From the NCBI GenBank assembly GCA_937139415.1, contig CAKZPS010000006.1, forward strand, positions 1 to 64,000: 64,000 bases of DNA, read 5' to 3'. Both the position numbers and the translations under genes were made by a program. Each line of letters begins with the position of its first letter. Positions within the stretch are counted from its first letter, which is position 1. Below, one piece after another: positions 1 through 64,000 of the stretch. The stretch comes from an uncultured bacterium (GTDB lineage Bacteria > Atribacterota > Atribacteria > Atribacterales > Caldatribacteriaceae). Under the pieces are notes generated by a model. The model was not told where the DNA came from. It saw only the letters and a program-made list of their open reading frames with translations, and searched no databases.

Positions 1-72
1 CCTCCCTTTAATCTCGTAAGAGAGGAGCTCTGGGCTTTGAGGAGAGAAAAATACGGGAAGGGAGAGGAGTGA
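1..72 (+). CDS. C-terminal fragment of an unidentified protein
   Basis: Frame 1 is open from the left edge to a TGA at 70-72 and would encode 23 residues ending in a charged helix-like tail (LWALRREKYGKGEE). The frame is rich in Arg, Glu and Lys, as expected for the end of a soluble protein, and it stops just where the non-coding stretch begins. Nothing in this short tail identifies a family. It could be a chance open frame. Confidence 0.3.
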   Translation, partial: PPFNLVREELWALRREKYGKGEE

Positions 73-431
73 ACAGGCGTTACGCAGAATTGTTGGCACG
101 ACTCATCACCACTTGTATATGAGCCAGTTTGGAGGGCAAAAGGATAGCCCCTCATTCACAGAAATCCCTTCTTAGAAAAGGAACGTCGGTGCCTCTCTGG
201 GATTAAGTGTACTCCCAAGTGATAGCCTCTTGATGGAGAACGGTGGATCGTTGGTTAAGACATTACCACCATCTGAGGGAGAGCATTCCCCCATTTTTGT
301 TCCCTCTTCAATGCTATAGGGAGGATCCACCGTTAATCCAAAGAGACTGTATTTCCTTGAGAGACAGAACTCTGCGACCTTTTGAGGTTGGAGAGTAGAA
401 GAGAAAATGTTTGCGGGAAAAGAAAAAACTC
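73..431. other. Non-coding region upstream of the sugar operon, with a long-range inverted repeat
   Basis: No convincing coding frame is present in these 360 bases. The clearest structure is an 11-nt perfect inverted repeat, AACGGTGGATC at 239-249 and GATCCACCGTT at 324-334, enclosing about 74 nt that hold a smaller GAGGGA/TCCCTC pairing. It could be the closing stem of a structured RNA or a looped binding site. I do not recognise a known riboswitch signature. Confidence 0.35.
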
Positions 432-460
432 TTGACTTTTTGTTCCTTTCGTCGTATTAT
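432..460 (+). promoter_or_regulatory. Sigma70-type promoter of the cellobiose operon
   Basis: TTGACT at 432-437 and TATTAT at 455-460 are separated by exactly 17 bp. Transcription should start near 467, giving a leader of about 26 nt before the ATG at 493, with a GGAAGG ribosome site at 482-487. It is one of the two best sigma70 matches in the window. Confidence 0.8.
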
Positions 461-476
461 GACATCGATGACATAA
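457..476. promoter_or_regulatory. Palindromic operator over the -10 and start site, likely LacI-family
   Basis: The 20 bases TTATGACATCGATGACATAA form an inverted repeat with a single mismatched pair, centred on CATCGATG. A central CG flanked by symmetric TG...CA arms is typical of LacI/GalR-family operators. It covers the -10 box and the predicted start point, so a bound repressor would block RNA polymerase. The LacI-family gene at 6114-7163, last in the same operon, is the natural ligand. This link is inferred. Confidence 0.7.
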
Positions 477-492
477 TTTCTGGAAGGTCCTT

Positions 493-1392
493 ATGGCTCT
501 TCAGAAATTTGCCCAGAAAAATGCGAAGTGGTTTATCCTTCCAGCACTCCTCTGCATGCTGGTTGTCCATGCGATTCCTATTCTCTGGGGAGCGTATTTG
601 GCCTTTTTAGACCTGGATATTTATACCATCACCCGGTGGAGCAAAGCCCCTTTCATTGGTTTGCACAACTTTTTTACCGTTTTTTCTCCTCGAGTTGATA
701 CTGGGGCGAAGTTTCTCCGTTCCATCGGTACCGTGGTCTATTACGGTATGATGACCATTCCTCTCTCGTACTGCTTGGGGCTTTTGGTGGCCTTGCTCTT
801 GAATCGTCAATTTTGGGGAAGAATGGTAGTGCGGGGATTAATTCTCCTTCCCTACATTACTCCAGATTCGGTGGTGTACAATTTGTGGCGTTTCATTTTT
901 CAGGCCAGGATCGGATTGGTGAACAAGTATCTCCTCCGTCTTGGGATTATCGAGGAACCGTATATTTGGCTCGTAGGGGATCGAGCTCTCTACGCGGTTA
1001 TGGTGGCAAGTATCTGGAAAGGATGGCCCTTTGCTTGCCTTATCCTTCTTGCGGGTTTGCAGAGCATTCCTCTCGAATTGTACGAGGCGGCAAGAATCGA
1101 CGGGGCTTCCCGAATACAATTGTTTTGGCACATCACCTTTCCCCTGTTGAAGCCGGTGAGCGGCACCCTTCTTTTACTCTCCACAATATGGAACTTTCAT
1201 GCCTTCAATCAATTCTATATCCTTTTGGGAACCGATCCGGGGAAAGCCCATGTTCCCTCAACCTTCATCCTGCAAGAGGCTTTTGTCAATTTCCACTTTG
1301 GGATGGGTGCCGCTATGTCCTTATTCTTAACCATGGTAGTTTTGGCGATGACTTTTTTCATCGTCAGAGTGAGAAGAGGAGCGGGGTTGTGA
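493..1392 (+). CDS. Carbohydrate ABC transporter permease, MalF/UgpA type
   Basis: An integral membrane subunit of a binding-protein-dependent sugar importer (BPD_transp_1 family). The 299-residue product has a first membrane helix at about 13-36, several further hydrophobic helices, and the EAA loop at about 198-221 (EAARIDGASRIQLFWHITFP) that docks the ATPase subunit. It is the first gene of an operon with a second permease, a solute-binding protein and a cellobiose phosphorylase, so the substrate is probably cellobiose or a short cellodextrin. No ATPase gene is linked; a shared MsmK/UgpC-like ATPase encoded elsewhere is usual for such systems. Confidence 0.9.
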   Translation: MALQKFAQKNAKWFILPALLCMLVVHAIPILWGAYLAFLDLDIYTITRWSKAPFIGLHNFFTVFSPRVDTGAKFLRSIGTVVYYGMMTIPLSYCLGLLVALLLNRQFWGRMVVRGLILLPYITPDSVVYNLWRFIFQARIGLVNKYLLRLGIIEEPYIWLVGDRALYAVMVASIWKGWPFACLILLAGLQSIPLELYEAARIDGASRIQLFWHITFPLLKPVSGTLLLLSTIWNFHAFNQFYILLGTDPGKAHVPSTFILQEAFVNFHFGMGAAMSLFLTMVVLAMTFFIVRVRRGAGL

Positions 1393-1396
1393 TGGG

Positions 1397-2284
1397 ATAG
1401 ATTGGGAGATAAAGAAGGCACGGGGTAAATTTTGGGATCGACTTTTCTTCCTGGTCGCGCTCTGTGGGGTTTTAGCGATTATTTTGTTCCCCTATTTGTG
1501 GATGGTTTCCTGTTCCTTTAAGACTACCTTGGAAATTCAGTCGGCAGATGTGATGAAACCGGAGTTAGCCCCTCGTTGGATACCCCGCAAATTCACTTGG
1601 GAAAATTATTTGAAAGTCAACCGAACCGTGCGCATGCTTGATTATTTCCGCAACAGTCTGATTATTAGTGGGGGCACTATGGGTTTCTCGATCTGCATCA
1701 GTCTCTTGGCTGCTTATACCTTATCTCGGTTTCGTTTTCGGGGCAAAAATGCCTATACCTCCAGTGTTCTCGCTACCCAGATGTTTCCAGGTATTTCTTT
1801 CATTATTCCCTATTTCATCCTCTTCGTTTCGGTAGAGAAAAATTTGGGTATCCCCATGAAGAACACCTATTGGGGGATGATCTTTACCTATACTTCTTTT
1901 GCTCTCCCTTTTTGTATTTTGATGCTGCGCAATTTTCTCGATTCCGTACCTACCGAGCTCGATGAACAGGCGCAGATTGATGGTTGTACCCCCTTTGGGG
2001 CATTATGGAGGGTTATCTTTCCTCTCTCTAAACCCGGAATTGCAGCGGTGGGGATCTACTCCTTCATCATGGCTTGGAATGAAGTTCTCTTTGCCACGGT
2101 GCTCACGGGGAGGGAAACGAAAACGGTCTCCTTAGGTCTCCTTGAGTACATCACCGCTCAGCAAGCGCGCTGGGCGGGAATGATGGCCGCGTGTATTTTA
2201 GTGTCCATTCCGGTTTTAGTGCTTTTCAGTCTCATGCAGAAGCAAATCGTTGAGGGATTGGTAGCGGGAGCGACCAAAGGATAA
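1397..2284 (+). CDS. Carbohydrate ABC transporter permease, MalG type (start codon non-canonical)
   Basis: The second permease of the sugar importer. The EAA loop (DEQAQIDGCTPFGALWRVIF) is clear in the second half and the C-terminal helices are complete. The frame is coding well upstream of the first usual start codon, a TTG at 1484 with no ribosome site: it reads KKARGKFWDR and then the typical first membrane helix of MalG-like proteins. Between the upstream in-frame stop (1370-1372) and 1484 there is no ATG, GTG or TTG in frame. I place the start at an ATA (1397), four bases after the previous stop, with GAGGAG at 1376-1381 and GGGG at 1383-1386 upstream. A base error in this stretch is the alternative. 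Confidence 0.8.
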   Translation: MDWEIKKARGKFWDRLFFLVALCGVLAIILFPYLWMVSCSFKTTLEIQSADVMKPELAPRWIPRKFTWENYLKVNRTVRMLDYFRNSLIISGGTMGFSICISLLAAYTLSRFRFRGKNAYTSSVLATQMFPGISFIIPYFILFVSVEKNLGIPMKNTYWGMIFTYTSFALPFCILMLRNFLDSVPTELDEQAQIDGCTPFGALWRVIFPLSKPGIAAVGIYSFIMAWNEVLFATVLTGRETKTVSLGLLEYITAQQARWAGMMAACILVSIPVLVLFSLMQKQIVEGLVAGATKG

Positions 2285-2362
2285 TAATAAGGGGGTGGTA
2301 GCATTCCTTGGTTGAGTGAAGAACGAAGGGTTGGTTGATTCATTTTGAAGGAGGTGAGTGGT

Positions 2363-3643
2363 GTGAAGAACACAAGGTACGGAAAGTGGTTTTTGGTGAG
2401 CGTGGTTTTGGGTATAGTTGTTTTGACATCGGTGACAATAGCGGCTAAAGAGACGATCACTTTTTGGGTCATGCCCAACGCACCCGACGAAACCCATGTT
2501 CCTTGGCTGGAACGGAAAATTGCAGAATTTGAGAAGAACACAGGGTACGAAGTGAACTTTGAAATTGTAGGCTGGGGTGAAGCGTGGCAGAAGATTTCTA
2601 CCGCTTTAGCTACCGGAATCGGTCCTGATGTTTTTCAAGTCGGAACAACCTGGAATCCCCAATTCGCCGCTACGGGAGGCTTAGAAGAGATCGATATCGA
2701 TGCCTTCGGTGGGGAAAATGCGTTCATGAGAGCGAATTTCGTTTCCACTACTTACAAGGAGAAGAGCTATGGAGTACCTTGGTTTGCAGAAACTCGAGCG
2801 CTCTTCTACAATCGAGACTTTTTCGCCAAAGCGGGAGTCAATCCTCCAAGCACCTATGACGAACTCAAGGAAGTAGGGAAGAAAGTCGTGGCGGTGAGTG
2901 GTGAAGGTTCGGCGATTGCCTTAGCCGGAACCAATGCTTGGGATCTTTTGCACAATTGGGCTATTGTGCTTTGGGCTTACGGTGGGGATTTAGTCTCCCA
3001 AGACTATAAGCGTGCCACCTTTAACGATGAAGCAGGTGTAGCTGCTATGGAGTGGTATGTGAGCTTGATTTCCGATGGGTTAGCGTCTAAGGCTTGCGTA
3101 GAGTACAATCAGCCCCAGGCAGACGCGGCTTTCATTAATGGAAACGTTGCTATGTGCTTCATGGGTCCGTGGAATATTGCCAACATTGAACAAGAAAACC
3201 CCGATCTCCCCTATGACATTGTAGAACCACCGGCCGGTCCAAAAGGACGAGCCTCTTTCTCCGGTGGGAGCAATTTGGTCATCCTTAAGGAGAGTAAAAA
3301 CAAAGAAGCAGCCCGAGCATGGATTGAATTCTTGGTGAGTAAAGAAAACTTGGTGGACTACACGAAGAATCTTTCCCACATGCTCCCGGCCAAGATCGAA
3401 GCCTTTGACGATCCCTATTATGACGCGGGTGTATGGAAGGTGTTCAAGACTACTCTAAGCTATGCTACCGCCTATCCACCGCTTGCTGTATGGGGAGACA
3501 TTGAAAATGCCATTACTCAAGAGTTTCGCAATGCTTTGTTAGAGGGAAGTAGCGCTCAGGGAGAAGCACTGAAAAAAGTGGTAAAGTTATACCTCGATAA
3601 GGCGGCACAACGGGTTAACGAAGCATTGGCTAAAGAGAAATGA
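2363..3643 (+). CDS. Extracellular solute-binding protein, family 1 (sugar ABC transporter)
   Basis: The secreted receptor that captures the sugar and hands it to the two upstream permeases. The GTG at 2363 is preferred because AAGGAGGTGA (2348-2357) sits five bases ahead. The first 30 residues are a signal sequence: basic KNTRYGK, then a hydrophobic core ending near IAA. There is no lipobox cysteine, so it is either released or membrane-anchored. The mature part has the family-1 fold signatures ([33 protein letters not shown]). A stable stem-loop follows directly after the stop, which may raise the level of this message over downstream genes. Confidence 0.9.
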
Positions 3644-3644
3644 G

Positions 3645-3667
3645 AGGAGGGGGGACAACCCCCTCCT
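3645..3667 (+). terminator. Intercistronic stem-loop after the binding-protein gene
   Basis: AGGAGGGGG (3645-3653) and CCCCCTCCT (3659-3667) form a 9-bp stem with a GACAA loop, starting two bases after the binding-protein stop. No U-run follows, so it is more likely an mRNA-stabilising or attenuating element than a full terminator. Such hairpins after binding-protein genes are known from malE and similar operons and allow excess receptor over permease. Confidence 0.6.
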
Positions 3668-3690
3668 TGAGAGAGGAACGGGATGGGAGA

Positions 3691-6117
3691 ATGAAGTTTG
3701 GGTATTTTGATGATGAGCACAGAGAATACGTCATTACTACTCCTCAAACACCTTACCCATGGATTAATTATTTAGGGTGCGAGGAATTTTTTGGCCTTAT
3801 CTCTCATACGGCGGGGGGGTTTTGCTTCTATAAAGATGCACGATTGCGCCGAATCACCAGGTATCGGTATAACCAAGTTCCTCTTGATACCAACGGGCGA
3901 TATTTCTATCTCCGCGAGGGTGGAGTGATATGGTCGTTGACCTGGCAACCGACTCGAGCACCTCTCGATTTCTATCAATGCCGCCATGGATTGGGATATA
4001 CCAAAATCACGGGAGTGAAGAGGGAAATAAAGGCGGAGACGCTTTTTTTCGTTCCTTTGGGAGCGAACTGTGAAATCCATTGGGTGCGACTCACCAATAT
4101 GTCTTCATCCTCAAGACAGGTGAAGCTTTTCTCTTTCATAGAGTTTTGCCTCTGGAATGCCCTCGATGATATGACCAATTTTCAGCGCAATCTGAATACT
4201 GGTGAAGTAGAGGTCGAAGGGAGCACTATTTACCATAAGACCGAGTATCGTGAGCGTCGTAATCATTACGCTTTTTACAGTGTGAATTGGCCGATTGACG
4301 GTTTTGACACCGACCGGGATTCTTTTCTCGGTCGATACAATGGTTTGGATTGTCCTCAATCCGTCCGGGAGGGTAAAAGTGGAAATTCCGTAGCCTTGGG
4401 TCAGGCTCCGATTGCCTCCCATTTTTTAGTCTTCAACCTTGCCCCTTTGGAGAGCAAAGAGTTCATTTTTATCCTGGGATACGTTGAGAACCGGGAAGAG
4501 GAGAAATGGGAGGCCCCCGGGGTGATCAATAAGAGCAAAGCGAAAGAACTAATCCATCGGTTCTCCTCGAGAGAAGCGGTAGAAAGGGCCTTTTTAGACC
4601 TTCGGTCTCACTGGGATACTTTACTTTCTGCTCTTAAAGTTGAGAGTGGAGAACCAAAAATCGACCGAATGATTAATGTTTGGAATCCGTATCAGTGTTT
4701 GACTACTTTTCGTTTGGCACGCAGCGTATCGTATTTTGAATCGGGTATTAGTAGAGGTATTGGTTTCCGCGATTCGAATCAGGACATTTTGGCTGTGATT
4801 CACATGATTCCCCAGGAGGCACGACAACGTATTCTTGACCTTGCTGCTACTCAAAGGGAGGACGGAAGCGCCTATCATCAGTACCAGCCACTGACTAAAA
4901 GGGGCAATGCGGAAATTGGGAGTGGTTTCCATGACGATCCTCTGTGGTTAGTATATTCCACTATAAGCTACGTGAAAGAAACTGGTGATTACACCATTTT
5001 GCAAGAGAGAGTCCCGTTCGATCATGATCCTCTTTCCCAGGCATCTCTCTTTGAGCATCTCCGGAGAGCGTTCCGTTTCACCCTTTCCCATCTGGGTCCG
5101 CACGGCTTACCCTTAATCGGGAGAGCCGATTGGAATGATTGCCTCAACCTCAATAGTTTCTCCCTCGATCCGGATGAATCTTTTCAGACCTGTCCTTTAC
5201 GAAGTGATGGCAAGGTGGCGGAGTCTATTTTTTTGGCCGGCATGTTCGTTTTCGTAGGACGTGAATATATCCGCTTGTGCCGGTTATTGGACGACCATGA
5301 CGAAGCAGAGATGATGACCCAAGAAGTGCACAAAATGGAGGAAGCTATTAACCGGTATGGATTTGATGGAGAGTGGTTTCTACGTGCCTATGATGCGTAT
5401 GGTAACAAGGTGGGAAGTCGGGAAAACGAGGAAGGTAAAATTTACATTGAGCCACAGGGTTTTTGTGTGATGGCAGGAATCGGTTTAGAAGATGGTAAAG
5501 CGAGGATGGCCTTAGATTCGGTGTATCGTTATCTCAATACCCCTCATGGTATTAAGCTCCTCTTTCCGGGGTATACTCGTTATCACCCGGAACTGGGAGA
5601 AATCACTTCCTATCCTCCAGGTCATAAGGAAAACGCCGGTATTTTCTGTCATAATAACCCGTGGATTATGATTGCCGAAACCAAGTTGAAGAGGGGAGAC
5701 TGGGCCTTCGAATACTATCGAAAAATCTGTCCCAGTTGGCGGGAAGAAATGAGCGAAATCCACCGTCTCGAACCGTATGTGTACGTCCAGGTCATCGCTG
5801 GTGACGAATCGAAATGTTTTGGGGAAGCGAAAAATTCTTGGCTCACCGGTACTGCTTCCTGGAATTACGTCGCTTTTACTCAGTACATATTGGGAATCCG
5901 CCCCGATTTTGATGGATTGTGGATTGATCCCTGTTTACCATCGGAGATCAAGCGAGTGAGGGTGAAAAGACGTTTCCGAGGAATGGAGTATCATATTGTC
6001 ATTGAGAATACTCAAGAAGGGCAATATACTCTTACCGTGAACGGGAAAATGGTAGCGGGGAAATGTATTCCTCCCCAACAAACTGGAAAAGTAATCGAGG
6101 TGTACTGTCGGGTATGA
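3691..6117 (+). CDS. Cellobiose phosphorylase (GH94 family)
   Basis: A cytoplasmic enzyme that splits cellobiose with phosphate into glucose 1-phosphate and glucose. The 808-residue product begins [18 protein letters not shown], a hallmark N-terminus of cellobiose phosphorylases, followed by the beta-sandwich domain, a linker and the (alpha/alpha)6 barrel. The catalytic acid is expected at Asp483 in the motif [10 protein letters not shown], matching the family's DWNDC aspartate. An open frame extends upstream to 3640, but it includes the intercistronic hairpin, so I start at the ATG 3691. Neighbouring permeases and receptor make import followed by phosphorolysis the likely pathway. A related beta-glucan disaccharide as substrate cannot be excluded. 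Confidence 0.93.
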
Positions 6118-7163
6118 AGAGAGAGAAGAAAAAGATGGCCACCCTCTATGATGTGGCCAAGGTAGCCGGCGTTTCTCCCAAGACGGTTTCGCGAGTGTTC
6201 AATGAGAGTCATCTGGTGGCGAAGGAGACGAGGAGCAGAGTTCTTGAGGTCATCCAAAAGTTGGATTACCATCCTAATGCCCTTGCTGCGAGCCTCAAGA
6301 AACGTTTCTCGCAAGTAGTGGGTTTTGTGGTGCCCTATGGTTCCGATTTTGTGTTTCGTGATTTGAACATGATGGAGCAGCTCCGTGGAGTCCACGACGT
6401 GCTCGCCGAAGAAGGGTATAACGTGGTAGTTTCTGCTCCCTTGAGTAAAAAGGATGCCCTGCACGAAGCCATGCGGCTTTTGAAGCGGCGTTTAGTAGAA
6501 GGTATCATTTTATACCCTTCATCGGGGATTGGCGGCATCATTTCCGAGTGCACTCACAAGGGGCTCCCTTATGCTACCTTGGGAGTTGGTTTTGCCGGAC
6601 AGGAACACAATTTCGTCGAAGTGGATATGACCGAAAGTTCCTATCTCGCCACAAAATACTTTCTCGATGCGGGTCATCGTTATGTAGCGTTAATTACCCG
6701 TCCGCGTGGGTTCTTTAACTATCCGGAGAACGATTCTTATCTCCGGGGATACGAGATGGCGCTTTCTGAACTGGGAAAAGAGGTGTCTTCGGAGTTAGTG
6801 CGGGAAGGCGATTTTACCTTTGATAGTGGATATCGTGAGTTCCGGTATGTCAAACAAAAGTATCGTGAGGTAACGGCTTTTCTCTGTGCCAGTGACCCCA
6901 TGGCGTACGGAGCCTTGCGGGCGATGGCCGATTTGAAACTGCAATGGATCAAAGATGCAGAAATTATTGCCGGTGATGGATTACCTTTCACACAGAAAAT
7001 CTTTCCTTTCCTCTCTTCCATTGCCAACCCTTCCTATGAACAGGGAAGACAAGCAGGAAAAATGATTATGGCACTCTTAGAAGGAAAGAGAGAAATGCCC
7101 GGAGTTACCTTGAAAGCAGAATTCGTCCTTCGGAAAGGATACCCTGCACGGCTTTCTTTCTGA
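6114..7163 (+). CDS. LacI-family transcriptional regulator
   Basis: A DNA-binding repressor that probably senses a sugar linked to the operon. Residues 8-64 are the LacI helix-turn-helix plus hinge helix ([22 protein letters not shown], then NALAASL), followed by a periplasmic-binding-protein-like effector domain. The ATG at 6114 overlaps the phosphorylase stop as ATGA, and CGAGGTG lies 11 bases upstream, so translation is likely coupled. ATG 6135 is a second option. The operator at 457-476 at the head of the operon is the expected target, giving negative autoregulation of the whole unit. Confidence 0.92.
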
Positions 7164-7538
7164 GAATCCATGGCCTCATCTTTGAATGGGCAAGCAACAC
7201 CGAAAGAGGAAAAAGAGTTCTTTCTCTGCACGAAAGGCAAGACCCCCGTCTCCAAAAGATTCTCAAGAAGCCTATTTTGAAAAATTCCCTCTTTTTTAGC
7301 GCTTTTTTCTCACCGCAAGAAACCTCAAAAAGGGGGCTTTTGGTAATCTGCAATTGTCACCGCGAAGGATTTTGACTTTTTCAAAGCCGTGGTCATCATG
7401 GAACCGAAAAGAGCATACTTTCCCTCTTCACCCTGAGAAAGCGGACGAGAGAAAAAGGCCGGTTTTCCGCTCGAAAGAGAAACTGGGAGAACCCAAAGAA
7501 AGACCTTTCCGATGTCTCACGGGAAGGCATACCCCTCC
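7164..7538. other. Intergenic stretch between the LacI gene and the BMP transporter operon
   Basis: I see no coding frame with a plausible start and no strong terminator. It is rich in A-tracts and short A/T-rich inverted repeats. Transcription of the LacI operon presumably ends here, but I cannot name a clean stem followed by a U-run. Confidence 0.4.
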
Positions 7539-7567
7539 TTGTCGAGTTCGGTACATCCTTATATAAT
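7539..7567 (+). promoter_or_regulatory. Sigma70-type promoter of the BMP transporter operon
   Basis: TTGTCG at 7539-7544 and a perfect TATAAT at 7562-7567 are spaced by 17 bp. Transcription would start near 7574, some 26 nt before the GTG at 7600. A ribosome site GGGAG lies at 7588-7592. Confidence 0.8.
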
Positions 7568-7599
7568 ACCGAGGAAGTCCATGCGTTGGGAGATTCTCT

Positions 7600-9168
7600 G
7601 TGGAGATGGATGATGTGGTTATGGAAGAAACGCCGGGGACGAATGCGGGAGAAGGAAGTGGAGTAGAGGTTGCCTTTCGCTCGGTGACGAAACGTTTCCC
7701 CCCCCACATTATTGCCAATGATCGAGTATCTTTTGAGATAGAGAGAGGAACGGTGCACGCTCTCTTGGGGGAAAATGGTGCCGGGAAGAGCACCCTCATG
7801 AATATTCTCTACGGGCTTCTACAGCCAGACGAGGGAGAAATTCTCGTGCGAGGAAGGTCGGTAACCATTCCTTCTCCCCAAAAGGCCATTGCTCTTGGCA
7901 TTGGCATGGTTCACCAGCATTTTAAATTGATTCCTACCCATACGGTGGCCGAGAATATCATTTTAGGGTTACCTTCGGTCCCCTTTTTCTTTCCCGCCAA
8001 GAGGGAAATTCGGCACATCGTTGAGCTTTCTGAACGATACGGTCTGCGAGTAGACCCCCGGGCGAGGGTGTGGCAGCTCTCGGCAGGAGAAAAACAGAAA
8101 ATGGAAATCCTTAAGGCTCTCTATCGTAGGGCCAATATTCTCATTTTGGATGAGCCTACCTCGGTGCTCACTCCTCAGGAGGTCGAAGAGTTATTCACTA
8201 CCCTACGTGCTATGAAAGGAGAAGGAAAAACCTGCATTTTCATCACCCACAAGTTGAACGAGGTGATGGCGGTCGCCGATCGAGTCACAGTGATGCGCTA
8301 TGGAAAGGTCAAGGCTACCTTGCGTCCCTCGGAGACTTCATCGCAAGAATTGGCTCAGATGATGGTGGGGAAAAAAGTGATCGCCGTGGTGCCGCGACGA
8401 TATACCTCCCGGGAGATGGTGCTCCGACTGGAAAATGTTTGGGTCATGGGAGATCGAGATTTTCCGGCGCTTCTCGATGTTTCACTCACGGTTTCGCAAG
8501 GGGAAATTGTCGGTGTGGCCGGGGTAGCAGGAAACGGACAGAGGGAGCTCGCTGAGATCGTCACCGGTTTGCGCAAGGTGAAACAGGGGCGCCTTTTCTT
8601 AGGAGAAAAAGAAATCACCCACCTTACTCCCCGAGAAATTGCCAGCCTTGGTGTAGCGTATATTCCCGAGGAACGGCATCTCGGGTTAGTGGGAAGTATG
8701 AGTGTAGCAGAAAATTTGATCTTTCGTACCTACGATCGCCCTCCTTTTTCCCAAGGGTTTTTGGTCGATTGGGGAAAAGTAGAAGCCCATACTGAGCGAT
8801 TAATCTCTGACTATCACATTTATCCCCCTTTCCCGGCCCTTCCGGTGAAGTTACTCTCGGGGGGAAATCGCCAAAGAGTACTCTTAGCGCGAGAGCTGGA
8901 ACGGAACCCTCGATTAGTCATTGCTTCTAACCCTACCGCGGGGTTGGATGTGGCAGGAGTGGAAGCCATCCATGAACTTCTCTTGAAAGCGCAAGAGAAG
9001 GGGGCAGGAATTTTACTCATTTCCGGAGATTTAGATGAACTCTTGAAACTGGCTAACCGCATCGTGGTTCTCTTCCGGGGGGGAATTATCGGTGAACGAG
9101 AACGGGAACAATGGACAGAAGACGACCGCCGTGACATCGGACTCATGATGGGGGGTGTCAAACGATAG
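7600..9168 (+). CDS. ABC transporter ATPase, BMP/simple-sugar type (tandem ATPase domains)
   Basis: The energy-coupling subunit of a CUT2-like importer for nucleosides or related compounds. At 522 residues it holds two ABC domains. The first has Walker A GENGAGKST (57-65), signature LSAGEK (160-165) and Walker B LILDEP (181-186). The second has the family's degenerate Walker A (VAGVAGNGQREL) and a good LSGGNRQRV signature, as in YufO and RbsA relatives. GTG 7600 has GGGAG seven bases upstream; ATG 7606 is possible. Two permeases follow at once. The binding protein is not adjacent; the BMP-type receptor at 17440-18609 is a candidate partner. Confidence 0.9.
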   Translation: MEMDDVVMEETPGTNAGEGSGVEVAFRSVTKRFPPHIIANDRVSFEIERGTVHALLGENGAGKSTLMNILYGLLQPDEGEILVRGRSVTIPSPQKAIALGIGMVHQHFKLIPTHTVAENIILGLPSVPFFFPAKREIRHIVELSERYGLRVDPRARVWQLSAGEKQKMEILKALYRRANILILDEPTSVLTPQEVEELFTTLRAMKGEGKTCIFITHKLNEVMAVADRVTVMRYGKVKATLRPSETSSQELAQMMVGKKVIAVVPRRYTSREMVLRLENVWVMGDRDFPALLDVSLTVSQGEIVGVAGVAGNGQRELAEIVTGLRKVKQGRLFLGEKEITHLTPREIASLGVAYIPEERHLGLVGSMSVAENLIFRTYDRPPFSQGFLVDWGKVEAHTERLISDYHIYPPFPALPVKLLSGGNRQRVLLARELERNPRLVIASNPTAGLDVAGVEAIHELLLKAQEKGAGILLISGDLDELLKLANRIVVLFRGGIIGEREREQWTEDDRRDIGLMMGGVKR

Positions 9169-10265
9169 AAACGGCAAAGAGGAGATTATTTGATTTTCTT
9201 CGTCTCGAGCTCTCTTCCCAATCTCATCCCTTTTCGAGCTTCCTCTTTTCCTGTTTTTCGGTAGCACTTGCCCTCCTCTGTGCGAGTGTAATCTTTTTGC
9301 TCTACCGCATTTCTCCCTTGGTCGCCTACACCGTCTTTTTTCGGGGAGCCTTCGGGAGTTGGTACGCCATTTCCGAAACCCTGAAACGGACTATTCCCCT
9401 TCTTCTCGTAGGTTCGGGTTTAGCTTTGGCTTTTCGGGCACAGGTTCTCAATATTGGAGCAGAGGGGCAAATTCTTTTCGGGGCGGTAGCCGCGACTTGG
9501 GTGGCGCTCTTTCTCTCTCCTCCAGCCGGAGTGACTCTTCTTGTCATGTTCCTCTTAGGATTTCTCGCGGGAGCCGGATGGGCTTTGATTCCGGCTTTTT
9601 TAAAGACCCGTTTTGCGGTGAATGAAGTACTGTCGAGCCTCATGCTCAATTATGTGGCTTTCAATGTGGTACTCTACCTCATCGCCGGTCCTTGGAAAGG
9701 AAAGAGCGTGCGGGGTTTTACCTATACCGATACCTTTCCCGAATCGGCATGGCTTGGAACTTTGGGAATGACCAAGGTTCCTTATTTTACCTTGTTCTCC
9801 GGCATCGTCGTGGCGATATTGGGGTATTACTTTTTGAAGAAAACCGCGTGGGGTTTTGAATTGCGCATTGTGGGGAATAGTCCCGATACGGCGAGACTCC
9901 TCGGGATTTCCGAAGAGAGGGTTATTTTTCTCACCATGATGCTCTCTGGAGGATTGGCGGGATTCGCCGGAGTGGGAGAAGTAGCGGGCATTCATCATCT
10001 TCTGCGCCATCCTTCCCATATCTCCTTAGGATATGGGTATACGGCAATTATCGTGGCCTGGTTAGCCCGGGCTAATCCCTTGGCCACCCTGCTTACCGCC
10101 TTTCTCTTGGGAGCGCTCATTTCGGGGGGTGATGCCCTTCGCGTGTCTTTGGGCATCCCTTTTCAAGTGGTCTCCGTGTTCAATGGTCTCATCTTGTTTT
10201 TTCTCATTGCCACCGAACGATTCGGTCATTATCGGGTTTCCGTGAGGAGAAAGGTGAAAGGTTGA
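9165..10265 (+). CDS. ABC transporter permease, BMP/nucleoside type, first subunit (ATA start proposed)
   Basis: A membrane subunit of the YufP/BPD_transp_2 family, forming the channel with the next gene. Motifs include LNIGAEGQILFGA and TRFAVNEVLSSLMLNY, both typical of the family. The first ordinary start codon in frame is a TTG at 9297, which would delete the first membrane helix. The frame is clearly coding upstream (LFDFLRLELSSQ, then a hydrophobic helix). An ATA at 9165 overlaps the ATPase stop as ATAG, with GGGGGTG at 9151-9157 seven bases ahead. It gives 366 residues, the usual family length. This is the second permease here lacking a canonical start. Confidence 0.85.
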   Translation: METAKRRLFDFLRLELSSQSHPFSSFLFSCFSVALALLCASVIFLLYRISPLVAYTVFFRGAFGSWYAISETLKRTIPLLLVGSGLALAFRAQVLNIGAEGQILFGAVAATWVALFLSPPAGVTLLVMFLLGFLAGAGWALIPAFLKTRFAVNEVLSSLMLNYVAFNVVLYLIAGPWKGKSVRGFTYTDTFPESAWLGTLGMTKVPYFTLFSGIVVAILGYYFLKKTAWGFELRIVGNSPDTARLLGISEERVIFLTMMLSGGLAGFAGVGEVAGIHHLLRHPSHISLGYGYTAIIVAWLARANPLATLLTAFLLGALISGGDALRVSLGIPFQVVSVFNGLILFFLIATERFGHYRVSVRRKVKG

Positions 10266-10266
10266 A

Positions 10267-11196
10267 ATGATGGGGGAAATCATTTTGAGCACCATGAATC
10301 GATCTCTCGTTTACGCCGCACCTCTCCTTCTTGCTACCTTGGGGGAAATCTACGCCGAACGAGCAGGTGTTCTCAACTTGGGGGTTGAAGGAATGATGAT
10401 GGTGGGTGCTCTGAGTGGTTTTATCGCCGCTTATAGCACGGCCAATCCTTGGTTCGGGGTTCTCGTGGGTGGGGTGGTGGGAGGTCTTTTCTCTCTCATC
10501 CATGCCTTTGCCAGTGTGACCCTGCGGGCCAATCAAACCGTATCGGGATTAGCCCTCACCCTTCTTGGGACTGGTCTTGCCGGAACCTTGGGAAGGGGAT
10601 GGGAAGGCAAAATGTTAGCCGTGCCGATTCGCTCTCTTCCCGAAGAAGTTTTTCGCTCTTGTCCTGGGGTAGTAAGAATGCTCTTTAAGGATACCAACGT
10701 TTTGGCTCTCTTGGGCGTGGTATTCGCCGTTACGCTTTGGTTTTTTCTCTTTAAAACTCGCCCCGGTTTGTGGTTGCGTTCTTGTGGTGAGAACCCTGCG
10801 GCCAGTGATGCCTTGGGGGTTAACGTATGGGCGGTACGCTATGGGGCAATATTTTTTGGAGGAATTATGGCGGGTTTGGGCGGTGCCTACATTGCCATTG
10901 CCTATCGTCCTTCCTGGTCTTCGGGAATGACCCAAGGGATGGGGTGGCTGGCGGTTGCCTTGACTATTTTCTCCTTTTGGAATCCGCTCTACGCTTTGGT
11001 TGGGGCGTATCTCTTTGGAGCATTGTTCCACCTTGCTTTTCGTTTGCAAGTGTGGATTGCACCTGAAATATTGAATTCTTTGCCGTATCTTTTCCCGGTC
11101 ATTGCTTTGGTTTTCGTCTCGCGTTTTGCCTTTCGCAAGAAGATTGGTGTTCCAGCAGGCTTAGGAAAACCCTATGAACGAGGAACTTCAGAGTAA
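10267..11196 (+). CDS. ABC transporter permease, BMP/nucleoside type, second subunit
   Basis: A second BPD_transp_2 permease (YufQ-like), 309 residues and almost entirely hydrophobic, with the family signature ERAGVLNLGVEGMMMVGAL near the N-terminus and ASDALGVNVWAVRYGAI in the middle. It starts two bases after the stop of the first permease, with GAGGAGAAAGG upstream, so the two are co-translated. Together with the ATPase it forms an importer probably specific for nucleosides or another ribose-containing compound. Transketolase follows within 50 bases. Confidence 0.9.
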   Translation: MMGEIILSTMNRSLVYAAPLLLATLGEIYAERAGVLNLGVEGMMMVGALSGFIAAYSTANPWFGVLVGGVVGGLFSLIHAFASVTLRANQTVSGLALTLLGTGLAGTLGRGWEGKMLAVPIRSLPEEVFRSCPGVVRMLFKDTNVLALLGVVFAVTLWFFLFKTRPGLWLRSCGENPAASDALGVNVWAVRYGAIFFGGIMAGLGGAYIAIAYRPSWSSGMTQGMGWLAVALTIFSFWNPLYALVGAYLFGALFHLAFRLQVWIAPEILNSLPYLFPVIALVFVSRFAFRKKIGVPAGLGKPYERGTSE

Positions 11197-11228
11197 AATG
11201 GTAGAGTAAAATGGTAGAGAAAATGGAA
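11190..11228. repeat. Short tandem repeat before transketolase
   Basis: The 13-mer AGAGTAAAATGGT occurs twice in tandem and is followed by a partial third copy (AGAGAAAATGG). The array contains repeated ATG triplets none of which opens a useful frame. It may be replication slippage. Confidence 0.5.
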
Positions 11229-11244
11229 AAGAGAGGTGGATAAA

Positions 11245-13296
11245 GTGGAGGGAAGCATGGAACAGTTAGCGGTTACCACGATTCGGATGTTGGCCTTAGA
11301 TACGGTGCAAAAGGCAAAATCTGGACACCCCGGTTTACCCTTGGGTGCCGCACCGATTGGATATGTTCTCTTCCGAAACGTTCTCAAGCATAATCCCAAA
11401 AATCCACAGTGGTTCAATCGGGACCGTTTCATTCTCTCGGCAGGTCATGGATCAGCGCTCCTCTATGCGCTCCTCTATTTGAGTGGATATGAAGGGATCA
11501 GTTTGGAGGAGCTCAAGAATTTCCGACAGTGGGGGAGTCATACCCCTGGTCACCCTGAGCGCTGTATTACCTGTGGGATCGAGACCACTACCGGTCCCCT
11601 CGGACAGGGTTTTGCCACCGGTGTGGGGATGGCCATGGCCGAAGCTCATCTTGCAGCTCGTTTCAATCGTCCCGGTTTTCCGATTATCGACCACTATACC
11701 TATGCTCTGGTGAGCGATGGAGACTTGATGGAGGGCGTGGCGCAAGAGGCTGCTTCCTTAGCCGGACACCTGCGCCTGGGGAAGTTGATTTATCTCTTTG
11801 ATAATAATCGGATCAGTCTTTCGGGCGAGACGGCATTGTGTTTCACCGAGAATATCCGGGGACATTTTGTATCTTACGGGTGGCAAGTGCTCGAGGTAGA
11901 AGATGGGAATGATCCTCTGGCCATCGCGCAGGCGGTAAGAGAGGCGCAAAAAGACCGAGAACGTCCTTCACTCATTATGGTGACGAGTCATATTGGATAT
12001 GGAAGTCCCAAGCAAGACACCTTTGAAGTGCACGGCTCTCCCCTCAAGCCGGAGGAAGTGGTAGAGACCAAAAAATTCTTTGGTTGGCCTCTCGATCAAG
12101 ATTTTTACGTTCCTGAGGAAGTGTTGCACCATATGCGGGCCGTCATTGGGGAAGGGGAAAGACAAGAGAAAGAGTGGCAAACCCTTTTTGAAGCCTATGC
12201 TCGGGAATATCCCGATTTGGCGGAAGAACTGCGAATGCTCATGGAAGGGAGACTCCCCGAGGGGTGGGATAAGAAATTGCCCACTTTCGAGGTAACCGCG
12301 GGTGGTATAGCCACTCGGTCTGCGGGAGGTAAGGTGCTCAACGCCCTGGCTGAGGTCATCCCCAATCTCATCGGTGGTTCGGCAGATCTCGACCCTTCTA
12401 CGAGTACGGTACTCAAGGGGAGGGGAAGTTTTCAGGCACCGGGGGTATGTCGACCTGGTACGCAGGGATTGATTGACGGTCCTTTGGGGTACGAAGGTCG
12501 CAACATTGCTTTTGGGGTGCGGGAACACGCTATGGGAGCGATTCTCAATGGTATGGCCGTTCATGGTGGACTCATCCCCTTTGGAGCTACCTTCTTCGTC
12601 TTTTCCGATTACATGAGGCCGGCGGTACGGGTTGCCGCGCTTTCCCATTGTAAGGTGATTTATGTGTGGACCCACGATTCGGTAGGAGTGGGGGAAGATG
12701 GGCCGACGCATCAGCCGGTGGAGCATCTCATGAGTCTTCGGGTGATTCCTAACCTTGTGTCTCTCCGCCCGGCCGATGCCAATGAAACCCGAGAGGCATG
12801 GAAAGTAGCTATTGAAAGAAAAAATGGTCCGGTGGCACTGGTTCTCACTCGACAGAATGTTCCCATTTTGGATCAAGAGAAGTACGGGAAGGCCGAGGGG
12901 GTGCGGAGAGGAGCATATATTCTCGCCGAAGCTCCCCACGGGAAACCGGAGATTGTTTTCCTTGCTTCAGGTTCGGAGGTCCATATCGCCTTGGAAGCCT
13001 ATGAAAAGCTCATTCAAGAGGGAGTGGAAGTGCGCGTGGTGAGCATGCCCTCTTTTGAGCTCTTCGAGGCTCAACCAGAGTCCTATCGCCGTGAGGTTTT
13101 GCCTCCTGAAGTGAAGAAGCGGATTGCCATCGAGGCAGGAGCTACGCTGGGATGGTATAAATACGTCGGTTTTGAGGGTAAGGTCATCGGTATCGATCGT
13201 TTCGGTGCTTCGGCGCCGGGGAAAGTGGTTTTAGAGAAGCTCGGGATAAGCGTGCTCCATCTTTTAGAAGAGGCTCGGGCTATGCTTGCCCGTTGA
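11245..13296 (+). CDS. tkt: Transketolase
   Basis: A thiamine-diphosphate enzyme that moves two-carbon units between sugar phosphates in the non-oxidative pentose phosphate pathway. The product has 683 residues, the full bacterial length. Landmarks in order are SGHPG near the start, the cofactor motif [23 protein letters not shown], and [20 protein letters not shown] in the pyrimidine-binding domain. I favour GTG 11245 because GAGGTGG ends five bases ahead; ATG 11257 with GGAGGGA is nearly as good. Placement behind a nucleoside-type importer suggests use of imported ribose units, which is an inference. Confidence 0.95.
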
Positions 13297-13315
13297 GGGG
13301 CACTCCGGGTGCCCC
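13297..13315 (+). terminator. Stem-loop directly after transketolase
   Basis: GGGGCAC (13297-13303) and GTGCCCC (13309-13315) form a 7-bp stem with a TCCGG loop immediately after the transketolase stop. Only TT follows, so it is weak as a terminator and more likely slows or partly ends transcription before the SGNH gene. Confidence 0.5.
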
Positions 13316-13334
13316 TTCCCGGGAGGGATGAAGA

Positions 13335-13973
13335 ATGGAAGAGAAGGTTATCCTCTGCTTTGGTGATTCGCTCACTTGGGGATTCGATCCCCGGACTTAT
13401 GATCGGTATCCACGTGGGAAACGATGGACCTATCTCTTGGAGCAGGAATTGGGAAGGGGTTATCAGGTGATCGAAGAGGGTTTGAACGGGAGGACTTCCG
13501 GTTTTGATGACCCCATTGAGGGGGATAAAAACGGTCGCCGCCATCTCCCCATGCTCCTTGATACCCATCGCCCGATTGACTTAGTGGTGATCATGCTGGG
13601 AACCAATGATCTCAAGAGGCGTTTCGGATTGACTGCGGCAGAGATTGCCCAAAGCGTGGGAGTTTTAGTGGATATAGTAAAGAAGAGTAGAGTGAGTCAT
13701 GGGGAAAGTGCTCCGCAAGTTTTGCTCGTTGCTCCTCCACCCCTTGCTCCCCTTACCGAGTTATCGGAAGTGTGGGGTTTTAGAGAAGGGGTAGAAAAAT
13801 CGAGACAGCTTGCCGAATACTATGCAGTTACCGCCCGCTTCTATGGATGTCATTTTCTTGATGCCGGAAAGGTAGTGACCACAAGCTCCATTGACGGGGT
13901 ACACTGGGAAGAGGAAGAGAATGCCAAATTTGCCTATGCCTTAGCGCAAGAGATCCTCAGGATTTTGCGCTGA
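13335..13973 (+). CDS. SGNH/GDSL-family hydrolase (esterase)
   Basis: A small cytoplasmic serine esterase of the SGNH fold, 212 residues, with no signal peptide. Block I is CFGDSLTWGF with the nucleophile at Ser12. The glycine block is EGLNGRTS, the Asn block is MLGTND, and the Asp/His pair is DGVHW near the C-terminus. Relatives include arylesterases and carbohydrate acetyl esterases, so removal of acetyl groups from sugars is possible, but the substrate is not evident. It follows transketolase after a stem-loop and overlaps the next, convergent gene by 17 bases. Confidence 0.88.
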   Translation: MEEKVILCFGDSLTWGFDPRTYDRYPRGKRWTYLLEQELGRGYQVIEEGLNGRTSGFDDPIEGDKNGRRHLPMLLDTHRPIDLVVIMLGTNDLKRRFGLTAAEIAQSVGVLVDIVKKSRVSHGESAPQVLLVAPPPLAPLTELSEVWGFREGVEKSRQLAEYYAVTARFYGCHFLDAGKVVTTSSIDGVHWEEEENAKFAYALAQEILRILR

Positions 13974-15261
13974 AGCGTTCGATTTCTTGGTGGGTAATTT
14001 CGCAAAAACGAGTGGCATTGGCAGGATTACCGCCTAAGGTGTGGTTATCTTTCATGATTATTTCTACCACGCATCCGCGGGTTACTTCCAAATCGTAACG
14101 GATGACTTGGCGGAGAAATTCTTCGTCGAGATGGGGGAGGGCGAGATAAGCAGGATGAGGCTTGAGGGAGAGAATGTATTTATCCTCTAAGTGTTGGGCT
14201 ATTTTCTCTCGGTCTGCCCAAGGGGAGACAGAGATACGTCGGAGACGGGGAAAGTTTTTTACCACCTCCCAGCGTTTATCAAGGGGCTCACAGCATCCGT
14301 AACAGTTGAGACCGAAGCGTTCTAAGAGAGGATACTGATAGGGGAACACGAATTCGGCAAAGGCTTGCGGAGAGAGCCCGATGGTTTCTTGGCTTTCCGC
14401 AAATCCCCACATGTCTTGGGTGCGAACGTGAACGCCGTCAAAGTCGGGAGCGGGGAGTTCGTCAGTGTATCCAGATCCTCCTGAGCCTACGTAGGTATTG
14501 TCGTTATTGAGAGTGAGAAAACCGTTTTGTTCGAGAAAGTCGAGTTTCTCGAGATGTCCATCACGGAGGAAAGCCATGAGGCGATGGAGCTCTTGAGGGT
14601 GATCGTAAACATCGTACATGATTTGCTCTAATCCCCGAAGATTCACCAGTGTCCAGGTCATCCCCAGAGACCAAAAGAACTGGCCCTTCACCCGTACGGT
14701 CAAGAGATCGGTAAAAATCTCTTGGGCGATTTCGAGGAGGTGGTGAGTTTTCTCAACCTCAACCATGATTTGGGGGAAATGGAGTTTATCAAGATCGCGA
14801 TAATCCTTGAGCGGCGCTTCCCAGCGGTAGGACTATCCCTTTTTACCACCAATTTTCCTCTCCCTCATGCCCCAATCGCTTTCTCGATAGAGGTATGGAA
14901 GATCGAAGTACGGCTCGATCACCTTATCGTCATGCATGGATTCTCCCCAGAAGATTTCTTTGCGAAGTTTCATTTCCCATTCTCGGGCCAAAAGTCCTTG
15001 ACAACGCAGGGTTTCAGGGGGAATAATTTCATTCCATCCCTTTTCCGGGTCACAGAAAACGATTGGCCGAATGGGGCGAAGGGCATTGACTGCATACCAC
15101 AGCTTTCGTTTTTCTTCTTGCTCTTTCCAGGATGCTATTTCTCTCAGTCGTTCTGCCAGGGTACGCAAAATGGTAACCTCGTGAGGGGAAATTTGAAGAG
15201 GATACTGGAGAAGCTTTTCTCCCTCCATCACCGCACGAGCTTGGTCACTCAGGTGAGTCAT
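13957..15261 (-). pseudogene. Uroporphyrinogen-decarboxylase-like protein interrupted by an in-frame TAG
   Basis: Read on the minus strand, one frame runs from the ATG at 15261 (GGAGGAGG seven bases upstream) to the stop at 13957, broken by a single TAG at 14835-14833. Both halves belong to one roughly 434-residue protein of the UroD/cobalamin-methyltransferase fold: the codons after the TAG read SYRWEAPLKDYRDLDKLHFP, continuing the N-terminal part without any frame change. The C-terminal half has CYGCCEPLD, a cysteine motif where related methyltransferases bind zinc. TAG is an ordinary stop in many genes here, so a nonsense mutation, a base error or readthrough are more likely than pyrrolysine. 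Its 3' end overlaps the convergent SGNH gene. Confidence 0.8.
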
Positions 15262-15290
15262 GTCTTTTCCTCCTCCTTTCCCTCACAAAG

Positions 15291-15299
15291 AGTATACCA
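15291..15299 (-). promoter_or_regulatory. Possible extended -10 promoter of the UroD-like gene
   Basis: On the minus strand TGGTATACT is an extended -10 element (TG-N-TATACT). It lies about 30 bases upstream of the start codon at 15261. I see no good -35, which extended -10 promoters can lack. It sits between the upstream palindromic terminator and the gene. Confidence 0.4.
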
Positions 15300-15314
15300 G
15301 AAGGAGAGCCAAGA

Positions 15315-15350
15315 AAGCGAGAAAGGGTGGGTACCCACCCTTTCTCGCTT
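15315..15350 (-). terminator. Perfect 36-nt palindrome, likely terminator of the metallophosphoesterase
   Basis: Positions 15315-15332 and 15333-15350 are exact inverted copies (arm AAGCGAGAAAGGGTGGGT). This gives a 16-bp stem with a GTAC loop, the strongest hairpin in the window. On the minus strand it lies 31 bases after the metallophosphoesterase stop and is followed by TTCTTGGCTC, only moderately U-rich. Confidence 0.7.
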
Positions 15351-15381
15351 AGGAGGAATTCGGTAGGGAAATTCCTCGATT

Positions 15382-16431
15382 TTATTTTTGGAAACGGAGA
15401 AGCGCCGAGAAAGTTTTGAACTCTCTTTGTTCCTGATAGGCAAGGACTTGTTCATTCCCCTCTTCTCCTTCAGGAGTACCTTCCGGTCTCCAAAAAGGAT
15501 CGGCGAGCATGGTTTGCCGGGCAGTTTCCCACAACTCTGGTGCAACTTCAAGGTACTTCACTTCATAACTGAATTGGGAAGGAGTGAGAGTGTAGATGGT
15601 GTATCCCATGGGATAAGTGAGGGTGGAAATGTGTTCGATGTACCAGATACCATTCTTTTCTTTCGGTACGGTGCTCACATGGCGGTGACCACACAAGTAC
15701 AGAGAGACCTGAGGATATTTCTCGAGGAGGGCAATCACCTCTTCGGCATTTTCCAAATAGAAGTTTTTCCATGCTTCTTTTTGTTCCTTCTCATGGAAGG
15801 GAACTAAGAGATGATGTCCCATAACGATGGTGAGTTTATCCTGATTGAGGTAGAGATCTTGGTCTAACCAGCGGAGTTGGGCAGGGGAAACTCTACCACC
15901 CCAGGTGCCAACTTTGGTAGTATCTAAAACCACCAAATGCAAACCGGACACGGGGTCAGTGCTGTAATATCCCCGGGATCCTTGGAAGCCGAACCCTTGC
16001 AAAGCCCAAGTTACCGTGTGTTTGGATCCTCCGACTAAGGAAGCAAGAGACGGTTCCTTATCTTTTCCAGGGATGGGGCTCACTTCATGGTTGCCCAGGG
16101 CACAGTATACCGGCACGCGGATTTCTTGGAGCATCTCGGCGAGCTTATCGATGTTCCACGGCTCGACGTCTTTGGTAAGGTCTCCAGCGATGAGGACGAA
16201 ATCAAGGCCAGGAATGGCATTAACCTCCTCGATGGCTTTTTGGAAGAGAATAACTGAGGAATCCTCCATTTTCACGTTGTCTTGAGTGTTTTGGGCAGGC
16301 ATACTCACGTGCGGGTCGGTGAGAACCGCAAACCTTATTTCTTTAAAAGCCCAGACGCTACCGCTCAGGAACAGGACCACAGTGACGAGCATGATTACCC
16401 AGGTATACATCCTTCCTATACTCGCGTTCAT
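15382..16431 (-). CDS. Secreted calcineurin-like metallophosphoesterase
   Basis: An exported hydrolase with a di-metal centre. The start ATG at 16431 has GGAGG nine bases upstream. Residues 1-28 form a signal peptide ending VWA. Metal-binding motifs appear in the standard order: DPH, GDLTKD, GNHE, MGHH and GHRH. The product is 349 residues, with a short C-terminal region beyond the catalytic domain. Substrate cannot be told; family members act on phosphodiesters, nucleotides or phosphoproteins. It is a single-gene unit followed by a strong palindromic terminator. Confidence 0.9.
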   Translation of the reverse strand: MNASIGRMYTWVIMLVTVVLFLSGSVWAFKEIRFAVLTDPHVSMPAQNTQDNVKMEDSSVILFQKAIEEVNAIPGLDFVLIAGDLTKDVEPWNIDKLAEMLQEIRVPVYCALGNHEVSPIPGKDKEPSLASLVGGSKHTVTWALQGFGFQGSRGYYSTDPVSGLHLVVLDTTKVGTWGGRVSPAQLRWLDQDLYLNQDKLTIVMGHHLLVPFHEKEQKEAWKNFYLENAEEVIALLEKYPQVSLYLCGHRHVSTVPKEKNGIWYIEHISTLTYPMGYTIYTLTPSQFSYEVKYLEVAPELWETARQTMLADPFWRPEGTPEGEEGNEQVLAYQEQREFKTFSALLRFQK

Positions 16432-16529
16432 CTCTACTAACCTCCTTGAGAGAAAAGTTATTCTCATCCTAAACGGAAAAGATGAAGGGAGTGTGAAGAG
16501 AGTCTTAAAGAAAGTAAATCTTTAGCAGG

Positions 16530-16557
16530 TGGACATGTTCCCTCCTTCGTCTATAAT
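16530..16557 (+). promoter_or_regulatory. Sigma70-type promoter of the damaged membrane-protein gene
   Basis: TGGACA at 16530-16535 and a perfect TATAAT at 16552-16557 are spaced 16 bp apart. The predicted start lies about 25 bases before the ATG at 16589. Confidence 0.6.
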
Positions 16558-16588
16558 ATCCGCAGTACGCAAGAAGAGGTAAGGCGGG

Positions 16589-17388
16589 ATGAATCGAAGG
16601 GAAAGGTTGCATGCCTCTTGGGAACGGCTCATCACTCGATGGTGGTTCTATTTGCTCATCGTTCTTCTCCAAATAATTCCGCCCTACGCATAGCGAGGAA
16701 TCACCTCTTCTCAAGAGGTGACTGATTTAGTACAGGCTATCCTCGCCCAACCACTCATTTTTTCTTGGGTTTGGGGATATCCTCTCTTCAAAATCATTCC
16801 CTTGTGCTTTTTGTTTCCGTTCTCCTCCGAGGAAAAGTGATGGGACGATTTTTCGCTCTCTTTGTGGCTTTCCATTATTTCCTTTTGGCGGGAAGACAGA
16901 ATGTAGCCTTTACCTCTCGCTATGGTTGGGGAGCGATCCTCAAAAACGTCATCGCCATTAGTTTGGTGGGTTTTACCTGGCTTGAGGAAGCGGTGGTGGG
17001 TAAGAACCAATTGGTGCTTGAAAAGATGGCCTGGAGAAAAAGTCGCCTCTTTCTACCTGCTCTCTTTGCCTTTTGGTTTCCCATTGATATAGGGTCTTTC
17101 CGACCGAATTTTCACCTTGGTGGGTTTTTCGGTAACTTTGCCGGTTTCACCTTCTGTGTGATGACTCCTCTCTACCTTTTGGTTCTCCTCCTCTCTTACC
17201 CCTGGGTCAATGTGGTGACTATGAGGGTGGTCAGTCTCGTAGGATTGATTATCGGCTCTTATAATCTCTTTTTGAACTTCTTTCTTGACTTGGAACGCTT
17301 GTGGTGGAAAGGGATTGTGCATCTTCCTCTTTTCTTTTTCTCTCTCTATGCTTTTCTCCTTTCCCTCAAGGTCGTTGAGAAACGATAA
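16589..17388 (+). pseudogene. Integral membrane protein gene with a nonsense codon and a frameshift
   Basis: The gene has a promoter, a ribosome site (AGAGGTAAGG) and an ATG at 16589. It reads MNRRERLHASWERLITRWWF and then a membrane helix, but meets TAG at 16691-16693 after 34 codons. The same frame then continues sensibly (ITSSQEVTDLVQAILAQP) until about 16808, where coding switches frame at a run of five T. The rest, from LRGKVMGRFFALFVAFHY to the TAA at 17386-17388, is a helix-rich membrane protein. One extra T would restore that junction. Function is not recognised. Two separate lesions favour a true pseudogene over a single read error. Confidence 0.7.
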
Positions 17389-17394
17389 CGTTTC
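17379..17394. repeat. Short inverted repeat ahead of the BMP binding-protein gene
   Basis: GAAACG and CGTTTC flank ATAA, overlapping the end of the damaged membrane-protein gene. It lies 15 bases upstream of a TATAAT (17409-17414) and could be an operator. No good -35 is present at 17-bp spacing. Confidence 0.3.
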
Positions 17395-17439
17395 CTCTAC
17401 AATGTGATTATAATTTTACTTTTATATGGGGGTGATTCG

Positions 17440-18609
17440 GTGAAAAGGAGCGTTTTCATTTTCGGTGTAGTGTTTTGGGTGCTTTTTGTCCTTAGCGGAG
17501 TGGTTTTCGCTCAAGGATTAAAGCTCAAGGCGGGATTCATTTACGTAGGTCCAATTGGAGATTTAGGATGGAGTCATGCCCATGAAAAGGCACGGCAAAT
17601 TTTAGAAGAAACCTATCCTTGGCTTGACACCCTCTACGTGGAAGCAGTGCCCGAAGGAGAAGTAGAAGGGGTCATTGATCGGCTTATCAATCAGGAAAAA
17701 GTGGATATCGTGGTGACCACAAGCTTCGGATTCATGGATGGGACCTTCAATGCGGCACAAAAATACCCCGACAAGATTTTCTTCCACTGTTCCGGTTTTA
17801 AGCGTGCTCCTAATATGGCTACCTTTATGGCCGATTTCCATCAGATTTACTATTTGAATGGTCTTATGGCTGGAGCACTGACCAAATCGGGTAAAATCGG
17901 TTACGTGGGTACCTTCCCCATTCCCGAGCTCAAACGGCACATTAACGCTTTTACCTTAGGAGTGCGTCGTGTCAATCCCCGGGCGGAAGTTCATGTGCGG
18001 TGGCTGCAAACAGCATGGTATGACCCTCAGGGGGCCAAGGAAGCCTCAGAGGCTCTCATTTCCGAGGGTATCGATGTTCTTGCCTTTACCGAGGACTCGG
18101 CAACCGTTGTTCAGGTAGCAGGCGAAAAGGGCTTGCCCAGTTTCGGTCACTATTCTCCCATGCTCTCTTTTGCTCCCCAGACCTTAGTCTCGGGACAATT
18201 GGTGCACTGGGAAGCGATTTACCTCGATTTCTTTGCCAAGGTGTATGCCGGATTATACAATAACACCAATTTGGAGAAGGTTGATTACTGGTGGCTCCTT
18301 GGAGATGGAGCGGTAGAGTTGGGGGCCGATTTTGGGGTACCGATCAATCCAGCCTTTGAAGAGGCGCTGAAAGGGTACGTGGTCGATGACCCGGTGTACG
18401 GAAAAATCAGTGTGTATGATTTGGTGTTGACCGTAGAAAAGGCTATGGCCGACCCAGAATATGCTTTTAGCCCCTTTGCTGGACCGATTAAGGATCGTAA
18501 GGGAGTCGTTCGTGTCCCGCAGGGAGTTCGCCTACCCCTTCAAGACCTCATCACCATGGAGTGGGCGGTGGAAGGAGTGAGTGGACCCTGGCCTGGTGAA
18601 CCAGAATGA
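17440..18609 (+). CDS. BMP-family ABC transporter substrate-binding protein
   Basis: A secreted receptor of the basic membrane protein family (PnrA/Med type), known to bind purine nucleosides and related ligands. GTG 17440 is preferred over earlier frames because GGGGGTGA precedes it by about five bases. Residues 1-24 are a signal peptide ending VFA, without a lipobox cysteine. Family motifs include GFIYVGPIGDLGWSHAHEKA, TTSFGFMDG and IGYVGTFPIPE. It is 389 residues. It stands apart from other transporter genes but would fit the ATPase-permease set at 7600-11196, about 6 kb upstream. A strong stem-loop follows its stop. Confidence 0.9.
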   Translation: MKRSVFIFGVVFWVLFVLSGVVFAQGLKLKAGFIYVGPIGDLGWSHAHEKARQILEETYPWLDTLYVEAVPEGEVEGVIDRLINQEKVDIVVTTSFGFMDGTFNAAQKYPDKIFFHCSGFKRAPNMATFMADFHQIYYLNGLMAGALTKSGKIGYVGTFPIPELKRHINAFTLGVRRVNPRAEVHVRWLQTAWYDPQGAKEASEALISEGIDVLAFTEDSATVVQVAGEKGLPSFGHYSPMLSFAPQTLVSGQLVHWEAIYLDFFAKVYAGLYNNTNLEKVDYWWLLGDGAVELGADFGVPINPAFEEALKGYVVDDPVYGKISVYDLVLTVEKAMADPEYAFSPFAGPIKDRKGVVRVPQGVRLPLQDLITMEWAVEGVSGPWPGEPE

Positions 18610-18617
18610 TGTTTATC

Positions 18618-18655
18618 CTTTCCGGAGAGGGTGTTTGAGAACCCTCTCCGGAAAG
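18618..18655 (+). terminator. 15-bp stem-loop after the BMP binding-protein gene
   Basis: Arm CTTTCCGGAGAGGGT (18618-18632) pairs perfectly with 18641-18655 around an 8-nt loop. No U-run follows, and the next gene starts 18 bases later. It resembles the hairpin after the other binding-protein gene (3645-3667) and may protect the upstream message or act as a leaky terminator. Confidence 0.6.
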
Positions 18656-18672
18656 CTGAGGAAGGTGAAGAT

Positions 18673-19161
18673 ATGTTTGAAGAATATTGGCGTGCTTTAC
18701 AGGAAGTATTTCGCGAAGACCCGAAGATGCTCACTCATACCGAAAGGGTACTCAATCATGCCGAAACAATTGCCGAGAGCATGGGTCTCACTGGAAACCT
18801 ACGGAGGATTGTTCAGCTTGCGGCCCTTCTTCATGATGTAGGGATTGTCGAGGCCTTCAAAAAGCACGGGTCGCGAGAGGGTCGTTATCAGCACATCGAA
18901 GGTCCACCGATTGCGCGAAGAATCATGGAAGAGCAGAGAGAAGACCAAGAGGTGATCGAGCGAGTCGTTTTTCTCGTAGGGCATCACCATGATTTTTCCT
19001 CAGTTGATGGTCTTGATTTTCAAATTTTGATCGAGGCTGATATGCTGGTAAATTTGGCCGAGGAGAACATGCCCCACGATACCTTAGCCTCATTTATTGA
19101 GTCTTTTTTCCAAACTCCCAAGGGAAGAGAACTGGCTCGCCATATCTATTTGCCAGCTTGA
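18673..19161 (+). CDS. HD-domain phosphohydrolase
   Basis: A soluble 162-residue protein of the HD superfamily of metal-dependent phosphohydrolases. The metal ligands follow the usual order: a first His in THTERVLNHA, HD at 54-55 (LLHDVG), then QHIEGP, GHHHD and an Asp in LIEADMLVNL. ATG 18673 has AAGGTGA five bases ahead; a longer frame from GTG 18631 would read through the stem-loop and is unlikely. Small HD proteins hydrolyse nucleotides or act in uridine and nucleoside clean-up, but the substrate is not evident. Confidence 0.85.
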   Translation: MFEEYWRALQEVFREDPKMLTHTERVLNHAETIAESMGLTGNLRRIVQLAALLHDVGIVEAFKKHGSREGRYQHIEGPPIARRIMEEQREDQEVIERVVFLVGHHHDFSSVDGLDFQILIEADMLVNLAEENMPHDTLASFIESFFQTPKGRELARHIYLPA

Positions 19162-19298
19162 TGAGGGGGAGTCGATTCTCAGGGTAACTCACGTTCCGAT
19201 CTCTGAGCGCTTCGAGAATTTTTCCGTTCGATTATGTAGGAGTACCGTACCAAGGGAAAATAGGGGAAGTACTGGGATAGAGGGCAGGGGTAAAAATA

Positions 19299-19315
19299 TG
19301 GCACGTTTTTTTATC
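19299..19315 (+). promoter_or_regulatory. TGGCA-N5-TTTTATC element ahead of the lipoprotein/cheA block
   Basis: TGGCACGTTTTTTTATC shares both ends and exact length with elements at 25543-25559 (before flgB) and 43094-43110 (before flhB). The left half matches the sigma54 -24 box (TGGCAC). The right half lies where the -12 GC should be, but reads TTTAT. It ends 29 bases before the lipoprotein ATG. A variant sigma54 promoter is my inference. Confidence 0.4.
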
Positions 19316-19344
19316 CGAGAAGGATTAAAAAAGTAGGGAATGGG

Positions 19345-19698
19345 ATGCCTATGAAACGGTGGCGATTGGAAATCATCGTGTTGATCTGCGTTTTCCTCGT
19401 GAGTGGTTGTGGTGTCCGTTGGCAGATCAAAGATACTTGGTTCATCGTGTATGAGGTTTCTTCCCAAGGGGCGGTTTTGCCCTTGGCAGGGGCGTTAGTC
19501 TCGGTAGCCGGTGAGAATTATACCGGGACGAGGTATACCGATAGTGAAGGGAAAGCATTTTTCCAAATTCCTCCGGGAACCTACTCGGTTCAGGTGGGGA
19601 AAAGTGGCTATAACACGGTAACCGATACGATCACCATCTTCACCCTGGAACTCACCTCGGGGAGGTATGTCTATGAACTCGTTCCCCAAGGGAATTAG
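19345..19698 (+). CDS. Lipoprotein with a carboxypeptidase-regulatory-like (CnaB-type) fold
   Basis: A 117-residue lipoprotein with lipobox VSGC (Cys22). The mature part has one beta-sandwich repeat of the carboxypeptidase regulatory-like type: LAGALVSVAGENYTGTRYTD, then GKAFFQIPPGTYSVQVGKSGY. These modules are structural and often occur on surface proteins. The gene overlaps the next lipoprotein gene, which has two such modules, so the pair probably arose by duplication. Both precede cheA on the same strand, but a role in motility is not shown. Confidence 0.75.
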   Translation: MPMKRWRLEIIVLICVFLVSGCGVRWQIKDTWFIVYEVSSQGAVLPLAGALVSVAGENYTGTRYTDSEGKAFFQIPPGTYSVQVGKSGYNTVTDTITIFTLELTSGRYVYELVPQGN

Positions 19699-20284
19699 AC
19701 TGGTGTCTCTGGGTATTGCCTTTATTTTCCCTTTACTGGGTGGGTGTTTCTTTGGGAACATGCCTCATTTGCCAGTGGCTTCTCCCACCGTAAATTTAGT
19801 GGGCAAGGTCATTGATGCCGTGACCGGAGAAGGTGTCTCCGGAGCACAGATCGTGGTGCAGGACTACCCTCTCAAGGCGGATCTTTCGGCTTCGGATGGG
19901 TCCTTTTTCATTGCCAAAGTCCCGGTGGGGCGACAAGTTCTGCTCGTAACCTCAGCGGGATATGCTTCCCAGAGTGAAGTTGTCAATATTCCTCCACAAG
20001 GTACCTTTGAGATAACGATCGAGCTTTCACCTTTTTTAGGGAAACTGGTGGGTTTCGTATGGGATGAAGAGGAAAATCCCGTCTCCGGAGCGACGGTAAC
20101 GGTGGATGGAAAGTATACCACGATCACCCAAGCAAGTGGAGAATTTTCTTTAGCCAATCTGCCGGTAGGGACCTCTATTCTTACGGTGGAGAAGACCGGT
20201 TTCGTTCCTCATTCTGAGGACGTAGATATAGAAGCTTCTTCGATTACCGTGGTCAAAGTGGTTTTGCAAAAGCCAGCACCGTAA
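19673..20284 (+). CDS. Lipoprotein with two carboxypeptidase-regulatory-like modules
   Basis: A 203-residue lipoprotein with lipobox LGGC (Cys25). Two tandem beta-sandwich modules follow: VNLVGKVIDAVTGEGVSGAQ and GKLVGFVWDEEENPVSGATV, each ending in a PVGxxxLxVxxxGY/F turn. ATG 19673 is chosen because GGGGAGG lies about seven bases ahead; it overlaps the end of the preceding lipoprotein gene by 26 bases. It is probably an envelope-anchored structural or ligand-binding protein. Its specific role is unknown. Confidence 0.75.
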   Translation: MNSFPKGIRLVSLGIAFIFPLLGGCFFGNMPHLPVASPTVNLVGKVIDAVTGEGVSGAQIVVQDYPLKADLSASDGSFFIAKVPVGRQVLLVTSAGYASQSEVVNIPPQGTFEITIELSPFLGKLVGFVWDEEENPVSGATVTVDGKYTTITQASGEFSLANLPVGTSILTVEKTGFVPHSEDVDIEASSITVVKVVLQKPAP

Positions 20285-20294
20285 GTGTTACAAT
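20264..20294 (+). promoter_or_regulatory. Weak promoter candidate before cheA
   Basis: TTGCAA (20264-20269) and TACAAT (20289-20294) are 19 bp apart, a little wide for sigma70. It overlaps the end of the lipoprotein gene and could give cheA extra transcription. Confidence 0.3.
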
Positions 20295-20319
20295 AAGAAG
20301 AGAAAAAACGGGGAGGATG

Positions 20320-22365
20320 ATGAGGGTGGTAGAAGGTTTTGACCTCAATCGCTATGTGGGTGTGTTCTTGGAAGAGGTTGAAGAACACATTGAGAATTTA
20401 GAAGAAAATTTAGTTCAATTAGAAAGAGATCCCGATAATAAAGATTTGGTACAATCCATTTTTCGCTCTTTTCATACCATTAAGGGTTCTTCGAGTTCCA
20501 TGGGATTCCGGAAGATGATGGAATTATCCCACCTCATGGAGAATCTCCTTGACGGGGTCCGAAGTGGGAGTATTGTGGTTACCCCCTCTTTGGTAGACAC
20601 CTTGCTTCGAGGGGTGGACCTTTTGAAGAACATGAAAGACGTGATCGCCTTAGAGGGGAAAGAGCCGGAAATTGATACCCAGAGTATCATGGAAAATTTG
20701 AAGCTTTTCTTGCAACGTACCGAAAGCGCTCCTTCTCCTCAGTCCTCGCAGGAGATGCCGAGCGAGGAGCAATCGCAAGAGGTAAAAGCGTCCGTATTCT
20801 ATGGTACGTATTTAGTCACCGTCTATTTAACCTTAGAATGTTCCATGAAAGGCGTGCGTTCTTACCTTGTGATTAATCGTTTGCAAGAAAACGGTGTGGA
20901 AGTCATTGCCACGATCCCTCCCCTTTCTGATTTAGAGAGTGAGCGTTTTGGACAGAGCTTTGAAGTTATCGTCCGAACCTCGTTGGGTGAGGAAGAGCTC
21001 AAAAAGATGGTGGAATCTGTTGCCGAAGTGGAACGGGCAGAGATTAGAATCCAGGAGAAAGAAGTCGAAGAGGAGAAGGAGGAGAAGGGAGAAGAACGTG
21101 AGAGTACCATTTCGTCAGTATCGGAAACTCAAGAGGCGAAGAAAACTGCAAAGGGCTTGAAAAAGACTGTTCGTGTCGATGTAGAGCGATTGGATGCTCT
21201 TCTCAATCTGGTAGGGGAATTAGTCATCGATCGGGCGCGGTTGGGAGATATCATTCAACGGTTGCGTGACTGTAAGGAACTCTCTTACTTTCGCGATCTC
21301 CTCACCGACACCAATACCCACATTGGACGGATCATTAACGAGCTGCAGATGGAAATCATGAAAGCCCGTATGCTCCCCTTAGCAGAAGTATTCAATCGCT
21401 TTCCCCGCATGGTCCGAGATATCGCCCGGAATTCCGGTAAAGAAGTCGATTTCGTCATTCAGGGTGAAGAAACCGAGTTAGACCGTTCGCTCTTAGAAGA
21501 AATTACCGACCCCTTGATTCACCTGTTGCGAAATGCCGTAGATCATGGCATTGAAAGTAGAGAAGAGCGTATTGCTCAGGGAAAATCTCCCCGGGGTCGA
21601 GTGCTGTTGCGGGCTTATCAGGAGGAAAACTCGGTGGTCATCATGGTTCAGGACGATGGGCGGGGTCTCGATATCGAGAAAATAAAAAACAAAGCCTTGC
21701 GTTTGGGTCTCATCTCGCAAGAGGAATTGGAGAAGATGACCGAACGGGAAATCATGGAGTTCATTTTCTACCCCGGCTTTTCCACCAATGAAGCGGTAAC
21801 GGATGTATCGGGCCGGGGGGTAGGCATGGATGTAGTCAGGAGAAATATGGAGCGGGTTAACGGACAAGTGCGGATCGAGAGCGAGCGTGGTAAGGGAACC
21901 ACCTTTTATCTCCGACTCCCCTTGACTCTGGCCATTATTCGGGCACTGCTTGTCAAGGTGAACGAAGGGATTTATTCTATACCTCTTGCCGATGTAGTTG
22001 AGATTGAAAAGGTGAAGAGCGAGAATACTTATTGGGTGAATAAAACCCTTACCGCTCTTTTCCGAGGCAAGGTATTAACGCTCTTGCGGTTACAGGATTT
22101 ACTGCAATCGAAAAAGGCGGAATACTTTGAAGGGGAAACCGTCCCGGAAACTCTCTATACCGTGGTGGTCAATGCCGCCCGAACTATGGCAGGATTGGTG
22201 GTGGATGAAATTATTGGTGAGCAAGAGATCGTAATTAAGTCTTTGGGTTCTTACATCGGTGATGTGCGTGGCTTGAGTGGAGCAACCATTTTAGGCGATG
22301 GGCGAGTGTCGTTGATCGTTGATGTACCGAGTTTACTCTGGAAAAATTTTCAAATGGGGGGTTAA
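20320..22365 (+). CDS. cheA: Chemotaxis histidine kinase CheA
   Basis: The cytoplasmic kinase that relays receptor signals to CheY and CheB. Domain order is complete: HPt with phospho-His in FRSFHTIKGSS (His52), a P2-like CheY-docking domain at roughly 160-245, a charged Glu/Lys linker, the P3 dimerisation helix (RLDALLNLVGELVIDRARL), P4 ATPase with HLLRNAVDHGIE and GRGVGMDVV, and a C-terminal CheW-like P5 domain. GGGGAGG stands just ahead of tandem ATG codons, and I use the second. cheY follows closely. No cheW is present in the window, so coupling to receptors needs a copy elsewhere. Confidence 0.97.
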   Translation: MRVVEGFDLNRYVGVFLEEVEEHIENLEENLVQLERDPDNKDLVQSIFRSFHTIKGSSSSMGFRKMMELSHLMENLLDGVRSGSIVVTPSLVDTLLRGVDLLKNMKDVIALEGKEPEIDTQSIMENLKLFLQRTESAPSPQSSQEMPSEEQSQEVKASVFYGTYLVTVYLTLECSMKGVRSYLVINRLQENGVEVIATIPPLSDLESERFGQSFEVIVRTSLGEEELKKMVESVAEVERAEIRIQEKEVEEEKEEKGEERESTISSVSETQEAKKTAKGLKKTVRVDVERLDALLNLVGELVIDRARLGDIIQRLRDCKELSYFRDLLTDTNTHIGRIINELQMEIMKARMLPLAEVFNRFPRMVRDIARNSGKEVDFVIQGEETELDRSLLEEITDPLIHLLRNAVDHGIESREERIAQGKSPRGRVLLRAYQEENSVVIMVQDDGRGLDIEKIKNKALRLGLISQEELEKMTEREIMEFIFYPGFSTNEAVTDVSGRGVGMDVVRRNMERVNGQVRIESERGKGTTFYLRLPLTLAIIRALLVKVNEGIYSIPLADVVEIEKVKSENTYWVNKTLTALFRGKVLTLLRLQDLLQSKKAEYFEGETVPETLYTVVVNAARTMAGLVVDEIIGEQEIVIKSLGSYIGDVRGLSGATILGDGRVSLIVDVPSLLWKNFQMGG

Positions 22366-22371
22366 TGGATC

Positions 22372-22737
22372 ATGCCGGGCCGAATTATGATCGTTGACGA
22401 TGCTGCTTTTATGCGCATGATGCTCAAAGATATTTTGGTCAAAAATGGGTATGAAGTAGTTGCCGAAGCATCCAATGGAAAAGAGGCGGTATTAAAGTAC
22501 GAGGAAACCAAACCGGATCTCGTTACCATGGATATTACCATGCCGGAAATGGATGGAATTTCGGCGGTGAAAGAGATTCGCAAGAAAGACCCCCAAGCGC
22601 GCATTGTTATGTGTAGCGCTATGGGTCAACAGGCGATGGTCGTAGATGCCATTCAAGCAGGAGCACGCGACTTCATCGTTAAGCCTTTTAAGCCAGATCG
22701 GGTGATTGAAGCGGTAAAAAAGGTCTTAGGTAATTGA
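22372..22737 (+). CDS. cheY: Chemotaxis response regulator CheY
   Basis: A single-domain receiver of 121 residues that carries the phosphoryl signal from CheA to the flagellar switch (FliM and FliY, both encoded here). Active-site residues are present: Asp9 and Asp10, phospho-acceptor Asp54 in TMDITMPEMDG, Ser82, and Lys104 in IVKPFKP. It starts seven bases after the cheA stop and is surely co-transcribed. Confidence 0.95.
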   Translation: MPGRIMIVDDAAFMRMMLKDILVKNGYEVVAEASNGKEAVLKYEETKPDLVTMDITMPEMDGISAVKEIRKKDPQARIVMCSAMGQQAMVVDAIQAGARDFIVKPFKPDRVIEAVKKVLGN

Positions 22738-22747
22738 CAAGGGTGTG

Positions 22748-24193
22748 ATGAAGGTTTTTGAAGACCTTACCCCCTTTTTGAAAGTATTACGCCGTCGCTG
22801 GCAATTACCCTGCTTGGCTCTTTGGCGGAAGGGCGAAAAAAGATTCTGCTATAGTGGTTTTTCTCCTTTGAAAAAAGAGCTCGAGGGGCATCTCGAGAGC
22901 AATTCCCTCTTGGGGAATAAGATCTCGTATTTCAAAACTCGTCGAGGGAGATCGATGGTCGTGAGTTGGGAAGAACTTGACGACGAGTATTATCTCCTGT
23001 GGGGGAGATGGGATGGAGAAAATGAACCTGTGGAGAAACTGAACGTATCTTCTCTCAGTCATGAGGTGAAGTCTTTCTTGAAATGGCAAGCCTTTTCCAT
23101 TTCCTCTTTTATCGATCAGTTTCCCTTGGGGTTGGTCGTTGCATCATTAGAGAGCGGAAAAATTCTTCACTGGAATCCACCCATGGAATTAATGACTGGG
23201 TGGTCGGCGCAGGAAGTGAAAGGGAAAGCTCTGCGGGATTTTTTCGATTTTTCTCCCCAAGAGGTGGAAGAAATTCGGCAAAACCTCCTTTTCGGCGAAA
23301 CGCTCTTTTTGCGGAACTTTCGCATCATCAATCGGTTCTCGGAAGAGCGGTTGCTCAATTTTCATTTCTTCCCATGGCGCCAAGAGAAGATCATTCGCAC
23401 CGTAGCCATCGTCCAAGATGTGACCGAAAAGGCGCGCTGGGGGGAAAGTGTACGACAGATGGAGAAGCTTTCCAGTATCGGTCGATTTATCTCGAGTGTT
23501 GCTCACGAGATTAATAACCCCCTGGCAGTTATTTACGGGTATACCCAGATGCTCCTTCCCCGCTTGGCAAAGAGTAACTCCTGTGAGACCTGCAAAGTGG
23601 TAGAGAAGGGTTTGGAAAAGATTGAAAAAGAAGCAGAACACTGTGGAAAAATTATCCAGTACATGGTGGACTTTTCTCGTCCTATGGTATTGCAAAAAGA
23701 GCGTGTGAATCTTAATACCCTCATTGAGGAGAGTCTTGCCTTGGTGGACTTTTACCTCGATGAGCAGAGGAAAGTAGAACTTTCCCTTGAGGAAAACTTG
23801 CCTCTCGTGGTGGTTGATGCCACCCGGATCAAGCAGGTGTTTATCAATTTGGCAAAGAATGCCTTTGAGGCGATGGAAGGAGGAGGAACTCTTTCTATTA
23901 CCACCCGCTTTCAGTTGTTGACTCCTCGTTTGGGGGAAGAAGGAGGGAGAACGAAAGGGAAGACGCCTTTTGTAGAAATTATTTTTGCCGATACCGGTAA
24001 GGGTATACCTCCTGAGAAGCTGAATCGAATTTTTGAACCCTTTTTTTCCACCAAATTTAAAGGGGCAGGGTTAGGCCTTTCTATTTCTTACGGTATTATC
24101 CGCGCCCATCGTGGATTTATCGAAGTAGACTCGGTGGAAGGAAAAGGGACCCAGTTCCGTGTCTTTCTTCCGGTGGAGGAGAGCAATGCTTAA
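22748..24193 (+). CDS. PAS-domain sensor histidine kinase, NtrB/AtoS type
   Basis: A soluble sensor kinase of 481 residues with no membrane segment. An N-terminal region without a clear family comes first, then a PAS domain at roughly 120-235 (LGLVVASLESGKILHWNPPME), HisKA with phospho-His253 in VAHEINNPLAVIYGY, and an ATPase domain (LAKNAFEAMEGGG, DTGKGIPPE, GAGLGLSIS). The next gene, rpoN, overlaps its end. In other flagellar systems such a kinase (FleS/FlgS type) works with a sigma54 activator to time hook genes. No NtrC-like partner is present in the window. Confidence 0.9.
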   Translation: MKVFEDLTPFLKVLRRRWQLPCLALWRKGEKRFCYSGFSPLKKELEGHLESNSLLGNKISYFKTRRGRSMVVSWEELDDEYYLLWGRWDGENEPVEKLNVSSLSHEVKSFLKWQAFSISSFIDQFPLGLVVASLESGKILHWNPPMELMTGWSAQEVKGKALRDFFDFSPQEVEEIRQNLLFGETLFLRNFRIINRFSEERLLNFHFFPWRQEKIIRTVAIVQDVTEKARWGESVRQMEKLSSIGRFISSVAHEINNPLAVIYGYTQMLLPRLAKSNSCETCKVVEKGLEKIEKEAEHCGKIIQYMVDFSRPMVLQKERVNLNTLIEESLALVDFYLDEQRKVELSLEENLPLVVVDATRIKQVFINLAKNAFEAMEGGGTLSITTRFQLLTPRLGEEGGRTKGKTPFVEIIFADTGKGIPPEKLNRIFEPFFSTKFKGAGLGLSISYGIIRAHRGFIEVDSVEGKGTQFRVFLPVEESNA

Positions 24194-25514
24194 ACCCCAA
24201 TTGCGCCTCCATCTTACCCAACGTCAAAGAATGGTACCCAAAATGATCGTTGCCAGCGAACTCATGATGATGAATGTAGCGCAGCTTGAGGAGCGGTTGG
24301 AGCGATTGATAGAAGAAAATCCTTTGGTTGAAATCCAGGAAAATACTCGCTGTTATGGTTGTGGAGAAGTTATCGTTGTATATCTGGAACGGTGTCCCCG
24401 TTGTGGTCGGTTACTTCATCCTCAAGAGGTACAGGAATTTGCCTGGGAAGAAATGGCCTTTCTCGGAAAGAAGCGGAATTGGAGAGAAATTCTCGAGGAG
24501 GAAGTAGAAACCTTTGTCGAACTCACCGAAGAAGAAGAGAAAGTTTTCCGTCTCCTCTTGATGCATCTTGATAACTCGGGTTTTTTGAAGGTGAGCACAA
24601 AGCGACTTGCCTTTTCCCTCCAGCTTGAAGAAGACAAACTTCTCGTGGTGATTGAGCGATTACGCCAAGCCGGTTTTACAGGTTTTGCCGCTTCGGATGC
24701 CTTGGAATTCTTAATTATCCAGGCCCTACAATTGGGTCTCCTCCAGGGAGACCTTGAAGTATTGCGACGGGAAATCGTGAACCAACCAGAAAAATTTGAG
24801 AAAATTCTCGCTCCTCATCGTGACCAACTCTTTTTTTCTCCTGCTCAGCTCTTTGAAAGTACGCTCTTGGGGCAGGAGAGGGGAGAGTTACCAGAAGAAA
24901 ATTCGGTCGTGCCCGATGCAGAAATCGTAGAGGTCACGAAAAGTGATTTTGAGGTAGTGCTTTACACCCCTTCTTCATTGAATTTGAATCTCAATGAGGA
25001 GGTTTTGAGTATCTATTATGCCCAGAGAAAGAAAATGCCGGCCAAGGAACTCTCCTTTTGGCAAGAAAAAATTCAGGAAGCTAAAGAGGTGATTTCTTGC
25101 CTATCTTACCGCCATAAGCTCCTTTTACAAGTGTTAGAATACATCGTGATGCGGGAGAGCGATTTTCTCACCCATGGCGTTCGTCACTTTGTTCCTTTGC
25201 GGCAAAGAGATATTGCTGAAGCGTTGGGTATTAGTATTAGTGCCGTTTGTCAAATCTTGTGTAATAAGTACCTCCGTTTTCCCGACGGAGTGGTACGAAG
25301 TGTCAAATTCTTTTTCGATGCTTCCTATCCGGTCAAAGAAGCCATCCGAAAGATTATCGATACTGAGGATCCTCGACATCCGCTTTCCGATCGAGAGATT
25401 GTTGCCGAGCTCCAAAAATACGGTTTTCCCATTGCCCGTCGAACCTGCGCTCTCTATCGTGAAGAGCTCGGTATTTTGCCCTCCCACCTTCGCAGAAAAT
25501 TTGTGTCACGATAG
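24186..25514 (+). CDS. rpoN: RNA polymerase sigma-54 factor with an inserted zinc ribbon
   Basis: Sigma54, which directs polymerase to -24/-12 promoters opened by AAA+ activators. ATG 24186 overlaps the kinase gene and has GGAGGAG ahead. Region I is recognisable but low in Gln (LKPQLRLHLTQRQRM to EENPLVEI). Directly after it, at 56-73, stands CYGCG...CPRCG, a CxxC-x10-CxxC pattern that looks like a zinc ribbon and is not part of typical RpoN. The core-binding region, helix-turn-helix (RDIAEALGISISAVCQ) and RpoN box ARRTCALYRE (417-426; consensus ARRTVAKYRE) follow. Its place just ahead of flgB suggests control of flagellar genes. Confidence 0.92.
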   Translation: MLKPQLRLHLTQRQRMVPKMIVASELMMMNVAQLEERLERLIEENPLVEIQENTRCYGCGEVIVVYLERCPRCGRLLHPQEVQEFAWEEMAFLGKKRNWREILEEEVETFVELTEEEEKVFRLLLMHLDNSGFLKVSTKRLAFSLQLEEDKLLVVIERLRQAGFTGFAASDALEFLIIQALQLGLLQGDLEVLRREIVNQPEKFEKILAPHRDQLFFSPAQLFESTLLGQERGELPEENSVVPDAEIVEVTKSDFEVVLYTPSSLNLNLNEEVLSIYYAQRKKMPAKELSFWQEKIQEAKEVISCLSYRHKLLLQVLEYIVMRESDFLTHGVRHFVPLRQRDIAEALGISISAVCQILCNKYLRFPDGVVRSVKFFFDASYPVKEAIRKIIDTEDPRHPLSDREIVAELQKYGFPIARRTCALYREELGILPSHLRRKFVSR

Positions 25515-25542
25515 AGAAAAGAATCTTTTTTCTTCCCCCTTT

Positions 25543-25559
25543 TGGCAAAATATTTTATC
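25543..25559 (+). promoter_or_regulatory. TGGCA-N5-TTTTATC element ahead of flgB
   Basis: TGGCAAAATATTTTATC lies 40 bases before the flgB ATG. It matches the elements at 19299-19315 and 43094-43110 in length and at both ends. No sigma70 or sigma28 match is apparent in the same gap, so it is the best promoter candidate for the main flagellar block. Confidence 0.45.
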
Positions 25560-25598
25560 CTCACAAAGAGGAACATTCTTATCTTGAGGAGGTATGGC

Positions 25599-26015
25599 AT
25601 GCGCGATATGTTCATACAGGACAGTACTCTCCGGATGCTGGGGCGTGGATTAGATCTTTCCATGGCGAGACAGAAACTCTTGGTCGATAACGTGGCCAAC
25701 GCTGAAACCCCTGAATACCGGCGCAAGGATATGGAATTCCTTTCCCTGTTACTTCAGGAGTACGAGAAGGAAGAACGGAAGGAACTCTCCTTGCAGAAGA
25801 CTCATAGTGAACATTTAACGGGAACGCAGGAGAGATGGGGAATGAAGGAGTTCTCTCAGGAGGAGAGTATCGTCGTTCGTCAAGATGGTTCGGGAGTGGA
25901 TATTGAACGGGAGATGACCATGGTTTTAGAGAACGCCTTGTATTATCAGGCATTAACCAGGATGGCATCGGGAAAATTGAATGGTCTCAGTATCGCCATC
26001 AGGGAGGTGAAATAA
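25599..26015 (+). CDS. flgB: Flagellar basal-body rod protein FlgB
   Basis: A proximal-rod subunit exported by the flagellar type III system to build the rod through the periplasm. The 138-residue product has the N-terminal rod motif LLVDNVANAETPEYRRKDMEF and the C-terminal helix common to axial proteins (LYYQALTRMASGKLNGLSIAI). ATG 25599 follows GAGGAGGT by five bases; earlier in-frame starts would run into the promoter region. It is first in the main flagellar operon, and the flgC start codon overlaps its stop. Confidence 0.93.
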   Translation: MRDMFIQDSTLRMLGRGLDLSMARQKLLVDNVANAETPEYRRKDMEFLSLLLQEYEKEERKELSLQKTHSEHLTGTQERWGMKEFSQEESIVVRQDGSGVDIEREMTMVLENALYYQALTRMASGKLNGLSIAIREVK

Positions 26016-26407
26016 TGAAGATTTTTCGTAATTTTGATATCAGTGCCTCCGGTCTCACCGCAGAACGTCTGCGAATGAATGTCATCGCTTCTAATATCGC
26101 CAATGCGGAAACCACTCGTACTCCTTCGGGTGGACCGTATCGGAGGAAAGACGTTGTTTTTGAAACCCTTTTGGATGGGGGCGTGAAAGTGAGCGCGATT
26201 GAGGAGGATCAGGACACTCCAACGCGAAAGGTATATGAACCCGGTCATCCGGATGCAGATGAACAAGGATGGGTTGAATACCCCAACGTGGTATTGGTCA
26301 ACGAGATGGTGGATCTCCTGGCGGCGACACGAGCGTATGAGGCCAATGTGACGGCTCTTAATGCCACGAAGAACATGCTCAATAGCGCTCTCAACATTGG
26401 TCGATAG
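26015..26407 (+). CDS. flgC: Flagellar basal-body rod protein FlgC
   Basis: A second proximal-rod subunit, 130 residues. The N-terminus holds FDISASGLTAERLRMNVIAS followed by NIANAETTRTPSGGPYRRKD, the classic FlgC signature. The C-terminus (MVDLLAATRAYEANVTALNA) is the paired axial helix. Its ATG shares a base with the flgB stop codon, so the two are translationally coupled. Confidence 0.95.
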   Translation: MKIFRNFDISASGLTAERLRMNVIASNIANAETTRTPSGGPYRRKDVVFETLLDGGVKVSAIEEDQDTPTRKVYEPGHPDADEQGWVEYPNVVLVNEMVDLLAATRAYEANVTALNATKNMLNSALNIGR

Positions 26408-26419
26408 GGGGCTTGAGTC

Positions 26420-26719
26420 ATGGAGATTGGACGCGTTGACGGTTTGGTTTTTTCTTTACCCAAAATTGAAGAGAGTAAAAAGGAAAACTCGGCTCTTCCC
26501 AAGGACTTTGGAACCATGCTGAATGAAGCCTTAGAAAAGGTCAACGATCTCCAACTTGAAGCTGATTCAGCCATTCAAGACGTGGTTTTGGGAAAAGAGG
26601 AAGACCTTCATCGAGCGCTCATTGCCTTAGAGAGGGCCAATCTGGCGTTAGGGTTGACCGTCCAGGTGCGGAACAAAGTCATCGAAGCTTATCAAGAAAT
26701 TATGCGCATGCAACTGTGA
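26420..26719 (+). CDS. fliE: Flagellar hook-basal body complex protein FliE
   Basis: A 99-residue protein that links the MS ring (FliF) to the rod. The C-terminal two-thirds carries the family pattern: FGTMLNEALEKVNDLQLEAD, then the helix ALIALERANLALGLTVQVRN and KVIEAYQEIMRMQL. It stands between flgC and fliF, the usual order. Confidence 0.93.
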   Translation: MEIGRVDGLVFSLPKIEESKKENSALPKDFGTMLNEALEKVNDLQLEADSAIQDVVLGKEEDLHRALIALERANLALGLTVQVRNKVIEAYQEIMRMQL

Positions 26720-26726
26720 TGTACAC

Positions 26727-28325
26727 ATGAAGAGTCCACTTGCCGATTTCACCGGACAGTTGAAGAACGTTTGGGGGGGGATGAATCCAGGGCAACGGAT
26801 GTTATTCGTTCTCCTCACTACCGTTCTTGTCGCAGGTTTAGCAACCGTATTCCTCTACTCGGGAAGGCCGGATTATGCGCCACTTTTGGTCAGTTCTGAT
26901 CCGGCAGAAAGCGGACGAGTTGTGGATACCCTCAAAGAATTGAATATTCCTTATCGGTTATCGCAAGGAGGAACTCGGGTGGAGGTACCCCAGGATCGAG
27001 TCTATGAAGCACGGATGCAATTAGCGCAGAAGGGTATGCCCACTAAGGGCGTTGGTTTTGAGATTTTAGACCGGAACACTTTTGGGTTAACCAGTTTTTT
27101 GCAAAAGGTCAATTATCAACGAGCGCTTCAAGGAGAAATTGAGAAGACCATTATGCAGCTTGAAGGGGTGGAAGGAGCACGGGTACATCTCGTCATCCCC
27201 GAAGAGAAACTCTTTACCGAGGAAGAAAAGGAACCAACCGCTTCGGTGGTGGTGAAACTTCGACCGGAAACGAGTTTGCGAGAGATACAAGTTGAAGCTA
27301 TTGCCAACTTGGTAGCCAATAGCGTGGAAGGTCTCTCTCCGGAGCGGGTCACCATTCTTGACGATCGCGGGAATATTTTGGCGAGTGGCGCGGGGGAAAC
27401 TTCTACCCTTTTGAGTGTGGCCAATTTGACTGCAACCCAGTTACAGGTGAAGAAAGATGTAGAAGAAACCTTAACCCGTCAAATCCAGTCTATGCTTGAA
27501 GGAGTACTGGGGTACCGTCAAGCAGTAGTACGAGTCAGCGCCGATTTGGATTTTGAAAGACGAGAAGGAGAGAAGGAAATCTACGAACCGGTGGTTGGTG
27601 CTGAAGGAGTGATGCGAAGCACGCAAGAGGTAGAAGAGAAGTATCAAGGGCAAGCTGCTCAACCGGGAGGAAAACCAGGTGTCGCTTCGAATATTCCTCT
27701 GTACGGGGAGGAAGAGCAATCGCAACAGGCGAGTAATTACAACCGGAGAGAGTCTACCACCAATTACGAAGTGAACCGAATTTTGGAACGGTATGCTACT
27801 TCTCCGGGACGAATTAAGAAACTATCGGTAGCAGTTTTAGTGGATAGTACCCTTCCGCCGGAGGCGGTAGAGAAGGTGCGGAAGGTGGTGCAAGCAGCAG
27901 CTGGTTTGGATCTTGCCCGGGGTGACATGGTCATTGTGGAGAGTTTGCCTTTCAGTCGTACTGCGGAAGAGGAAGAGGCGAAAATTTTGGCCTCCCAGAA
28001 ATTCATGAACCTTCTCGAACTCCTCATAAGATATGGCATCATAGCCTTTTTCATTCTCCTCTTCTATTCCTTGGGAAGAAAAATTTTAGTCGCTGCAGTG
28101 ACGCCGGAGGAAGTAGTAGCAGAAGTATATGAGGAGGAAGGAGAAGGTTATGAAGAAGAAACCGAGGCTATTACTCCTTCTATGGTTCGTCCTCCTGAGT
28201 TGTCGCCCGAGGAGAGAATGAAGCTCGAGGTACAACGCAAAATGGAGGAGGATATCAAGAAATTGGTAGAACATAATCCTGACGATGCAGCGAAGCTCAT
28301 ACGGAGCTGGTTGAGTGAGGATTGA
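26727..28325 (+). CDS. fliF: Flagellar MS-ring protein FliF
   Basis: The inner-membrane ring on which the flagellum is built. The 532-residue product has a membrane helix near 22-44, periplasmic ring-building motifs (RVYEARMQLAQKGMPTKGVG, QRALQGEIEKTIMQLEGVEGARVH), a second helix near 430-455, and a C-terminal cytoplasmic tail (EDIKKLVEHNPDDAAKLIRSWL) that binds FliG. ATG 26727 has no clear ribosome site, so translation may depend on coupling from fliE, which ends seven bases earlier. Confidence 0.96.
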   Translation: MKSPLADFTGQLKNVWGGMNPGQRMLFVLLTTVLVAGLATVFLYSGRPDYAPLLVSSDPAESGRVVDTLKELNIPYRLSQGGTRVEVPQDRVYEARMQLAQKGMPTKGVGFEILDRNTFGLTSFLQKVNYQRALQGEIEKTIMQLEGVEGARVHLVIPEEKLFTEEEKEPTASVVVKLRPETSLREIQVEAIANLVANSVEGLSPERVTILDDRGNILASGAGETSTLLSVANLTATQLQVKKDVEETLTRQIQSMLEGVLGYRQAVVRVSADLDFERREGEKEIYEPVVGAEGVMRSTQEVEEKYQGQAAQPGGKPGVASNIPLYGEEEQSQQASNYNRRESTTNYEVNRILERYATSPGRIKKLSVAVLVDSTLPPEAVEKVRKVVQAAAGLDLARGDMVIVESLPFSRTAEEEEAKILASQKFMNLLELLIRYGIIAFFILLFYSLGRKILVAAVTPEEVVAEVYEEEGEGYEEETEAITPSMVRPPELSPEERMKLEVQRKMEEDIKKLVEHNPDDAAKLIRSWLSED

Positions 28326-28329
28326 GACT

Positions 28330-29346
28330 ATGGCCATTGTTCCTCGAAAACAATTAACCGGCAAACAAAAGGTAGCAATTCTTCTCGTGAGCTTGGGTCC
28401 GGATCTTTCCGCATCTATTTTGAAGCGACTCAGCGAAGAAGAGATCGAAGACCTCACCATTGAAATTGCTACTTTGGAGAAAGTACCTCCCGAAATCCGA
28501 GAGGAAGTGGTGAGTGAATTTTACCATTTGGCAGTGGCACAACAGTATATCTCGCAGGGTGGTATTGAATACGCGCGTCAGCTTTTAGAAAAAGCTTTGG
28601 GACCTCATAAGGCGCAGGAAATCATTACCCGTCTCTCGGCCACTCTCGAAGTAACTCCGTTCGAAGCTCTGCGTCGAGCCGATCCTTTGCAGCTTTTGAA
28701 CTTCATCCAGGGTGAACATCCCCAAACTATCGCCCTGATTCTTTCCTACCTCAAGCCGGAGCAAGCAGCGACCATCATGGGCAATCTTCCCGAAACTGTT
28801 CGTGGAGAGGTGGCCATGCGTATTGCGCTCATGGAGCGCGCTTCTCCAGAAATTGTCCGGCATATTGAGTCAGTATTGGAACGCAAAATTTCGAGCTTTT
28901 TGGCACAGGATTTTACCCGCATTAGCGGGAGAAAGAAACTCATCGAGATCTTGAATAAGAGCGATCGAGGAACGGAAAAGAGTATTCTGGAGGCCTTAGA
29001 AGAGAAAGATCCTGGATTGGCAGAAGAGATTAAGTCGGAAATGTTTGTCTTTGAGGACATCGTTCTTCTCGACGACCGAGCGATACAGCTTGTGTTGCGT
29101 CAGGTGGATATGAAGGACCTGGCCTTAGCCCTCAAAGGTTCTTCACAAGAGGTACAGGAGAAAATTTTCCGCAACATGTCCCAGCGAGCTGCCCAAATGC
29201 TTAAAGAGGATATGGAGTACATGGGACCGGTACGGGCACGGGTGGTCAACGAGGCACAGCAGAAAGTGGTGAATATTATTCGTCGTTTGGAGGAAACCGG
29301 AGAAATCGTGATTGCTCGTGGTGGGGAGGATGAGGTCATTGTCTAA
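28330..29346 (+). CDS. fliG: Flagellar motor switch protein FliG
   Basis: The rotor protein that contacts the stator and converts ion flow into torque. Length is 338 residues, standard for the family. The middle domain contains the EHPQTIALILSYL motif that binds FliM, and the C-terminal domain has the charged torque helix (MFVFEDIVLLDDRAIQLVLR). ATG 28330 follows the fliF stop by four bases; an in-frame TTG at 28315 would overlap fliF and is less likely. Confidence 0.96.
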   Translation: MAIVPRKQLTGKQKVAILLVSLGPDLSASILKRLSEEEIEDLTIEIATLEKVPPEIREEVVSEFYHLAVAQQYISQGGIEYARQLLEKALGPHKAQEIITRLSATLEVTPFEALRRADPLQLLNFIQGEHPQTIALILSYLKPEQAATIMGNLPETVRGEVAMRIALMERASPEIVRHIESVLERKISSFLAQDFTRISGRKKLIEILNKSDRGTEKSILEALEEKDPGLAEEIKSEMFVFEDIVLLDDRAIQLVLRQVDMKDLALALKGSSQEVQEKIFRNMSQRAAQMLKEDMEYMGPVRARVVNEAQQKVVNIIRRLEETGEIVIARGGEDEVIV

Positions 29347-30055
29347 GGTGTATAAACAGGTGTGCCTTACTCCCATTGCAGTACTAGTGGGGAAAGAGGA
29401 AAAGGTTAACGATGATCCCCTGGTAGATCAATTTTTGCAAGAGGATTGGAAAGAGAAGCGGGAGGAAATTCTCTCTCAGGCCCATCGCGAAGCTCAGGCA
29501 CTTCTTGCCCGGGCGCAAGAGGAAGTAGCGCGGATTCAGGAAGAGGCTTGGAAGGATGGATGGGAAAAGGGTTTCGCGGAGGGAAAGAGAGAGGCGACCG
29601 AGGAAGCGCGGAGGATTTTGGAAGAAAAGATTGTTCTCTGGGAGAGTTGGTTACAAGAGGTGCACAAAACGCGCCAGGAATTTTTTCATCGTCTCCAGGA
29701 GCCGATGGTAGAATTTGCCTTTGCCTTGGCAAGAAAAATCATCGGAAGAGAAGTAGAGGAGCATCCTTTCGTTACCGAGTTAGTAGAGAGGGTGTTGCAG
29801 AAGCTGAGTAATCGAGAACGAGTGATCGTCCGCGTGAATCGCAATGACTATGTTCGAGTGAAGGAGATGAAAGAAGAGTTCTTGCGGAAAATTGACGGAC
29901 TCGGTTACCTGGAAATTCAGGAGGATCCTCGGGTGAAAGAAGGAGGGTGTCTGGTGGGAACGGTCTTTGGAAGTATTGATGCTCAAATTGATACGCAACT
30001 CGATAATCTCCGTGAGGAGATTATGAAAATTCTGCGTGAAGAGAGCCATGATTGA
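29330..30055 (+). CDS. fliH: Flagellar assembly protein FliH
   Basis: A regulator that holds the export ATPase FliI and delivers it to the export gate. The 241-residue product is highly charged. Its central coiled coil carries the glycine-repeat helix typical of FliH (EAWKDGWEKGFAEGKREATE). The C-terminal domain (VKEGGCLVGTVFGSIDAQID) matches FliH/YscL. The start overlaps fliG; ATG 29330 has GGTGGGG close upstream, and TTG 29339 is an alternative. Confidence 0.92.
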   Translation: MRSLSKVYKQVCLTPIAVLVGKEEKVNDDPLVDQFLQEDWKEKREEILSQAHREAQALLARAQEEVARIQEEAWKDGWEKGFAEGKREATEEARRILEEKIVLWESWLQEVHKTRQEFFHRLQEPMVEFAFALARKIIGREVEEHPFVTELVERVLQKLSNRERVIVRVNRNDYVRVKEMKEEFLRKIDGLGYLEIQEDPRVKEGGCLVGTVFGSIDAQIDTQLDNLREEIMKILREESHD

Positions 30056-31361
30056 TTTCCAAAAGTTAGCACAGCGAGTTGAAGAAATTGATTCCTTGAG
30101 GCTTAATGGAAAGGTTCTGCAATCGGTAGGAGTAGTCGTTGAGGCGCAAGGACCTGCCTCTCGGGTGGGAGAAGTGTGCGTCATCCGTTCCCGGGGTGGA
30201 GAGAGAGAGGTATTGGCAGAAATAGTTGGCTTTCGCGGAGAGCGTACTCTGCTCATGCCTTTGGGAGAGAAGAATGGCATTGAGATGGGGAGTGAGGTCA
30301 TCGCCTTAGGGAAAAGAGGCAGGATAAGAGTGGGCAGTGGCGTTTTGGGACGCGTGCTCGATGCTTTGGGGAATCCTATTGATGAAAAGGGACCCATAGA
30401 GCCTGAAGCGGAGTACGCCTTTGATAATGAACCACCTCCCCCCCTCGAGAGGAAGCGGATTACCGAAGTGCTTCCCTTGGGGATCAAAGCCATCGATGGA
30501 ATATTGACCTGTGGAAAAGGACAACGAATCGGAATCTTTGCCGGCAGCGGGGTCGGGAAGAGTACCCTCCTCGGGATGATTGCCCGTCATGCCCAGAGTG
30601 AAGTGAACGTGATTGCTTTAGTAGGGGAGCGGGGGAGAGAGGTCAAAGAGTTCATTGAGAGAGACTTGCAGGAAGAGGGGATGAAAAGGAGTTGTGTGGT
30701 CGTTGCGACCTCGGACAAAGCACCTCTTTTACGTATTAAAGCGGCTTTTTGTGCTACCGCCATTGCCGAATATTTTCGGGATCAGGGGAAGGACGTGCTC
30801 TTTATGATGGATTCAGTAACCCGGTTGGCCATGGCCCAACGAGAGTTAGGTTTAGCGGTAGGTGAGCCGCCTACCACTCGAGGATACACGCCGTCGGTTT
30901 TTGCCCTGCTCCCTCGGTTAATGGAACGGACCGGAACTTCCGCGCGAGGAACGATTACCGCCTTGTATACCGTGCTGGTCGAGGGTGATGATATGAATGA
31001 CCCCATCGCCGATACCGCTCGTTCGATCCTTGATGGACATATCGTGCTTTCGCGCAAGTTGTCCTTTGAGGGGCACTATCCGGCCATTGACATCCTGCAG
31101 AGCGTAAGCCGTTTGATGCCTGAAATTACCGATGAGCGTCACCGAGAGGTGGCGCAAAAGCTGCGGGAAATTTTAGCAGTGTATCGAGAGGCGGAAGACC
31201 TGATTAACATCGGCGCATACGAGCGTAGTTCAAATCCCCGTATCGATTACGCGATATCGATGATTGATCGGGTACGAGCTTTTTTACGTCAGGATATTGG
31301 AGAACACTTTTCTTTTCCCGAGACGCTGCATATGCTTTTCAAGCTCTTTGAGGAGGCGTAA
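30048..31361 (+). CDS. fliI: Flagellum-specific ATP synthase FliI
   Basis: The hexameric ATPase that unfolds and feeds substrates into the flagellar export channel. It is 437 residues with Walker A in FAGSGVGKSTLL (Lys171), the Walker B segment VLFMMDSVTRLAMAQRE, and the RGYTPSVFALLPRLMERTG motif of F1-type type-III ATPases. The ATG overlaps the fliH stop, and fliJ follows after two bases. Confidence 0.97.
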   Translation: MIDFQKLAQRVEEIDSLRLNGKVLQSVGVVVEAQGPASRVGEVCVIRSRGGEREVLAEIVGFRGERTLLMPLGEKNGIEMGSEVIALGKRGRIRVGSGVLGRVLDALGNPIDEKGPIEPEAEYAFDNEPPPPLERKRITEVLPLGIKAIDGILTCGKGQRIGIFAGSGVGKSTLLGMIARHAQSEVNVIALVGERGREVKEFIERDLQEEGMKRSCVVVATSDKAPLLRIKAAFCATAIAEYFRDQGKDVLFMMDSVTRLAMAQRELGLAVGEPPTTRGYTPSVFALLPRLMERTGTSARGTITALYTVLVEGDDMNDPIADTARSILDGHIVLSRKLSFEGHYPAIDILQSVSRLMPEITDERHREVAQKLREILAVYREAEDLINIGAYERSSNPRIDYAISMIDRVRAFLRQDIGEHFSFPETLHMLFKLFEEA

Positions 31362-31363
31362 AG

Positions 31364-31810
31364 ATGCCCAATTTTCAGTTTAAACTCCAGAAAGTTTTGG
31401 ATACTTGCAAGCTGAAGGAGAACCTTATTGAAGTCAAATTGGCAGAACTTGAGAAATTAGCAGAGGTGCAACGAATAAATTTAACCTTGGTTGAGAAGCA
31501 AAGAGGAGAAATTTTAGCTGAGCGGCAAGAGAAGAGAAAAGGTAATGTATCTCTGCGAATTGAAGAGGAAATGTTGTACGAGAATTGCCTCCAGAATTTG
31601 GAAATTCGGATTGAAAAGATGAAAGTGTACTTGCGAGAACTGGAAGAACAAATTCGTCGTACTCGGGAAGAGTTGGTAGCGGCAGCGATAGAGCGAAAAG
31701 TAGTGGAGAAGGTCCGAGATAAGCGCTATGAAGAATTTACCTTAGAGATTGCCAGAAACGATCAAAAAGCCTTGGACGAGATTGCGGTGCAACAGTACGT
31801 GCGGAGGTAA
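31364..31810 (+). CDS. fliJ: Flagellar export protein FliJ
   Basis: A small coiled-coil chaperone that sits in the FliI ring and contacts FlhA. The 148 residues begin FQFKLQKVLDTCKLKENLIE and are a continuous charged heptad-rich helix thereafter. Sequence identity in this family is always low; the call rests on position after fliI, length and coiled-coil pattern. Confidence 0.88.
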   Translation: MPNFQFKLQKVLDTCKLKENLIEVKLAELEKLAEVQRINLTLVEKQRGEILAERQEKRKGNVSLRIEEEMLYENCLQNLEIRIEKMKVYLRELEEQIRRTREELVAAAIERKVVEKVRDKRYEEFTLEIARNDQKALDEIAVQQYVRR

Positions 31811-31814
31811 GAGC

Positions 31815-32288
31815 ATGATTCCCAAGGGTTTAGCGAGAATCCTTGCCCGTATCGAAGAGATTGAGAGGAGTTTTCCCCGCTCGGGGAATCAACCGGCTTC
31901 GTCCTCGCCTTCATCTTTTCAGTCGGTCTCCTTTGATGAGCTCATTGAAGAATATGCGGAGAAATACGGGATGGATGCGAAGCTGGTGAGGAAGCTGGTA
32001 CAAGTCGAATCGGGATTTAATCCCTCGGCTGTTTCTCCTCGAGGAGCCATGGGACTCATGCAGCTCATGCCAGAAACGTGCAAGGATTTAGGAGTACAGG
32101 ACCCCTTCGATGTGCGGGAAAACCTCGATGGGGGAGTACGGTACTTGAAGGGGCTTTTAGAGCGTTTTGGGGATCTCCAATTGGCTTTGGCAGCTTATAA
32201 CGCTGGACCGGGGAGAGTCAAAGAATACGGGGGAGTCCCCCCCTTTCTCGAGACACAACGATTTATCAAGAAGGTTTTGGAGGGATAA
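31815..32288 (+). CDS. Lytic transglycosylase (SLT domain) in the flagellar operon
   Basis: A peptidoglycan-cleaving enzyme likely used to open the wall for rod passage. The SLT domain covers about 40-155, with catalytic Glu65 in VQVESGFNPSAVSPRGAMG, then LMQLMPET and AAYNAGPGRV. No signal peptide is visible; residues 1-38 are polar and disordered, so export through the flagellar channel, like FlgJ, is plausible but inferred. ATG 31815 follows GGAGGTAA by about five bases. Confidence 0.9.
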   Translation: MIPKGLARILARIEEIERSFPRSGNQPASSSPSSFQSVSFDELIEEYAEKYGMDAKLVRKLVQVESGFNPSAVSPRGAMGLMQLMPETCKDLGVQDPFDVRENLDGGVRYLKGLLERFGDLQLALAAYNAGPGRVKEYGGVPPFLETQRFIKKVLEG

Positions 32289-32291
32289 TCA

Positions 32292-33035
32292 GTGGGCGGT
32301 AGCAAGGAACAACCCGGGAAACGTCCGTCCAAGAAACCTCGTCTTGCTCAAGAGAAGCGACAAGGGAGTTTCGTCACCTCAACTCATGCCACGCAAAGTG
32401 CTCGCCAAGGGAAGGGTGGTGGCGGGGAACTTTTGATGTACTTGGTAGTTTTTGGTTTAGTTTTTGTTTTCTTTCTCAACTTTTTGGGCATTGTGGAGAT
32501 TCCCTTTTTGCAATTCTTGCGACTGGGGAAAGGAATGGCAGAGAATGGAACGGAGAAAAGGGAAGTGAATGTTCCGGAAGAAGTGAGAGAACCCCTCTAT
32601 CAGGGTCCGCAACTCGAGGGTGCACAGGGAGAGGTCATGATTGCGATAGAGGGTGGTGCGTTAGGGGAATCGCAAGAACCACCCAAGGATCAAAGTGCGA
32701 TGAATATTACTCCTCAAGAAGGAGAACCGGTGATCACCATCGAACCTCTCCCCGAGGGAGAGGTCGAGCCATCAGAGGTTGAACAACCTCTTCCTTCACC
32801 TTCTCCCCGAGGAGAAACCGCTCATACGGAGGGTGCTTCAGGTAACCTCTATCGGGTGGCCAAGATTTATGCTGCCATGGAACCGCAGGAAGCGGTGCGT
32901 ATTTTAGAACAATTTTCTGATGAGGAGGTGGTCAGTATTTTGGCTTCCATGAAGGAGCGACAGGTAGCGGAAATTTTGCAGGCTATGCCGGCGGATCGCG
33001 CCGCCAGCGTTGCCAAAAAAATGATGGGGAGGTGA
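32292..33035 (+). CDS. MotE-like membrane protein with MgtE-N domain
   Basis: A single-pass membrane protein: basic N-terminus, one helix at roughly 50-68 (MYLVVFGLVFVFFLNFLGIV), a Pro/Glu-rich spacer at about 85-185, and a C-terminal MgtE intracellular N-like domain (MEPQEAVRILEQFSDEEVVS, EILQAMPADRAASVAKKMM). This layout matches MotE, a chaperone of the stator protein MotB in some bacteria, which fits the stator genes in the same operon. GTG 32292 has GGAGGG seven bases ahead. Confidence 0.8.
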   Translation: MGGSKEQPGKRPSKKPRLAQEKRQGSFVTSTHATQSARQGKGGGGELLMYLVVFGLVFVFFLNFLGIVEIPFLQFLRLGKGMAENGTEKREVNVPEEVREPLYQGPQLEGAQGEVMIAIEGGALGESQEPPKDQSAMNITPQEGEPVITIEPLPEGEVEPSEVEQPLPSPSPRGETAHTEGASGNLYRVAKIYAAMEPQEAVRILEQFSDEEVVSILASMKERQVAEILQAMPADRAASVAKKMMGR

Positions 33036-33039
33036 AACC

Positions 33040-34455
33040 GTGACCTTGTTCGTGTTGCCTCATTTGATACCAGAGAGCATGAGAGTACAGAGCCCCTCTC
33101 ACCAAGAGAAAAAAGTGCCAGGAGAGGAGAGTAGTACTCCATCTCTTGATTTTGCCGTCTTGCTTGAAGAAAGCACAAAGAAAGCAGGATGGGAATTGGC
33201 CGGAGGCGCATATCCTTCGGGAACCCGAGGGTGTTGTGGGAACATGGCCGTCACACCGCAAACCGCGTGTTGGGGAGAAACAACTTCGATCGAGGGAAAT
33301 GGAGCATCGCGTTCTTTTGCCACCTCTCTCCCCTGGGGGTGTTCGTCTTCGGGATGTGTTTCCTCGTGCCAAGAGGAAGGTTTCGGTATTGACCTTACAC
33401 GGGTGAAAGAGAGTATTGCTCAGTTTCTCGAGGATGTAGAGAGTATCCAATTCTCTCTCGATTTGGGAGAGAAGGGAACTTTGAGTATCACCGGAGGAAA
33501 GAATGAGAACGGAGAGTTTGCGTTTCAGATTCAAGGTTCTAAGGACGCACTGACCGAGTTCTTTACCATGCTCTTTGCTTCCCTTACCGCCCTTGGTCAA
33601 AGCGCGCAAGCGGAGCAATCTTCCTTGAACCGCGTCTTTCCCTCCTCCCTCAACGGCAATCAGTGTGGGTGTGGGGGAAAAACATCGGGGCTCTCTCCCT
33701 GTCCCAGTACACCGGTAGATGGCGAGGAAAACGAGAGTGAATCGGCTCCTTCCTTAGAGATAGCCGGGGGCACAACTTTCTCGGCGGTTTTTGAAACGGA
33801 AGGAGATGCTACTTCTATGGAAGCACCCGGTGTGACACCTGAAACGGAAGATGGGAGGGAGAATGGGGAAGAAATAATAGTCTCTACCCAAGAACTGGCA
33901 AGTGATGCTCGGCAGGTTTCTCTCGGTGAAGAGAAGAGAATTCGTTCGGAAAACCCAACTCCCAAATCGTATAGCGAAGCTCGAGATACCATTCCCTTAG
34001 GAGAGGCGGTTCCTCAAGGAGTGAAGGAAGTTCCTGCAGGAGTTCTTTCCTTTACCCCTTCACGAGATCCCGAAGAGGTGGCTCAAGTGTTCGAACAAAT
34101 TTTGCAGGTTGCTTCTGCTGAGAGAGGAGGTAAAGAAGTAACCATCAAGCTTGAGCCAGAATCGCTGGGCACCATCGTAGTGCACGTACGGGAAGACGAC
34201 CAACGTGTGCAATGTATGTGGGAAGTTGCCAATCCTAAGGCACAAGAGCTGATTCAAAAGAGCCTTCCACTTTTGGAAGCACGCTTGGCGGGTCAGGGTT
34301 TGGTCTTTGAGAATTTCTGGACTGGAGAAAACGGAGGACAGCCTCGTTTTCAAGGTGCTTTCTCTTATGCCGGTAGTCCTCTGAGTGGGGAAAGCGACGA
34401 AGAATCACCGAGTAGAGCGTCTTTCGAAGAGTATCGAGTCAACCTTCTCGCTTAG
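33040..34455 (+). CDS. fliK: Flagellar hook-length control protein FliK, cysteine-rich
   Basis: A secreted molecular ruler that sets hook length and switches export specificity. The N-terminal two-thirds is long and disordered. The C-terminal hook domain is clear at about 340-435: GKEVTIKLEPESLGTIVVHV and then LPLLEARLAGQGL. GTG 33040 follows GGGGAGGTGA. The oddity is about nine cysteines clustered near residues 65-115 and 208-225 (GCCGN, GCSSSGCVSSC, QCGCGG), very unusual in a protein passing through the flagellar channel. flgD comes next, the usual order. Confidence 0.88.
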   Translation: MTLFVLPHLIPESMRVQSPSHQEKKVPGEESSTPSLDFAVLLEESTKKAGWELAGGAYPSGTRGCCGNMAVTPQTACWGETTSIEGNGASRSFATSLPWGCSSSGCVSSCQEEGFGIDLTRVKESIAQFLEDVESIQFSLDLGEKGTLSITGGKNENGEFAFQIQGSKDALTEFFTMLFASLTALGQSAQAEQSSLNRVFPSSLNGNQCGCGGKTSGLSPCPSTPVDGEENESESAPSLEIAGGTTFSAVFETEGDATSMEAPGVTPETEDGRENGEEIIVSTQELASDARQVSLGEEKRIRSENPTPKSYSEARDTIPLGEAVPQGVKEVPAGVLSFTPSRDPEEVAQVFEQILQVASAERGGKEVTIKLEPESLGTIVVHVREDDQRVQCMWEVANPKAQELIQKSLPLLEARLAGQGLVFENFWTGENGGQPRFQGAFSYAGSPLSGESDEESPSRASFEEYRVNLLA

Positions 34456-34467
34456 GAGGGAATGGAG

Positions 34468-34848
34468 ATGATTCCTACGGTATCTTCGAAAGGAGTGACG
34501 AATACCGGTGAAACCACAACGAAGAAGGGGAACGTGTTAGGGAAAGATGATTTTTTGCAACTTTTAGTTTTGCAACTCCGTACCCAAAACCCCTTGGAGC
34601 CCATGGATAGTCAAGAATTCAGTGCCCAATTAGCCCAGTTCAGTGCCCTTGAAGCCATGCAGAATGTGCAGAAATCCTTAGAGAATCTCCTCCTTTTGCA
34701 GGCAGGATCTCTGGTGGGGAAAGAGGTATCGCTACAAGGTGGAATAAGCGGTACGGTTGAGGGAGTAGTCATAAAGAGCGATCGTTGGTTGGTAGTGGTA
34801 GGGGGCGAAGAGTACAGTTTGGATGAAATTATCAAGGTAGGTATGTGA
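34468..34848 (+). CDS. flgD: Flagellar hook assembly scaffold FlgD (short form)
   Basis: The cap that guides hook subunit assembly. It has 126 residues, so only the N-terminal capping region and a short remnant of the beta domain are present. The family motif is clear: LGKDDFLQLLVLQLRTQNPL, then SQEFSAQLAQFSALEAMQNV. ATG 34468 gives better spacing to GGAGGGA than ATG 34462. Short FlgD proteins are common in Firmicutes and Thermotogota. Confidence 0.93.
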   Translation: MIPTVSSKGVTNTGETTTKKGNVLGKDDFLQLLVLQLRTQNPLEPMDSQEFSAQLAQFSALEAMQNVQKSLENLLLLQAGSLVGKEVSLQGGISGTVEGVVIKSDRWLVVVGGEEYSLDEIIKVGM

Positions 34849-34849
34849 C

Positions 34850-35224
34850 GTGTTCAACCGAGTGGATGTTTTTCGCTTACCGGAAATTGAAGGTAGGACC
34901 TCAAATCCTGTACGGGGGAAAACGGGAGAGAGGCAGAGCGAGAGTAATTTCGAGAAAATTCTCCGTGAAGAGGAGCTCGCTTTTTCTCTCCATGCTCAGA
35001 GACGTATTCAGGAACGGTCACTCTCCATCGATGCCGAAACCCTGGAATCACTCGGAGAGAGTGTGAAAATCTTGGAACGCAAGGGAGCGAAGAACTCACT
35101 GGTGGTAGTCGGAAACACTGCCTTTGTGGTCAACGTACCGCAAAAGATGGTGGTGACTTGTTTTGACCGCAAGGCGAGTAAAGAGAATGTGTTCACCAAT
35201 ATTGATTCAGCCATTATTCTTTAA
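34850..35224 (+). CDS. Flagellar operon protein, TIGR02530 family
   Basis: A 124-residue protein of the small family found between flgD and flgE in Gram-positive-type flagellar operons. The conserved core is FSLHAQRRIQERSLSIDAET, then KNSLVVVGNTAFVVNVPQKM and VFTNIDSAIIL at the end. Its function is not established. GTG 34850 starts two bases after the flgD stop. Confidence 0.85.
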   Translation: MFNRVDVFRLPEIEGRTSNPVRGKTGERQSESNFEKILREEELAFSLHAQRRIQERSLSIDAETLESLGESVKILERKGAKNSLVVVGNTAFVVNVPQKMVVTCFDRKASKENVFTNIDSAIIL

Positions 35225-35278
35225 CTCTTGGGGGCTGGTCCGCGGGAGCGGGGGCTCCGTGAAGGAGGCTTGAGCGTC

Positions 35279-36496
35279 ATGATGCGTTCGTTATTTGCCG
35301 GAGTGTCAGGACTCAAGAATCATCAAACTCGCATGGATGTCATTGGCAATAACATTGCCAATGTGAATACTGTAGCATTTAAAGCGAGTCGGGTGACCTT
35401 TGAGGATATTTTGAGTCAAACTATTGAAGGAGCACGTAGTCCTCAAACTGGTGGTATCGGAGGAGTGAATCCCAAGCAGGTTGGCTTGGGAACTACGATC
35501 GGAAGTATCGACACCATCTTTACCGCCGGAAGCCTACAAACCACCGATAATCCGACCGACTTAGCCATTCAGGGAGATGGGTTTTTTATGGTCAGCGATG
35601 GTAACCAGATTTATTATACTCGTGATGGAGCATTTAAAATGTCGGCTGATGGAGCATTGGTCAATTCCAGTGGATATCGAGTACAAGGGTGGTTAGCCGA
35701 TAACGATGGAAATATCGATACTACCCAGGCTTTGCAGGGGGTGGTCATTCCGGTAGGAGCACAGATGAGACCCCAGGCAACGGCAAATATTCTCTTTGAG
35801 GGGAATCTCGACGCCAATGCCACGGTCGGAGACACCTGGACTACCAGTGCTCAAGTATACGACTCTTTGGGGAATGCCCATAGCGTCACTCTCACCTTCA
35901 CTAAGACGGGTGCGAACACCTGGGGTTGGAGTGCTATCTTAGATGGAAGTATCTCTGGCGGTAATGGTACGCTTGTGTTTGGAAACAATGGATTAGTCCA
36001 AAGTGGAGGAACAGCGAACTTGACCTTCACCGGGATCCCCGGAGCACAGGATCTCAATATTACGGCTAATCTCAGCAATCTCACCCAATTCGGAGGGAAT
36101 TCTACTGCCTATATCAGCTGGCAAGATGGGTATGAAGCAGGAAGCTTAGATATGGTGAGCATTGACTCCGGAGGAGTAATCACCGGGATTTTCACGAACG
36201 GTCAATCCAAGGCCTTAGCGCAAATTGCTCTGGCTACCTTTGCTAATCCCGGAGGTCTCCTCAAGCAGGGCGGGAATCTCTATCAGATTTCCAATAACTC
36301 TGGTCTTCCCAATATTGGCGCGGCGAATTCTGGGGGGAGAGGGAGCATTGCGGTAGGAGCTTTAGAAATGTCGAATGTTGATCTCGCGCAAGAGTTTACC
36401 AATATGATTGTCACCCAACGTGGTTTCCAAGCGAACTCGCGGGTGATTACCACTTCCGATGAGATGTTGCAGGATCTCATTAATATTAAACGATAG
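35279..36496 (+). CDS. flgE: Flagellar hook protein FlgE
   Basis: The structural subunit of the hook, 405 residues, exported without a signal peptide. The N-terminus has the axial motif LFAGVSGLKNHQTRMDVIGN followed by NIANVNTVAFKASRVTF. The C-terminus ends in SNVDLAQEFTNMIVTQRGFQ, both halves forming the paired helix. Tandem ATGs at 35279 and 35282 follow AAGGAGG by 10-13 bases; the frame upstream to 35228 spans a small GGAGC/GCTCC hairpin and is not coding. A hairpin follows the stop. Confidence 0.96.
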   Translation: MMRSLFAGVSGLKNHQTRMDVIGNNIANVNTVAFKASRVTFEDILSQTIEGARSPQTGGIGGVNPKQVGLGTTIGSIDTIFTAGSLQTTDNPTDLAIQGDGFFMVSDGNQIYYTRDGAFKMSADGALVNSSGYRVQGWLADNDGNIDTTQALQGVVIPVGAQMRPQATANILFEGNLDANATVGDTWTTSAQVYDSLGNAHSVTLTFTKTGANTWGWSAILDGSISGGNGTLVFGNNGLVQSGGTANLTFTGIPGAQDLNITANLSNLTQFGGNSTAYISWQDGYEAGSLDMVSIDSGGVITGIFTNGQSKALAQIALATFANPGGLLKQGGNLYQISNNSGLPNIGAANSGGRGSIAVGALEMSNVDLAQEFTNMIVTQRGFQANSRVITTSDEMLQDLINIKR

Positions 36497-36507
36497 ATGG
36501 GAGGAAA

Positions 36508-36533
36508 GCCTACCCTTCCTCGGAAGGGTAGGC
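36508..36533 (+). promoter_or_regulatory. 12-bp hairpin that covers the flbD ribosome site
   Basis: GCCTACCCTTCC (36508-36519) and GGAAGGGTAGGC (36522-36533) pair perfectly around two bases. The purine-rich 3' arm is the only ribosome-site-like sequence before the flbD ATG at 36541. In the RNA the hairpin would hide it, so flbD translation may be switched by this structure. It could also protect the flgE message. Confidence 0.55.
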
Positions 36534-36540
36534 GCGTAAC

Positions 36541-36765
36541 ATGATTCCTGTAACTCGTTTTAACGGTTCGACGTTTATTCTGAATGCCGATTTAATCGAA
36601 ACCTTGGAGGCGACTCCGGATACGGTGATTACCTTGGTTACCGGAAAGAAATACGTGGTGCGAGAGTCGGTGGAAGAAATCATTGAGAGAATTCTCGATT
36701 TTCGCAAAAAAGCTGGAGGGGGAAAGATTTTGATTTCTCGGATTGATAAGGAAACGGAGGAATGA
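36541..36765 (+). CDS. flbD: Flagellar protein FlbD family
   Basis: A 74-residue protein of the small FlbD family (not the Caulobacter NtrC-like activator of the same name) that sits between flgE and motA in many operons. The pattern is typical: MIPVTRFNGSTFILNADLIE, TPDTVITLVTGKKYVVRES, ending in a charged helix. Its role is unknown. The ATG is eight bases after a hairpin that contains its ribosome site. Confidence 0.9.
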   Translation: MIPVTRFNGSTFILNADLIETLEATPDTVITLVTGKKYVVRESVEEIIERILDFRKKAGGGKILISRIDKETEE

Positions 36766-36769
36766 GGGT

Positions 36770-37594
36770 ATGGATCGAGCGACAGTCATCGGTTTAGCCT
36801 TGGGATTGTTAATGATTGGGTTTGGGCTTTTTTCTTCCGCAGGGGGAAATTTCATGATGTTTGTCAATTTCCCTTCGGTGCTCATCACTGTCGGGGGTGC
36901 CGTGGCTTCAACCCTCATCAGTTTCCGTTTTGAGCAAGTGATGAAAGCCATGAAACTCTTTCAGATTGCGATGCGGGAGAAACTTCCCACCCCCCAGGAA
37001 ATCGTGGGACTGCTTGTTTCTTTGGCCGAAAAAGCCCGGAAAGAAGGACTTTTAGCTCTTGAAGAGGAAGCGGATAAACTCGAAGACCCCTTTTTTCGAC
37101 GAGGCATTCAATTAGTGGTGGATGGTACTGATCCGCAATTACTGAAGAGTATTTTGGAAACCGAGCTCCTCTTCTTACAGGAACGACACAAGGTGGGGAG
37201 AGGTATCTTCGAGAGTATGGCTGCTTTTGCTCCGGCCTTTGGTCTCATCGGAACGTTGATTGGTCTTGTGGCCATGCTTGTGAATCTCGATGATCCGAAA
37301 AAGGTTGGGCCGGGAATGGCAGTGGCGATGCTCACCACTCTCTATGGAGCGATCATCGCCAATGCTTTTTGTCTCCCGGTAGCCAGCAAACTCAAGTTAC
37401 GGAGCGGTGAAGAGGTACTCTTAAAAGAGGTGATCATCGAGGGTATTCTTTCTATTCAAGCAGGAGACAATCCTCGCATCGTAGAGGAAAAATTGAAATC
37501 CTTCTTCCCGCCGGAGGTTCGAGAAGCTCTGGAAAAAGAGAAAGAGGGTCAAGAGCGGGTCATTCCCTTGAAACGGGAGACTAAAGAAGCGTGA
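36770..37594 (+). CDS. motA: Flagellar motor stator protein MotA
   Basis: The membrane stator subunit that, with MotB, conducts ions and pushes on FliG. It has four helices: two N-terminal (TVIGLALGLLMIGFGLFSSA and FPSVLITVGGAVASTLISF) and two after the large cytoplasmic loop (APAFGLIGTLIGLVAMLVNL, VAMLTTLYGAIIANAFCLPV). Length 274 is normal. ATG 36770 is used; an earlier frame would overlap flbD. Whether protons or sodium drive it cannot be told here. Confidence 0.95.
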   Translation: MDRATVIGLALGLLMIGFGLFSSAGGNFMMFVNFPSVLITVGGAVASTLISFRFEQVMKAMKLFQIAMREKLPTPQEIVGLLVSLAEKARKEGLLALEEEADKLEDPFFRRGIQLVVDGTDPQLLKSILETELLFLQERHKVGRGIFESMAAFAPAFGLIGTLIGLVAMLVNLDDPKKVGPGMAVAMLTTLYGAIIANAFCLPVASKLKLRSGEEVLLKEVIIEGILSIQAGDNPRIVEEKLKSFFPPEVREALEKEKEGQERVIPLKRETKEA

Positions 37595-37605
37595 GGTGAG
37601 TGATA

Positions 37606-38322
37606 ATGCCGGTCAAGAGAGAAGAAGAGAATCCGCCTGGAGCACCTCTTTGGGCGCTTTCCTACGGAGATTTTATGTCTCTCCTTTTGTGTACCTTTGT
37701 GCTTCTCTTTGCTTTTTCCACCATTGATGTAGCCCGCTTCAAAGAGGTTATTTTCTCTCTCCAAGGTGCCTTAGGGGTGTTACAAGGAGGACCACGAGTG
37801 CTTATGCCTTCGGAACTCCCCGTTCCTCGTCCTCCTTCCCAGATCAGTCCTTCTACCGTGGTGCCGATGAAGTTGGCGGGGCTCATGAAGGAGATCGAGA
37901 AGAAATTGGTGAAAGAAGGGCGGATCGCTCAGGATAAGGTCAACTTCCGCATCGACGAGCGGGGTCTTGTCATTACCTTTTTGGACAATGTTTTCTTCGA
38001 CATTGGAAAGGCAGATTTGCGTTCCGAAATGTTTCCCGTGCTTGACGCTTTGGCAGAGACCTTGAAAAATATTGAAAATCACGTCCGCATCGAGGGGCAC
38101 ACCTGTAATCTTCCCATCAATACCCAGCGTTTCCCTTCTAATTGGGAACTCTCTGCAGCACGGGCCATTGCCGTTTTGCGCTATTTCATCGAGAAAAAGA
38201 CAATCCCCCCCCAACGCCTGATTGCGGTGGGATACGGAGAGTATCAACCGTTGGTTCCCAACGATAGTGAGGAGAATAGAAGGAAAAACCGCCGGGTTGA
38301 GATAGTCATCTTGCGAGAGTAG
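37606..38322 (+). CDS. motB: Flagellar motor stator protein MotB
   Basis: The peptidoglycan-anchored stator subunit, 238 residues. The single helix carries the ion-binding aspartate in ALSYGDFMSLLLCTFVLLFA (Asp22). The C-terminal OmpA-like domain that grips the wall is present: VRIEGHTCNLPINTQRFPSN and then NRRKNRRVEIVI. ATG 37606 has GAGGTGAG upstream; GTG 37600 would add only two residues. motE-like 32292-33035 may assist its folding. Confidence 0.95.
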   Translation: MPVKREEENPPGAPLWALSYGDFMSLLLCTFVLLFAFSTIDVARFKEVIFSLQGALGVLQGGPRVLMPSELPVPRPPSQISPSTVVPMKLAGLMKEIEKKLVKEGRIAQDKVNFRIDERGLVITFLDNVFFDIGKADLRSEMFPVLDALAETLKNIENHVRIEGHTCNLPINTQRFPSNWELSAARAIAVLRYFIEKKTIPPQRLIAVGYGEYQPLVPNDSEENRRKNRRVEIVILRE

Positions 38323-38333
38323 GAGGTGGAAAC

Positions 38334-38816
38334 ATGCCAGAAGAGAAGGAAGTGAATGAAGCTCGAGAAGGAAAAAAGAAATCCCCGCTCAAAATGGTGA
38401 TCATGTTGGTGATCGTGGCCATGGTCGGTTTTATGGCTTACACCTATCTCCAGAAGAGCGGCATCCTGGGCAAGCAGAACCCTTCGGATACCCAAAAGAC
38501 CAAGGTAAAAGAAGAAGTGATATACGTGTTTGAGGGAAATTTTTTGGTTAACCTGGTTGATGAGGATACCCCTCGCTATCTCAAGTTCGTCTTAGGAGTG
38601 AGTCTTTCGGATAAGAAATTGGAGAATGAAATCAAAAAGAAGAGTGTGGAGCTCCGTGACGCTATCATTTTAACCGCCAGTGCCCAAAGTTTTGAGGAGT
38701 TGACGAAACCCGAAGGGAAAGAACACCTAAAGAAACTGATTATTGAGCGGATGAACGGGATTCTCACGACCGGTAAGGTAGAGAAAGTGTATTTCCTCGA
38801 TTTTGTGATTCAATGA
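38334..38816 (+). CDS. fliL: Flagellar basal body-associated protein FliL
   Basis: A single-pass inner-membrane protein that surrounds the stator and aids torque. The 160 residues start with a basic tail, one helix at about 20-38 (KMVIMLVIVAMVGFMAYTYL), then the periplasmic domain with FEGNFLVNLVDEDTPRYLKF and the C-terminal VEKVYFLDFVIQ. It follows motB by 11 bases. Confidence 0.93.
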   Translation: MPEEKEVNEAREGKKKSPLKMVIMLVIVAMVGFMAYTYLQKSGILGKQNPSDTQKTKVKEEVIYVFEGNFLVNLVDEDTPRYLKFVLGVSLSDKKLENEIKKKSVELRDAIILTASAQSFEELTKPEGKEHLKKLIIERMNGILTTGKVEKVYFLDFVIQ

Positions 38817-38828
38817 GTGGGTGAAGCG

Positions 38829-39809
38829 ATGAAAGAGATTCTCTCTCAAGAAGAAATTGATGCCCTACTCAAGGCCTTGAGCTCAGGAGGCGTCGAAGCG
38901 AAAGATTTAGAGAAAGAAACGAAAAAAGAAACCACCTTTAAGGTATACGATTTTCGACGTCCGGAGAAGTTTTCTAAAGACCAAATTCGAACCTTCCACA
39001 TGATTTTTACCACCTTTGTTCGTTTGGCATCCACGAGCTTAGCCGGTTTTTTACGGAGTCGTTTACAAATGAGTCTCATTTCTATTGATCAGCTCACCTA
39101 TGACGAGTTTGTGCGCTCGGTTCCTAACCCTACCTTTGTGTGTGTTTTTTCCATTCATCCTTTGGAGGGACAATGTATTTTACAGATCGGTCTTGACGTG
39201 GTCTTCCCCATGATCGATAAGCTCATGGGGGGTATTGGTGATGAATTCCCCAATCCTCGTTCGATCACGGAGATCGAAGGTCGGATTATTCTTGAGATTG
39301 TAGAACGAATTATGGGAGCTATGAAAGAATCGTGGATGAATATCTATAATATTGACCTTCGAGTAGAGACCTTGGAGTCAAACTTAGAATTTGTGCGGGT
39401 TGTCTCGGGGAATGATATGGTGATTCTTTTCAGTTTCGAGGTGGAAGTGGGAAATAAAAGTGGAATGATGACCATTTGCATTCCCTACATCGTGATCGAA
39501 CCCATTGCCCAAAAGCTCAGTGCTTCGCTGTGGTTTGCCAGTAAAAAATCGTACGATCCCGTGGTGCAAGAGAATCTTCACAAGAGATTGGAAAAGGTTT
39601 CTTTGCCTTTGATAGTGCAATTAGGGAAAACCCGTTTGAGTATGAGAGAAATTCTCAATTTAGAAGTCGGGGATGTCATTGCGTTGGATAAGAAAATGAG
39701 TGATCCTCTTGATGTTTTCATCGGCAAAAACCTCAAAATGCGTGGCGTATCGGGGAGGAGAGGAAAGCGTCTTGCGCTCCGGATCACCGAATTGATAGAG
39801 GAGGAATGA
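38829..39809 (+). CDS. fliM: Flagellar motor switch protein FliM
   Basis: The switch subunit that receives CheY-P. The N-terminal CheY-binding segment ILSQEEIDALLKAL lies at 4-17, the middle CheC-like domain (FSKDQIRTFHMIFTTFVRLA) binds FliG, and the C-terminal SpoA domain (VQLGKTRLSMREILNLEVGD) binds FliN/FliY. The product has 326 residues. ATG 38829 is chosen; GTG 38817 would add four residues. Confidence 0.96.
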   Translation: MKEILSQEEIDALLKALSSGGVEAKDLEKETKKETTFKVYDFRRPEKFSKDQIRTFHMIFTTFVRLASTSLAGFLRSRLQMSLISIDQLTYDEFVRSVPNPTFVCVFSIHPLEGQCILQIGLDVVFPMIDKLMGGIGDEFPNPRSITEIEGRIILEIVERIMGAMKESWMNIYNIDLRVETLESNLEFVRVVSGNDMVILFSFEVEVGNKSGMMTICIPYIVIEPIAQKLSASLWFASKKSYDPVVQENLHKRLEKVSLPLIVQLGKTRLSMREILNLEVGDVIALDKKMSDPLDVFIGKNLKMRGVSGRRGKRLALRITELIEEE

Positions 39810-39812
39810 GCA

Positions 39813-40820
39813 ATGGAGGAAGTGTTAACTGTTCAAGAGAAGGATTTAATTGGTGAATTGGGTAATATATCCATGGCTTCGGCGGCGACAGCCTTAAGCG
39901 GCCTTTTAGGAAGGAAGGTAGAAATTACCGTTCCTCAAGTGGACATATTAGACCTTGAAGAAGGTGGAGAAGTATTTCCCGAAAGACATCTCTTAGTCAA
40001 AGTGGTGTATGAGGAAGGTTTCCAAGGGGACAATATCTTATTTGTCAAGGAAGAGGATGCCAAAATCATCGTGAACCTCATGATGGGTGGCGATGGCAAG
40101 GAAGGATTACCCGAGTCTTTGGGAGAGCTTGAGGCGAGTGCCTTAGGAGAGGCGATGAATCAGATGATGGGATCGGCATCGACGGCGATGTCTGAATTTT
40201 TGAGCTGTAAGATTGCCATTTCTCCTCCGATCGTGGTTTTTGAAGAGGTAGAAGAATTAGAAAAGGAGTGGCTTCAAGGACAAGAGCGTTACGTGGTTAA
40301 AGTGATGTGTCATCTTGTGGTCGATGGGGTCATCGATAGTTATATGATCCAACTTATGCCCCTCTATTTTGTACGCGAAGTGACCTCAATTCTCCTTCCA
40401 CCGGTATCAGAAGAAAAGGAACCGGAGACAATCCGCGAAGTGTCTCAAACGAAGAGGGAGATTCCTCGGGAACAACCCGCCAAAGAGAAGATCGAAGCGC
40501 GACCAGTGGAATTTGCCGAGCTTAAAAGACAGGAAGAACTTGCTTCCCAAGTCAGCATTGAGTTACTCCTCGACGTAACCTTGCCTTTGGTGGTAGAGTT
40601 GGGACGGGTGAGGTTATCCGTTCGCGAAATTTTGGATCTCGGTCCTGGTTCCATTGTGGAGCTCGATAAGTTAGCCGGAGAACCGGCCGATCTCTATGTG
40701 AACGATGTGCTCCTTGCACGAGGGGAAGTGGTAGTCATCGAGGAAAACTTTGGTATTCGCATTACCGAGATCGTGAGTCCAGAAGAACGTATTCGGGGGT
40801 TAAAAGAGGCGCGAGGATGA
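39813..40820 (+). CDS. fliY: Flagellar motor switch phosphatase FliY (CheC-FliN fusion)
   Basis: A switch component joining a CheY-P phosphatase domain to a FliN-type SpoA domain. Residues 1-195 carry two CheC-like active-site helices (GELGNISMASAATALS and LGEAMNQMMGSASTAMS, each with the Glu-x-x-Asn pair). After a charged linker at about 195-240, the FliN part is VELGRVRLSVREILDLGPGS. The 335-residue length fits FliY of Bacillus and Thermotoga. It clears CheY-P at the switch, while the separate CheC below may do so elsewhere. Confidence 0.94.
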   Translation: MEEVLTVQEKDLIGELGNISMASAATALSGLLGRKVEITVPQVDILDLEEGGEVFPERHLLVKVVYEEGFQGDNILFVKEEDAKIIVNLMMGGDGKEGLPESLGELEASALGEAMNQMMGSASTAMSEFLSCKIAISPPIVVFEEVEELEKEWLQGQERYVVKVMCHLVVDGVIDSYMIQLMPLYFVREVTSILLPPVSEEKEPETIREVSQTKREIPREQPAKEKIEARPVEFAELKRQEELASQVSIELLLDVTLPLVVELGRVRLSVREILDLGPGSIVELDKLAGEPADLYVNDVLLARGEVVVIEENFGIRITEIVSPEERIRGLKEARG

Positions 40821-41272
40821 AACTCTTCTCTTACATTTTCCTTTTCTTCTTAGGGAGTAATTTACTTACCGTGCGGGTTACCGCACAAGAAGAGCTGAAT
40901 TTACCCGAGGTAGCTCCTCCTTCAGGATGGCAAGGGGGAGTAGGAGTAGTACGCTTTGTGTTTGCCTTCCTTTTCGTTGTTGCCATTCTGTGGGTATTGT
41001 TCGTGGTCTTGCGGAAATTTGTGGGACAGGGAGTGCGTATGTCTTCCTCCAAGTACATGCGCATTATTGATGTCTTATACGTGCGAACTAACCTCTCTTT
41101 TTATATCCTCCAAATCGGGGAACGAATGGTGGTCATTGCTCAGAGCGGAAACAACGTGCGGGAAATCACCGAACTCAGTAGAGAGGACCTGGTAGAAAAC
41201 CCAACCTCAGGGTTTTCCAATTACCTCGACCATCTTTTTCGGAGAAAGTCTCATGAAGATCCTGGCGAGTAG
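40817..41272 (+). CDS. fliO: Flagellar biosynthetic protein FliO/FliZ
   Basis: A small membrane protein that helps assemble FliP into the export gate. It has a cleavable signal (ending VTAQ), one membrane helix at about 46-67 (VVRFVFAFLFVVAILWVLFV) and the FliO domain (KYMRIIDVLYVRTNLSFYIL, QIGERMVVIAQSG). Its ATG overlaps the fliY stop (ATGA), and fliP overlaps its end by 20 bases. Confidence 0.9.
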   Translation: MKLFSYIFLFFLGSNLLTVRVTAQEELNLPEVAPPSGWQGGVGVVRFVFAFLFVVAILWVLFVVLRKFVGQGVRMSSSKYMRIIDVLYVRTNLSFYILQIGERMVVIAQSGNNVREITELSREDLVENPTSGFSNYLDHLFRRKSHEDPGE

Positions 41273-42047
41273 AGGGAAATATTGTCTTTTCTTGGGAGTG
41301 ATTATTTGTATGGTATGGAGTGTCTTGGGGGTTACGCCGCTCGAGGCGCAGGAAGTTTCCTTCCCTTTTCTCGCTTTCCCCCGTATTACCGTAGAGCCAC
41401 AAGAGGCGCAGGGTCCCAGAGACATGGCCCTCTCTCTCCAAATCATTCTCCTTTTAACCATTTTGAGCTTAGCTCCGGCCATTCTCGTGATGGTGACTTC
41501 TTTTACTCGGGTGATTGTGGTATTAGCCTTTGTGCGCAATGCTTTAGGAACGGCCCAAATTCCCCCTACCCCGGTACTCATCGGTCTTGCGCTCTTTCTC
41601 ACTTTTTTTATCATGGCACCGGTTTTTACCCAAATCAACGAGGAAGCATTGACCCCTTATCTACAGGGGAATCTCAATCAGACTGAGGCTTTCAATCGGG
41701 GAGTAGCAATTTTACGGGATTTTATGTTTCGACAAGTTCAGGAGAAAGACTTAGCTTTGATGGTCACTCTTTCTCGTTCGCCTCGCCCGGCCACGCGGCA
41801 AGATGTACCGACCCACGTTCTCATTCCCGCCTTCATTTTGAGTGAATTGAAAATTGCTTTTACTTTGGGTTTTCTGATTTACGTTCCCTTTCTCGTCATC
41901 GACATGATGGTAGCGAGCGTATTGATGTCTATGGGGATGATGATGCTCCCTCCCATACTCATTTCCTTGCCTTTCAAAATTCTCCTCTTCGTTCTCGTGG
42001 ATGGATGGGAACTCATTGCCCGAGGTGTCGTCCTCAGTGTGAAATAG
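41253..42047 (+). CDS. fliP: Flagellar export gate protein FliP
   Basis: A core subunit of the FliPQR export channel. The 264-residue product starts with a signal peptide ending LEA, as in other FliP proteins. Family motifs are ILSLAPAILVMVTSFTRVIV, AFVRNALGTAQIPPTPVLIG and FILSELKIAFTLGFLIYVPF. It overlaps fliO and is followed by fliQ after ten bases. Confidence 0.97.
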   Translation: MKILASRGKYCLFLGVIICMVWSVLGVTPLEAQEVSFPFLAFPRITVEPQEAQGPRDMALSLQIILLLTILSLAPAILVMVTSFTRVIVVLAFVRNALGTAQIPPTPVLIGLALFLTFFIMAPVFTQINEEALTPYLQGNLNQTEAFNRGVAILRDFMFRQVQEKDLALMVTLSRSPRPATRQDVPTHVLIPAFILSELKIAFTLGFLIYVPFLVIDMMVASVLMSMGMMMLPPILISLPFKILLFVLVDGWELIARGVVLSVK

Positions 42048-42057
42048 GAGGTCCAAG

Positions 42058-42327
42058 ATGGGTGAAGAACTCTTTTTAGAAGTAGGACGTGGGGCGTTAC
42101 TGGTGGTGTTAAAAGTGGGATTGCCGATTTTAGGAGCGACATTAGCCATAGGAATTCTCGTGAGCATTTTTCAGGCCGTTACTCAGGTTCACGAATTGAC
42201 GCTCACTTTTGTGCCCAAGATTCTCGTAGTTATCCTCATTTTCGTCCTCTTCGGTCCGTGGATGATTCGGGTGATCCTCGATTTTGTCATTGAGTTGTTC
42301 TGGAACCTCCCTTTGCTTGTGAGGTAG
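42058..42327 (+). CDS. fliQ: Flagellar export gate protein FliQ
   Basis: A small two-helix subunit of the export channel, 89 residues. The helices are LLVVLKVGLPILGATLAIGI and ILVVILIFVLFGPWMIRVIL, joined by FQAVTQVHELTLTFVPK, the signature loop. It lies between fliP and fliR, separated from fliR by one base. Confidence 0.96.
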   Translation: MGEELFLEVGRGALLVVLKVGLPILGATLAIGILVSIFQAVTQVHELTLTFVPKILVVILIFVLFGPWMIRVILDFVIELFWNLPLLVR

Positions 42328-42328
42328 T

Positions 42329-43093
42329 ATGGATTTTCTCTTCGGTTCTTTTCCTCAATTTCTCCTCGTGTGGGTGAGGGTTTTAGGACTTTTTTTAACC
42401 GCTCCCATTTTCAATAGTCGGATTGTCCCTCCTCTTGTGAAGATCGGTTTCTCTTTCTTCCTTGCGATGATCGTTTTTCCCACTCTCACTCTGAGTTTCC
42501 GTGAGCCGAGCGTCTTGGGAACCTATTTTTTGACCTTGACGAGCGAACTTTTGCTCGGCCTTGCCTTAGGGTTTGTGACCAATTTGGTTTTTTCCGCCCT
42601 GCAAATTGCTGGCGAGGTGATCGATTTTCAAATCGGTTTCAGTTACGTGAACGTGGTCGATCCGCTTTCCAATTTGGGTGCATCGGTTATGGGGCAATTC
42701 TATTTTGTGGTCGCCCTTCTTTATTACTTAGGCATTGGAGGGCATCATCTCACCTTACAGGGCCTTGCATATTCATTCCGGGTTATTCCCCTGGGAACTT
42801 TTGCCGTGCGATCTACTATGTTTCCCGCATTTCTTGTGCTCTTTGGCGAGGTGATGCTTGTAGCTTTGCAACTTGGGGCACCAATCATGGCAGCTCTCTT
42901 TTTGGCCAACCTCACCTTAGCTATTCTCTCTCGAGTTGTTCCCCAGATGAACGTGTTCGTGGTGGGATTACCGCTCAATGTGGGGGTAGGGTTGTTTTTG
43001 AGCCTCATGACCCTTCCCTACCTTTTTCCCCTCTTAGAGAAATTTGTGGAACTTTTTGTTCGGGGTTTCTTCCAGGTTTTTGTCCCTCGGTAA
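42329..43093 (+). CDS. fliR: Flagellar export gate protein FliR
   Basis: A multi-helix subunit that completes the FliPQR channel, 254 residues. Motifs include FLTAPIFNSRIVPPLVKIGF, GLALGFVTNLVFSALQIAGE and the loop VVDPLSNLGASVMGQFYFVV. It ends 44 bases before flhB; that gap holds the TGGCA-N5-TTTTATC element. Confidence 0.96.
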   Translation: MDFLFGSFPQFLLVWVRVLGLFLTAPIFNSRIVPPLVKIGFSFFLAMIVFPTLTLSFREPSVLGTYFLTLTSELLLGLALGFVTNLVFSALQIAGEVIDFQIGFSYVNVVDPLSNLGASVMGQFYFVVALLYYLGIGGHHLTLQGLAYSFRVIPLGTFAVRSTMFPAFLVLFGEVMLVALQLGAPIMAALFLANLTLAILSRVVPQMNVFVVGLPLNVGVGLFLSLMTLPYLFPLLEKFVELFVRGFFQVFVPR

Positions 43094-43110
43094 TGGCATA
43101 AATTTTTATC
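43094..43110 (+). promoter_or_regulatory. TGGCA-N5-TTTTATC element ahead of flhB
   Basis: TGGCATAAATTTTTATC begins right after the fliR stop and ends 27 bases before the flhB start. It repeats the elements at 19299-19315 and 25543-25559. It could be an internal promoter serving flhB-flhA, the chemotaxis genes and fliA. Confidence 0.4.
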
Positions 43111-43137
43111 TTAGAAGGTGGAGAAAGGTGATGTCTC

Positions 43138-44208
43138 GTGCCCTTGCAAGAGAAGACCGAAGCGCCGACACCGCGTAAGAGGGAGGAACTACGGAAGAAA
43201 GGACAAGTTCCCCTTAGTGTCGACTTTGCTAGCGGTTTTCATTTTTTGGTGCTATTTGTGGGAACGGGGATTCTTTTCCCTACCTTGTGGCAGGGGGCGC
43301 TCCGTTTCACCCGGATGATGTGGACGGAACCGCTACCTTCTTCGGATACGCTTACCTGGGCTTTGGAAATAGGAGAGAGGAGTGTGGTTTCGGTTGTGCG
43401 TCTCGTTGCCCCAATCGCGCTTCTCAGTTTGGGAATTGGGGTTTTTTTGGGGTTTTTGCAGACCGGTTTTGTTATCTCTCTGGAGAGATTAAAACCAAAG
43501 TTCGATTACGTAAACCCTATACGGGGTTTGGAGCGGCTTTTTTCCTTACGCATTGGAGTGGAGTTTCTCAAAGTGTCCTTGAAGATTGGTTTGGGTGTTT
43601 TCATTGCTTATACCGTGTTACGGAATAGCTTTCCTCTTTTGACCAATCTTACCGAAATGGAGATACACGGAGCGTTACAAACGGTAGGGGTACTTTCACG
43701 TCGCTTAGGACTCACCTTAGGCGGTCTCTTTTTAGGAGTGGGTTTCTTTGACCTCTTTTACCAACGCTTCGAATACGAGCGGAACATTCGCATGACCCGC
43801 GAGGAACTCAAAGAGGAGTATAAGCGAACCGAAGGGGATCCGGTCATCCGCTCGCGCATTCGGGCGAGGCAACGAGAAATTGCCCGTCGCCGCATGATGC
43901 AGGAAGTGCCCAAAGCACAGGTGGTGGTGACCAATCCGGTTCATATCGCCTGTGCGCTTCGCTACGAGAGGGGTAAAATGCGCGCTCCGATTTTGGTGGC
44001 CAAAGGGCAGAGATTGATCGCGGAGAAGATTAAAGAAATTGCCCGCCAACACGGTATACCTATTGTAGAGAATCGGAAGGTGGCACGGGAGCTCTTTAAG
44101 CATTGTGAGATCGGTCAGGAAATTCCCGGTTTCCTCTATCGGGCGGTTGCGGAAATATTAGCCTTCGTGTATCGCCTCAACCAAAGGGTAAAGCGAGGGA
44201 GAGTATGA
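43138..44208 (+). CDS. flhB: Flagellar export switch protein FlhB
   Basis: A membrane protein that switches export from hook to filament substrates when its cytoplasmic domain self-cleaves. It starts KTEAPTPRKREELRKKGQVP after GTG 43138, the family N-terminus, and has four helices. The cleavage motif, normally NPTH, is NPVH at 266-269; the essential Asn-Pro is kept. Length 356 is standard. flhA overlaps its stop. Confidence 0.95.
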   Translation: MPLQEKTEAPTPRKREELRKKGQVPLSVDFASGFHFLVLFVGTGILFPTLWQGALRFTRMMWTEPLPSSDTLTWALEIGERSVVSVVRLVAPIALLSLGIGVFLGFLQTGFVISLERLKPKFDYVNPIRGLERLFSLRIGVEFLKVSLKIGLGVFIAYTVLRNSFPLLTNLTEMEIHGALQTVGVLSRRLGLTLGGLFLGVGFFDLFYQRFEYERNIRMTREELKEEYKRTEGDPVIRSRIRARQREIARRRMMQEVPKAQVVVTNPVHIACALRYERGKMRAPILVAKGQRLIAEKIKEIARQHGIPIVENRKVARELFKHCEIGQEIPGFLYRAVAEILAFVYRLNQRVKRGRV

Positions 44209-46244
44209 GAGAGAGCTTGGCTAAGGTTTTCGAGCGGAGTGGGAAGAATAGCGATTTTCTCTTTGCCTTTCTCTTCATTCTCATCATTATCATGATGGTA
44301 ATTCCTCTCCCCCCGATGTTGGTTGATTTCCTCTTGAGTTGTAATATCACCCTCTCGGTGATGGTGCTTCTTACCACTACCTACATCGTCAATCCTCTCC
44401 AGTTTTCCGTATTTCCGTCACTCCTCCTCTTTGCTACCCTTTTCCGTTTGGCTTTGAATGTTTCTACGACCCGTTTAATCCTCCTCCAAGGATATGCCGG
44501 GCGGCTCATTGCCACTTTTGGTACCTTCGTGGTGGGAGGGAACTATGTGGTTGGTTTCATCATTTTCTTGATCTTGATCATTATTCAGTTTGTGGTGATC
44601 ACGAACGGCGCAAATCGTATCGCTGAGGTAGCGGCAAGGTTCACTTTGGATTCCATGCCCGGAAAGCAAATGAGTATAGACGCTGATTTGAACGCCGGGC
44701 TCATCGATGATAAAGAGGCACGCCGGAGACGGCGGGAAATCGAGCGCCAAGCTGATTTTTACGGGGCTATGGATGGAGCGAGTAAATTTGTGCGTGGAGA
44801 TGCCATTGCCGGACTGATCATCACTATGATCAATTTCTTAGGTGGTATCGTGGTGGGAGGATTGCAGAGAGGCTTAGGTATTGAGGAGGCTCTCCAAACC
44901 TATGCCCTTCTCACCGTGGGCGATGGATTGGTGGCGCAGATTCCGGCCTTACTCATTTCTACCGCAAGTGGTCTTGTAGTGACCAGGGCAGCGAGCGAAG
45001 AAAGCTTGGGGCAGGATGTGTCGCGAGAGCTCACGCAAGTTCCGCGCGCGGTACTTTTGACGGCGATCTTGCTCCTATTTCTGGGCATGATCCCTGGACT
45101 TCCCAAAATTCCCTTTTTCCTTTTGGCACTCTTTGCCGGAGGGTTTGCCTACCTTAAAAGGGAAGAAAAGAAAGAAGTGAAAGAAGAGTTACCGAAGGAA
45201 GAATTGCCCAAAACTCCAGAAGAAATCGCTCGACTCATCGAGGTCGATCCGGTGGAGTTAGAGATTGGTTATGGTCTTGTACACTTGTTTGACGCGAAAG
45301 AAGGAGGAGTCCTTCTCGAACGTATTACCCAAATGCGGATTAATTTTGCTCGTGAGCGAGGATTAGTCGTTCCTCCTATTCGTGTCCGTGATAATTTGCG
45401 GTTACGTCCTAATGAATACCTGGTCAAAATCCGAGGTATCGACGTAGCGAAGGGGGAGATTATTCCTCACCACTATCTGGCCATTCATCCCCAGGGGGAG
45501 GGTATGGTCATCGAGGGAATTGCCACCCGAGAGCCGGCGTTCAATCTTCCTGCCTATTGGGTGGATGAACGACAAAAAGAAAACGCCGAGATTGCCGGTT
45601 TCAGCTTGGTAGACGCGGAAACGGTTCTCATCACCCACCTTTCGGAGGTTCTGAAAGCGCATGCTGCTGAGCTCCTCACCCGCCAAGATGTCCAGCTCCT
45701 CATCGAACAGGTGAAGAGGACGAACCAAGCTGTGGTTGAAGAGCTCATCCCTCAAAACATGTCGCTTGGCGAGGTGCAAAAAGTATTGCAGAACCTTTTA
45801 ACCGAGAATGTTCCGATTAAAGACCTCCCTATGATTTTAGAAACCTTAGCGGATACTGTGCATCAAGTGAAAAGCGTTGAAGAACTCACCGAATTTGTAC
45901 GCCGCAAACTCGGTCGGGCAATTTGCAAACAGTATCTTGAGAGAGATAATCGACTCCATGTGGTGACTTTGGACACCGGTTTGGAACAATACTTTCAACA
46001 AATTTTCGCCAAAGAAGAGAGTTTAGAACCCCAGATGTTCCGTACCATTATTCATAATCTCAGCGAGATGGTAGAGAGAATGGTAAGTTTGGGGCATTTC
46101 CCAATTCTTGTCGTTCCTGGTAGAATAAGAAGGGGTTTACGGAATCTTTTGGGGGCGTACATTCCTCAACTTGTGGTCCTTGCTTTTGAGGAAGTACCTC
46201 GGGAGATGGAGCTCAGAATAGAGGGGACGGTAAAGGGTGGATAA
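44205..46244 (+). CDS. flhA: Flagellar export gate protein FlhA
   Basis: The large nonameric export-gate protein, 679 residues. The N-terminal half has eight membrane helices with the conserved cytoplasmic loop: LNVSTTRLILLQG and FTLDSMPGKQMSIDADLNAG. The C-terminal half is the substrate-docking domain (VPPIRVRDNLRLRPNEYLVK). In many bacteria flhF and flhG follow; here a PilZ gene follows instead. Confidence 0.97.
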   Translation: MRESLAKVFERSGKNSDFLFAFLFILIIIMMVIPLPPMLVDFLLSCNITLSVMVLLTTTYIVNPLQFSVFPSLLLFATLFRLALNVSTTRLILLQGYAGRLIATFGTFVVGGNYVVGFIIFLILIIIQFVVITNGANRIAEVAARFTLDSMPGKQMSIDADLNAGLIDDKEARRRRREIERQADFYGAMDGASKFVRGDAIAGLIITMINFLGGIVVGGLQRGLGIEEALQTYALLTVGDGLVAQIPALLISTASGLVVTRAASEESLGQDVSRELTQVPRAVLLTAILLLFLGMIPGLPKIPFFLLALFAGGFAYLKREEKKEVKEELPKEELPKTPEEIARLIEVDPVELEIGYGLVHLFDAKEGGVLLERITQMRINFARERGLVVPPIRVRDNLRLRPNEYLVKIRGIDVAKGEIIPHHYLAIHPQGEGMVIEGIATREPAFNLPAYWVDERQKENAEIAGFSLVDAETVLITHLSEVLKAHAAELLTRQDVQLLIEQVKRTNQAVVEELIPQNMSLGEVQKVLQNLLTENVPIKDLPMILETLADTVHQVKSVEELTEFVRRKLGRAICKQYLERDNRLHVVTLDTGLEQYFQQIFAKEESLEPQMFRTIIHNLSEMVERMVSLGHFPILVVPGRIRRGLRNLLGAYIPQLVVLAFEEVPREMELRIEGTVKGG

Positions 46245-46249
46245 GGAGT

Positions 46250-46897
46250 ATGGAGGTCAATCGAATTTTCAAGGTCAATCGCCGTCTGAACCTGGGGGTC
46301 GCTAAAAAAGAAGCCGGAGGAGAAGAAGTCATCGTTTACTATCCCAGTCGCATTGAAATGGTGCGTGATGACGAAATATGGATTGCTGCACCTCAAGAGA
46401 AAGGGGTTTTAGTCCCGGTAGCGATTGGAGAAGAGCTCGATGTATACGTAGTGGGAGAGAATGAGGTCTTTCGTTTCCGTTCCTCGGTGAAAAATCGGAC
46501 GAAGAAAGGGAGCATAGCTTATGTGGTGTTGCCCATGCCTCCAGCGGTCACTCGGGAACAGCGTCGGGACTACGTCCGCTTCACTGTGGCTTTGCCGGTA
46601 CTCTTCAAAAAGGGAGAAAAAACCTTAGAGGGGGTGACGAAAAATATCAGTGGAGGGGGAATGCTCATCCATCTTGCCAAAGGAAAAGATGCCTTCGATT
46701 CTCGAGAAGAAGTGGTGTTTTGCCTGATTATGAACGGTGGAGATATCATGGGAAAAGCGGAAGTAGTGCGTCAGGATGCTCCCGATGTATACGCTTTTCG
46801 GTTTACCAGTATTTCCGATAAGGATCGTGAAGAAATCATAAAGTATATATTTAAACAACAGGTAGAATTGCGGAAGAGAGGGCTTTTAAAGCGATGA
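46250..46897 (+). CDS. Flagellar brake protein, YcgR-type PilZ domain
   Basis: A cyclic-di-GMP effector that slows or steers the motor. An N-terminal YcgR-like barrel at about 1-95 is followed by a PilZ domain with both ligand motifs: the arginine stretch REQRRDYVRF and NISGGGM (D/NxSxxG). It is 215 residues. Its start is six bases after flhA, and cheB overlaps its end. The position is normally held by flhF/flhG, which are absent. Confidence 0.9.
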   Translation: MEVNRIFKVNRRLNLGVAKKEAGGEEVIVYYPSRIEMVRDDEIWIAAPQEKGVLVPVAIGEELDVYVVGENEVFRFRSSVKNRTKKGSIAYVVLPMPPAVTREQRRDYVRFTVALPVLFKKGEKTLEGVTKNISGGGMLIHLAKGKDAFDSREEVVFCLIMNGGDIMGKAEVVRQDAPDVYAFRFTSISDKDREEIIKYIFKQQVELRKRGLLKR

Positions 46898-47958
46898 GTA
46901 AAATTCGGGTAATGATCGTCGACGATTCAAGTTTCATGCGCAAAATGGTGGGAGATATGCTCGAGAGCGATCCAGAAATTGAAGTGGTCGCCAAGTGTAG
47001 TGATGGACTTGATGCCTTAGAAAAGCTAAAGACGGTATCACCTGATGTGATTCTCCTCGATGTGGAAATGCCGCGCATGGATGGGTTGCATTTTTTGAAA
47101 GAGGCTCTGGAGCGAAGACCAGAACGTATAGTTATGTTGAGTGCTCTTACCCAGGAGGGGAGTGAGGCGACGATATTGGCGTTGGAGCGGGGAGCCTTAG
47201 ATTTTATTCCCAAGCCTTCGGGGAGTATTTCCTTGGACATTGAAAAGAAGAGAGACGAAATTCTCCAAAAAGTGAAGGAAGCGAGTAAGATTCCTCTCGA
47301 TCGGGTCAAAGCGTACGCAAGACGAGAAAAGGTGGTGCGCAAAAAGGTTGTTCCGGGAAGGAAAGACCAAGAGTGTGAGCGTTTAGTGTTTATCGCCTCT
47401 TCGACAGGGGGGCCAAAGGCGTTGCAAGTGGTGGTCAAGAATTTAGCCCCCTTGGAGCGGAGTGGGGTGATTTTTGTGCAACACATGCCGGGTGGTTTTA
47501 CCCGCAGCCTCGCCGAGCGATTGAGTGAGATGGCGCCCCTATCGATCAAAGAAGCCGAGGATGGAGAGCGGTTGACGGTTAACCGGGCTTTCATGGCTCC
47601 TGGGGGGAGGCATCTCCTCATCGAGAAAGACAAGCGAATAGTGTTAAATGATGATCCACCGCTAAAAGGTTTGAAGCCGTGTGCCGATATCTCTCTCCTT
47701 TCCGCAGCCAAGATTTTCCGCAACAAAATTCTCGCCGTGGTTTTAACCGGGATGGGGAAAGACGCCTTAGAAGGGTGTCGTTTGGTACGCAAAGAAGGCG
47801 GGACGGTCATCGCTCAAGACGAAACAACTTCGCTCATTTTTGGTATGCCTCGGGCGGTTATTGAAGAAGGTTTGGCAAATAGGGTACTCCCCTTAGAAGA
47901 GATTGGAGAGGCTATCGTAGCGTGGGACCGAAATGAGAATGTTCTTGAAGGAGTGTAG
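46894..47958 (+). CDS. cheB: Chemotaxis methylesterase CheB
   Basis: A response regulator that removes methyl groups from receptors and deamidates glutamines. The receiver domain (1-125) has phospho-acceptor Asp56 in LLDVEMPRMDG. The C-terminal esterase has the catalytic Ser in ASSTGGPKAL, His in VQHMPGGFTRSLAERL and Asp in LTGMGKDALEG. Length 354 is normal. It is followed by cheR after three bases. Confidence 0.96.
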   Translation: MSKIRVMIVDDSSFMRKMVGDMLESDPEIEVVAKCSDGLDALEKLKTVSPDVILLDVEMPRMDGLHFLKEALERRPERIVMLSALTQEGSEATILALERGALDFIPKPSGSISLDIEKKRDEILQKVKEASKIPLDRVKAYARREKVVRKKVVPGRKDQECERLVFIASSTGGPKALQVVVKNLAPLERSGVIFVQHMPGGFTRSLAERLSEMAPLSIKEAEDGERLTVNRAFMAPGGRHLLIEKDKRIVLNDDPPLKGLKPCADISLLSAAKIFRNKILAVVLTGMGKDALEGCRLVRKEGGTVIAQDETTSLIFGMPRAVIEEGLANRVLPLEEIGEAIVAWDRNENVLEGV

Positions 47959-47961
47959 AAT

Positions 47962-48744
47962 GTGCTGAGTAAGAGCGATCTTTTGTACTTACGCGAGGTA
48001 GTGTTAAAGAAAGTGGGCATCGACCTCTCTTTCTATAAGGAAACACAGCTTCAAAGGCGCTTGCAGTTCATTATGCTCCGGGCAGGAGCGAACACCGTAG
48101 AAGAGTATGCTCAACTTTTGGAAGAGAATCCGAAAGTTTTAGAGGACTTTAAAAATCGTTTCGCCATTAACGTCTCTGAGTTTTTCCGCAATCCGGAGCG
48201 TTTTGAAGATTTACGGACTAAAATTTTACCAGAAGTCATGAATATCGCCGGTTCGGTACTGCGCATATGGAGTGCCGGCTGTTCGGTGGGGAGCGAGCCC
48301 TATTCCATTGCCATGGTTCTCGAAGAAATGACCCCCAAAAGGCTCTACCAGATCTGGGCTACCGATATTGACGATGACGCCTTGGAGAAGGCAAAAATCG
48401 GCATTTATGATGAAGCCTACTTTAATAGTATGCCACCCATCTATCGGGAAAAATATTTGGAGCCAAGGAATGGGAGTTACGGGATTACTCCACGACTGAA
48501 GAAGAGAATTACTTTTGAGAAGCACGACCTTCTACGGGATGAAGTGAGAGAAACCTTTGAATTAGTGGTATGTCGTAATGTGGTCATCTACTTCGAAGAG
48601 GAAGCAAAGAAGATCGCTTTTTCCAAAATGAGTCGTGCGTTGAAAACGGGTGGTTATCTTTGGATTGGGAGTACCGAACGCATTCCCGATCCATCTTCTT
48701 TCGGGCTACGATACGTGCTCCCCTTCTTCTACCAAAAGGCGTAG
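47962..48744 (+). CDS. cheR: Chemotaxis methyltransferase CheR
   Basis: Methylates receptor glutamates using S-adenosylmethionine. GTG 47962 has AAGGAG eight bases ahead. The N-terminal helical domain is followed by the SAM-binding fold with IWSAGCSVGSEPYSIAMVLE, then FELVVCRNVVIYF and GGYLWIGSTERI. Length is 260. With CheB, CheC and CheD it completes a Bacillus/Thermotoga-style adaptation set. Confidence 0.96.
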   Translation: MLSKSDLLYLREVVLKKVGIDLSFYKETQLQRRLQFIMLRAGANTVEEYAQLLEENPKVLEDFKNRFAINVSEFFRNPERFEDLRTKILPEVMNIAGSVLRIWSAGCSVGSEPYSIAMVLEEMTPKRLYQIWATDIDDDALEKAKIGIYDEAYFNSMPPIYREKYLEPRNGSYGITPRLKKRITFEKHDLLRDEVRETFELVVCRNVVIYFEEEAKKIAFSKMSRALKTGGYLWIGSTERIPDPSSFGLRYVLPFFYQKA

Positions 48745-48754
48745 GAGGTGGACA

Positions 48755-49381
48755 ATGACTTTCTCTTTTGAAGGTTTAAACGAATTGCAACTTGACGCCC
48801 TTCGAGAAGTAGGGAATATTGGAGCTGGTAATGCCGCAACCGCTCTCTCCAAAATGGTGGGAAAGAGAGTGGAAATGAGTGTCCCGTTGGTGCGTCTTAT
48901 TCCTCTCAAAGAGGTTCCAGAGTGGTTGGGAGGGGCAGAAAAAGAGGTTTTGGGTGTATACCTCAGTATGTTTGGGGCGATAGAAGGGCACATTCTCTTC
49001 GTGATGACTATTGATGATGCGATCAAAATCATGCGCATTCTCCTTGGTGATTTAACCCCTGCACGGGAACAAATTTTGGAGATGGATGAGCTCGCTGCTT
49101 CGGCGATGGGAGAAATCGGGAACATCTTATCCTCTTCATACCTTGCTGCCTTAGCTGATTTCACCAATTTGGATTTGAATCACTCTGTCCCGGCCATTGC
49201 AGTTGATATGGCCGGAGCAATTGTCGATGTAGTGCTCATTGAAATTTCCAAGCGGGGTGATTATGCCCTCCTTATCGAGACTGAATTTGTGGAAGAAGAG
49301 GACAAAATTAAGGGATATTTCATGCTTATTCCGGATCCGGGCTCCTTAGAGATTATTTTACAAACCATAGGAGTTGTGTGA
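48755..49381 (+). CDS. cheC: CheY-P phosphatase CheC
   Basis: Dephosphorylates CheY-P and works with CheD in adaptation. It has 208 residues with two pseudo-symmetric active-site helices: LREVGNIGAGNAATALSKM and MGEIGNILSSSYLAALADF, each with Glu and Asn at the catalytic positions. ATG 48755 follows GGAGGTG closely; the longer frame from 48650 overlaps cheR and is rejected. Confidence 0.95.
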   Translation: MTFSFEGLNELQLDALREVGNIGAGNAATALSKMVGKRVEMSVPLVRLIPLKEVPEWLGGAEKEVLGVYLSMFGAIEGHILFVMTIDDAIKIMRILLGDLTPAREQILEMDELAASAMGEIGNILSSSYLAALADFTNLDLNHSVPAIAVDMAGAIVDVVLIEISKRGDYALLIETEFVEEEDKIKGYFMLIPDPGSLEIILQTIGVV

Positions 49382-49382
49382 T

Positions 49383-49859
49383 ATGCAGCGTAAGAAAAGT
49401 GTAGGAATGGCTGAATACGCGGTGAATAACGATCCTGAGGAAGTGTTGTGTATCTTGGGTCTTGGGTCTTGTATTGGTTTATGCCTCTATGATGAACTGA
49501 GAGGTATCGGAGGAATGGTACACATTCTCTTACCGGAACAGGTCTCCGGACAGAGCAACCCTTTCAAATTTGCCGATACCGCGGTTCCGGCTCTGCTCCG
49601 CGAATTAGAAAAACTGGGAGTGAGACGAAAAAACCTTTTAGCTAAGATTTCCGGTGGGGCAAAGATGTTTGCAGGATCGGATACGCTTTTCGATATTGGG
49701 CAACGGAATGCGGAAGCCGTGAAGAGGGCGTTGAAAGAATTAGAGATTCCCCTGCGAGGAGAGGATGTGGGAGGGAATCGAGGAAGGAGTATCTTTTTCT
49801 ACGTTGAGAATGGCAAGTTAGAAATTAAAACCCTGGGGCAAGATGTCAAGGTGATATGA
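49383..49859 (+). CDS. cheD: Receptor glutamine deamidase CheD
   Basis: Deamidates receptor glutamines and binds CheC. The 158-residue product has the catalytic Cys30 in GLGSCIGLCLYD and His47 in GGMVHILLP, followed by the conserved KISGGAKMF and GEDVGGNRGRSIFFYV. ATG 49383 has AGGAG nine bases ahead; TTG 49374 would add three residues. Confidence 0.95.
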   Translation: MQRKKSVGMAEYAVNNDPEEVLCILGLGSCIGLCLYDELRGIGGMVHILLPEQVSGQSNPFKFADTAVPALLRELEKLGVRRKNLLAKISGGAKMFAGSDTLFDIGQRNAEAVKRALKELEIPLRGEDVGGNRGRSIFFYVENGKLEIKTLGQDVKVI

Positions 49860-50102
49860 GTGAACCATCCCAAAAAGTTGGCACGGCTTTTTGCGTTGCT
49901 TGTGACTTGGTTGGTAGTGGTGTTTTACGTCATTTGGGGTTTTGTTAGGAATTTGAGTCTTTTTACCATCGCGTGGAGGATTTTGCTCTTGGCTTTGGTG
50001 GTGTATGTAGTAGTGTTCTATTACTCCTTTTGGATCGCAACGCAGGGAAGCTTTGTGCAAGAGGGGAATGTGAGCCATGATGAATCTCGCCGAGACCAGT
50101 GA
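49860..50102 (+). CDS. Small two-helix membrane protein, unknown
   Basis: An 80-residue protein with two membrane helices (LARLFALLVTWLVVVFYVIW and IAWRILLLALVVYVVVFYYS) and a charged C-terminal tail. GTG 49860 starts directly after the cheD stop, and fliA overlaps its end by 26 bases. Small membrane proteins occur at this place before the flagellar sigma factor in some operons. I do not recognise the family. Confidence 0.65.
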   Translation: MNHPKKLARLFALLVTWLVVVFYVIWGFVRNLSLFTIAWRILLLALVVYVVVFYYSFWIATQGSFVQEGNVSHDESRRDQ

Positions 50103-50856
50103 AGATTTGGAAGAGTTGTGGGAATCTTTTTGGTACAAGAAGGATAGAAGGGCACGGAGTCAACTCGCCGAACATTATCTGTATTTGGTGAGAGTCGTTG
50201 TAGGGCGCATGCTCTATCGCTTACCTTCCCACATTGAGCGAGCGGATTTGGAACAGGTGGGAGTGATCGGTTTATTACAGGCCTTAGATCGATTCCAACC
50301 AGGGAGGGGGGCTCGTTTTGAAACCTATGCCTTAGCGCGTATTCGTGGGGCGATTATTGATTACCTGCGAAGTTTCGATCCGTTAACCCGTCAGGAGCGG
50401 CGAGGGGTCAAAGATGTTATCCGTGCTTGGCAGAGATTAGAGAACGAGGGGAATGTCGATCCCTCTTTGGAGGAACTATCGCAGGAATTGGGGATACCGC
50501 TTGATGAAATCATTTGGTTAGTTGAACGAGAGAGGAGCAGTTTTTTTCTTTCTTTGGAGGAAGAGAAAGAAAGAGCAGGGGAAAGGGAAGAAAGAGTTTC
50601 TTTCAATCCAGAAGAGGTTTTGGAAAACCGTGAGTTAGTAGCCTATTTGGGACGTTTAGTGGATGCACTTCCGGAACGAGAGAAGTTGATGCTCACTCTC
50701 TACTATTTTGAAGGATTGACTCTCAAAGAGATCGGTAGAGTTTTGGGTGTTGGTGAATCACGGGTTTCACAGATTTTAACTCGAGTTCTTGCCAAACTGC
50801 GGGTAAAAATCGAGGAATGGGAAGGACAGGAGGATGGAAACGAAAAAAAACCTTGA
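50077..50856 (+). CDS. fliA: RNA polymerase sigma factor for flagellar genes (FliA/SigD)
   Basis: Sigma28, which transcribes late flagellar and chemotaxis genes such as flagellin. The 259-residue product has region 2 (VGVIGLLQALDRFQPGRGAR and FETYALARIRGAIIDYLRSF), region 3, and region 4 (LTLYYFEGLTLKEIGRVLGV followed by GESRVSQILTR). Tandem ATGs at 50077 and 50080 are equally possible. No flgM anti-sigma gene is in the window. I found no convincing sigma28 promoter here, so its targets lie elsewhere. Confidence 0.95.
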   Translation: MMNLAETSEDLEELWESFWYKKDRRARSQLAEHYLYLVRVVVGRMLYRLPSHIERADLEQVGVIGLLQALDRFQPGRGARFETYALARIRGAIIDYLRSFDPLTRQERRGVKDVIRAWQRLENEGNVDPSLEELSQELGIPLDEIIWLVERERSSFFLSLEEEKERAGEREERVSFNPEEVLENRELVAYLGRLVDALPEREKLMLTLYYFEGLTLKEIGRVLGVGESRVSQILTRVLAKLRVKIEEWEGQEDGNEKKP

Positions 50857-52264
50857 TGAATTGGAGCGGGAAGGGTATTTTCAGTTGGTTGTGTCCGGTG
50901 ACCGGATGAAGGCGGAGTTATTGGTGAAACGACCCTTGAGTACCGAAGAGCTGCAGGGGTATGAAAATCTATCCCAGTTCTTACGGAGAAAAGGCATTGT
51001 TTACGGTCTTCAGGACGTTATAGAAAGAGATGAAGGCATTTTGCAACGAACAGGAACGTATCTCCTTGCCGAAGGGACTCGCCCACAAAAGGGAAAAGAC
51101 GGTGAGGTCCGCCTTCTCTTCGCCGAGGAAATACAGCGGGAACTGCGGGAAAATGAAGAGGGCCGGGTTGATTTTTATAGTTTCCTCCGTGTTCCTCAGG
51201 TAACTCCTGGAGATCTCCTTGCCGAACTCGTTCCTCCGGAAGAAGGGGTGCCGGGGAAAGACATTTTTGGTAAGGAAATTCCTGCCTCCTTAGGGAAGCC
51301 GGCGAAGATCGTGGTGGGAAAAAATGTAGAACTTTCCGAAGATGGAAAGGGTGCCCGAGCCAAAATTGCCGGACGACCGGTAGTGGTTGGGAAAGCTATT
51401 TCGGTGTTGCCCCTCTTCGAAGTTGAGGGGAACGTTGGGGTTCATACTGGTAACCTCTCTTTTGTAGGATCGATTTTAGTTCGTGGCAATGTGGAAAGTG
51501 ATTTTGCCGTTGAAGCTGAAGGGGATGTAGAGGTGTGGGGGAATGTGGAGGCGGCAAAGGTCGTTGCCGGTGGTAACGTCCGGGTGAGGGGAGGGATTTT
51601 TGGAGCAAACCGCGGGAGTGTACGTGCCGGAGGAAGTCTCCAAGCGAAGGTAGTTGAAAACGCTTCGATAGAGGTTGGCGGAGAAGTGATCGTAGAGCGG
51701 GCGATCCTCCACAGTCAGATTGCCGCGAAAGAAAATGTCATTTTGCGGGGGAATCCGGGTGCTATTATCGGTGGGGTGATCAAAGCAGGGAATTTGGTAT
51801 GGGCGCGAACCATCGGTTCTTCCATCGGTACTCGGACTGAGATTATTGTAGGTGTTGATCCTGTACTCCACGAAGAGCATAAATGTCTTCAAGAAACAAT
51901 CCAAAAGTTGCAGAGTGAAATTCAAGATGCAGAGAAGATTTTTCAACTGCTGGCCATCAAGCAACAAGCTGGAAAAGGTTTTGATTTTCGCGCCAAAGAG
52001 ATTCTCCTGAAGGCAAAAAAAGCCTACGATTTAGCCCATGAGAAAAAAGGGTTTTGCGAAACTCGACTGGCAGAATTGGAAGAATTGTTGGGCAGTCGAG
52101 AAGGGAAAGTGCTGGTAGAAGAAAAGGTCTATCCTCAAGTGCGGATTACTATCGGTCGTTTCACTTACGTGGTACGAGATGAGATCCAATATGTGTCTTT
52201 TCGTGAGGAGAATAAAGAGGTGGTTCTGGGAACCTTTGAACGACCAAAGCTAGCCAAGCGGTGA
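50834..52264 (+). CDS. FapA/DUF342 family flagellar assembly protein
   Basis: A 476-residue protein of the DUF342 (flagellar assembly protein A) family. The N-terminal alpha/beta part leads to the conserved PPEEGVPGKDIFGKEIPA, then a beta-helix region built from short VxGNV repeats (LVRGNVESDFAVEAEGDVEV) and a C-terminal coiled coil with a final beta domain. Members affect polar flagellar placement or number in some bacteria, but the mechanism is unclear. It overlaps fliA by 23 bases. Confidence 0.88.
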   Translation: METKKNLDELEREGYFQLVVSGDRMKAELLVKRPLSTEELQGYENLSQFLRRKGIVYGLQDVIERDEGILQRTGTYLLAEGTRPQKGKDGEVRLLFAEEIQRELRENEEGRVDFYSFLRVPQVTPGDLLAELVPPEEGVPGKDIFGKEIPASLGKPAKIVVGKNVELSEDGKGARAKIAGRPVVVGKAISVLPLFEVEGNVGVHTGNLSFVGSILVRGNVESDFAVEAEGDVEVWGNVEAAKVVAGGNVRVRGGIFGANRGSVRAGGSLQAKVVENASIEVGGEVIVERAILHSQIAAKENVILRGNPGAIIGGVIKAGNLVWARTIGSSIGTRTEIIVGVDPVLHEEHKCLQETIQKLQSEIQDAEKIFQLLAIKQQAGKGFDFRAKEILLKAKKAYDLAHEKKGFCETRLAELEELLGSREGKVLVEEKVYPQVRITIGRFTYVVRDEIQYVSFREENKEVVLGTFERPKLAKR

Positions 52265-52270
52265 GTAGGT

Positions 52271-52579
52271 ATGGTCGATCCGGTAAGTTTGCAAAATACC
52301 GTAGTGCGTTCTTCGGAAGTTGCCAAGGTGCAGCGCGTTCAAGATGACAAAGCTTCTCTACAAGCGCAGGCGTTCTCTGCCGAGTTACAGCGGCAAACGC
52401 AAAAGGTAGAGGAAACGGTGGATTCGCACCAAAAGACGTATCAATACGATAAAGACCGTAAAGAGAAGGAAAATCCGGGGAAACCTGCTTCTCGAGAGAA
52501 GAAAAATAGGAAAGATGGTGGAGAGAAACCAGTAAAAGGGGAGCCTTTGCCAGGGCACCTCATCGATGTCATCGCATAG
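52271..52579 (+). CDS. Hydrophilic protein of unknown function, flagellar operon
   Basis: A 102-residue, very polar protein with a coiled-coil-like middle (LQAQAFSAELQRQTQKVEET) and a Lys/Glu-rich tail ending in GHLIDVIA. Short proteins ending in a HIDI/HLID-type motif occur late in other flagellar operons, but I cannot name the family. It starts seven bases after the DUF342 gene and shares its strand. Confidence 0.6.
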   Translation: MVDPVSLQNTVVRSSEVAKVQRVQDDKASLQAQAFSAELQRQTQKVEETVDSHQKTYQYDKDRKEKENPGKPASREKKNRKDGGEKPVKGEPLPGHLIDVIA

Positions 52580-52591
52580 AAGGGGAGCCTA

Positions 52592-52906
52592 ATGATTAAG
52601 AATATTTTGGAGAAAGCCTTGCGTGATTTGATACCAGAATTGTACCGCCTTAAGCCCCATTTGTGTCGTTGTGAACAGTGTATCGATGATGTTTTGGCTT
52701 TGGCTTTAAAGTCTTTGCCTCCCAAATACGTATCACGGGATGAGGGAGAAGTGTATGCACGAGTAGAACTTGAAAATCCCCAATTCCAGGTGGATATGTT
52801 GGAAGCACTCTTATTCGCTGCGGAGGTAGTAGCTGCTCATCCTCGTTGCGAAAAGAGAAAGCTCACGGGAGAGCAAAGAGGTCAATTGCCGGTGGATGAT
52901 AAGTAA
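52592..52906 (+). CDS. ComFB-family protein
   Basis: A 104-residue protein matching the late-competence ComFB family: CRCEQCIDDVLALALKSLPP followed by KYV, and an N-terminal helix beginning IKNILEKALRDLIPELY. Recent work on cyanobacterial ComFB proteins shows binding of cyclic dinucleotides, which would fit the PilZ protein in the same operon. It is the last gene of the block, and its 3' end overlaps the convergent membrane-protein gene by 44 bases. Confidence 0.8.
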   Translation: MIKNILEKALRDLIPELYRLKPHLCRCEQCIDDVLALALKSLPPKYVSRDEGEVYARVELENPQFQVDMLEALLFAAEVVAAHPRCEKRKLTGEQRGQLPVDDK

Positions 52907-53366
52907 ACCGCACGAAGAGGAAGAGAGACGCTCCCCACAAAAAAAGGAACACAAGTCGGGTTGCGGAAGGAAAAGACTTTTTTGCCACTTCGTGTTCCAT
53001 GATACTCCCGAAGGTTCCTGCGAGGACGGTAACCGTGAAAGCCCAAGCGAGTTCCCCTATCCAGGAGTTGTTTTTTCCCCAGATAGCCTGGCCAGTGTAC
53101 CAGAGGAGAAAAAGGATCCAGGGAATGAAGAGATTAGATGTAAGGCGCGAGAAAAAGAAAGATTGCCCGCGCTCGCGTTCTTTCGCGAGGAAGTATTCGA
53201 TGCAACTTAAGAAACCGTAGGCAAAGAAGCCCATTTTGAGGTGTTCAAATACTGATTCATTCACCCCACAAATCGGTCGGAGAAAAGAAAGACCAGTCAA
53301 TTCATAACCGTAGTGGAGCAGAGAAAAGAGGGCGAGATACAAAAATCCTTTTGCCAAGGGATGCAT
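52863..53366 (-). CDS. DUF6512-like integral membrane protein
   Basis: A 167-residue membrane protein with about five helices, starting at ATG 53366 with GGAGGATT five bases upstream. It contains GFLYLALFSLLHYGYELTGL, the conserved NESVFEHLKMGFFAYGF and SWIGELAWAFTVTVLAGTFG. This resembles DUF6512-type proteins of anaerobes. Function is unknown. It converges on the flagellar operon and faces away from the tRNA. Confidence 0.8.
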   Translation of the reverse strand: MHPLAKGFLYLALFSLLHYGYELTGLSFLRPICGVNESVFEHLKMGFFAYGFLSCIEYFLAKERERGQSFFFSRLTSNLFIPWILFLLWYTGQAIWGKNNSWIGELAWAFTVTVLAGTFGSIMEHEVAKKSFPSATRLVFLFLWGASLFLFVRFTYHPPAIDLFALP

Positions 53367-53403
53367 AACAATCCTCCTTTTTTCTGGTTTTTTCGTGTAC
53401 ACA

Positions 53404-53432
53404 TTGATAAACCGACGAGAAAATGGTATATT
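53404..53432 (+). promoter_or_regulatory. Promoter of tRNA-Ser
   Basis: TTGATA (53404-53409) and TATATT (53427-53432) with 17-bp spacing place the start point a few bases before the mature tRNA 5' end at 53443. The adjacent minus-strand gene starts at 53366, so the gap is divergent. Confidence 0.65.
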
Positions 53433-53442
53433 CCTTATAATC

Positions 53443-54419
<977 letters not shown>

Positions 54420-55160
54420 ATGAGTCGAGAGTTGTGGTGTAAACGATTTCAAGAACCGGTCGAATATTCTCAAGCACTGCACTGGCAAAGGGTGCTCTGG
54501 CAATACGTTATCGAGGAGAAGGTCGCCGGAGTGATGTTACTTTTGGAACACGAGCCTGTTTTCACCCTGGGACGTTCCGCGGCGAGAGAGCATCTCTTGG
54601 TGGGAGAAGAATTTCTTCGGAAAAAAGGGATCGAGGTGTACGAAGTCGAGCGGGGAGGCGAGATCACCTATCATGGTCCGGGACAAATTGTGGGATATCC
54701 CATCGTGAATTTGCGTTTTTGGCAGAAAGACGTCCATGCTTTTTTACGTCATCTCGAAGAGGGATTGATCCGCTTTCTCCACAATTTTCGGGTGGATGCC
54801 TTTCGTTTACCTCCCCATACCGGGGTATGGGTTCACCATGGTCATCCACAGAAAATCGCTGCTCTTGGGATTGCGGTGAGACGTTGGGTGACCTATCACG
54901 GTTTTGCTTTGAACATTACCCCTGACCTCGCTCATTTCTCGTACATTATCCCCTGTGGCATCCGCGATAAAGGGGTGACTTCCCTCTCCCTCATGACCGG
55001 AGTTTCCTATGACCAAGAAGAGCGTTACCTGATGCAAGAGCATCTCGCGGGTATCATGGGGGAGGTTTTTGGATTTACGGTTCGGGAGCTTTCGGGAGAT
55101 GATTTTACGCTTATCCTTGAAAGGGGTTTTGACCATGAGCGAGCTTCCTTTTTGGATTAA
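54420..55160 (+). CDS. lipB: Octanoyltransferase LipB
   Basis: Moves octanoate from acyl-carrier protein to lipoyl domains, the first step of lipoate synthesis. The 246-residue product has the substrate motif [19 protein letters not shown], the catalytic Lys145 in [19 protein letters not shown] and the nucleophile Cys179 in [17 protein letters not shown] 54420 follows GGTGGGG. lipA overlaps its end, so the two act in series. Confidence 0.95.
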
Positions 55161-55989
55161 ACGACGGTTTTCTCCCACCGCCCAAGGAGGAGAGGTGGAA
55201 AAGATGCTCCGCTCTCTCCATTTACATACGGTTTGTGAACGTGCTCGCTGTCCCAATCTGAATGAATGTTTCGGCCGGGGAACGGCCACTTTCCTCATCT
55301 TGGGGTCGGTTTGTACCCGGAATTGTCGTTTTTGCGCCATAGAGAAAGGTGTTCCCTTGCCCCTTGATCTTGAGGAACCAAAGCGGGTGGCCCAGGCGGC
55401 GAAAACGCTCTCCTTGCGACATGTGGTGATCACTTCGGTCACTCGTGATGATCTCCCTGATGGAGGCGCCCCCCATTTCCGGCACACTGTTCGGGCAGTA
55501 CGGGAGGCTTTGCCTACCGCGACGGTAGAAATCTTAACTCCTGATTTTCAAGGAGATAGGGAAGCGCTCCGTATTCTCAGCGAGGATCCTCCTTGTATTT
55601 TCAATCACAACGTGGAAACGGTACCGCGACTGTACCGGGAGGTGAGACCTCTTGCTTCTTATGAGCGCTCGCTCTCCGTGTTGGCGCTCTTTAAGTCTCT
55701 CTGCCCTCAGGTGCTCACGAAGTCCGGTCTCATGGTGGGCTTAGGGGAGAGGGAAGAAGAGGTGCTCCAGGTGCTTCGGGATTTGCGCGAAGTGGGGTGT
55801 GATATCATCACCATCGGTCAGTATCTCCGTCCTTCGGGGAAGCATCTTGCGGTGAAGGAATATATCCACCCTTCACAATTTGCCTCCTATGAAGAGCAGG
55901 CATACGCCTTGGGTTTTCGAGGGGTCGCCAGTGGTCCCTTCGTGCGGAGCTCCTATCTCGCCGAGCGATTTGTGGACGTGAGACCATGA
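55135..55989 (+). CDS. lipA: Lipoyl synthase LipA
   Basis: A radical SAM enzyme that inserts two sulfurs into the octanoyl chain. It carries the auxiliary cluster Cys34-x4-Cys39-x5-Cys45 and the radical SAM cluster Cys60-x3-Cys64-x2-Cys67, plus [15 protein letters not shown] and the C-terminal SGPFVRSSY whose serine binds the auxiliary cluster. Length is 284. ATG 55135 is chosen; the earlier frame lies inside lipB. Target enzymes (glycine cleavage or 2-oxoacid dehydrogenase) are not in the window. Confidence 0.96.
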
Positions 55990-56504
55990 TGTTTTGGGGA
56001 ATACTTTTGGGGGTATTGCTCTCTTTTTTCTTTTTTTGGCTTTTCCCGCTCTTTTTTCACGGTATTCCCTGGCAGCCTACCGACAGGAAAAGGGTACAGC
56101 GAATGTTAGAAATGTCCGAACTCAAGGCAGGAGAAGTGCTGTACGATTTAGGATGCGGTGATGGACGTATTCTCCTTTGGGCAGTGCGAAAATTTGGGGC
56201 GCGAGCGGTAGGAATCGAACTCAATCCTTGGCTCTATGGCCTTGCTCTTCTCCGGGTGATCGGGGCAGGGTTATCTTCGCGGGTGAAGGTGAGGTTTGGA
56301 AATCTTTACCACCTTCCCTTGCATGAAGCAGATGTGGTCACCCTTTTTCTCTTTTCCCACGTGAATGAACGTTTGCAAGAAAAATTTCATCGCGAGCTCA
56401 AAAAAGGAGCACGAGTGGTATCATATGTATGGCCGCTGCCGGAGTGGAAACCGCACATGGTCGATACGGTTTACAACTTATACCTGTACGTTAAAGAAGA
56501 GTAA
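55986..56504 (+). CDS. Membrane-anchored SAM-dependent methyltransferase
   Basis: A 172-residue class I methyltransferase with one N-terminal membrane helix at about 3-25. SAM motif I is [12 protein letters not shown] (51-62), followed by [17 protein letters not shown]. The layout resembles small lysine methyltransferases of the FAM173/ATPSCKMT type, but the target here is unknown. Its ATG overlaps the lipA stop. Confidence 0.82.
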
Positions 56505-56520
56505 CGGTGGAGGTGAGAGG

Positions 56521-57024
56521 ATGAAAAGAGAGGGTGCAAATGCCATTCGTTGGATTACCCGCACGGCTTTACTCTTTGCTCTGGTTCTCGTGGTACAGAT
56601 GCTGGGCATGCCGCAGATTCTTACCGGGACTCTGGTGAATGCTTTACTCCTTTTGGCTACCTCTTTGGTCGGTATCACGAGTGGTGTGGTGATTGGCTTT
56701 TTTACCCCTTGGGTGGCATTGTCACGGGGTATTCTTCCTCCCTTGCTCGCCCCGATGATTCCCTTTATTATGGGAGGAAATGCTCTGCTCGTCGTGATCT
56801 TCGCTCTGTGGATGCGCAAGAAGAGTCTTCCCTATGAGGTGGTGGGAATAGTCCTCGGCGCAGGAGCGAAATATCTCTTGCTCTCCCAAGCAGTTCGTTT
56901 CTTGGTCGAGCTTCCCCCACCGGTAGCGCGCATGATGCAAATTCCCCAGCTTTTTACCGCACTCCTTGGAGGGGTGGTAGCTCTCCTTCTCCATCACGTG
57001 GTGGGAAAGGCTTTACAGATTTGA
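56521..57024 (+). CDS. ECF transporter substrate-binding (S) component
   Basis: A membrane protein of 167 residues with about five helices. The motif ITRTALLFALVLVVQMLGMP followed by LTGTLVNALLLLA is typical of S components of energy-coupling-factor vitamin importers. The ligand cannot be read from sequence; a ThiW/HmpT-like thiamine-precursor role is one possibility. GGAGGTGA lies ahead of ATG 56521. No ECF module (A, A', T) is nearby, so a shared module is expected. It overlaps the convergent kinase gene by 12 bases. Confidence 0.78.
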   Translation: MKREGANAIRWITRTALLFALVLVVQMLGMPQILTGTLVNALLLLATSLVGITSGVVIGFFTPWVALSRGILPPLLAPMIPFIMGGNALLVVIFALWMRKKSLPYEVVGIVLGAGAKYLLLSQAVRFLVELPPPVARMMQIPQLFTALLGGVVALLLHHVVGKALQI

Positions 57025-58788
57025 GGGAGCCCCAGGGAGGGAAACGAAGAAGGTACTCCCTTTGCCCATCTCGCTTTCCACCCAAATTTTCCCTTGATGT
57101 CTTTCCACAATTTCTTTGGCGATGGATAACCCCAATCCTATCCCACCTCCTTGGCGGGAGCGGGATTTGTCCACCCGATAGAATCGCTCAAAAATGTAAG
57201 GGAGGTCTTCCGGTGGAATACCGGGACCTTGGTCGCGGATGGCGATGATCACGGAAATATCCTCTTTTCTCTCTCCACTCATCACCACATGACTCCTCGG
57301 TGGAGAGAAGAGAATGGCATTGTGGAGAAGATTGGTAAACACTTGTTCTAAGCGGTCTTCGTTTCCCCACACCTCTAAGCGAGGATCAAGATCACCTTCC
57401 ACGATGACTCCCCTTTCGTTCGTGAAGGGCGCGAGTTTGGCGATCACTCGCTCGATTAAGGAGGCAATAGGAATGAGTTTCATTTCCCAGGTTCCCTTTC
57501 CCGAGGCAATGACAGACAGGTCTAAGAGGTCATGGATGAGACGGGAGAGTCGCATTGTTTCGCGGTGGAGTACGGGAAGGTGTTGTTCCTTGAATTCTCC
57601 TAAGGGGATGACCTCGTCCATCACTGCTTCTAAGAATCCTTGGATGGCGGTAAGGGGAGTACGAAGCTCGTGAGAAACGTTAGCTAAGAATTCTCGGCGT
57701 AAGCGATCGATTCTCTTGAACTCGGTAACGTCTTGAATCACGGCCACTGCTCCTTTGACTCCCTCTTGGTCTCGCAAAGGGGCCACACGGAAGATAACCG
57801 TTTTCCCCTGAGGAAGGTATATTTCCTTCTCGCGCTCTTCCTTTTGGGTAAAAACTTCTTCAAAGAGCGCGGTTATTTCTTCGCTCATGGGCAGGTCGGA
57901 GAGACAACGTACCTGAGCGTTACCCGAGGCCAAGGCTCTGCGGAAGGCGGGGTTGAGGGAAACAACGGCATAGTCTCTATCTACCGCCAAGACCCCTTCG
58001 GACATGTGGAGGAGAATGTTTTCGGTGCGTTCTTTTTCCTCGCGCAATTTCCGGATGGTTTCCTCTAAGGTTGCGGAGAGAATATTGAAGTTTTGGGCTA
58101 ATTCACCGATTTCGCCATGGTCGGTTAATTCAATTCTCTTTTGGAAATTGCCCTGCGCCATCTCGCGGGCGGTTTGACTCATGGTTTTGATCGGACGAGT
58201 GAGCGAAGAGGAAGAGAAAAAAGCGGTGAGAAAAGAGAGCGAGAGCGCAATGATACTCGAAAACCATACGAAGTACATCACGGTTTGAATGGTAGTTTCG
58301 ATACTGGCAATAGGGGTAGAGAGGACTAAAGCGGTGGGAACGAATCTTTCGTCTTTTAAGGGTATGGCCACATTGAGGACGTCTTGGCGAAGAGTGGGAT
58401 GAAAACTTTGCCAACTCTGCGGTTGCCCTTTTTTTAGGTTATTCCATACTTCTTCAGGAAGATTATTGCCTACCAATGCTCTCCACATCCGACGCATGAA
58501 ACCTTGGGGGGGGAGGAGCCTTTCTCGGAGGAATTCTTCCTCGGTGACTACGGTGATCAACACTCCTTGGGTGAGTTTTCGAATTTCTTCGGGAATTTCC
58601 AAACGACGGTTAGGAGTGTGGACGAAAAGACTAAGGAGCGTCTCCCCTTTTTTCAGTAACTCTTTTTCTTGGATAGCAAAGTAGTAACGGCTAAAGAGGA
58701 GGAACACACTCGCTCCCAGAATGGTAAAAGAAACGACAGTAACGAGGAGATGAGAGAGGAAAAGCCGAAAAAAGAGCTTCTTTTTCAT
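57013..58788 (-). CDS. Membrane sensor histidine kinase, PhoR/ResE/CpxA-like
   Basis: An envelope sensor of 591 residues. Two membrane helices (about 8-30 and 178-200) flank an extracytoplasmic domain. HAMP (RPIKTMSQTAREMAQGNFQK), PAS (ILLHMSEGVLAVDRDYAVVS), HisKA with phospho-His in FLANVSHELRTPLTAIQGFL, and the ATPase domain (NLLHNAILF, DQGPGIPPEDLPYIFERFYR, GLGLSIAKEI) follow. ATG 58788 overlaps the response-regulator stop as ATGA, so the pair is coupled. Confidence 0.93.
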   Translation of the reverse strand: MKKKLFFRLFLSHLLVTVVSFTILGASVFLLFSRYYFAIQEKELLKKGETLLSLFVHTPNRRLEIPEEIRKLTQGVLITVVTEEEFLRERLLPPQGFMRRMWRALVGNNLPEEVWNNLKKGQPQSWQSFHPTLRQDVLNVAIPLKDERFVPTALVLSTPIASIETTIQTVMYFVWFSSIIALSLSFLTAFFSSSSLTRPIKTMSQTAREMAQGNFQKRIELTDHGEIGELAQNFNILSATLEETIRKLREEKERTENILLHMSEGVLAVDRDYAVVSLNPAFRRALASGNAQVRCLSDLPMSEEITALFEEVFTQKEEREKEIYLPQGKTVIFRVAPLRDQEGVKGAVAVIQDVTEFKRIDRLRREFLANVSHELRTPLTAIQGFLEAVMDEVIPLGEFKEQHLPVLHRETMRLSRLIHDLLDLSVIASGKGTWEMKLIPIASLIERVIAKLAPFTNERGVIVEGDLDPRLEVWGNEDRLEQVFTNLLHNAILFSPPRSHVVMSGERKEDISVIIAIRDQGPGIPPEDLPYIFERFYRVDKSRSRQGGGIGLGLSIAKEIVERHQGKIWVESEMGKGSTFFVSLPGAPSNL

Positions 58789-59468
58789 GAAGGAACCTCG
58801 AATTTGTATCCATATCCCCAAACGGTTTTAATGAGTGAAGGAGCTCCTGCTCCTTCAAGCTTTTCACGCAATCGTTTGATATGGGTGTCTACGGTTCGCG
58901 TATCCCCGGCGAAATCATATCCCCAGATGAGCTCGAGGAGTTGCTCTCGGGCGTACGCCCGGGAAGGATTTTTCGCCAAAAACCACAAAAGGTCGAATTC
59001 CTTGGGAGTGAGATTGAGTTCTCGCTCCTTTACATTGGCAATGCGGGCTTCATAATCTATGGAGAGGAATTCGAAGCGGAGAGACTTCTTGAAGCTTTCT
59101 TCCTGCATGTTCACTCGTCGTAGGACTGCTTTTACCCGGGCAACCACCTCACGAGGGCTAAAGGGTTTGGCAATATAGTCATCCGCTCCCAGTTCTAATC
59201 CTAAAACTCGGTCGAATTCTTCACCTCGGGCGGTGAGCATGATAATGGGAACGGTGGATATCCGACGAATTTCTCGACATACCGTCCAGCCATCCTTTTT
59301 GGGGAGCATCAGGTCTAAGAGCACAAGATGGGGATGGAATTGGTTCACCGCCTTGAGGGCTTCCTCTCCGTCGTAGGCGAGAATAGGGGTAAAACCTTCC
59401 TTTTGTAGATATCGGCTTAACACTTCCCCCACCGCGTGGTCGTCATCGACAATGAGGATGGTATGCAT
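58785..59468 (-). CDS. OmpR/PhoB-family response regulator
   Basis: A DNA-binding partner of the adjacent kinase, 227 residues. The receiver has Asp8 and Asp9, phospho-acceptor Asp52 in VLLDLMLPKKDGW and Lys in DYIAKPFSP. The winged-helix domain has LTPKEFDLLWFLAKNPSRAY and RTVDTHIKRLREKL. ATG 59468 is preferred over GTG 59477 because GAGAGGTG then has good spacing. Direct repeats at 60099-60116, upstream of the Spy-like gene, are a plausible binding site. Confidence 0.94.
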   Translation of the reverse strand: MHTILIVDDDHAVGEVLSRYLQKEGFTPILAYDGEEALKAVNQFHPHLVLLDLMLPKKDGWTVCREIRRISTVPIIMLTARGEEFDRVLGLELGADDYIAKPFSPREVVARVKAVLRRVNMQEESFKKSLRFEFLSIDYEARIANVKERELNLTPKEFDLLWFLAKNPSRAYAREQLLELIWGYDFAGDTRTVDTHIKRLREKLEGAGAPSLIKTVWGYGYKFEVPS

Positions 59469-59493
59469 AGAGTGCACCTCTCTATTTCCTTAG

Positions 59494-59519
59494 GAAGGGG
59501 AGGATTCTTCCTCCCCTTC
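59494..59519 (-). terminator. Stem-loop between the Spy-like gene and the response regulator
   Basis: GAAGGGGAGGA and TCCTCCCCTTC form an 11-bp stem with a 4-nt loop, 10 bases after the Spy-like stop on the minus strand. There is no U-run. It would let the small periplasmic protein be made in excess over the regulators, or act as an attenuator. Confidence 0.6.
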
Positions 59520-59529
59520 TCCTATTGTA

Positions 59530-60027
59530 TCACCACTTTCCAGGGCCAAGACCGTATCCAGGGCCACAGCCCCCTCGTCCTCTTGGCCGACCTTGGGCAA
59601 TCTGGGACAGTTGTTCCGGCGTGAGGAGGGACAGGAATTCACGGTACATATTTTGCCGCAGAGTGTAGAGTTCTTGGTGGAGATTGGCGATTTCCTCTAA
59701 GGTAGCCCGGATTTGATTGGCGGTTTCTTCACTGGTAGGTTTTAAACTCAATTCCTGCAGAGTCAAAAATGCTTGGTAGAGCTTACTCTGGATTACGGTT
59801 ACCTTTTCGGCATTCCGTTTTTCTAATTCGAGGAGTTTAGTTTTCTGCTCAGATGTCAAGGAGAGGGAGGACATCCATCGAGGTGCTTCAAGAAAAGGAC
59901 ATTCCGGTCTTTCCCACTCTTGGGGATGAGGAAACCTTCCCCCACAGAGCGGTTGCGCAAACGCTCCCACACTCAACGTACCGACCACTATGGCGATCAA
60001 GATGAAGATGGTCAAGATTCTCTTCAT
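59530..60027 (-). CDS. Spy/CpxP-like periplasmic protein
   Basis: A secreted 165-residue protein with a signal peptide (1-24, ending AFA). The mature part is helical with the LTxxQ pattern of Spy/CpxP chaperones (SLSLTSEQKTKLLELEKRNA, SLLTPEQLSQIAQG) and a Gly-rich C-terminus with Cys. Such proteins bind misfolded proteins or metals and are usually controlled by, and feed back on, a CpxAR-like system. The regulator and kinase lie directly downstream. Confidence 0.82.
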   Translation of the reverse strand: MKRILTIFILIAIVVGTLSVGAFAQPLCGGRFPHPQEWERPECPFLEAPRWMSSLSLTSEQKTKLLELEKRNAEKVTVIQSKLYQAFLTLQELSLKPTSEETANQIRATLEEIANLHQELYTLRQNMYREFLSLLTPEQLSQIAQGRPRGRGGCGPGYGLGPGKW

Positions 60028-60062
60028 GGTCAAAAACCTCCTTTGGAGAAGTATTTGTCTCT

Positions 60063-60116
60063 ATGGTAATCATCTTCTGTGTCTTTTTTGGGGACGAATT
60101 GTGAAGAATTTGTGAA
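60063..60116 (-). promoter_or_regulatory. Promoter region of the Spy-like operon with 11-bp-spaced direct repeats
   Basis: On the plus strand TTGTGAA occurs at 60099-60105 and again at 60110-60116, exactly 11 bp apart, as expected for an OmpR/PhoB-type dimer. On the minus strand a weak -10 (TACCAT, 60068-60063) stands about 30 bp downstream with no good -35, as in activated promoters. Control by the response regulator at 58785-59468 is inferred. Confidence 0.5.
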
Positions 60117-60150
60117 TCTCAGGGGTTATGGAGAGTGAGGAGGAACGTTT

Positions 60151-60642
60151 ATGGATACTTTACTCATTATCACCTTAAACGGAGAGGAGTTTGAGAAATG
60201 GAAGGAGGAACTCGTCACCTTGTACGTAAGAGCGTATGAGAATTTACCGGAGTATCGATATCACCATCCGGAAAAGATTCGGGAGTACCTCTCTTGGTTG
60301 TGGCACGGCGACCCCGAAGGATTCATGGTAGCGATGGAGAAAGGAGTATCCATAGGCTTCATCAGTATTCATGGAGCATGGGAGAAAGAGGGGGAGGTGT
60401 GGGGAGAAGTTCATGAATTTGTGGTACACCCGGATTATCGGAAAAGAGGCATCGGAACCACGCTTTTTGAGACTGCACTAAAGTATGCGCAAGAGAAAGG
60501 GCGCACGAAGTGTGGGCTGTGGGTGGGGGTGAAGAACGAGGAAGCTCTGGCCTTTTATCGGAAACGGGGTTTTATCCCTCGTGAACAGTGGGGAAAATGG
60601 ATCCGCATGGTGAAGGAGATGAATGGTGATGACGCTCCTTGA
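60151..60642 (+). CDS. GNAT-family N-acetyltransferase
   Basis: A cytoplasmic acetyl-CoA-dependent transferase, 163 residues. The CoA-binding motif A is EFVVHPDYRKRGIGTTLFET, followed by motif B at VKNEEALAFYRKRGF. The substrate is unknown. GAGGAGGAA precedes the ATG by about six bases. The M20 peptidase gene overlaps its end by 20 bases, so the two may share a pathway. Confidence 0.87.
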   Translation: MDTLLIITLNGEEFEKWKEELVTLYVRAYENLPEYRYHHPEKIREYLSWLWHGDPEGFMVAMEKGVSIGFISIHGAWEKEGEVWGEVHEFVVHPDYRKRGIGTTLFETALKYAQEKGRTKCGLWVGVKNEEALAFYRKRGFIPREQWGKWIRMVKEMNGDDAP

Positions 60643-61666
60643 AATTTGCCATACTCTCGTGAACATGAGAGGGGAGAGCGGAGCGGAAAAACCGGTTTTA
60701 GAGTGGATCGCTCATTTTTTGCAACCCTATGGTTTCACCTCGCGATGGCAAGAGTATGGTCCGGGGAAATTCAATCTCTATCTCAAGCGGGGCTTCTCTC
60801 CGTTTCTCTGGGCGACCCATGTAGATGTGAACTATGCAGGGAGAAAAGCCGTATGTACCTTCCGCAATGGTTTTCTCTTCGGTCCGGGTGTTTTGGATAC
60901 CCGTGGACAGATTGCTGCTCTCCTCTATGCGCTCAGCCAAAGCAGCGCTCCGGCTGAAGTAGTGTTTTTCTCCGAAGAGGAGACAAGCGGTGCAGGGTCG
61001 TGGCACTTTGTTCCCCCGCATCCCTTTGAGGGTGCGATTGTCCTCGAGCCAACCAATTTCACCCTGTGTACTGCTTTTGCCGGTGATGTAGAGACGCGCA
61101 TAGAGGTGCATGGGTTAGGCGGTCATGGGGCCTATCCTCACGCCGGTACCAATGCTTTGTGCTTGGCAGAAGGGGTGGTACATGCGAGTCGGGAGATGGT
61201 GAAAAAATTCACCGGACATCCCTTATTCGTGCCTCCTCCTACCCTCATGTGGGGAAAGATAGAGGGAGGGGAATCGAATTACCTCATCCCCGAATCGTGT
61301 GTGATCGAGTGTGCCTTCCCCTTTGTTCCTCCCCACTCCCTTGAGGAAGTGAAGGGAGAAGTCTTTCGTTTCATAGAACGTTATCCGGTAACGGTGAGGG
61401 TGGAAGACGAAAATCCGGCTTGGGAGATTGATAGGCGAAGAGAAATAGTGGAGAGACTCAAGTATGCCGTAGAGAGGGTGACCGAGAAGGAAGTGATTTA
61501 TGCCGGTATGCCCTCGTGGACCGATGCCACCTATTTATTCTTGCGGGGAATAGAGAGCGTGGTATTCGGAGCAGGGGATTTAGCCTTAGCTCATTCTCAG
61601 CGTGAGGGGGTGAGTTTAGCGGAACTCGAGCTCCTTGCGGGAATTTTTTTGTCTTTTCTGCGGTAG
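60623..61666 (+). CDS. M20-family metallopeptidase/deacylase
   Basis: A 347-residue enzyme of the M20 (ArgE/DapE/carboxypeptidase) family. Zinc and catalytic motifs are recognisable: WATHVDVNYAG, GVLDTRGQIAAL, catalytic EEETSG, the dimerisation segment GLGGHGAYPHAGTNAL and a last His in GAGDLALAHSQREGV. AAGGAG lies ahead of ATG 60623; ATG 60629 is an option. Hydrolysis of an N-acyl amino acid or dipeptide is likely, but the substrate is not clear. LysK-like enzymes are related in style. Confidence 0.87.
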   Translation: MVMTLLEICHTLVNMRGESGAEKPVLEWIAHFLQPYGFTSRWQEYGPGKFNLYLKRGFSPFLWATHVDVNYAGRKAVCTFRNGFLFGPGVLDTRGQIAALLYALSQSSAPAEVVFFSEEETSGAGSWHFVPPHPFEGAIVLEPTNFTLCTAFAGDVETRIEVHGLGGHGAYPHAGTNALCLAEGVVHASREMVKKFTGHPLFVPPPTLMWGKIEGGESNYLIPESCVIECAFPFVPPHSLEEVKGEVFRFIERYPVTVRVEDENPAWEIDRRREIVERLKYAVERVTEKEVIYAGMPSWTDATYLFLRGIESVVFGAGDLALAHSQREGVSLAELELLAGIFLSFLR

Positions 61667-61686
61667 ATGGGTATAATTAGGAAGAG

Positions 61687-62700
61687 GTGAAGGTCTTGGC
61701 GGTCATGGTAGGCATTCCACGAGGATTACTGTTTTACCGTTTCTATTGGTTATGGAAGACCTTTTTAGAAGAATTGGGAGTGGAAGTGCGCGTTTCTCCT
61801 CCTACCAATAAAGCTATTATCCGGAGGGGTTTAACCTATGGTGTGGAGGAGATTTGTTTCCCGGTCAAAGTTTTCCTGGGGCATGTCATGGCCATTCAAG
61901 ATGAGGTCGATTTCCTCTTTCTCCCCCGCATGGTCAGTTTCCATCGGAGGGAGTATACTTGTCCCAAGATTTTAGGGCTACCCGATTTGGTGCGTAACCT
62001 TTTCGGTATCTCCAGCGAGCGGATTATTACCGGAGAAGTGAACATGCGTGATACCGGTATTTGGGGATGGCGCCAAGGGTTTTTAGAAATGGGTCGGCGC
62101 TTCACTCGCCAGGAGGGGAAAATCATGCGCGCTTTGAAGCGCGCTGAAGAAGCACACAAGAGGTACCGGGAAAAATTGAAAACCGGAATTCTCCCGGAAC
62201 ACTTGATTGACCGGAGAGAAGAAGTAGTGCCAAAGGAGAAGAAGGTTCTCCTCTTGGGACACACCTATCTTATCAGCGATAGCTATATTAATATGAATAT
62301 CGTCCAAAAAATTCACACTTTGGGGTATGGGGTGGTCACCCAAGATATGGTTGATGAACAGAGGGTAAGAAAGTACCTCTCCCTTTTACAGAAGCCGAGC
62401 TTTTGGACCATTTCCAACGAGATCATGGGCACGGCTCTTTTGTACCTCAAAGAAAGGGATCCGCGTCTTAAGGGATATATCCATCTTGTTTCCTTTGAAT
62501 GTGGTCCGGACTCTTTGGTCGGCGAGGTGATTGAGCGGTGGATTAAGCGCGAGAGTGAAACTCTCCCCTATCTCCGCTTAGAAATCGATGAGCATACCGG
62601 AGAAGCCGGATTGCTCACCCGTTTAGAGGCTTTCGTAGACATGATGGAATGGAGGGACGCCCATCTTGAGAGCAACCTTTCCTCATCTCTTGCACCTTGA
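61687..62700 (+). CDS. Acyl-CoA dehydratase activase-related protein (DUF2229/HgdB-like)
   Basis: A 337-residue protein of the family accompanying 2-hydroxyacyl-CoA dehydratase activases. The pattern MVGIPRGLLFYRFYWLWKTF, then GVEEICFPVKVFLGHV and the C-terminal IDEHTGEAGLLTRLEAFVD, is characteristic. GTG 61687, TTG 61696 or ATG 61705 could be the start; ribosome-site spacing best fits TTG 61696. Substrate and partner are unknown. The next gene repeats the same architecture. Confidence 0.82.
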   Translation: MKVLAVMVGIPRGLLFYRFYWLWKTFLEELGVEVRVSPPTNKAIIRRGLTYGVEEICFPVKVFLGHVMAIQDEVDFLFLPRMVSFHRREYTCPKILGLPDLVRNLFGISSERIITGEVNMRDTGIWGWRQGFLEMGRRFTRQEGKIMRALKRAEEAHKRYREKLKTGILPEHLIDRREEVVPKEKKVLLLGHTYLISDSYINMNIVQKIHTLGYGVVTQDMVDEQRVRKYLSLLQKPSFWTISNEIMGTALLYLKERDPRLKGYIHLVSFECGPDSLVGEVIERWIKRESETLPYLRLEIDEHTGEAGLLTRLEAFVDMMEWRDAHLESNLSSSLAP

Positions 62701-63784
62701 TGTTGCCTTGGGCATTCTCTACCCTACTCTGGGGATTGAGATTGTTCCCCCTCCTCCTCTCACGCGGAAAACCATTGAGATTGGCGTGAAATTGGCACCT
62801 CAGAATGCCTGTTTCCCCTTAAAGGTGACTTTGGGGAATTTTGTCGAGAGTATTGAGAAGGGTGCCGATACCCTCTTTATGGCGGGAGGAGTTGGTCCCT
62901 GTCGTTTTGGTTACTATGGTCAAATTCAACGCTTGATTTTGGAAGACTTGGGATATAAGGTGCAATTTATCCTCCTTGACCATCCGCGTTATGGAATACG
63001 ATCCTTTGTACAGGCGCTCCGAACGATGACCGGAGGGAAAATTTCTCCAGCGCGGATTGTGCGAGCGACTGCCCTGGCCTGGAAAGTCTTACGTTTTACC
63101 GAGACCATAGAAGCGAAGCGAAGAGCATTACGATGCCTTGTGGAACGAAAAGATGCTTTGGATCGGGTTGTGGAGGGAACTCTCACTCGCCTTCGCTGGG
63201 TAGAGAGTGTCACTGCTCTGGAAGAGATCATCCGCTCTACCGAAGAAGCCTTACGCGCTCTCCCTTTAGTACGCGAAGAAGGAGAAGTTTTAAAAGTGGG
63301 CATTGTAGGGGAAGTGTACGTCGCTCAAGAGAAGCGGATTAATTTTGACGTGGAGAGGCTGCTCGGTGATTTGGGTGTGTACGTCCATAATTCCGTGTCC
63401 ACAGTGGAATACATTCTCCATACTCTCCCCTTCACCCGTTCCCGGGAAAAAGAGGAAACATGGCGCTTGGCAAGACCCTACCTCCAGCGTTTCGTGGGAG
63501 GGGAGGGGATCGATAGTGTGGGGAGTGCCATTCGTTACGCTCAATGGGGATTTGATGGGGTAGTGCATCTCTATCCTTTTACCTGTATGCCGGAAATTGT
63601 CGCCAAGGGAATTCTTACCCAAGTGAGTAAAGACTACGATTTACCGATCCTCCATCTCGCGATTGATGAACATGCCGGGGAGGCGGGTTTAATCACCCGC
63701 GTGGAGGCCTTTGTTGACGTTCTCGAACGGAGGAAGAAAACGAGGAGAAAGTCGGAGGTTGGAAGGGCATGGACCTATTCTTAG
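62666..63784 (+). CDS. Acyl-CoA dehydratase activase-related protein, second copy
   Basis: A 372-residue relative of the preceding gene, overlapping it by 35 bases. It has APQNACFPLKVTLGNFVESI, GGVGPCRFGYYGQIQRLILE, where the cysteine probably helps bind a 4Fe-4S cluster, and the shared C-terminal IDEHAGEAGLITRVEAFVD. In larger relatives these regions are fused to the activase ATPase, which here follows as a separate gene. The three probably form one complex. Confidence 0.82.
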   Translation: MRATFPHLLHLDVALGILYPTLGIEIVPPPPLTRKTIEIGVKLAPQNACFPLKVTLGNFVESIEKGADTLFMAGGVGPCRFGYYGQIQRLILEDLGYKVQFILLDHPRYGIRSFVQALRTMTGGKISPARIVRATALAWKVLRFTETIEAKRRALRCLVERKDALDRVVEGTLTRLRWVESVTALEEIIRSTEEALRALPLVREEGEVLKVGIVGEVYVAQEKRINFDVERLLGDLGVYVHNSVSTVEYILHTLPFTRSREKEETWRLARPYLQRFVGGEGIDSVGSAIRYAQWGFDGVVHLYPFTCMPEIVAKGILTQVSKDYDLPILHLAIDEHAGEAGLITRVEAFVDVLERRKKTRRKSEVGRAWTYS

Positions 63785-64000
63785 GAGTAGACGTTGGTTC
63801 GGTAACCACAAAGTTTGTGCTCATGGATAGAGAGAAACGGATTGTGGCGAGTTGTTATCTCCGCACAAGCGGTGACCCAATTGCGGCATTGAAGGATGGT
63901 TTGCGTTACATCGAGCGTCATTTTCCAAGTGGAGGGTTGATCAAGGCAGTAGGTACCACCGGGAGCGCTCGACACCTGGCAGGAATCGTGGTAGGTGCTG
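63769..64000 (+). CDS. BadF/HgdC-type activase ATPase, N-terminal part
   Basis: The frame starts at ATG 63769, overlapping the previous gene by 16 bases, and runs off the window with 77 codons visible. LGVDVGSVTTKFVLMDREKR is the phosphate-binding motif of the BadF/BadG/HgdC ASKHA ATPases, and AVGTTGSARHLAG is the next family block. Such proteins carry a 4Fe-4S cluster at the dimer interface and inject electrons into a dehydratase or reductase. The true partner is not visible. Confidence 0.9.
   Translation, partial: MDLFLGVDVGSVTTKFVLMDREKRIVASCYLRTSGDPIAALKDGLRYIERHFPSGGLIKAVGTTGSARHLAGIVVGA

Follow-up and report, generated by a model that had tools for sequence, protein, structure and literature searches.

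The sigma54 (RpoN) family is defined by three consecutive domains (PF00309-PF04963-PF04552), and work on sigma54 takes both the −24/−12 promoter and the residue R383 to be highly conserved. The GC at −14/−13 is read in the closed complex by R383, H377 and S379, and the −24 element by the arginine pair R455/R456 (PMC9770992). Cryo-EM has shown that activators pull the N terminus of sigma54 into the pore of their hexamer, where only helix 1 of region I is unfolded; what halts this unfolding is stated as unknown (PMC9770992, PMC12054792), and it has been reported that activators do not translocate continuously (PMC12054792). Region I is connected to the RII-finger by the N-terminal part of region II, which is not resolved in the known structures (PMC10786286). 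In Helicobacter, RpoN serves a flagellar regulon within the FlgS-FlgR-RpoN circuit, and the chaperone FlgZ (HP0958; PF02591), a separate coiled-coil protein with a CxxC-x18-26-CxxC zinc ribbon that acts in trans, relies on its CxxC motifs in stabilising RpoN (PMC3372290).

The rpoN gene described here belongs to an uncultured bacterium of the order Atribacterales and lies in a stretch of 64,000 nucleotides, which is called the window throughout. The encoded protein is the sole one with a Sigma54_DBD domain in the genome, and its gene is preceded by chemotaxis and signal transduction genes:

20317 to 22365, forward strand: cheA, in the gene neighbourhood of rpoN
22372 to 22737, forward strand: cheY-like receiver protein, in the same neighbourhood
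22745 to 24193, forward strand: PAS-HisKA-HATPase histidine kinase, overlapping rpoN by 8 bp and adjoining it in all complete relatives
24186 to 25514, forward strand: rpoN (sigma54), 442 aa from an ATG start, with the Pfam domains AID, CBD and DBD

An alternative GTG start of rpoN at 24159 is also open. In the window the operon begins with a small lipoprotein ORF and has the order orf-cheA-cheY-HK-rpoN; in three other families the order activator-orf-cheA-cheY-HK-rpoN-flgB was found. The relatives compared include Candidatus Caldatribacterium and Atribacteria MAGs. A single full AAA+ activator is encoded in the genome; it is of the receiver-AAA+ type and carries the sequence GSFTGA. An activator with G[AS]FTGA is present in most rpoN-positive genomes of the order, some rpoN-positive drafts giving no match, and in none of those lacking rpoN, in which at most an activator homologue was detected and a GAFTGA-type motif was not found. 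Several genera of family f3 (G015, G017-G024) have neither rpoN nor a GAFTGA activator, a joint loss of the circuit. This arrangement is similar to that of FlgS, FlgR and RpoN in Helicobacter (PMC3372290), and the kinase and the response regulator are the likely input. Taken with the flagellar regulon, the gene content suggests a sigma54 dedicated to flagella and chemotaxis that would be served by a single FlgR/NtrC-like activator and would share with its family the requirement for an AAA+ protein.

The three Pfam domains are found in order and above their cut-offs: Sigma54_AID at residues 6-50 (36.3 bits), Sigma54_CBD from residue 91 (43.2 bits) and Sigma54_DBD at 291-438 (114.7 bits). The NCBI equivalog model TIGR02395 aligns over its full length with 198 bits (E 2e-58), below its curated cut-off of 277 bits, which indicates a divergent RpoN. 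The segments relevant to this work are the following:

24201 to 24335, forward strand: region I, the activator-interacting domain, aa 6-50, with P18 (equivalent to P17) and M16 (equivalent to M15) kept
24351 to 24404, forward strand: C4 zinc-ribbon motif, C56-x2-C59-x10-C70-x2-C73, followed by the invariant G74-R75
24405 to 24479, forward strand: remainder of region II, aa 74-98, near neutral
25236 to 25256, forward strand: recognition segment of the HTH, aa 351-357 (I-S-A-V-C-Q-I), with Q356 in place of R383 and C355 in place of S382
25434 to 25463, forward strand: RpoN box, aa 417-426 (ARRTCALYRE), with R418/R419 kept and L423 in place of Lys

Judged by position, the C-terminal part of aa 74-98 would be the site of the RII-finger. 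Across the clade the equivalents of P17 and R336 are kept, and that of M15 in most members; since P17 and R336 are retained, the machinery for activation and inhibition seems to be preserved. Two further cysteines are invariant in the clade at positions where standard RpoN proteins usually have Ser or Ala: C305 in the ELH, near R336 (25098-25100), and C355 in the HTH, beside Q356 (25248-25250).

A preliminary description of this locus had called attention to Cys56, 59, 70 and 73 as a CxxC-x10-CxxC motif between region I and the core-binding domain. The motif is present (C56 is encoded at 24351-24353 and C73 at 24402-24404), and its location agrees with the Pfam borders, the AID ending at residue 50 and the CBD starting at 91. 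The same description had proposed to follow the cysteines across relatives: all four, and the Gly-Arg pair behind them, are invariant in the 13 complete RpoN proteins of Atribacterales, which represent four families. A widely sampled set of 49 standard RpoN proteins contains no example with the four cysteines; given this contrast between 13/13 and 0/49, the motif is not a product of chance. Ordinary RpoN proteins occur in other families of the same phylum, among the examples searched or fetched. A fourteenth rpoN of the order, from OP9-77CS (G011; L050/L013), has a frameshift just behind the ribbon with all four Cys present, and its split is either an assembly error or real.

The ribbon had been regarded as inserted, although replacement is the better word. 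Region II is 46-48 aa long in the clade compared with a mean of 61 (25-115) in standard RpoN, and its mean net charge is −0.6 instead of −13.4. Given that region II is shortened and near neutral and that the protein has not become longer, the ribbon takes the place of the N-terminal, flexible part of region II, that is, of most of this acidic region. Region I, in turn, had been described as poor in glutamine; the direction of this difference is correct and its size is mild, with 3 Gln in residues 6-50, a clade mean of 4.2, and a mean of 6.0 with a range of 1-11 in standard RpoN. Region I is rich in Met in the clade.

At the sequence level, conservation and profile comparisons speak strongly for the module being a C4 zinc ribbon, and from these profiles we infer that it contains zinc. 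Zinc-ribbon Pfam profiles give weak matches in 11 of 12 ribbon-bearing members taken across lineages; DZR matches 11 of the 12 with a best E of 2e-4, and for this short motif the window member scores 17.6 bits, where the cut-off is 27.3. Among sequences with a solved structure the C4 motif of RadA comes closest (E 0.009), with an identical x10 spacing; the N-terminal motif of RadA/Sms follows the pattern CxxCG...Y..xCPxCG, although this DNA repair ATPase is otherwise unrelated to RpoN. AlphaFold2, run on the full RpoN with 5 alignment rows and on residues 30-111 with 4, places beta stretches around both knuckles at a pLDDT of about 45-65, values that go with such shallow alignments. With Foldseek the full model retrieved known sigma54 structures as its only significant matches, and the low-confidence model of the ribbon fragment gave nothing significant. 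The open-licence papers searched yielded no account of an RpoN with an internal zinc ribbon.

The preliminary description knew of no such module in standard RpoN, which agrees with the literature that was searched; similar ribbons nevertheless exist in other bacterial families. Using a profile of the N-terminal part of RpoN, followed by searches around the genomes thus detected, two CxxC motifs were found at the same place in RpoN proteins of nine families outside the phylum (f22; f83, f254, f255 and f257; f127, f212 and f252; f208). Matches to this profile are bimodal, as ribbon bearers align over its full length and nearly all others end with region I. As in Atribacterales, the two CxxC motifs come right after the NPxLE that ends region I; unlike in Atribacterales, the loop has 7 to 9 residues (x7-x9) rather than 10, the acidic region II is kept, and so is R383. 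The ribbon is hence common to several lineages and not unique to this genome. In a tree of the CBD and DBD, from which the ribbon was left out, the Atribacterales clade sits on a long, unresolved branch. Families f11 and f253, with RpoN proteins devoid of the ribbon, are placed among the ribbon bearers, and a tree constrained to hold all ribbon bearers together with these two families reaches a better likelihood and is not rejected (p-AU 0.70); a single origin of the ribbon with two losses, in f11 and f253, is thus possible. Six genomes of family f83 (G267, G391-G395) have two RpoN-like matches each, both fitting the ribbon profile, which suggests ribbon-bearing RpoN paralogues.

The second difference, which goes beyond the ribbon of the preliminary description and is new, concerns R383 and a matching change of the promoter. 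At the position of R383, Gln is present in 13/13 Atribacterales proteins and Arg in the 69 others, that is, the 49 standard ones and 20 other ribbon bearers; for this reason the window RpoN is a variant of sigma54 and not a standard member. HTH positions neighbouring R383 are also changed in Atribacterales. In the RpoN box, Lys (49/49 standard proteins) is replaced by Leu in 13/13, and R418 and R419, the readers of the −24 element, are invariant. The ribbon and the promoter switch can be separated from each other, given that R383 is kept in the other ribbon lineages.

The canonical consensus TGGCAYN5TTGCW is not enriched genome-wide (115 matches, compared with 134 in a reversed control). After this result the region upstream of flgB was inspected directly, and TTGGCA-N5-TTTTATCC, or a close form of it, was found there in ten genomes of the order. 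When aligned on the TGGC at −24, this sequence keeps the −24 element and the canonical spacing, has TA in place of GC at −14/−13, and carries a conserved CC at −11/−10. Three copies in the window precede genes or operons:

19298 to 19317, forward strand: variant −24/−12 promoter ATGGCACGTTTTTTTATCCG, 47 bp before the lipoprotein ORF that heads orf-cheA-cheY-HK-rpoN
25542 to 25561, forward strand: variant −24/−12 promoter TTGGCAAAATATTTTATCCT, 57 bp before flgB, conserved there in 10 genomes
43093 to 43112, forward strand: variant −24/−12 promoter ATGGCATAAATTTTTATCTT, 45 bp before the flhB-like gene at 43138, the same in G002, G003 and G006

With at most one mismatch the window contains four matches against 0.18 expected, a number reached by none of 100 shuffles; three are these, 45-57 bp before operon or gene starts, and the fourth lies inside fliG. 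The exact form TGGCAN6TTTATCC occurs twice in the genome, both times in the rpoN locus. In relatives the motif is also found before the cheA operon and before flgF-, flhB-, fliD- and chemoreceptor (MCP)-like genes, names that were read from translations. The base counts were taken from 22 sites that had been gathered using the motif, so that they describe it and are not an independent test. Allowing two mismatches, 130 matches are found genome-wide compared with 80 in the reversed control, an excess that is only moderate. Single matches are not proof, given that genomes without rpoN contain the exact 18-mer too, in most cases as another, repeated sequence, TGGCATGAGGRTTTATCC. This repeat occurs in the rpoN-less genomes G015, G017, G020, G024 and others (genus g8).

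From these data, a re-tuned −12 recognition by the Atribacterales sigma54, which would use the variant promoters, appears very likely; in this sample of RpoN proteins the changed specificity seems to be confined to Atribacterales. The promoter at 19298-19317 probably drives the operon that contains rpoN, which would amount to autoregulation. Another factor that shares the flagellar regulon might read TTGGCA-N5-TTTTATCC instead of sigma54. We hold this to be quite unlikely, as the motif shares its −24 half and its spacing with sigma54 promoters, the core bases that differ are the ones touched by the altered contact residues, and the sites are located about 40-65 bp before the start codons of flagellar operons.

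The reading that we favour, with a probability of roughly 0.6, is a flagellar sigma54 variant that combines re-tuned −12 recognition with a structural zinc knob, possibly acting as a stop for activator threading. According to this proposal the acidic, flexible part of region II was swapped for a small C4 ribbon directly behind region I, the fold starting 5-6 residues after it. The ribbon would most likely bind zinc permanently and form a rigid, nearly uncharged knob on the surface of RNA polymerase, between the peptide gripped by the activator and the RII-finger. The helix that reads −12 would be re-tuned through the change of R383 to Gln and of its neighbours, so that promoters take the form TTGGCA-N5-TTTTATCC and not TTGGCAC-N5-TTGCA. 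A limit on the travel of the chain into the activator pore, which would also keep region I near the promoter fork, is proposed because the N terminus, once drawn into the AAA+ pore by the activator, is unfolded in part only. This last element is tentative, somewhat less likely than a plain structural spacer, and is suggested by the position of the ribbon; standard sigma54 proteins work with no ribbon at all, and activators that do not translocate continuously (PMC12054792) may have no need of a stop. A bolder version, in which a mechanical threading stop is joined to a change from GC to TA at −12 through Gln and its neighbours, so that this orthogonal sigma54 should ignore canonical promoters, is rather doubtful.

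The structural role that we assign to the ribbon could be more modest. A zinc-pinned fold may simply replace a disordered acidic linker for the sake of stability and leave the activator response unaffected, a reading with somewhat less than even chances. No part of sigma54 is less conserved than region II, which also withstands shortening (PMC10786286); the ribbon itself is a short and compact, nearly neutral element that may have been lost in f11 and f253. Some members of the ribbon clade come from hot habitats. The strict conservation in four families of the order and at the same place in nine others suggests more than a spacer, as does the invariant GR after the last Cys. A surface that docks onto DNA or RNA polymerase close to the upstream fork, for instance at the CC of −11/−10, and thereby aids promoter opening would agree with the proximity of region I, which sits at the −12/−11 fork (PMC9770992), with the invariant Arg75, with the removal of acidic charge and with the conservation of that CC in the variant promoter. 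Nonetheless, the other ribbon lineages keep both R383 and an acidic region II, which shows that a ribbon can be present without the new type of promoter, and docking is unlikely, less probable than either a stop or a spacer.

The preliminary description had also considered that the ribbon might alter the response of the factor to activators, or to redox state and metal. Given where the ribbon lies, the factor may plausibly respond differently to its activator. Switching of sigma54 activity by a ribbon that senses redox state or metal is unlikely, indeed the least probable of the readings considered here. Accessible CxxC pairs are oxidisable in principle, and C305 and C355 are invariant as well; yet no sensor signature is apparent, and the likely input of the circuit is already provided by a kinase and a response regulator. 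The idea is left without support, since the invariance of all four ligands and the spread of the ribbon over several lineages fit a structural site at least as well. Hardly more probable is a fused version of the FlgZ chaperone that would guard RpoN from proteolysis. It draws on the dependence of RpoN stability on the CxxC motifs of Helicobacter FlgZ (PMC3372290), on the presence of both FlgZ and the ribbon in flagellar circuits, and on weak matches of PF02591 to 3 of the 12 ribbon members; the ribbon differs, however, in its x10 instead of x18-26 spacing and in being embedded in RpoN. Replacement of FlgZ by such a fusion is ruled out, as a separate FlgZ homologue persists in nearly all genomes of the order, those without rpoN included.

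A folded knob at the place where the activator pulls on sigma54 is a natural experiment on how this pulling is limited. A joint change of the −24/−12 promoter and of R383 within one clade would amount to a natural specificity switch in the sigma54 family, and to our knowledge no switch of this type was known earlier. Orthogonal expression could profit from such a switch, and so could the search for sigma54 regulons that are missed when the consensus is used. Together, the ribbon and the changed promoter make two open questions of sigma54 biology testable.
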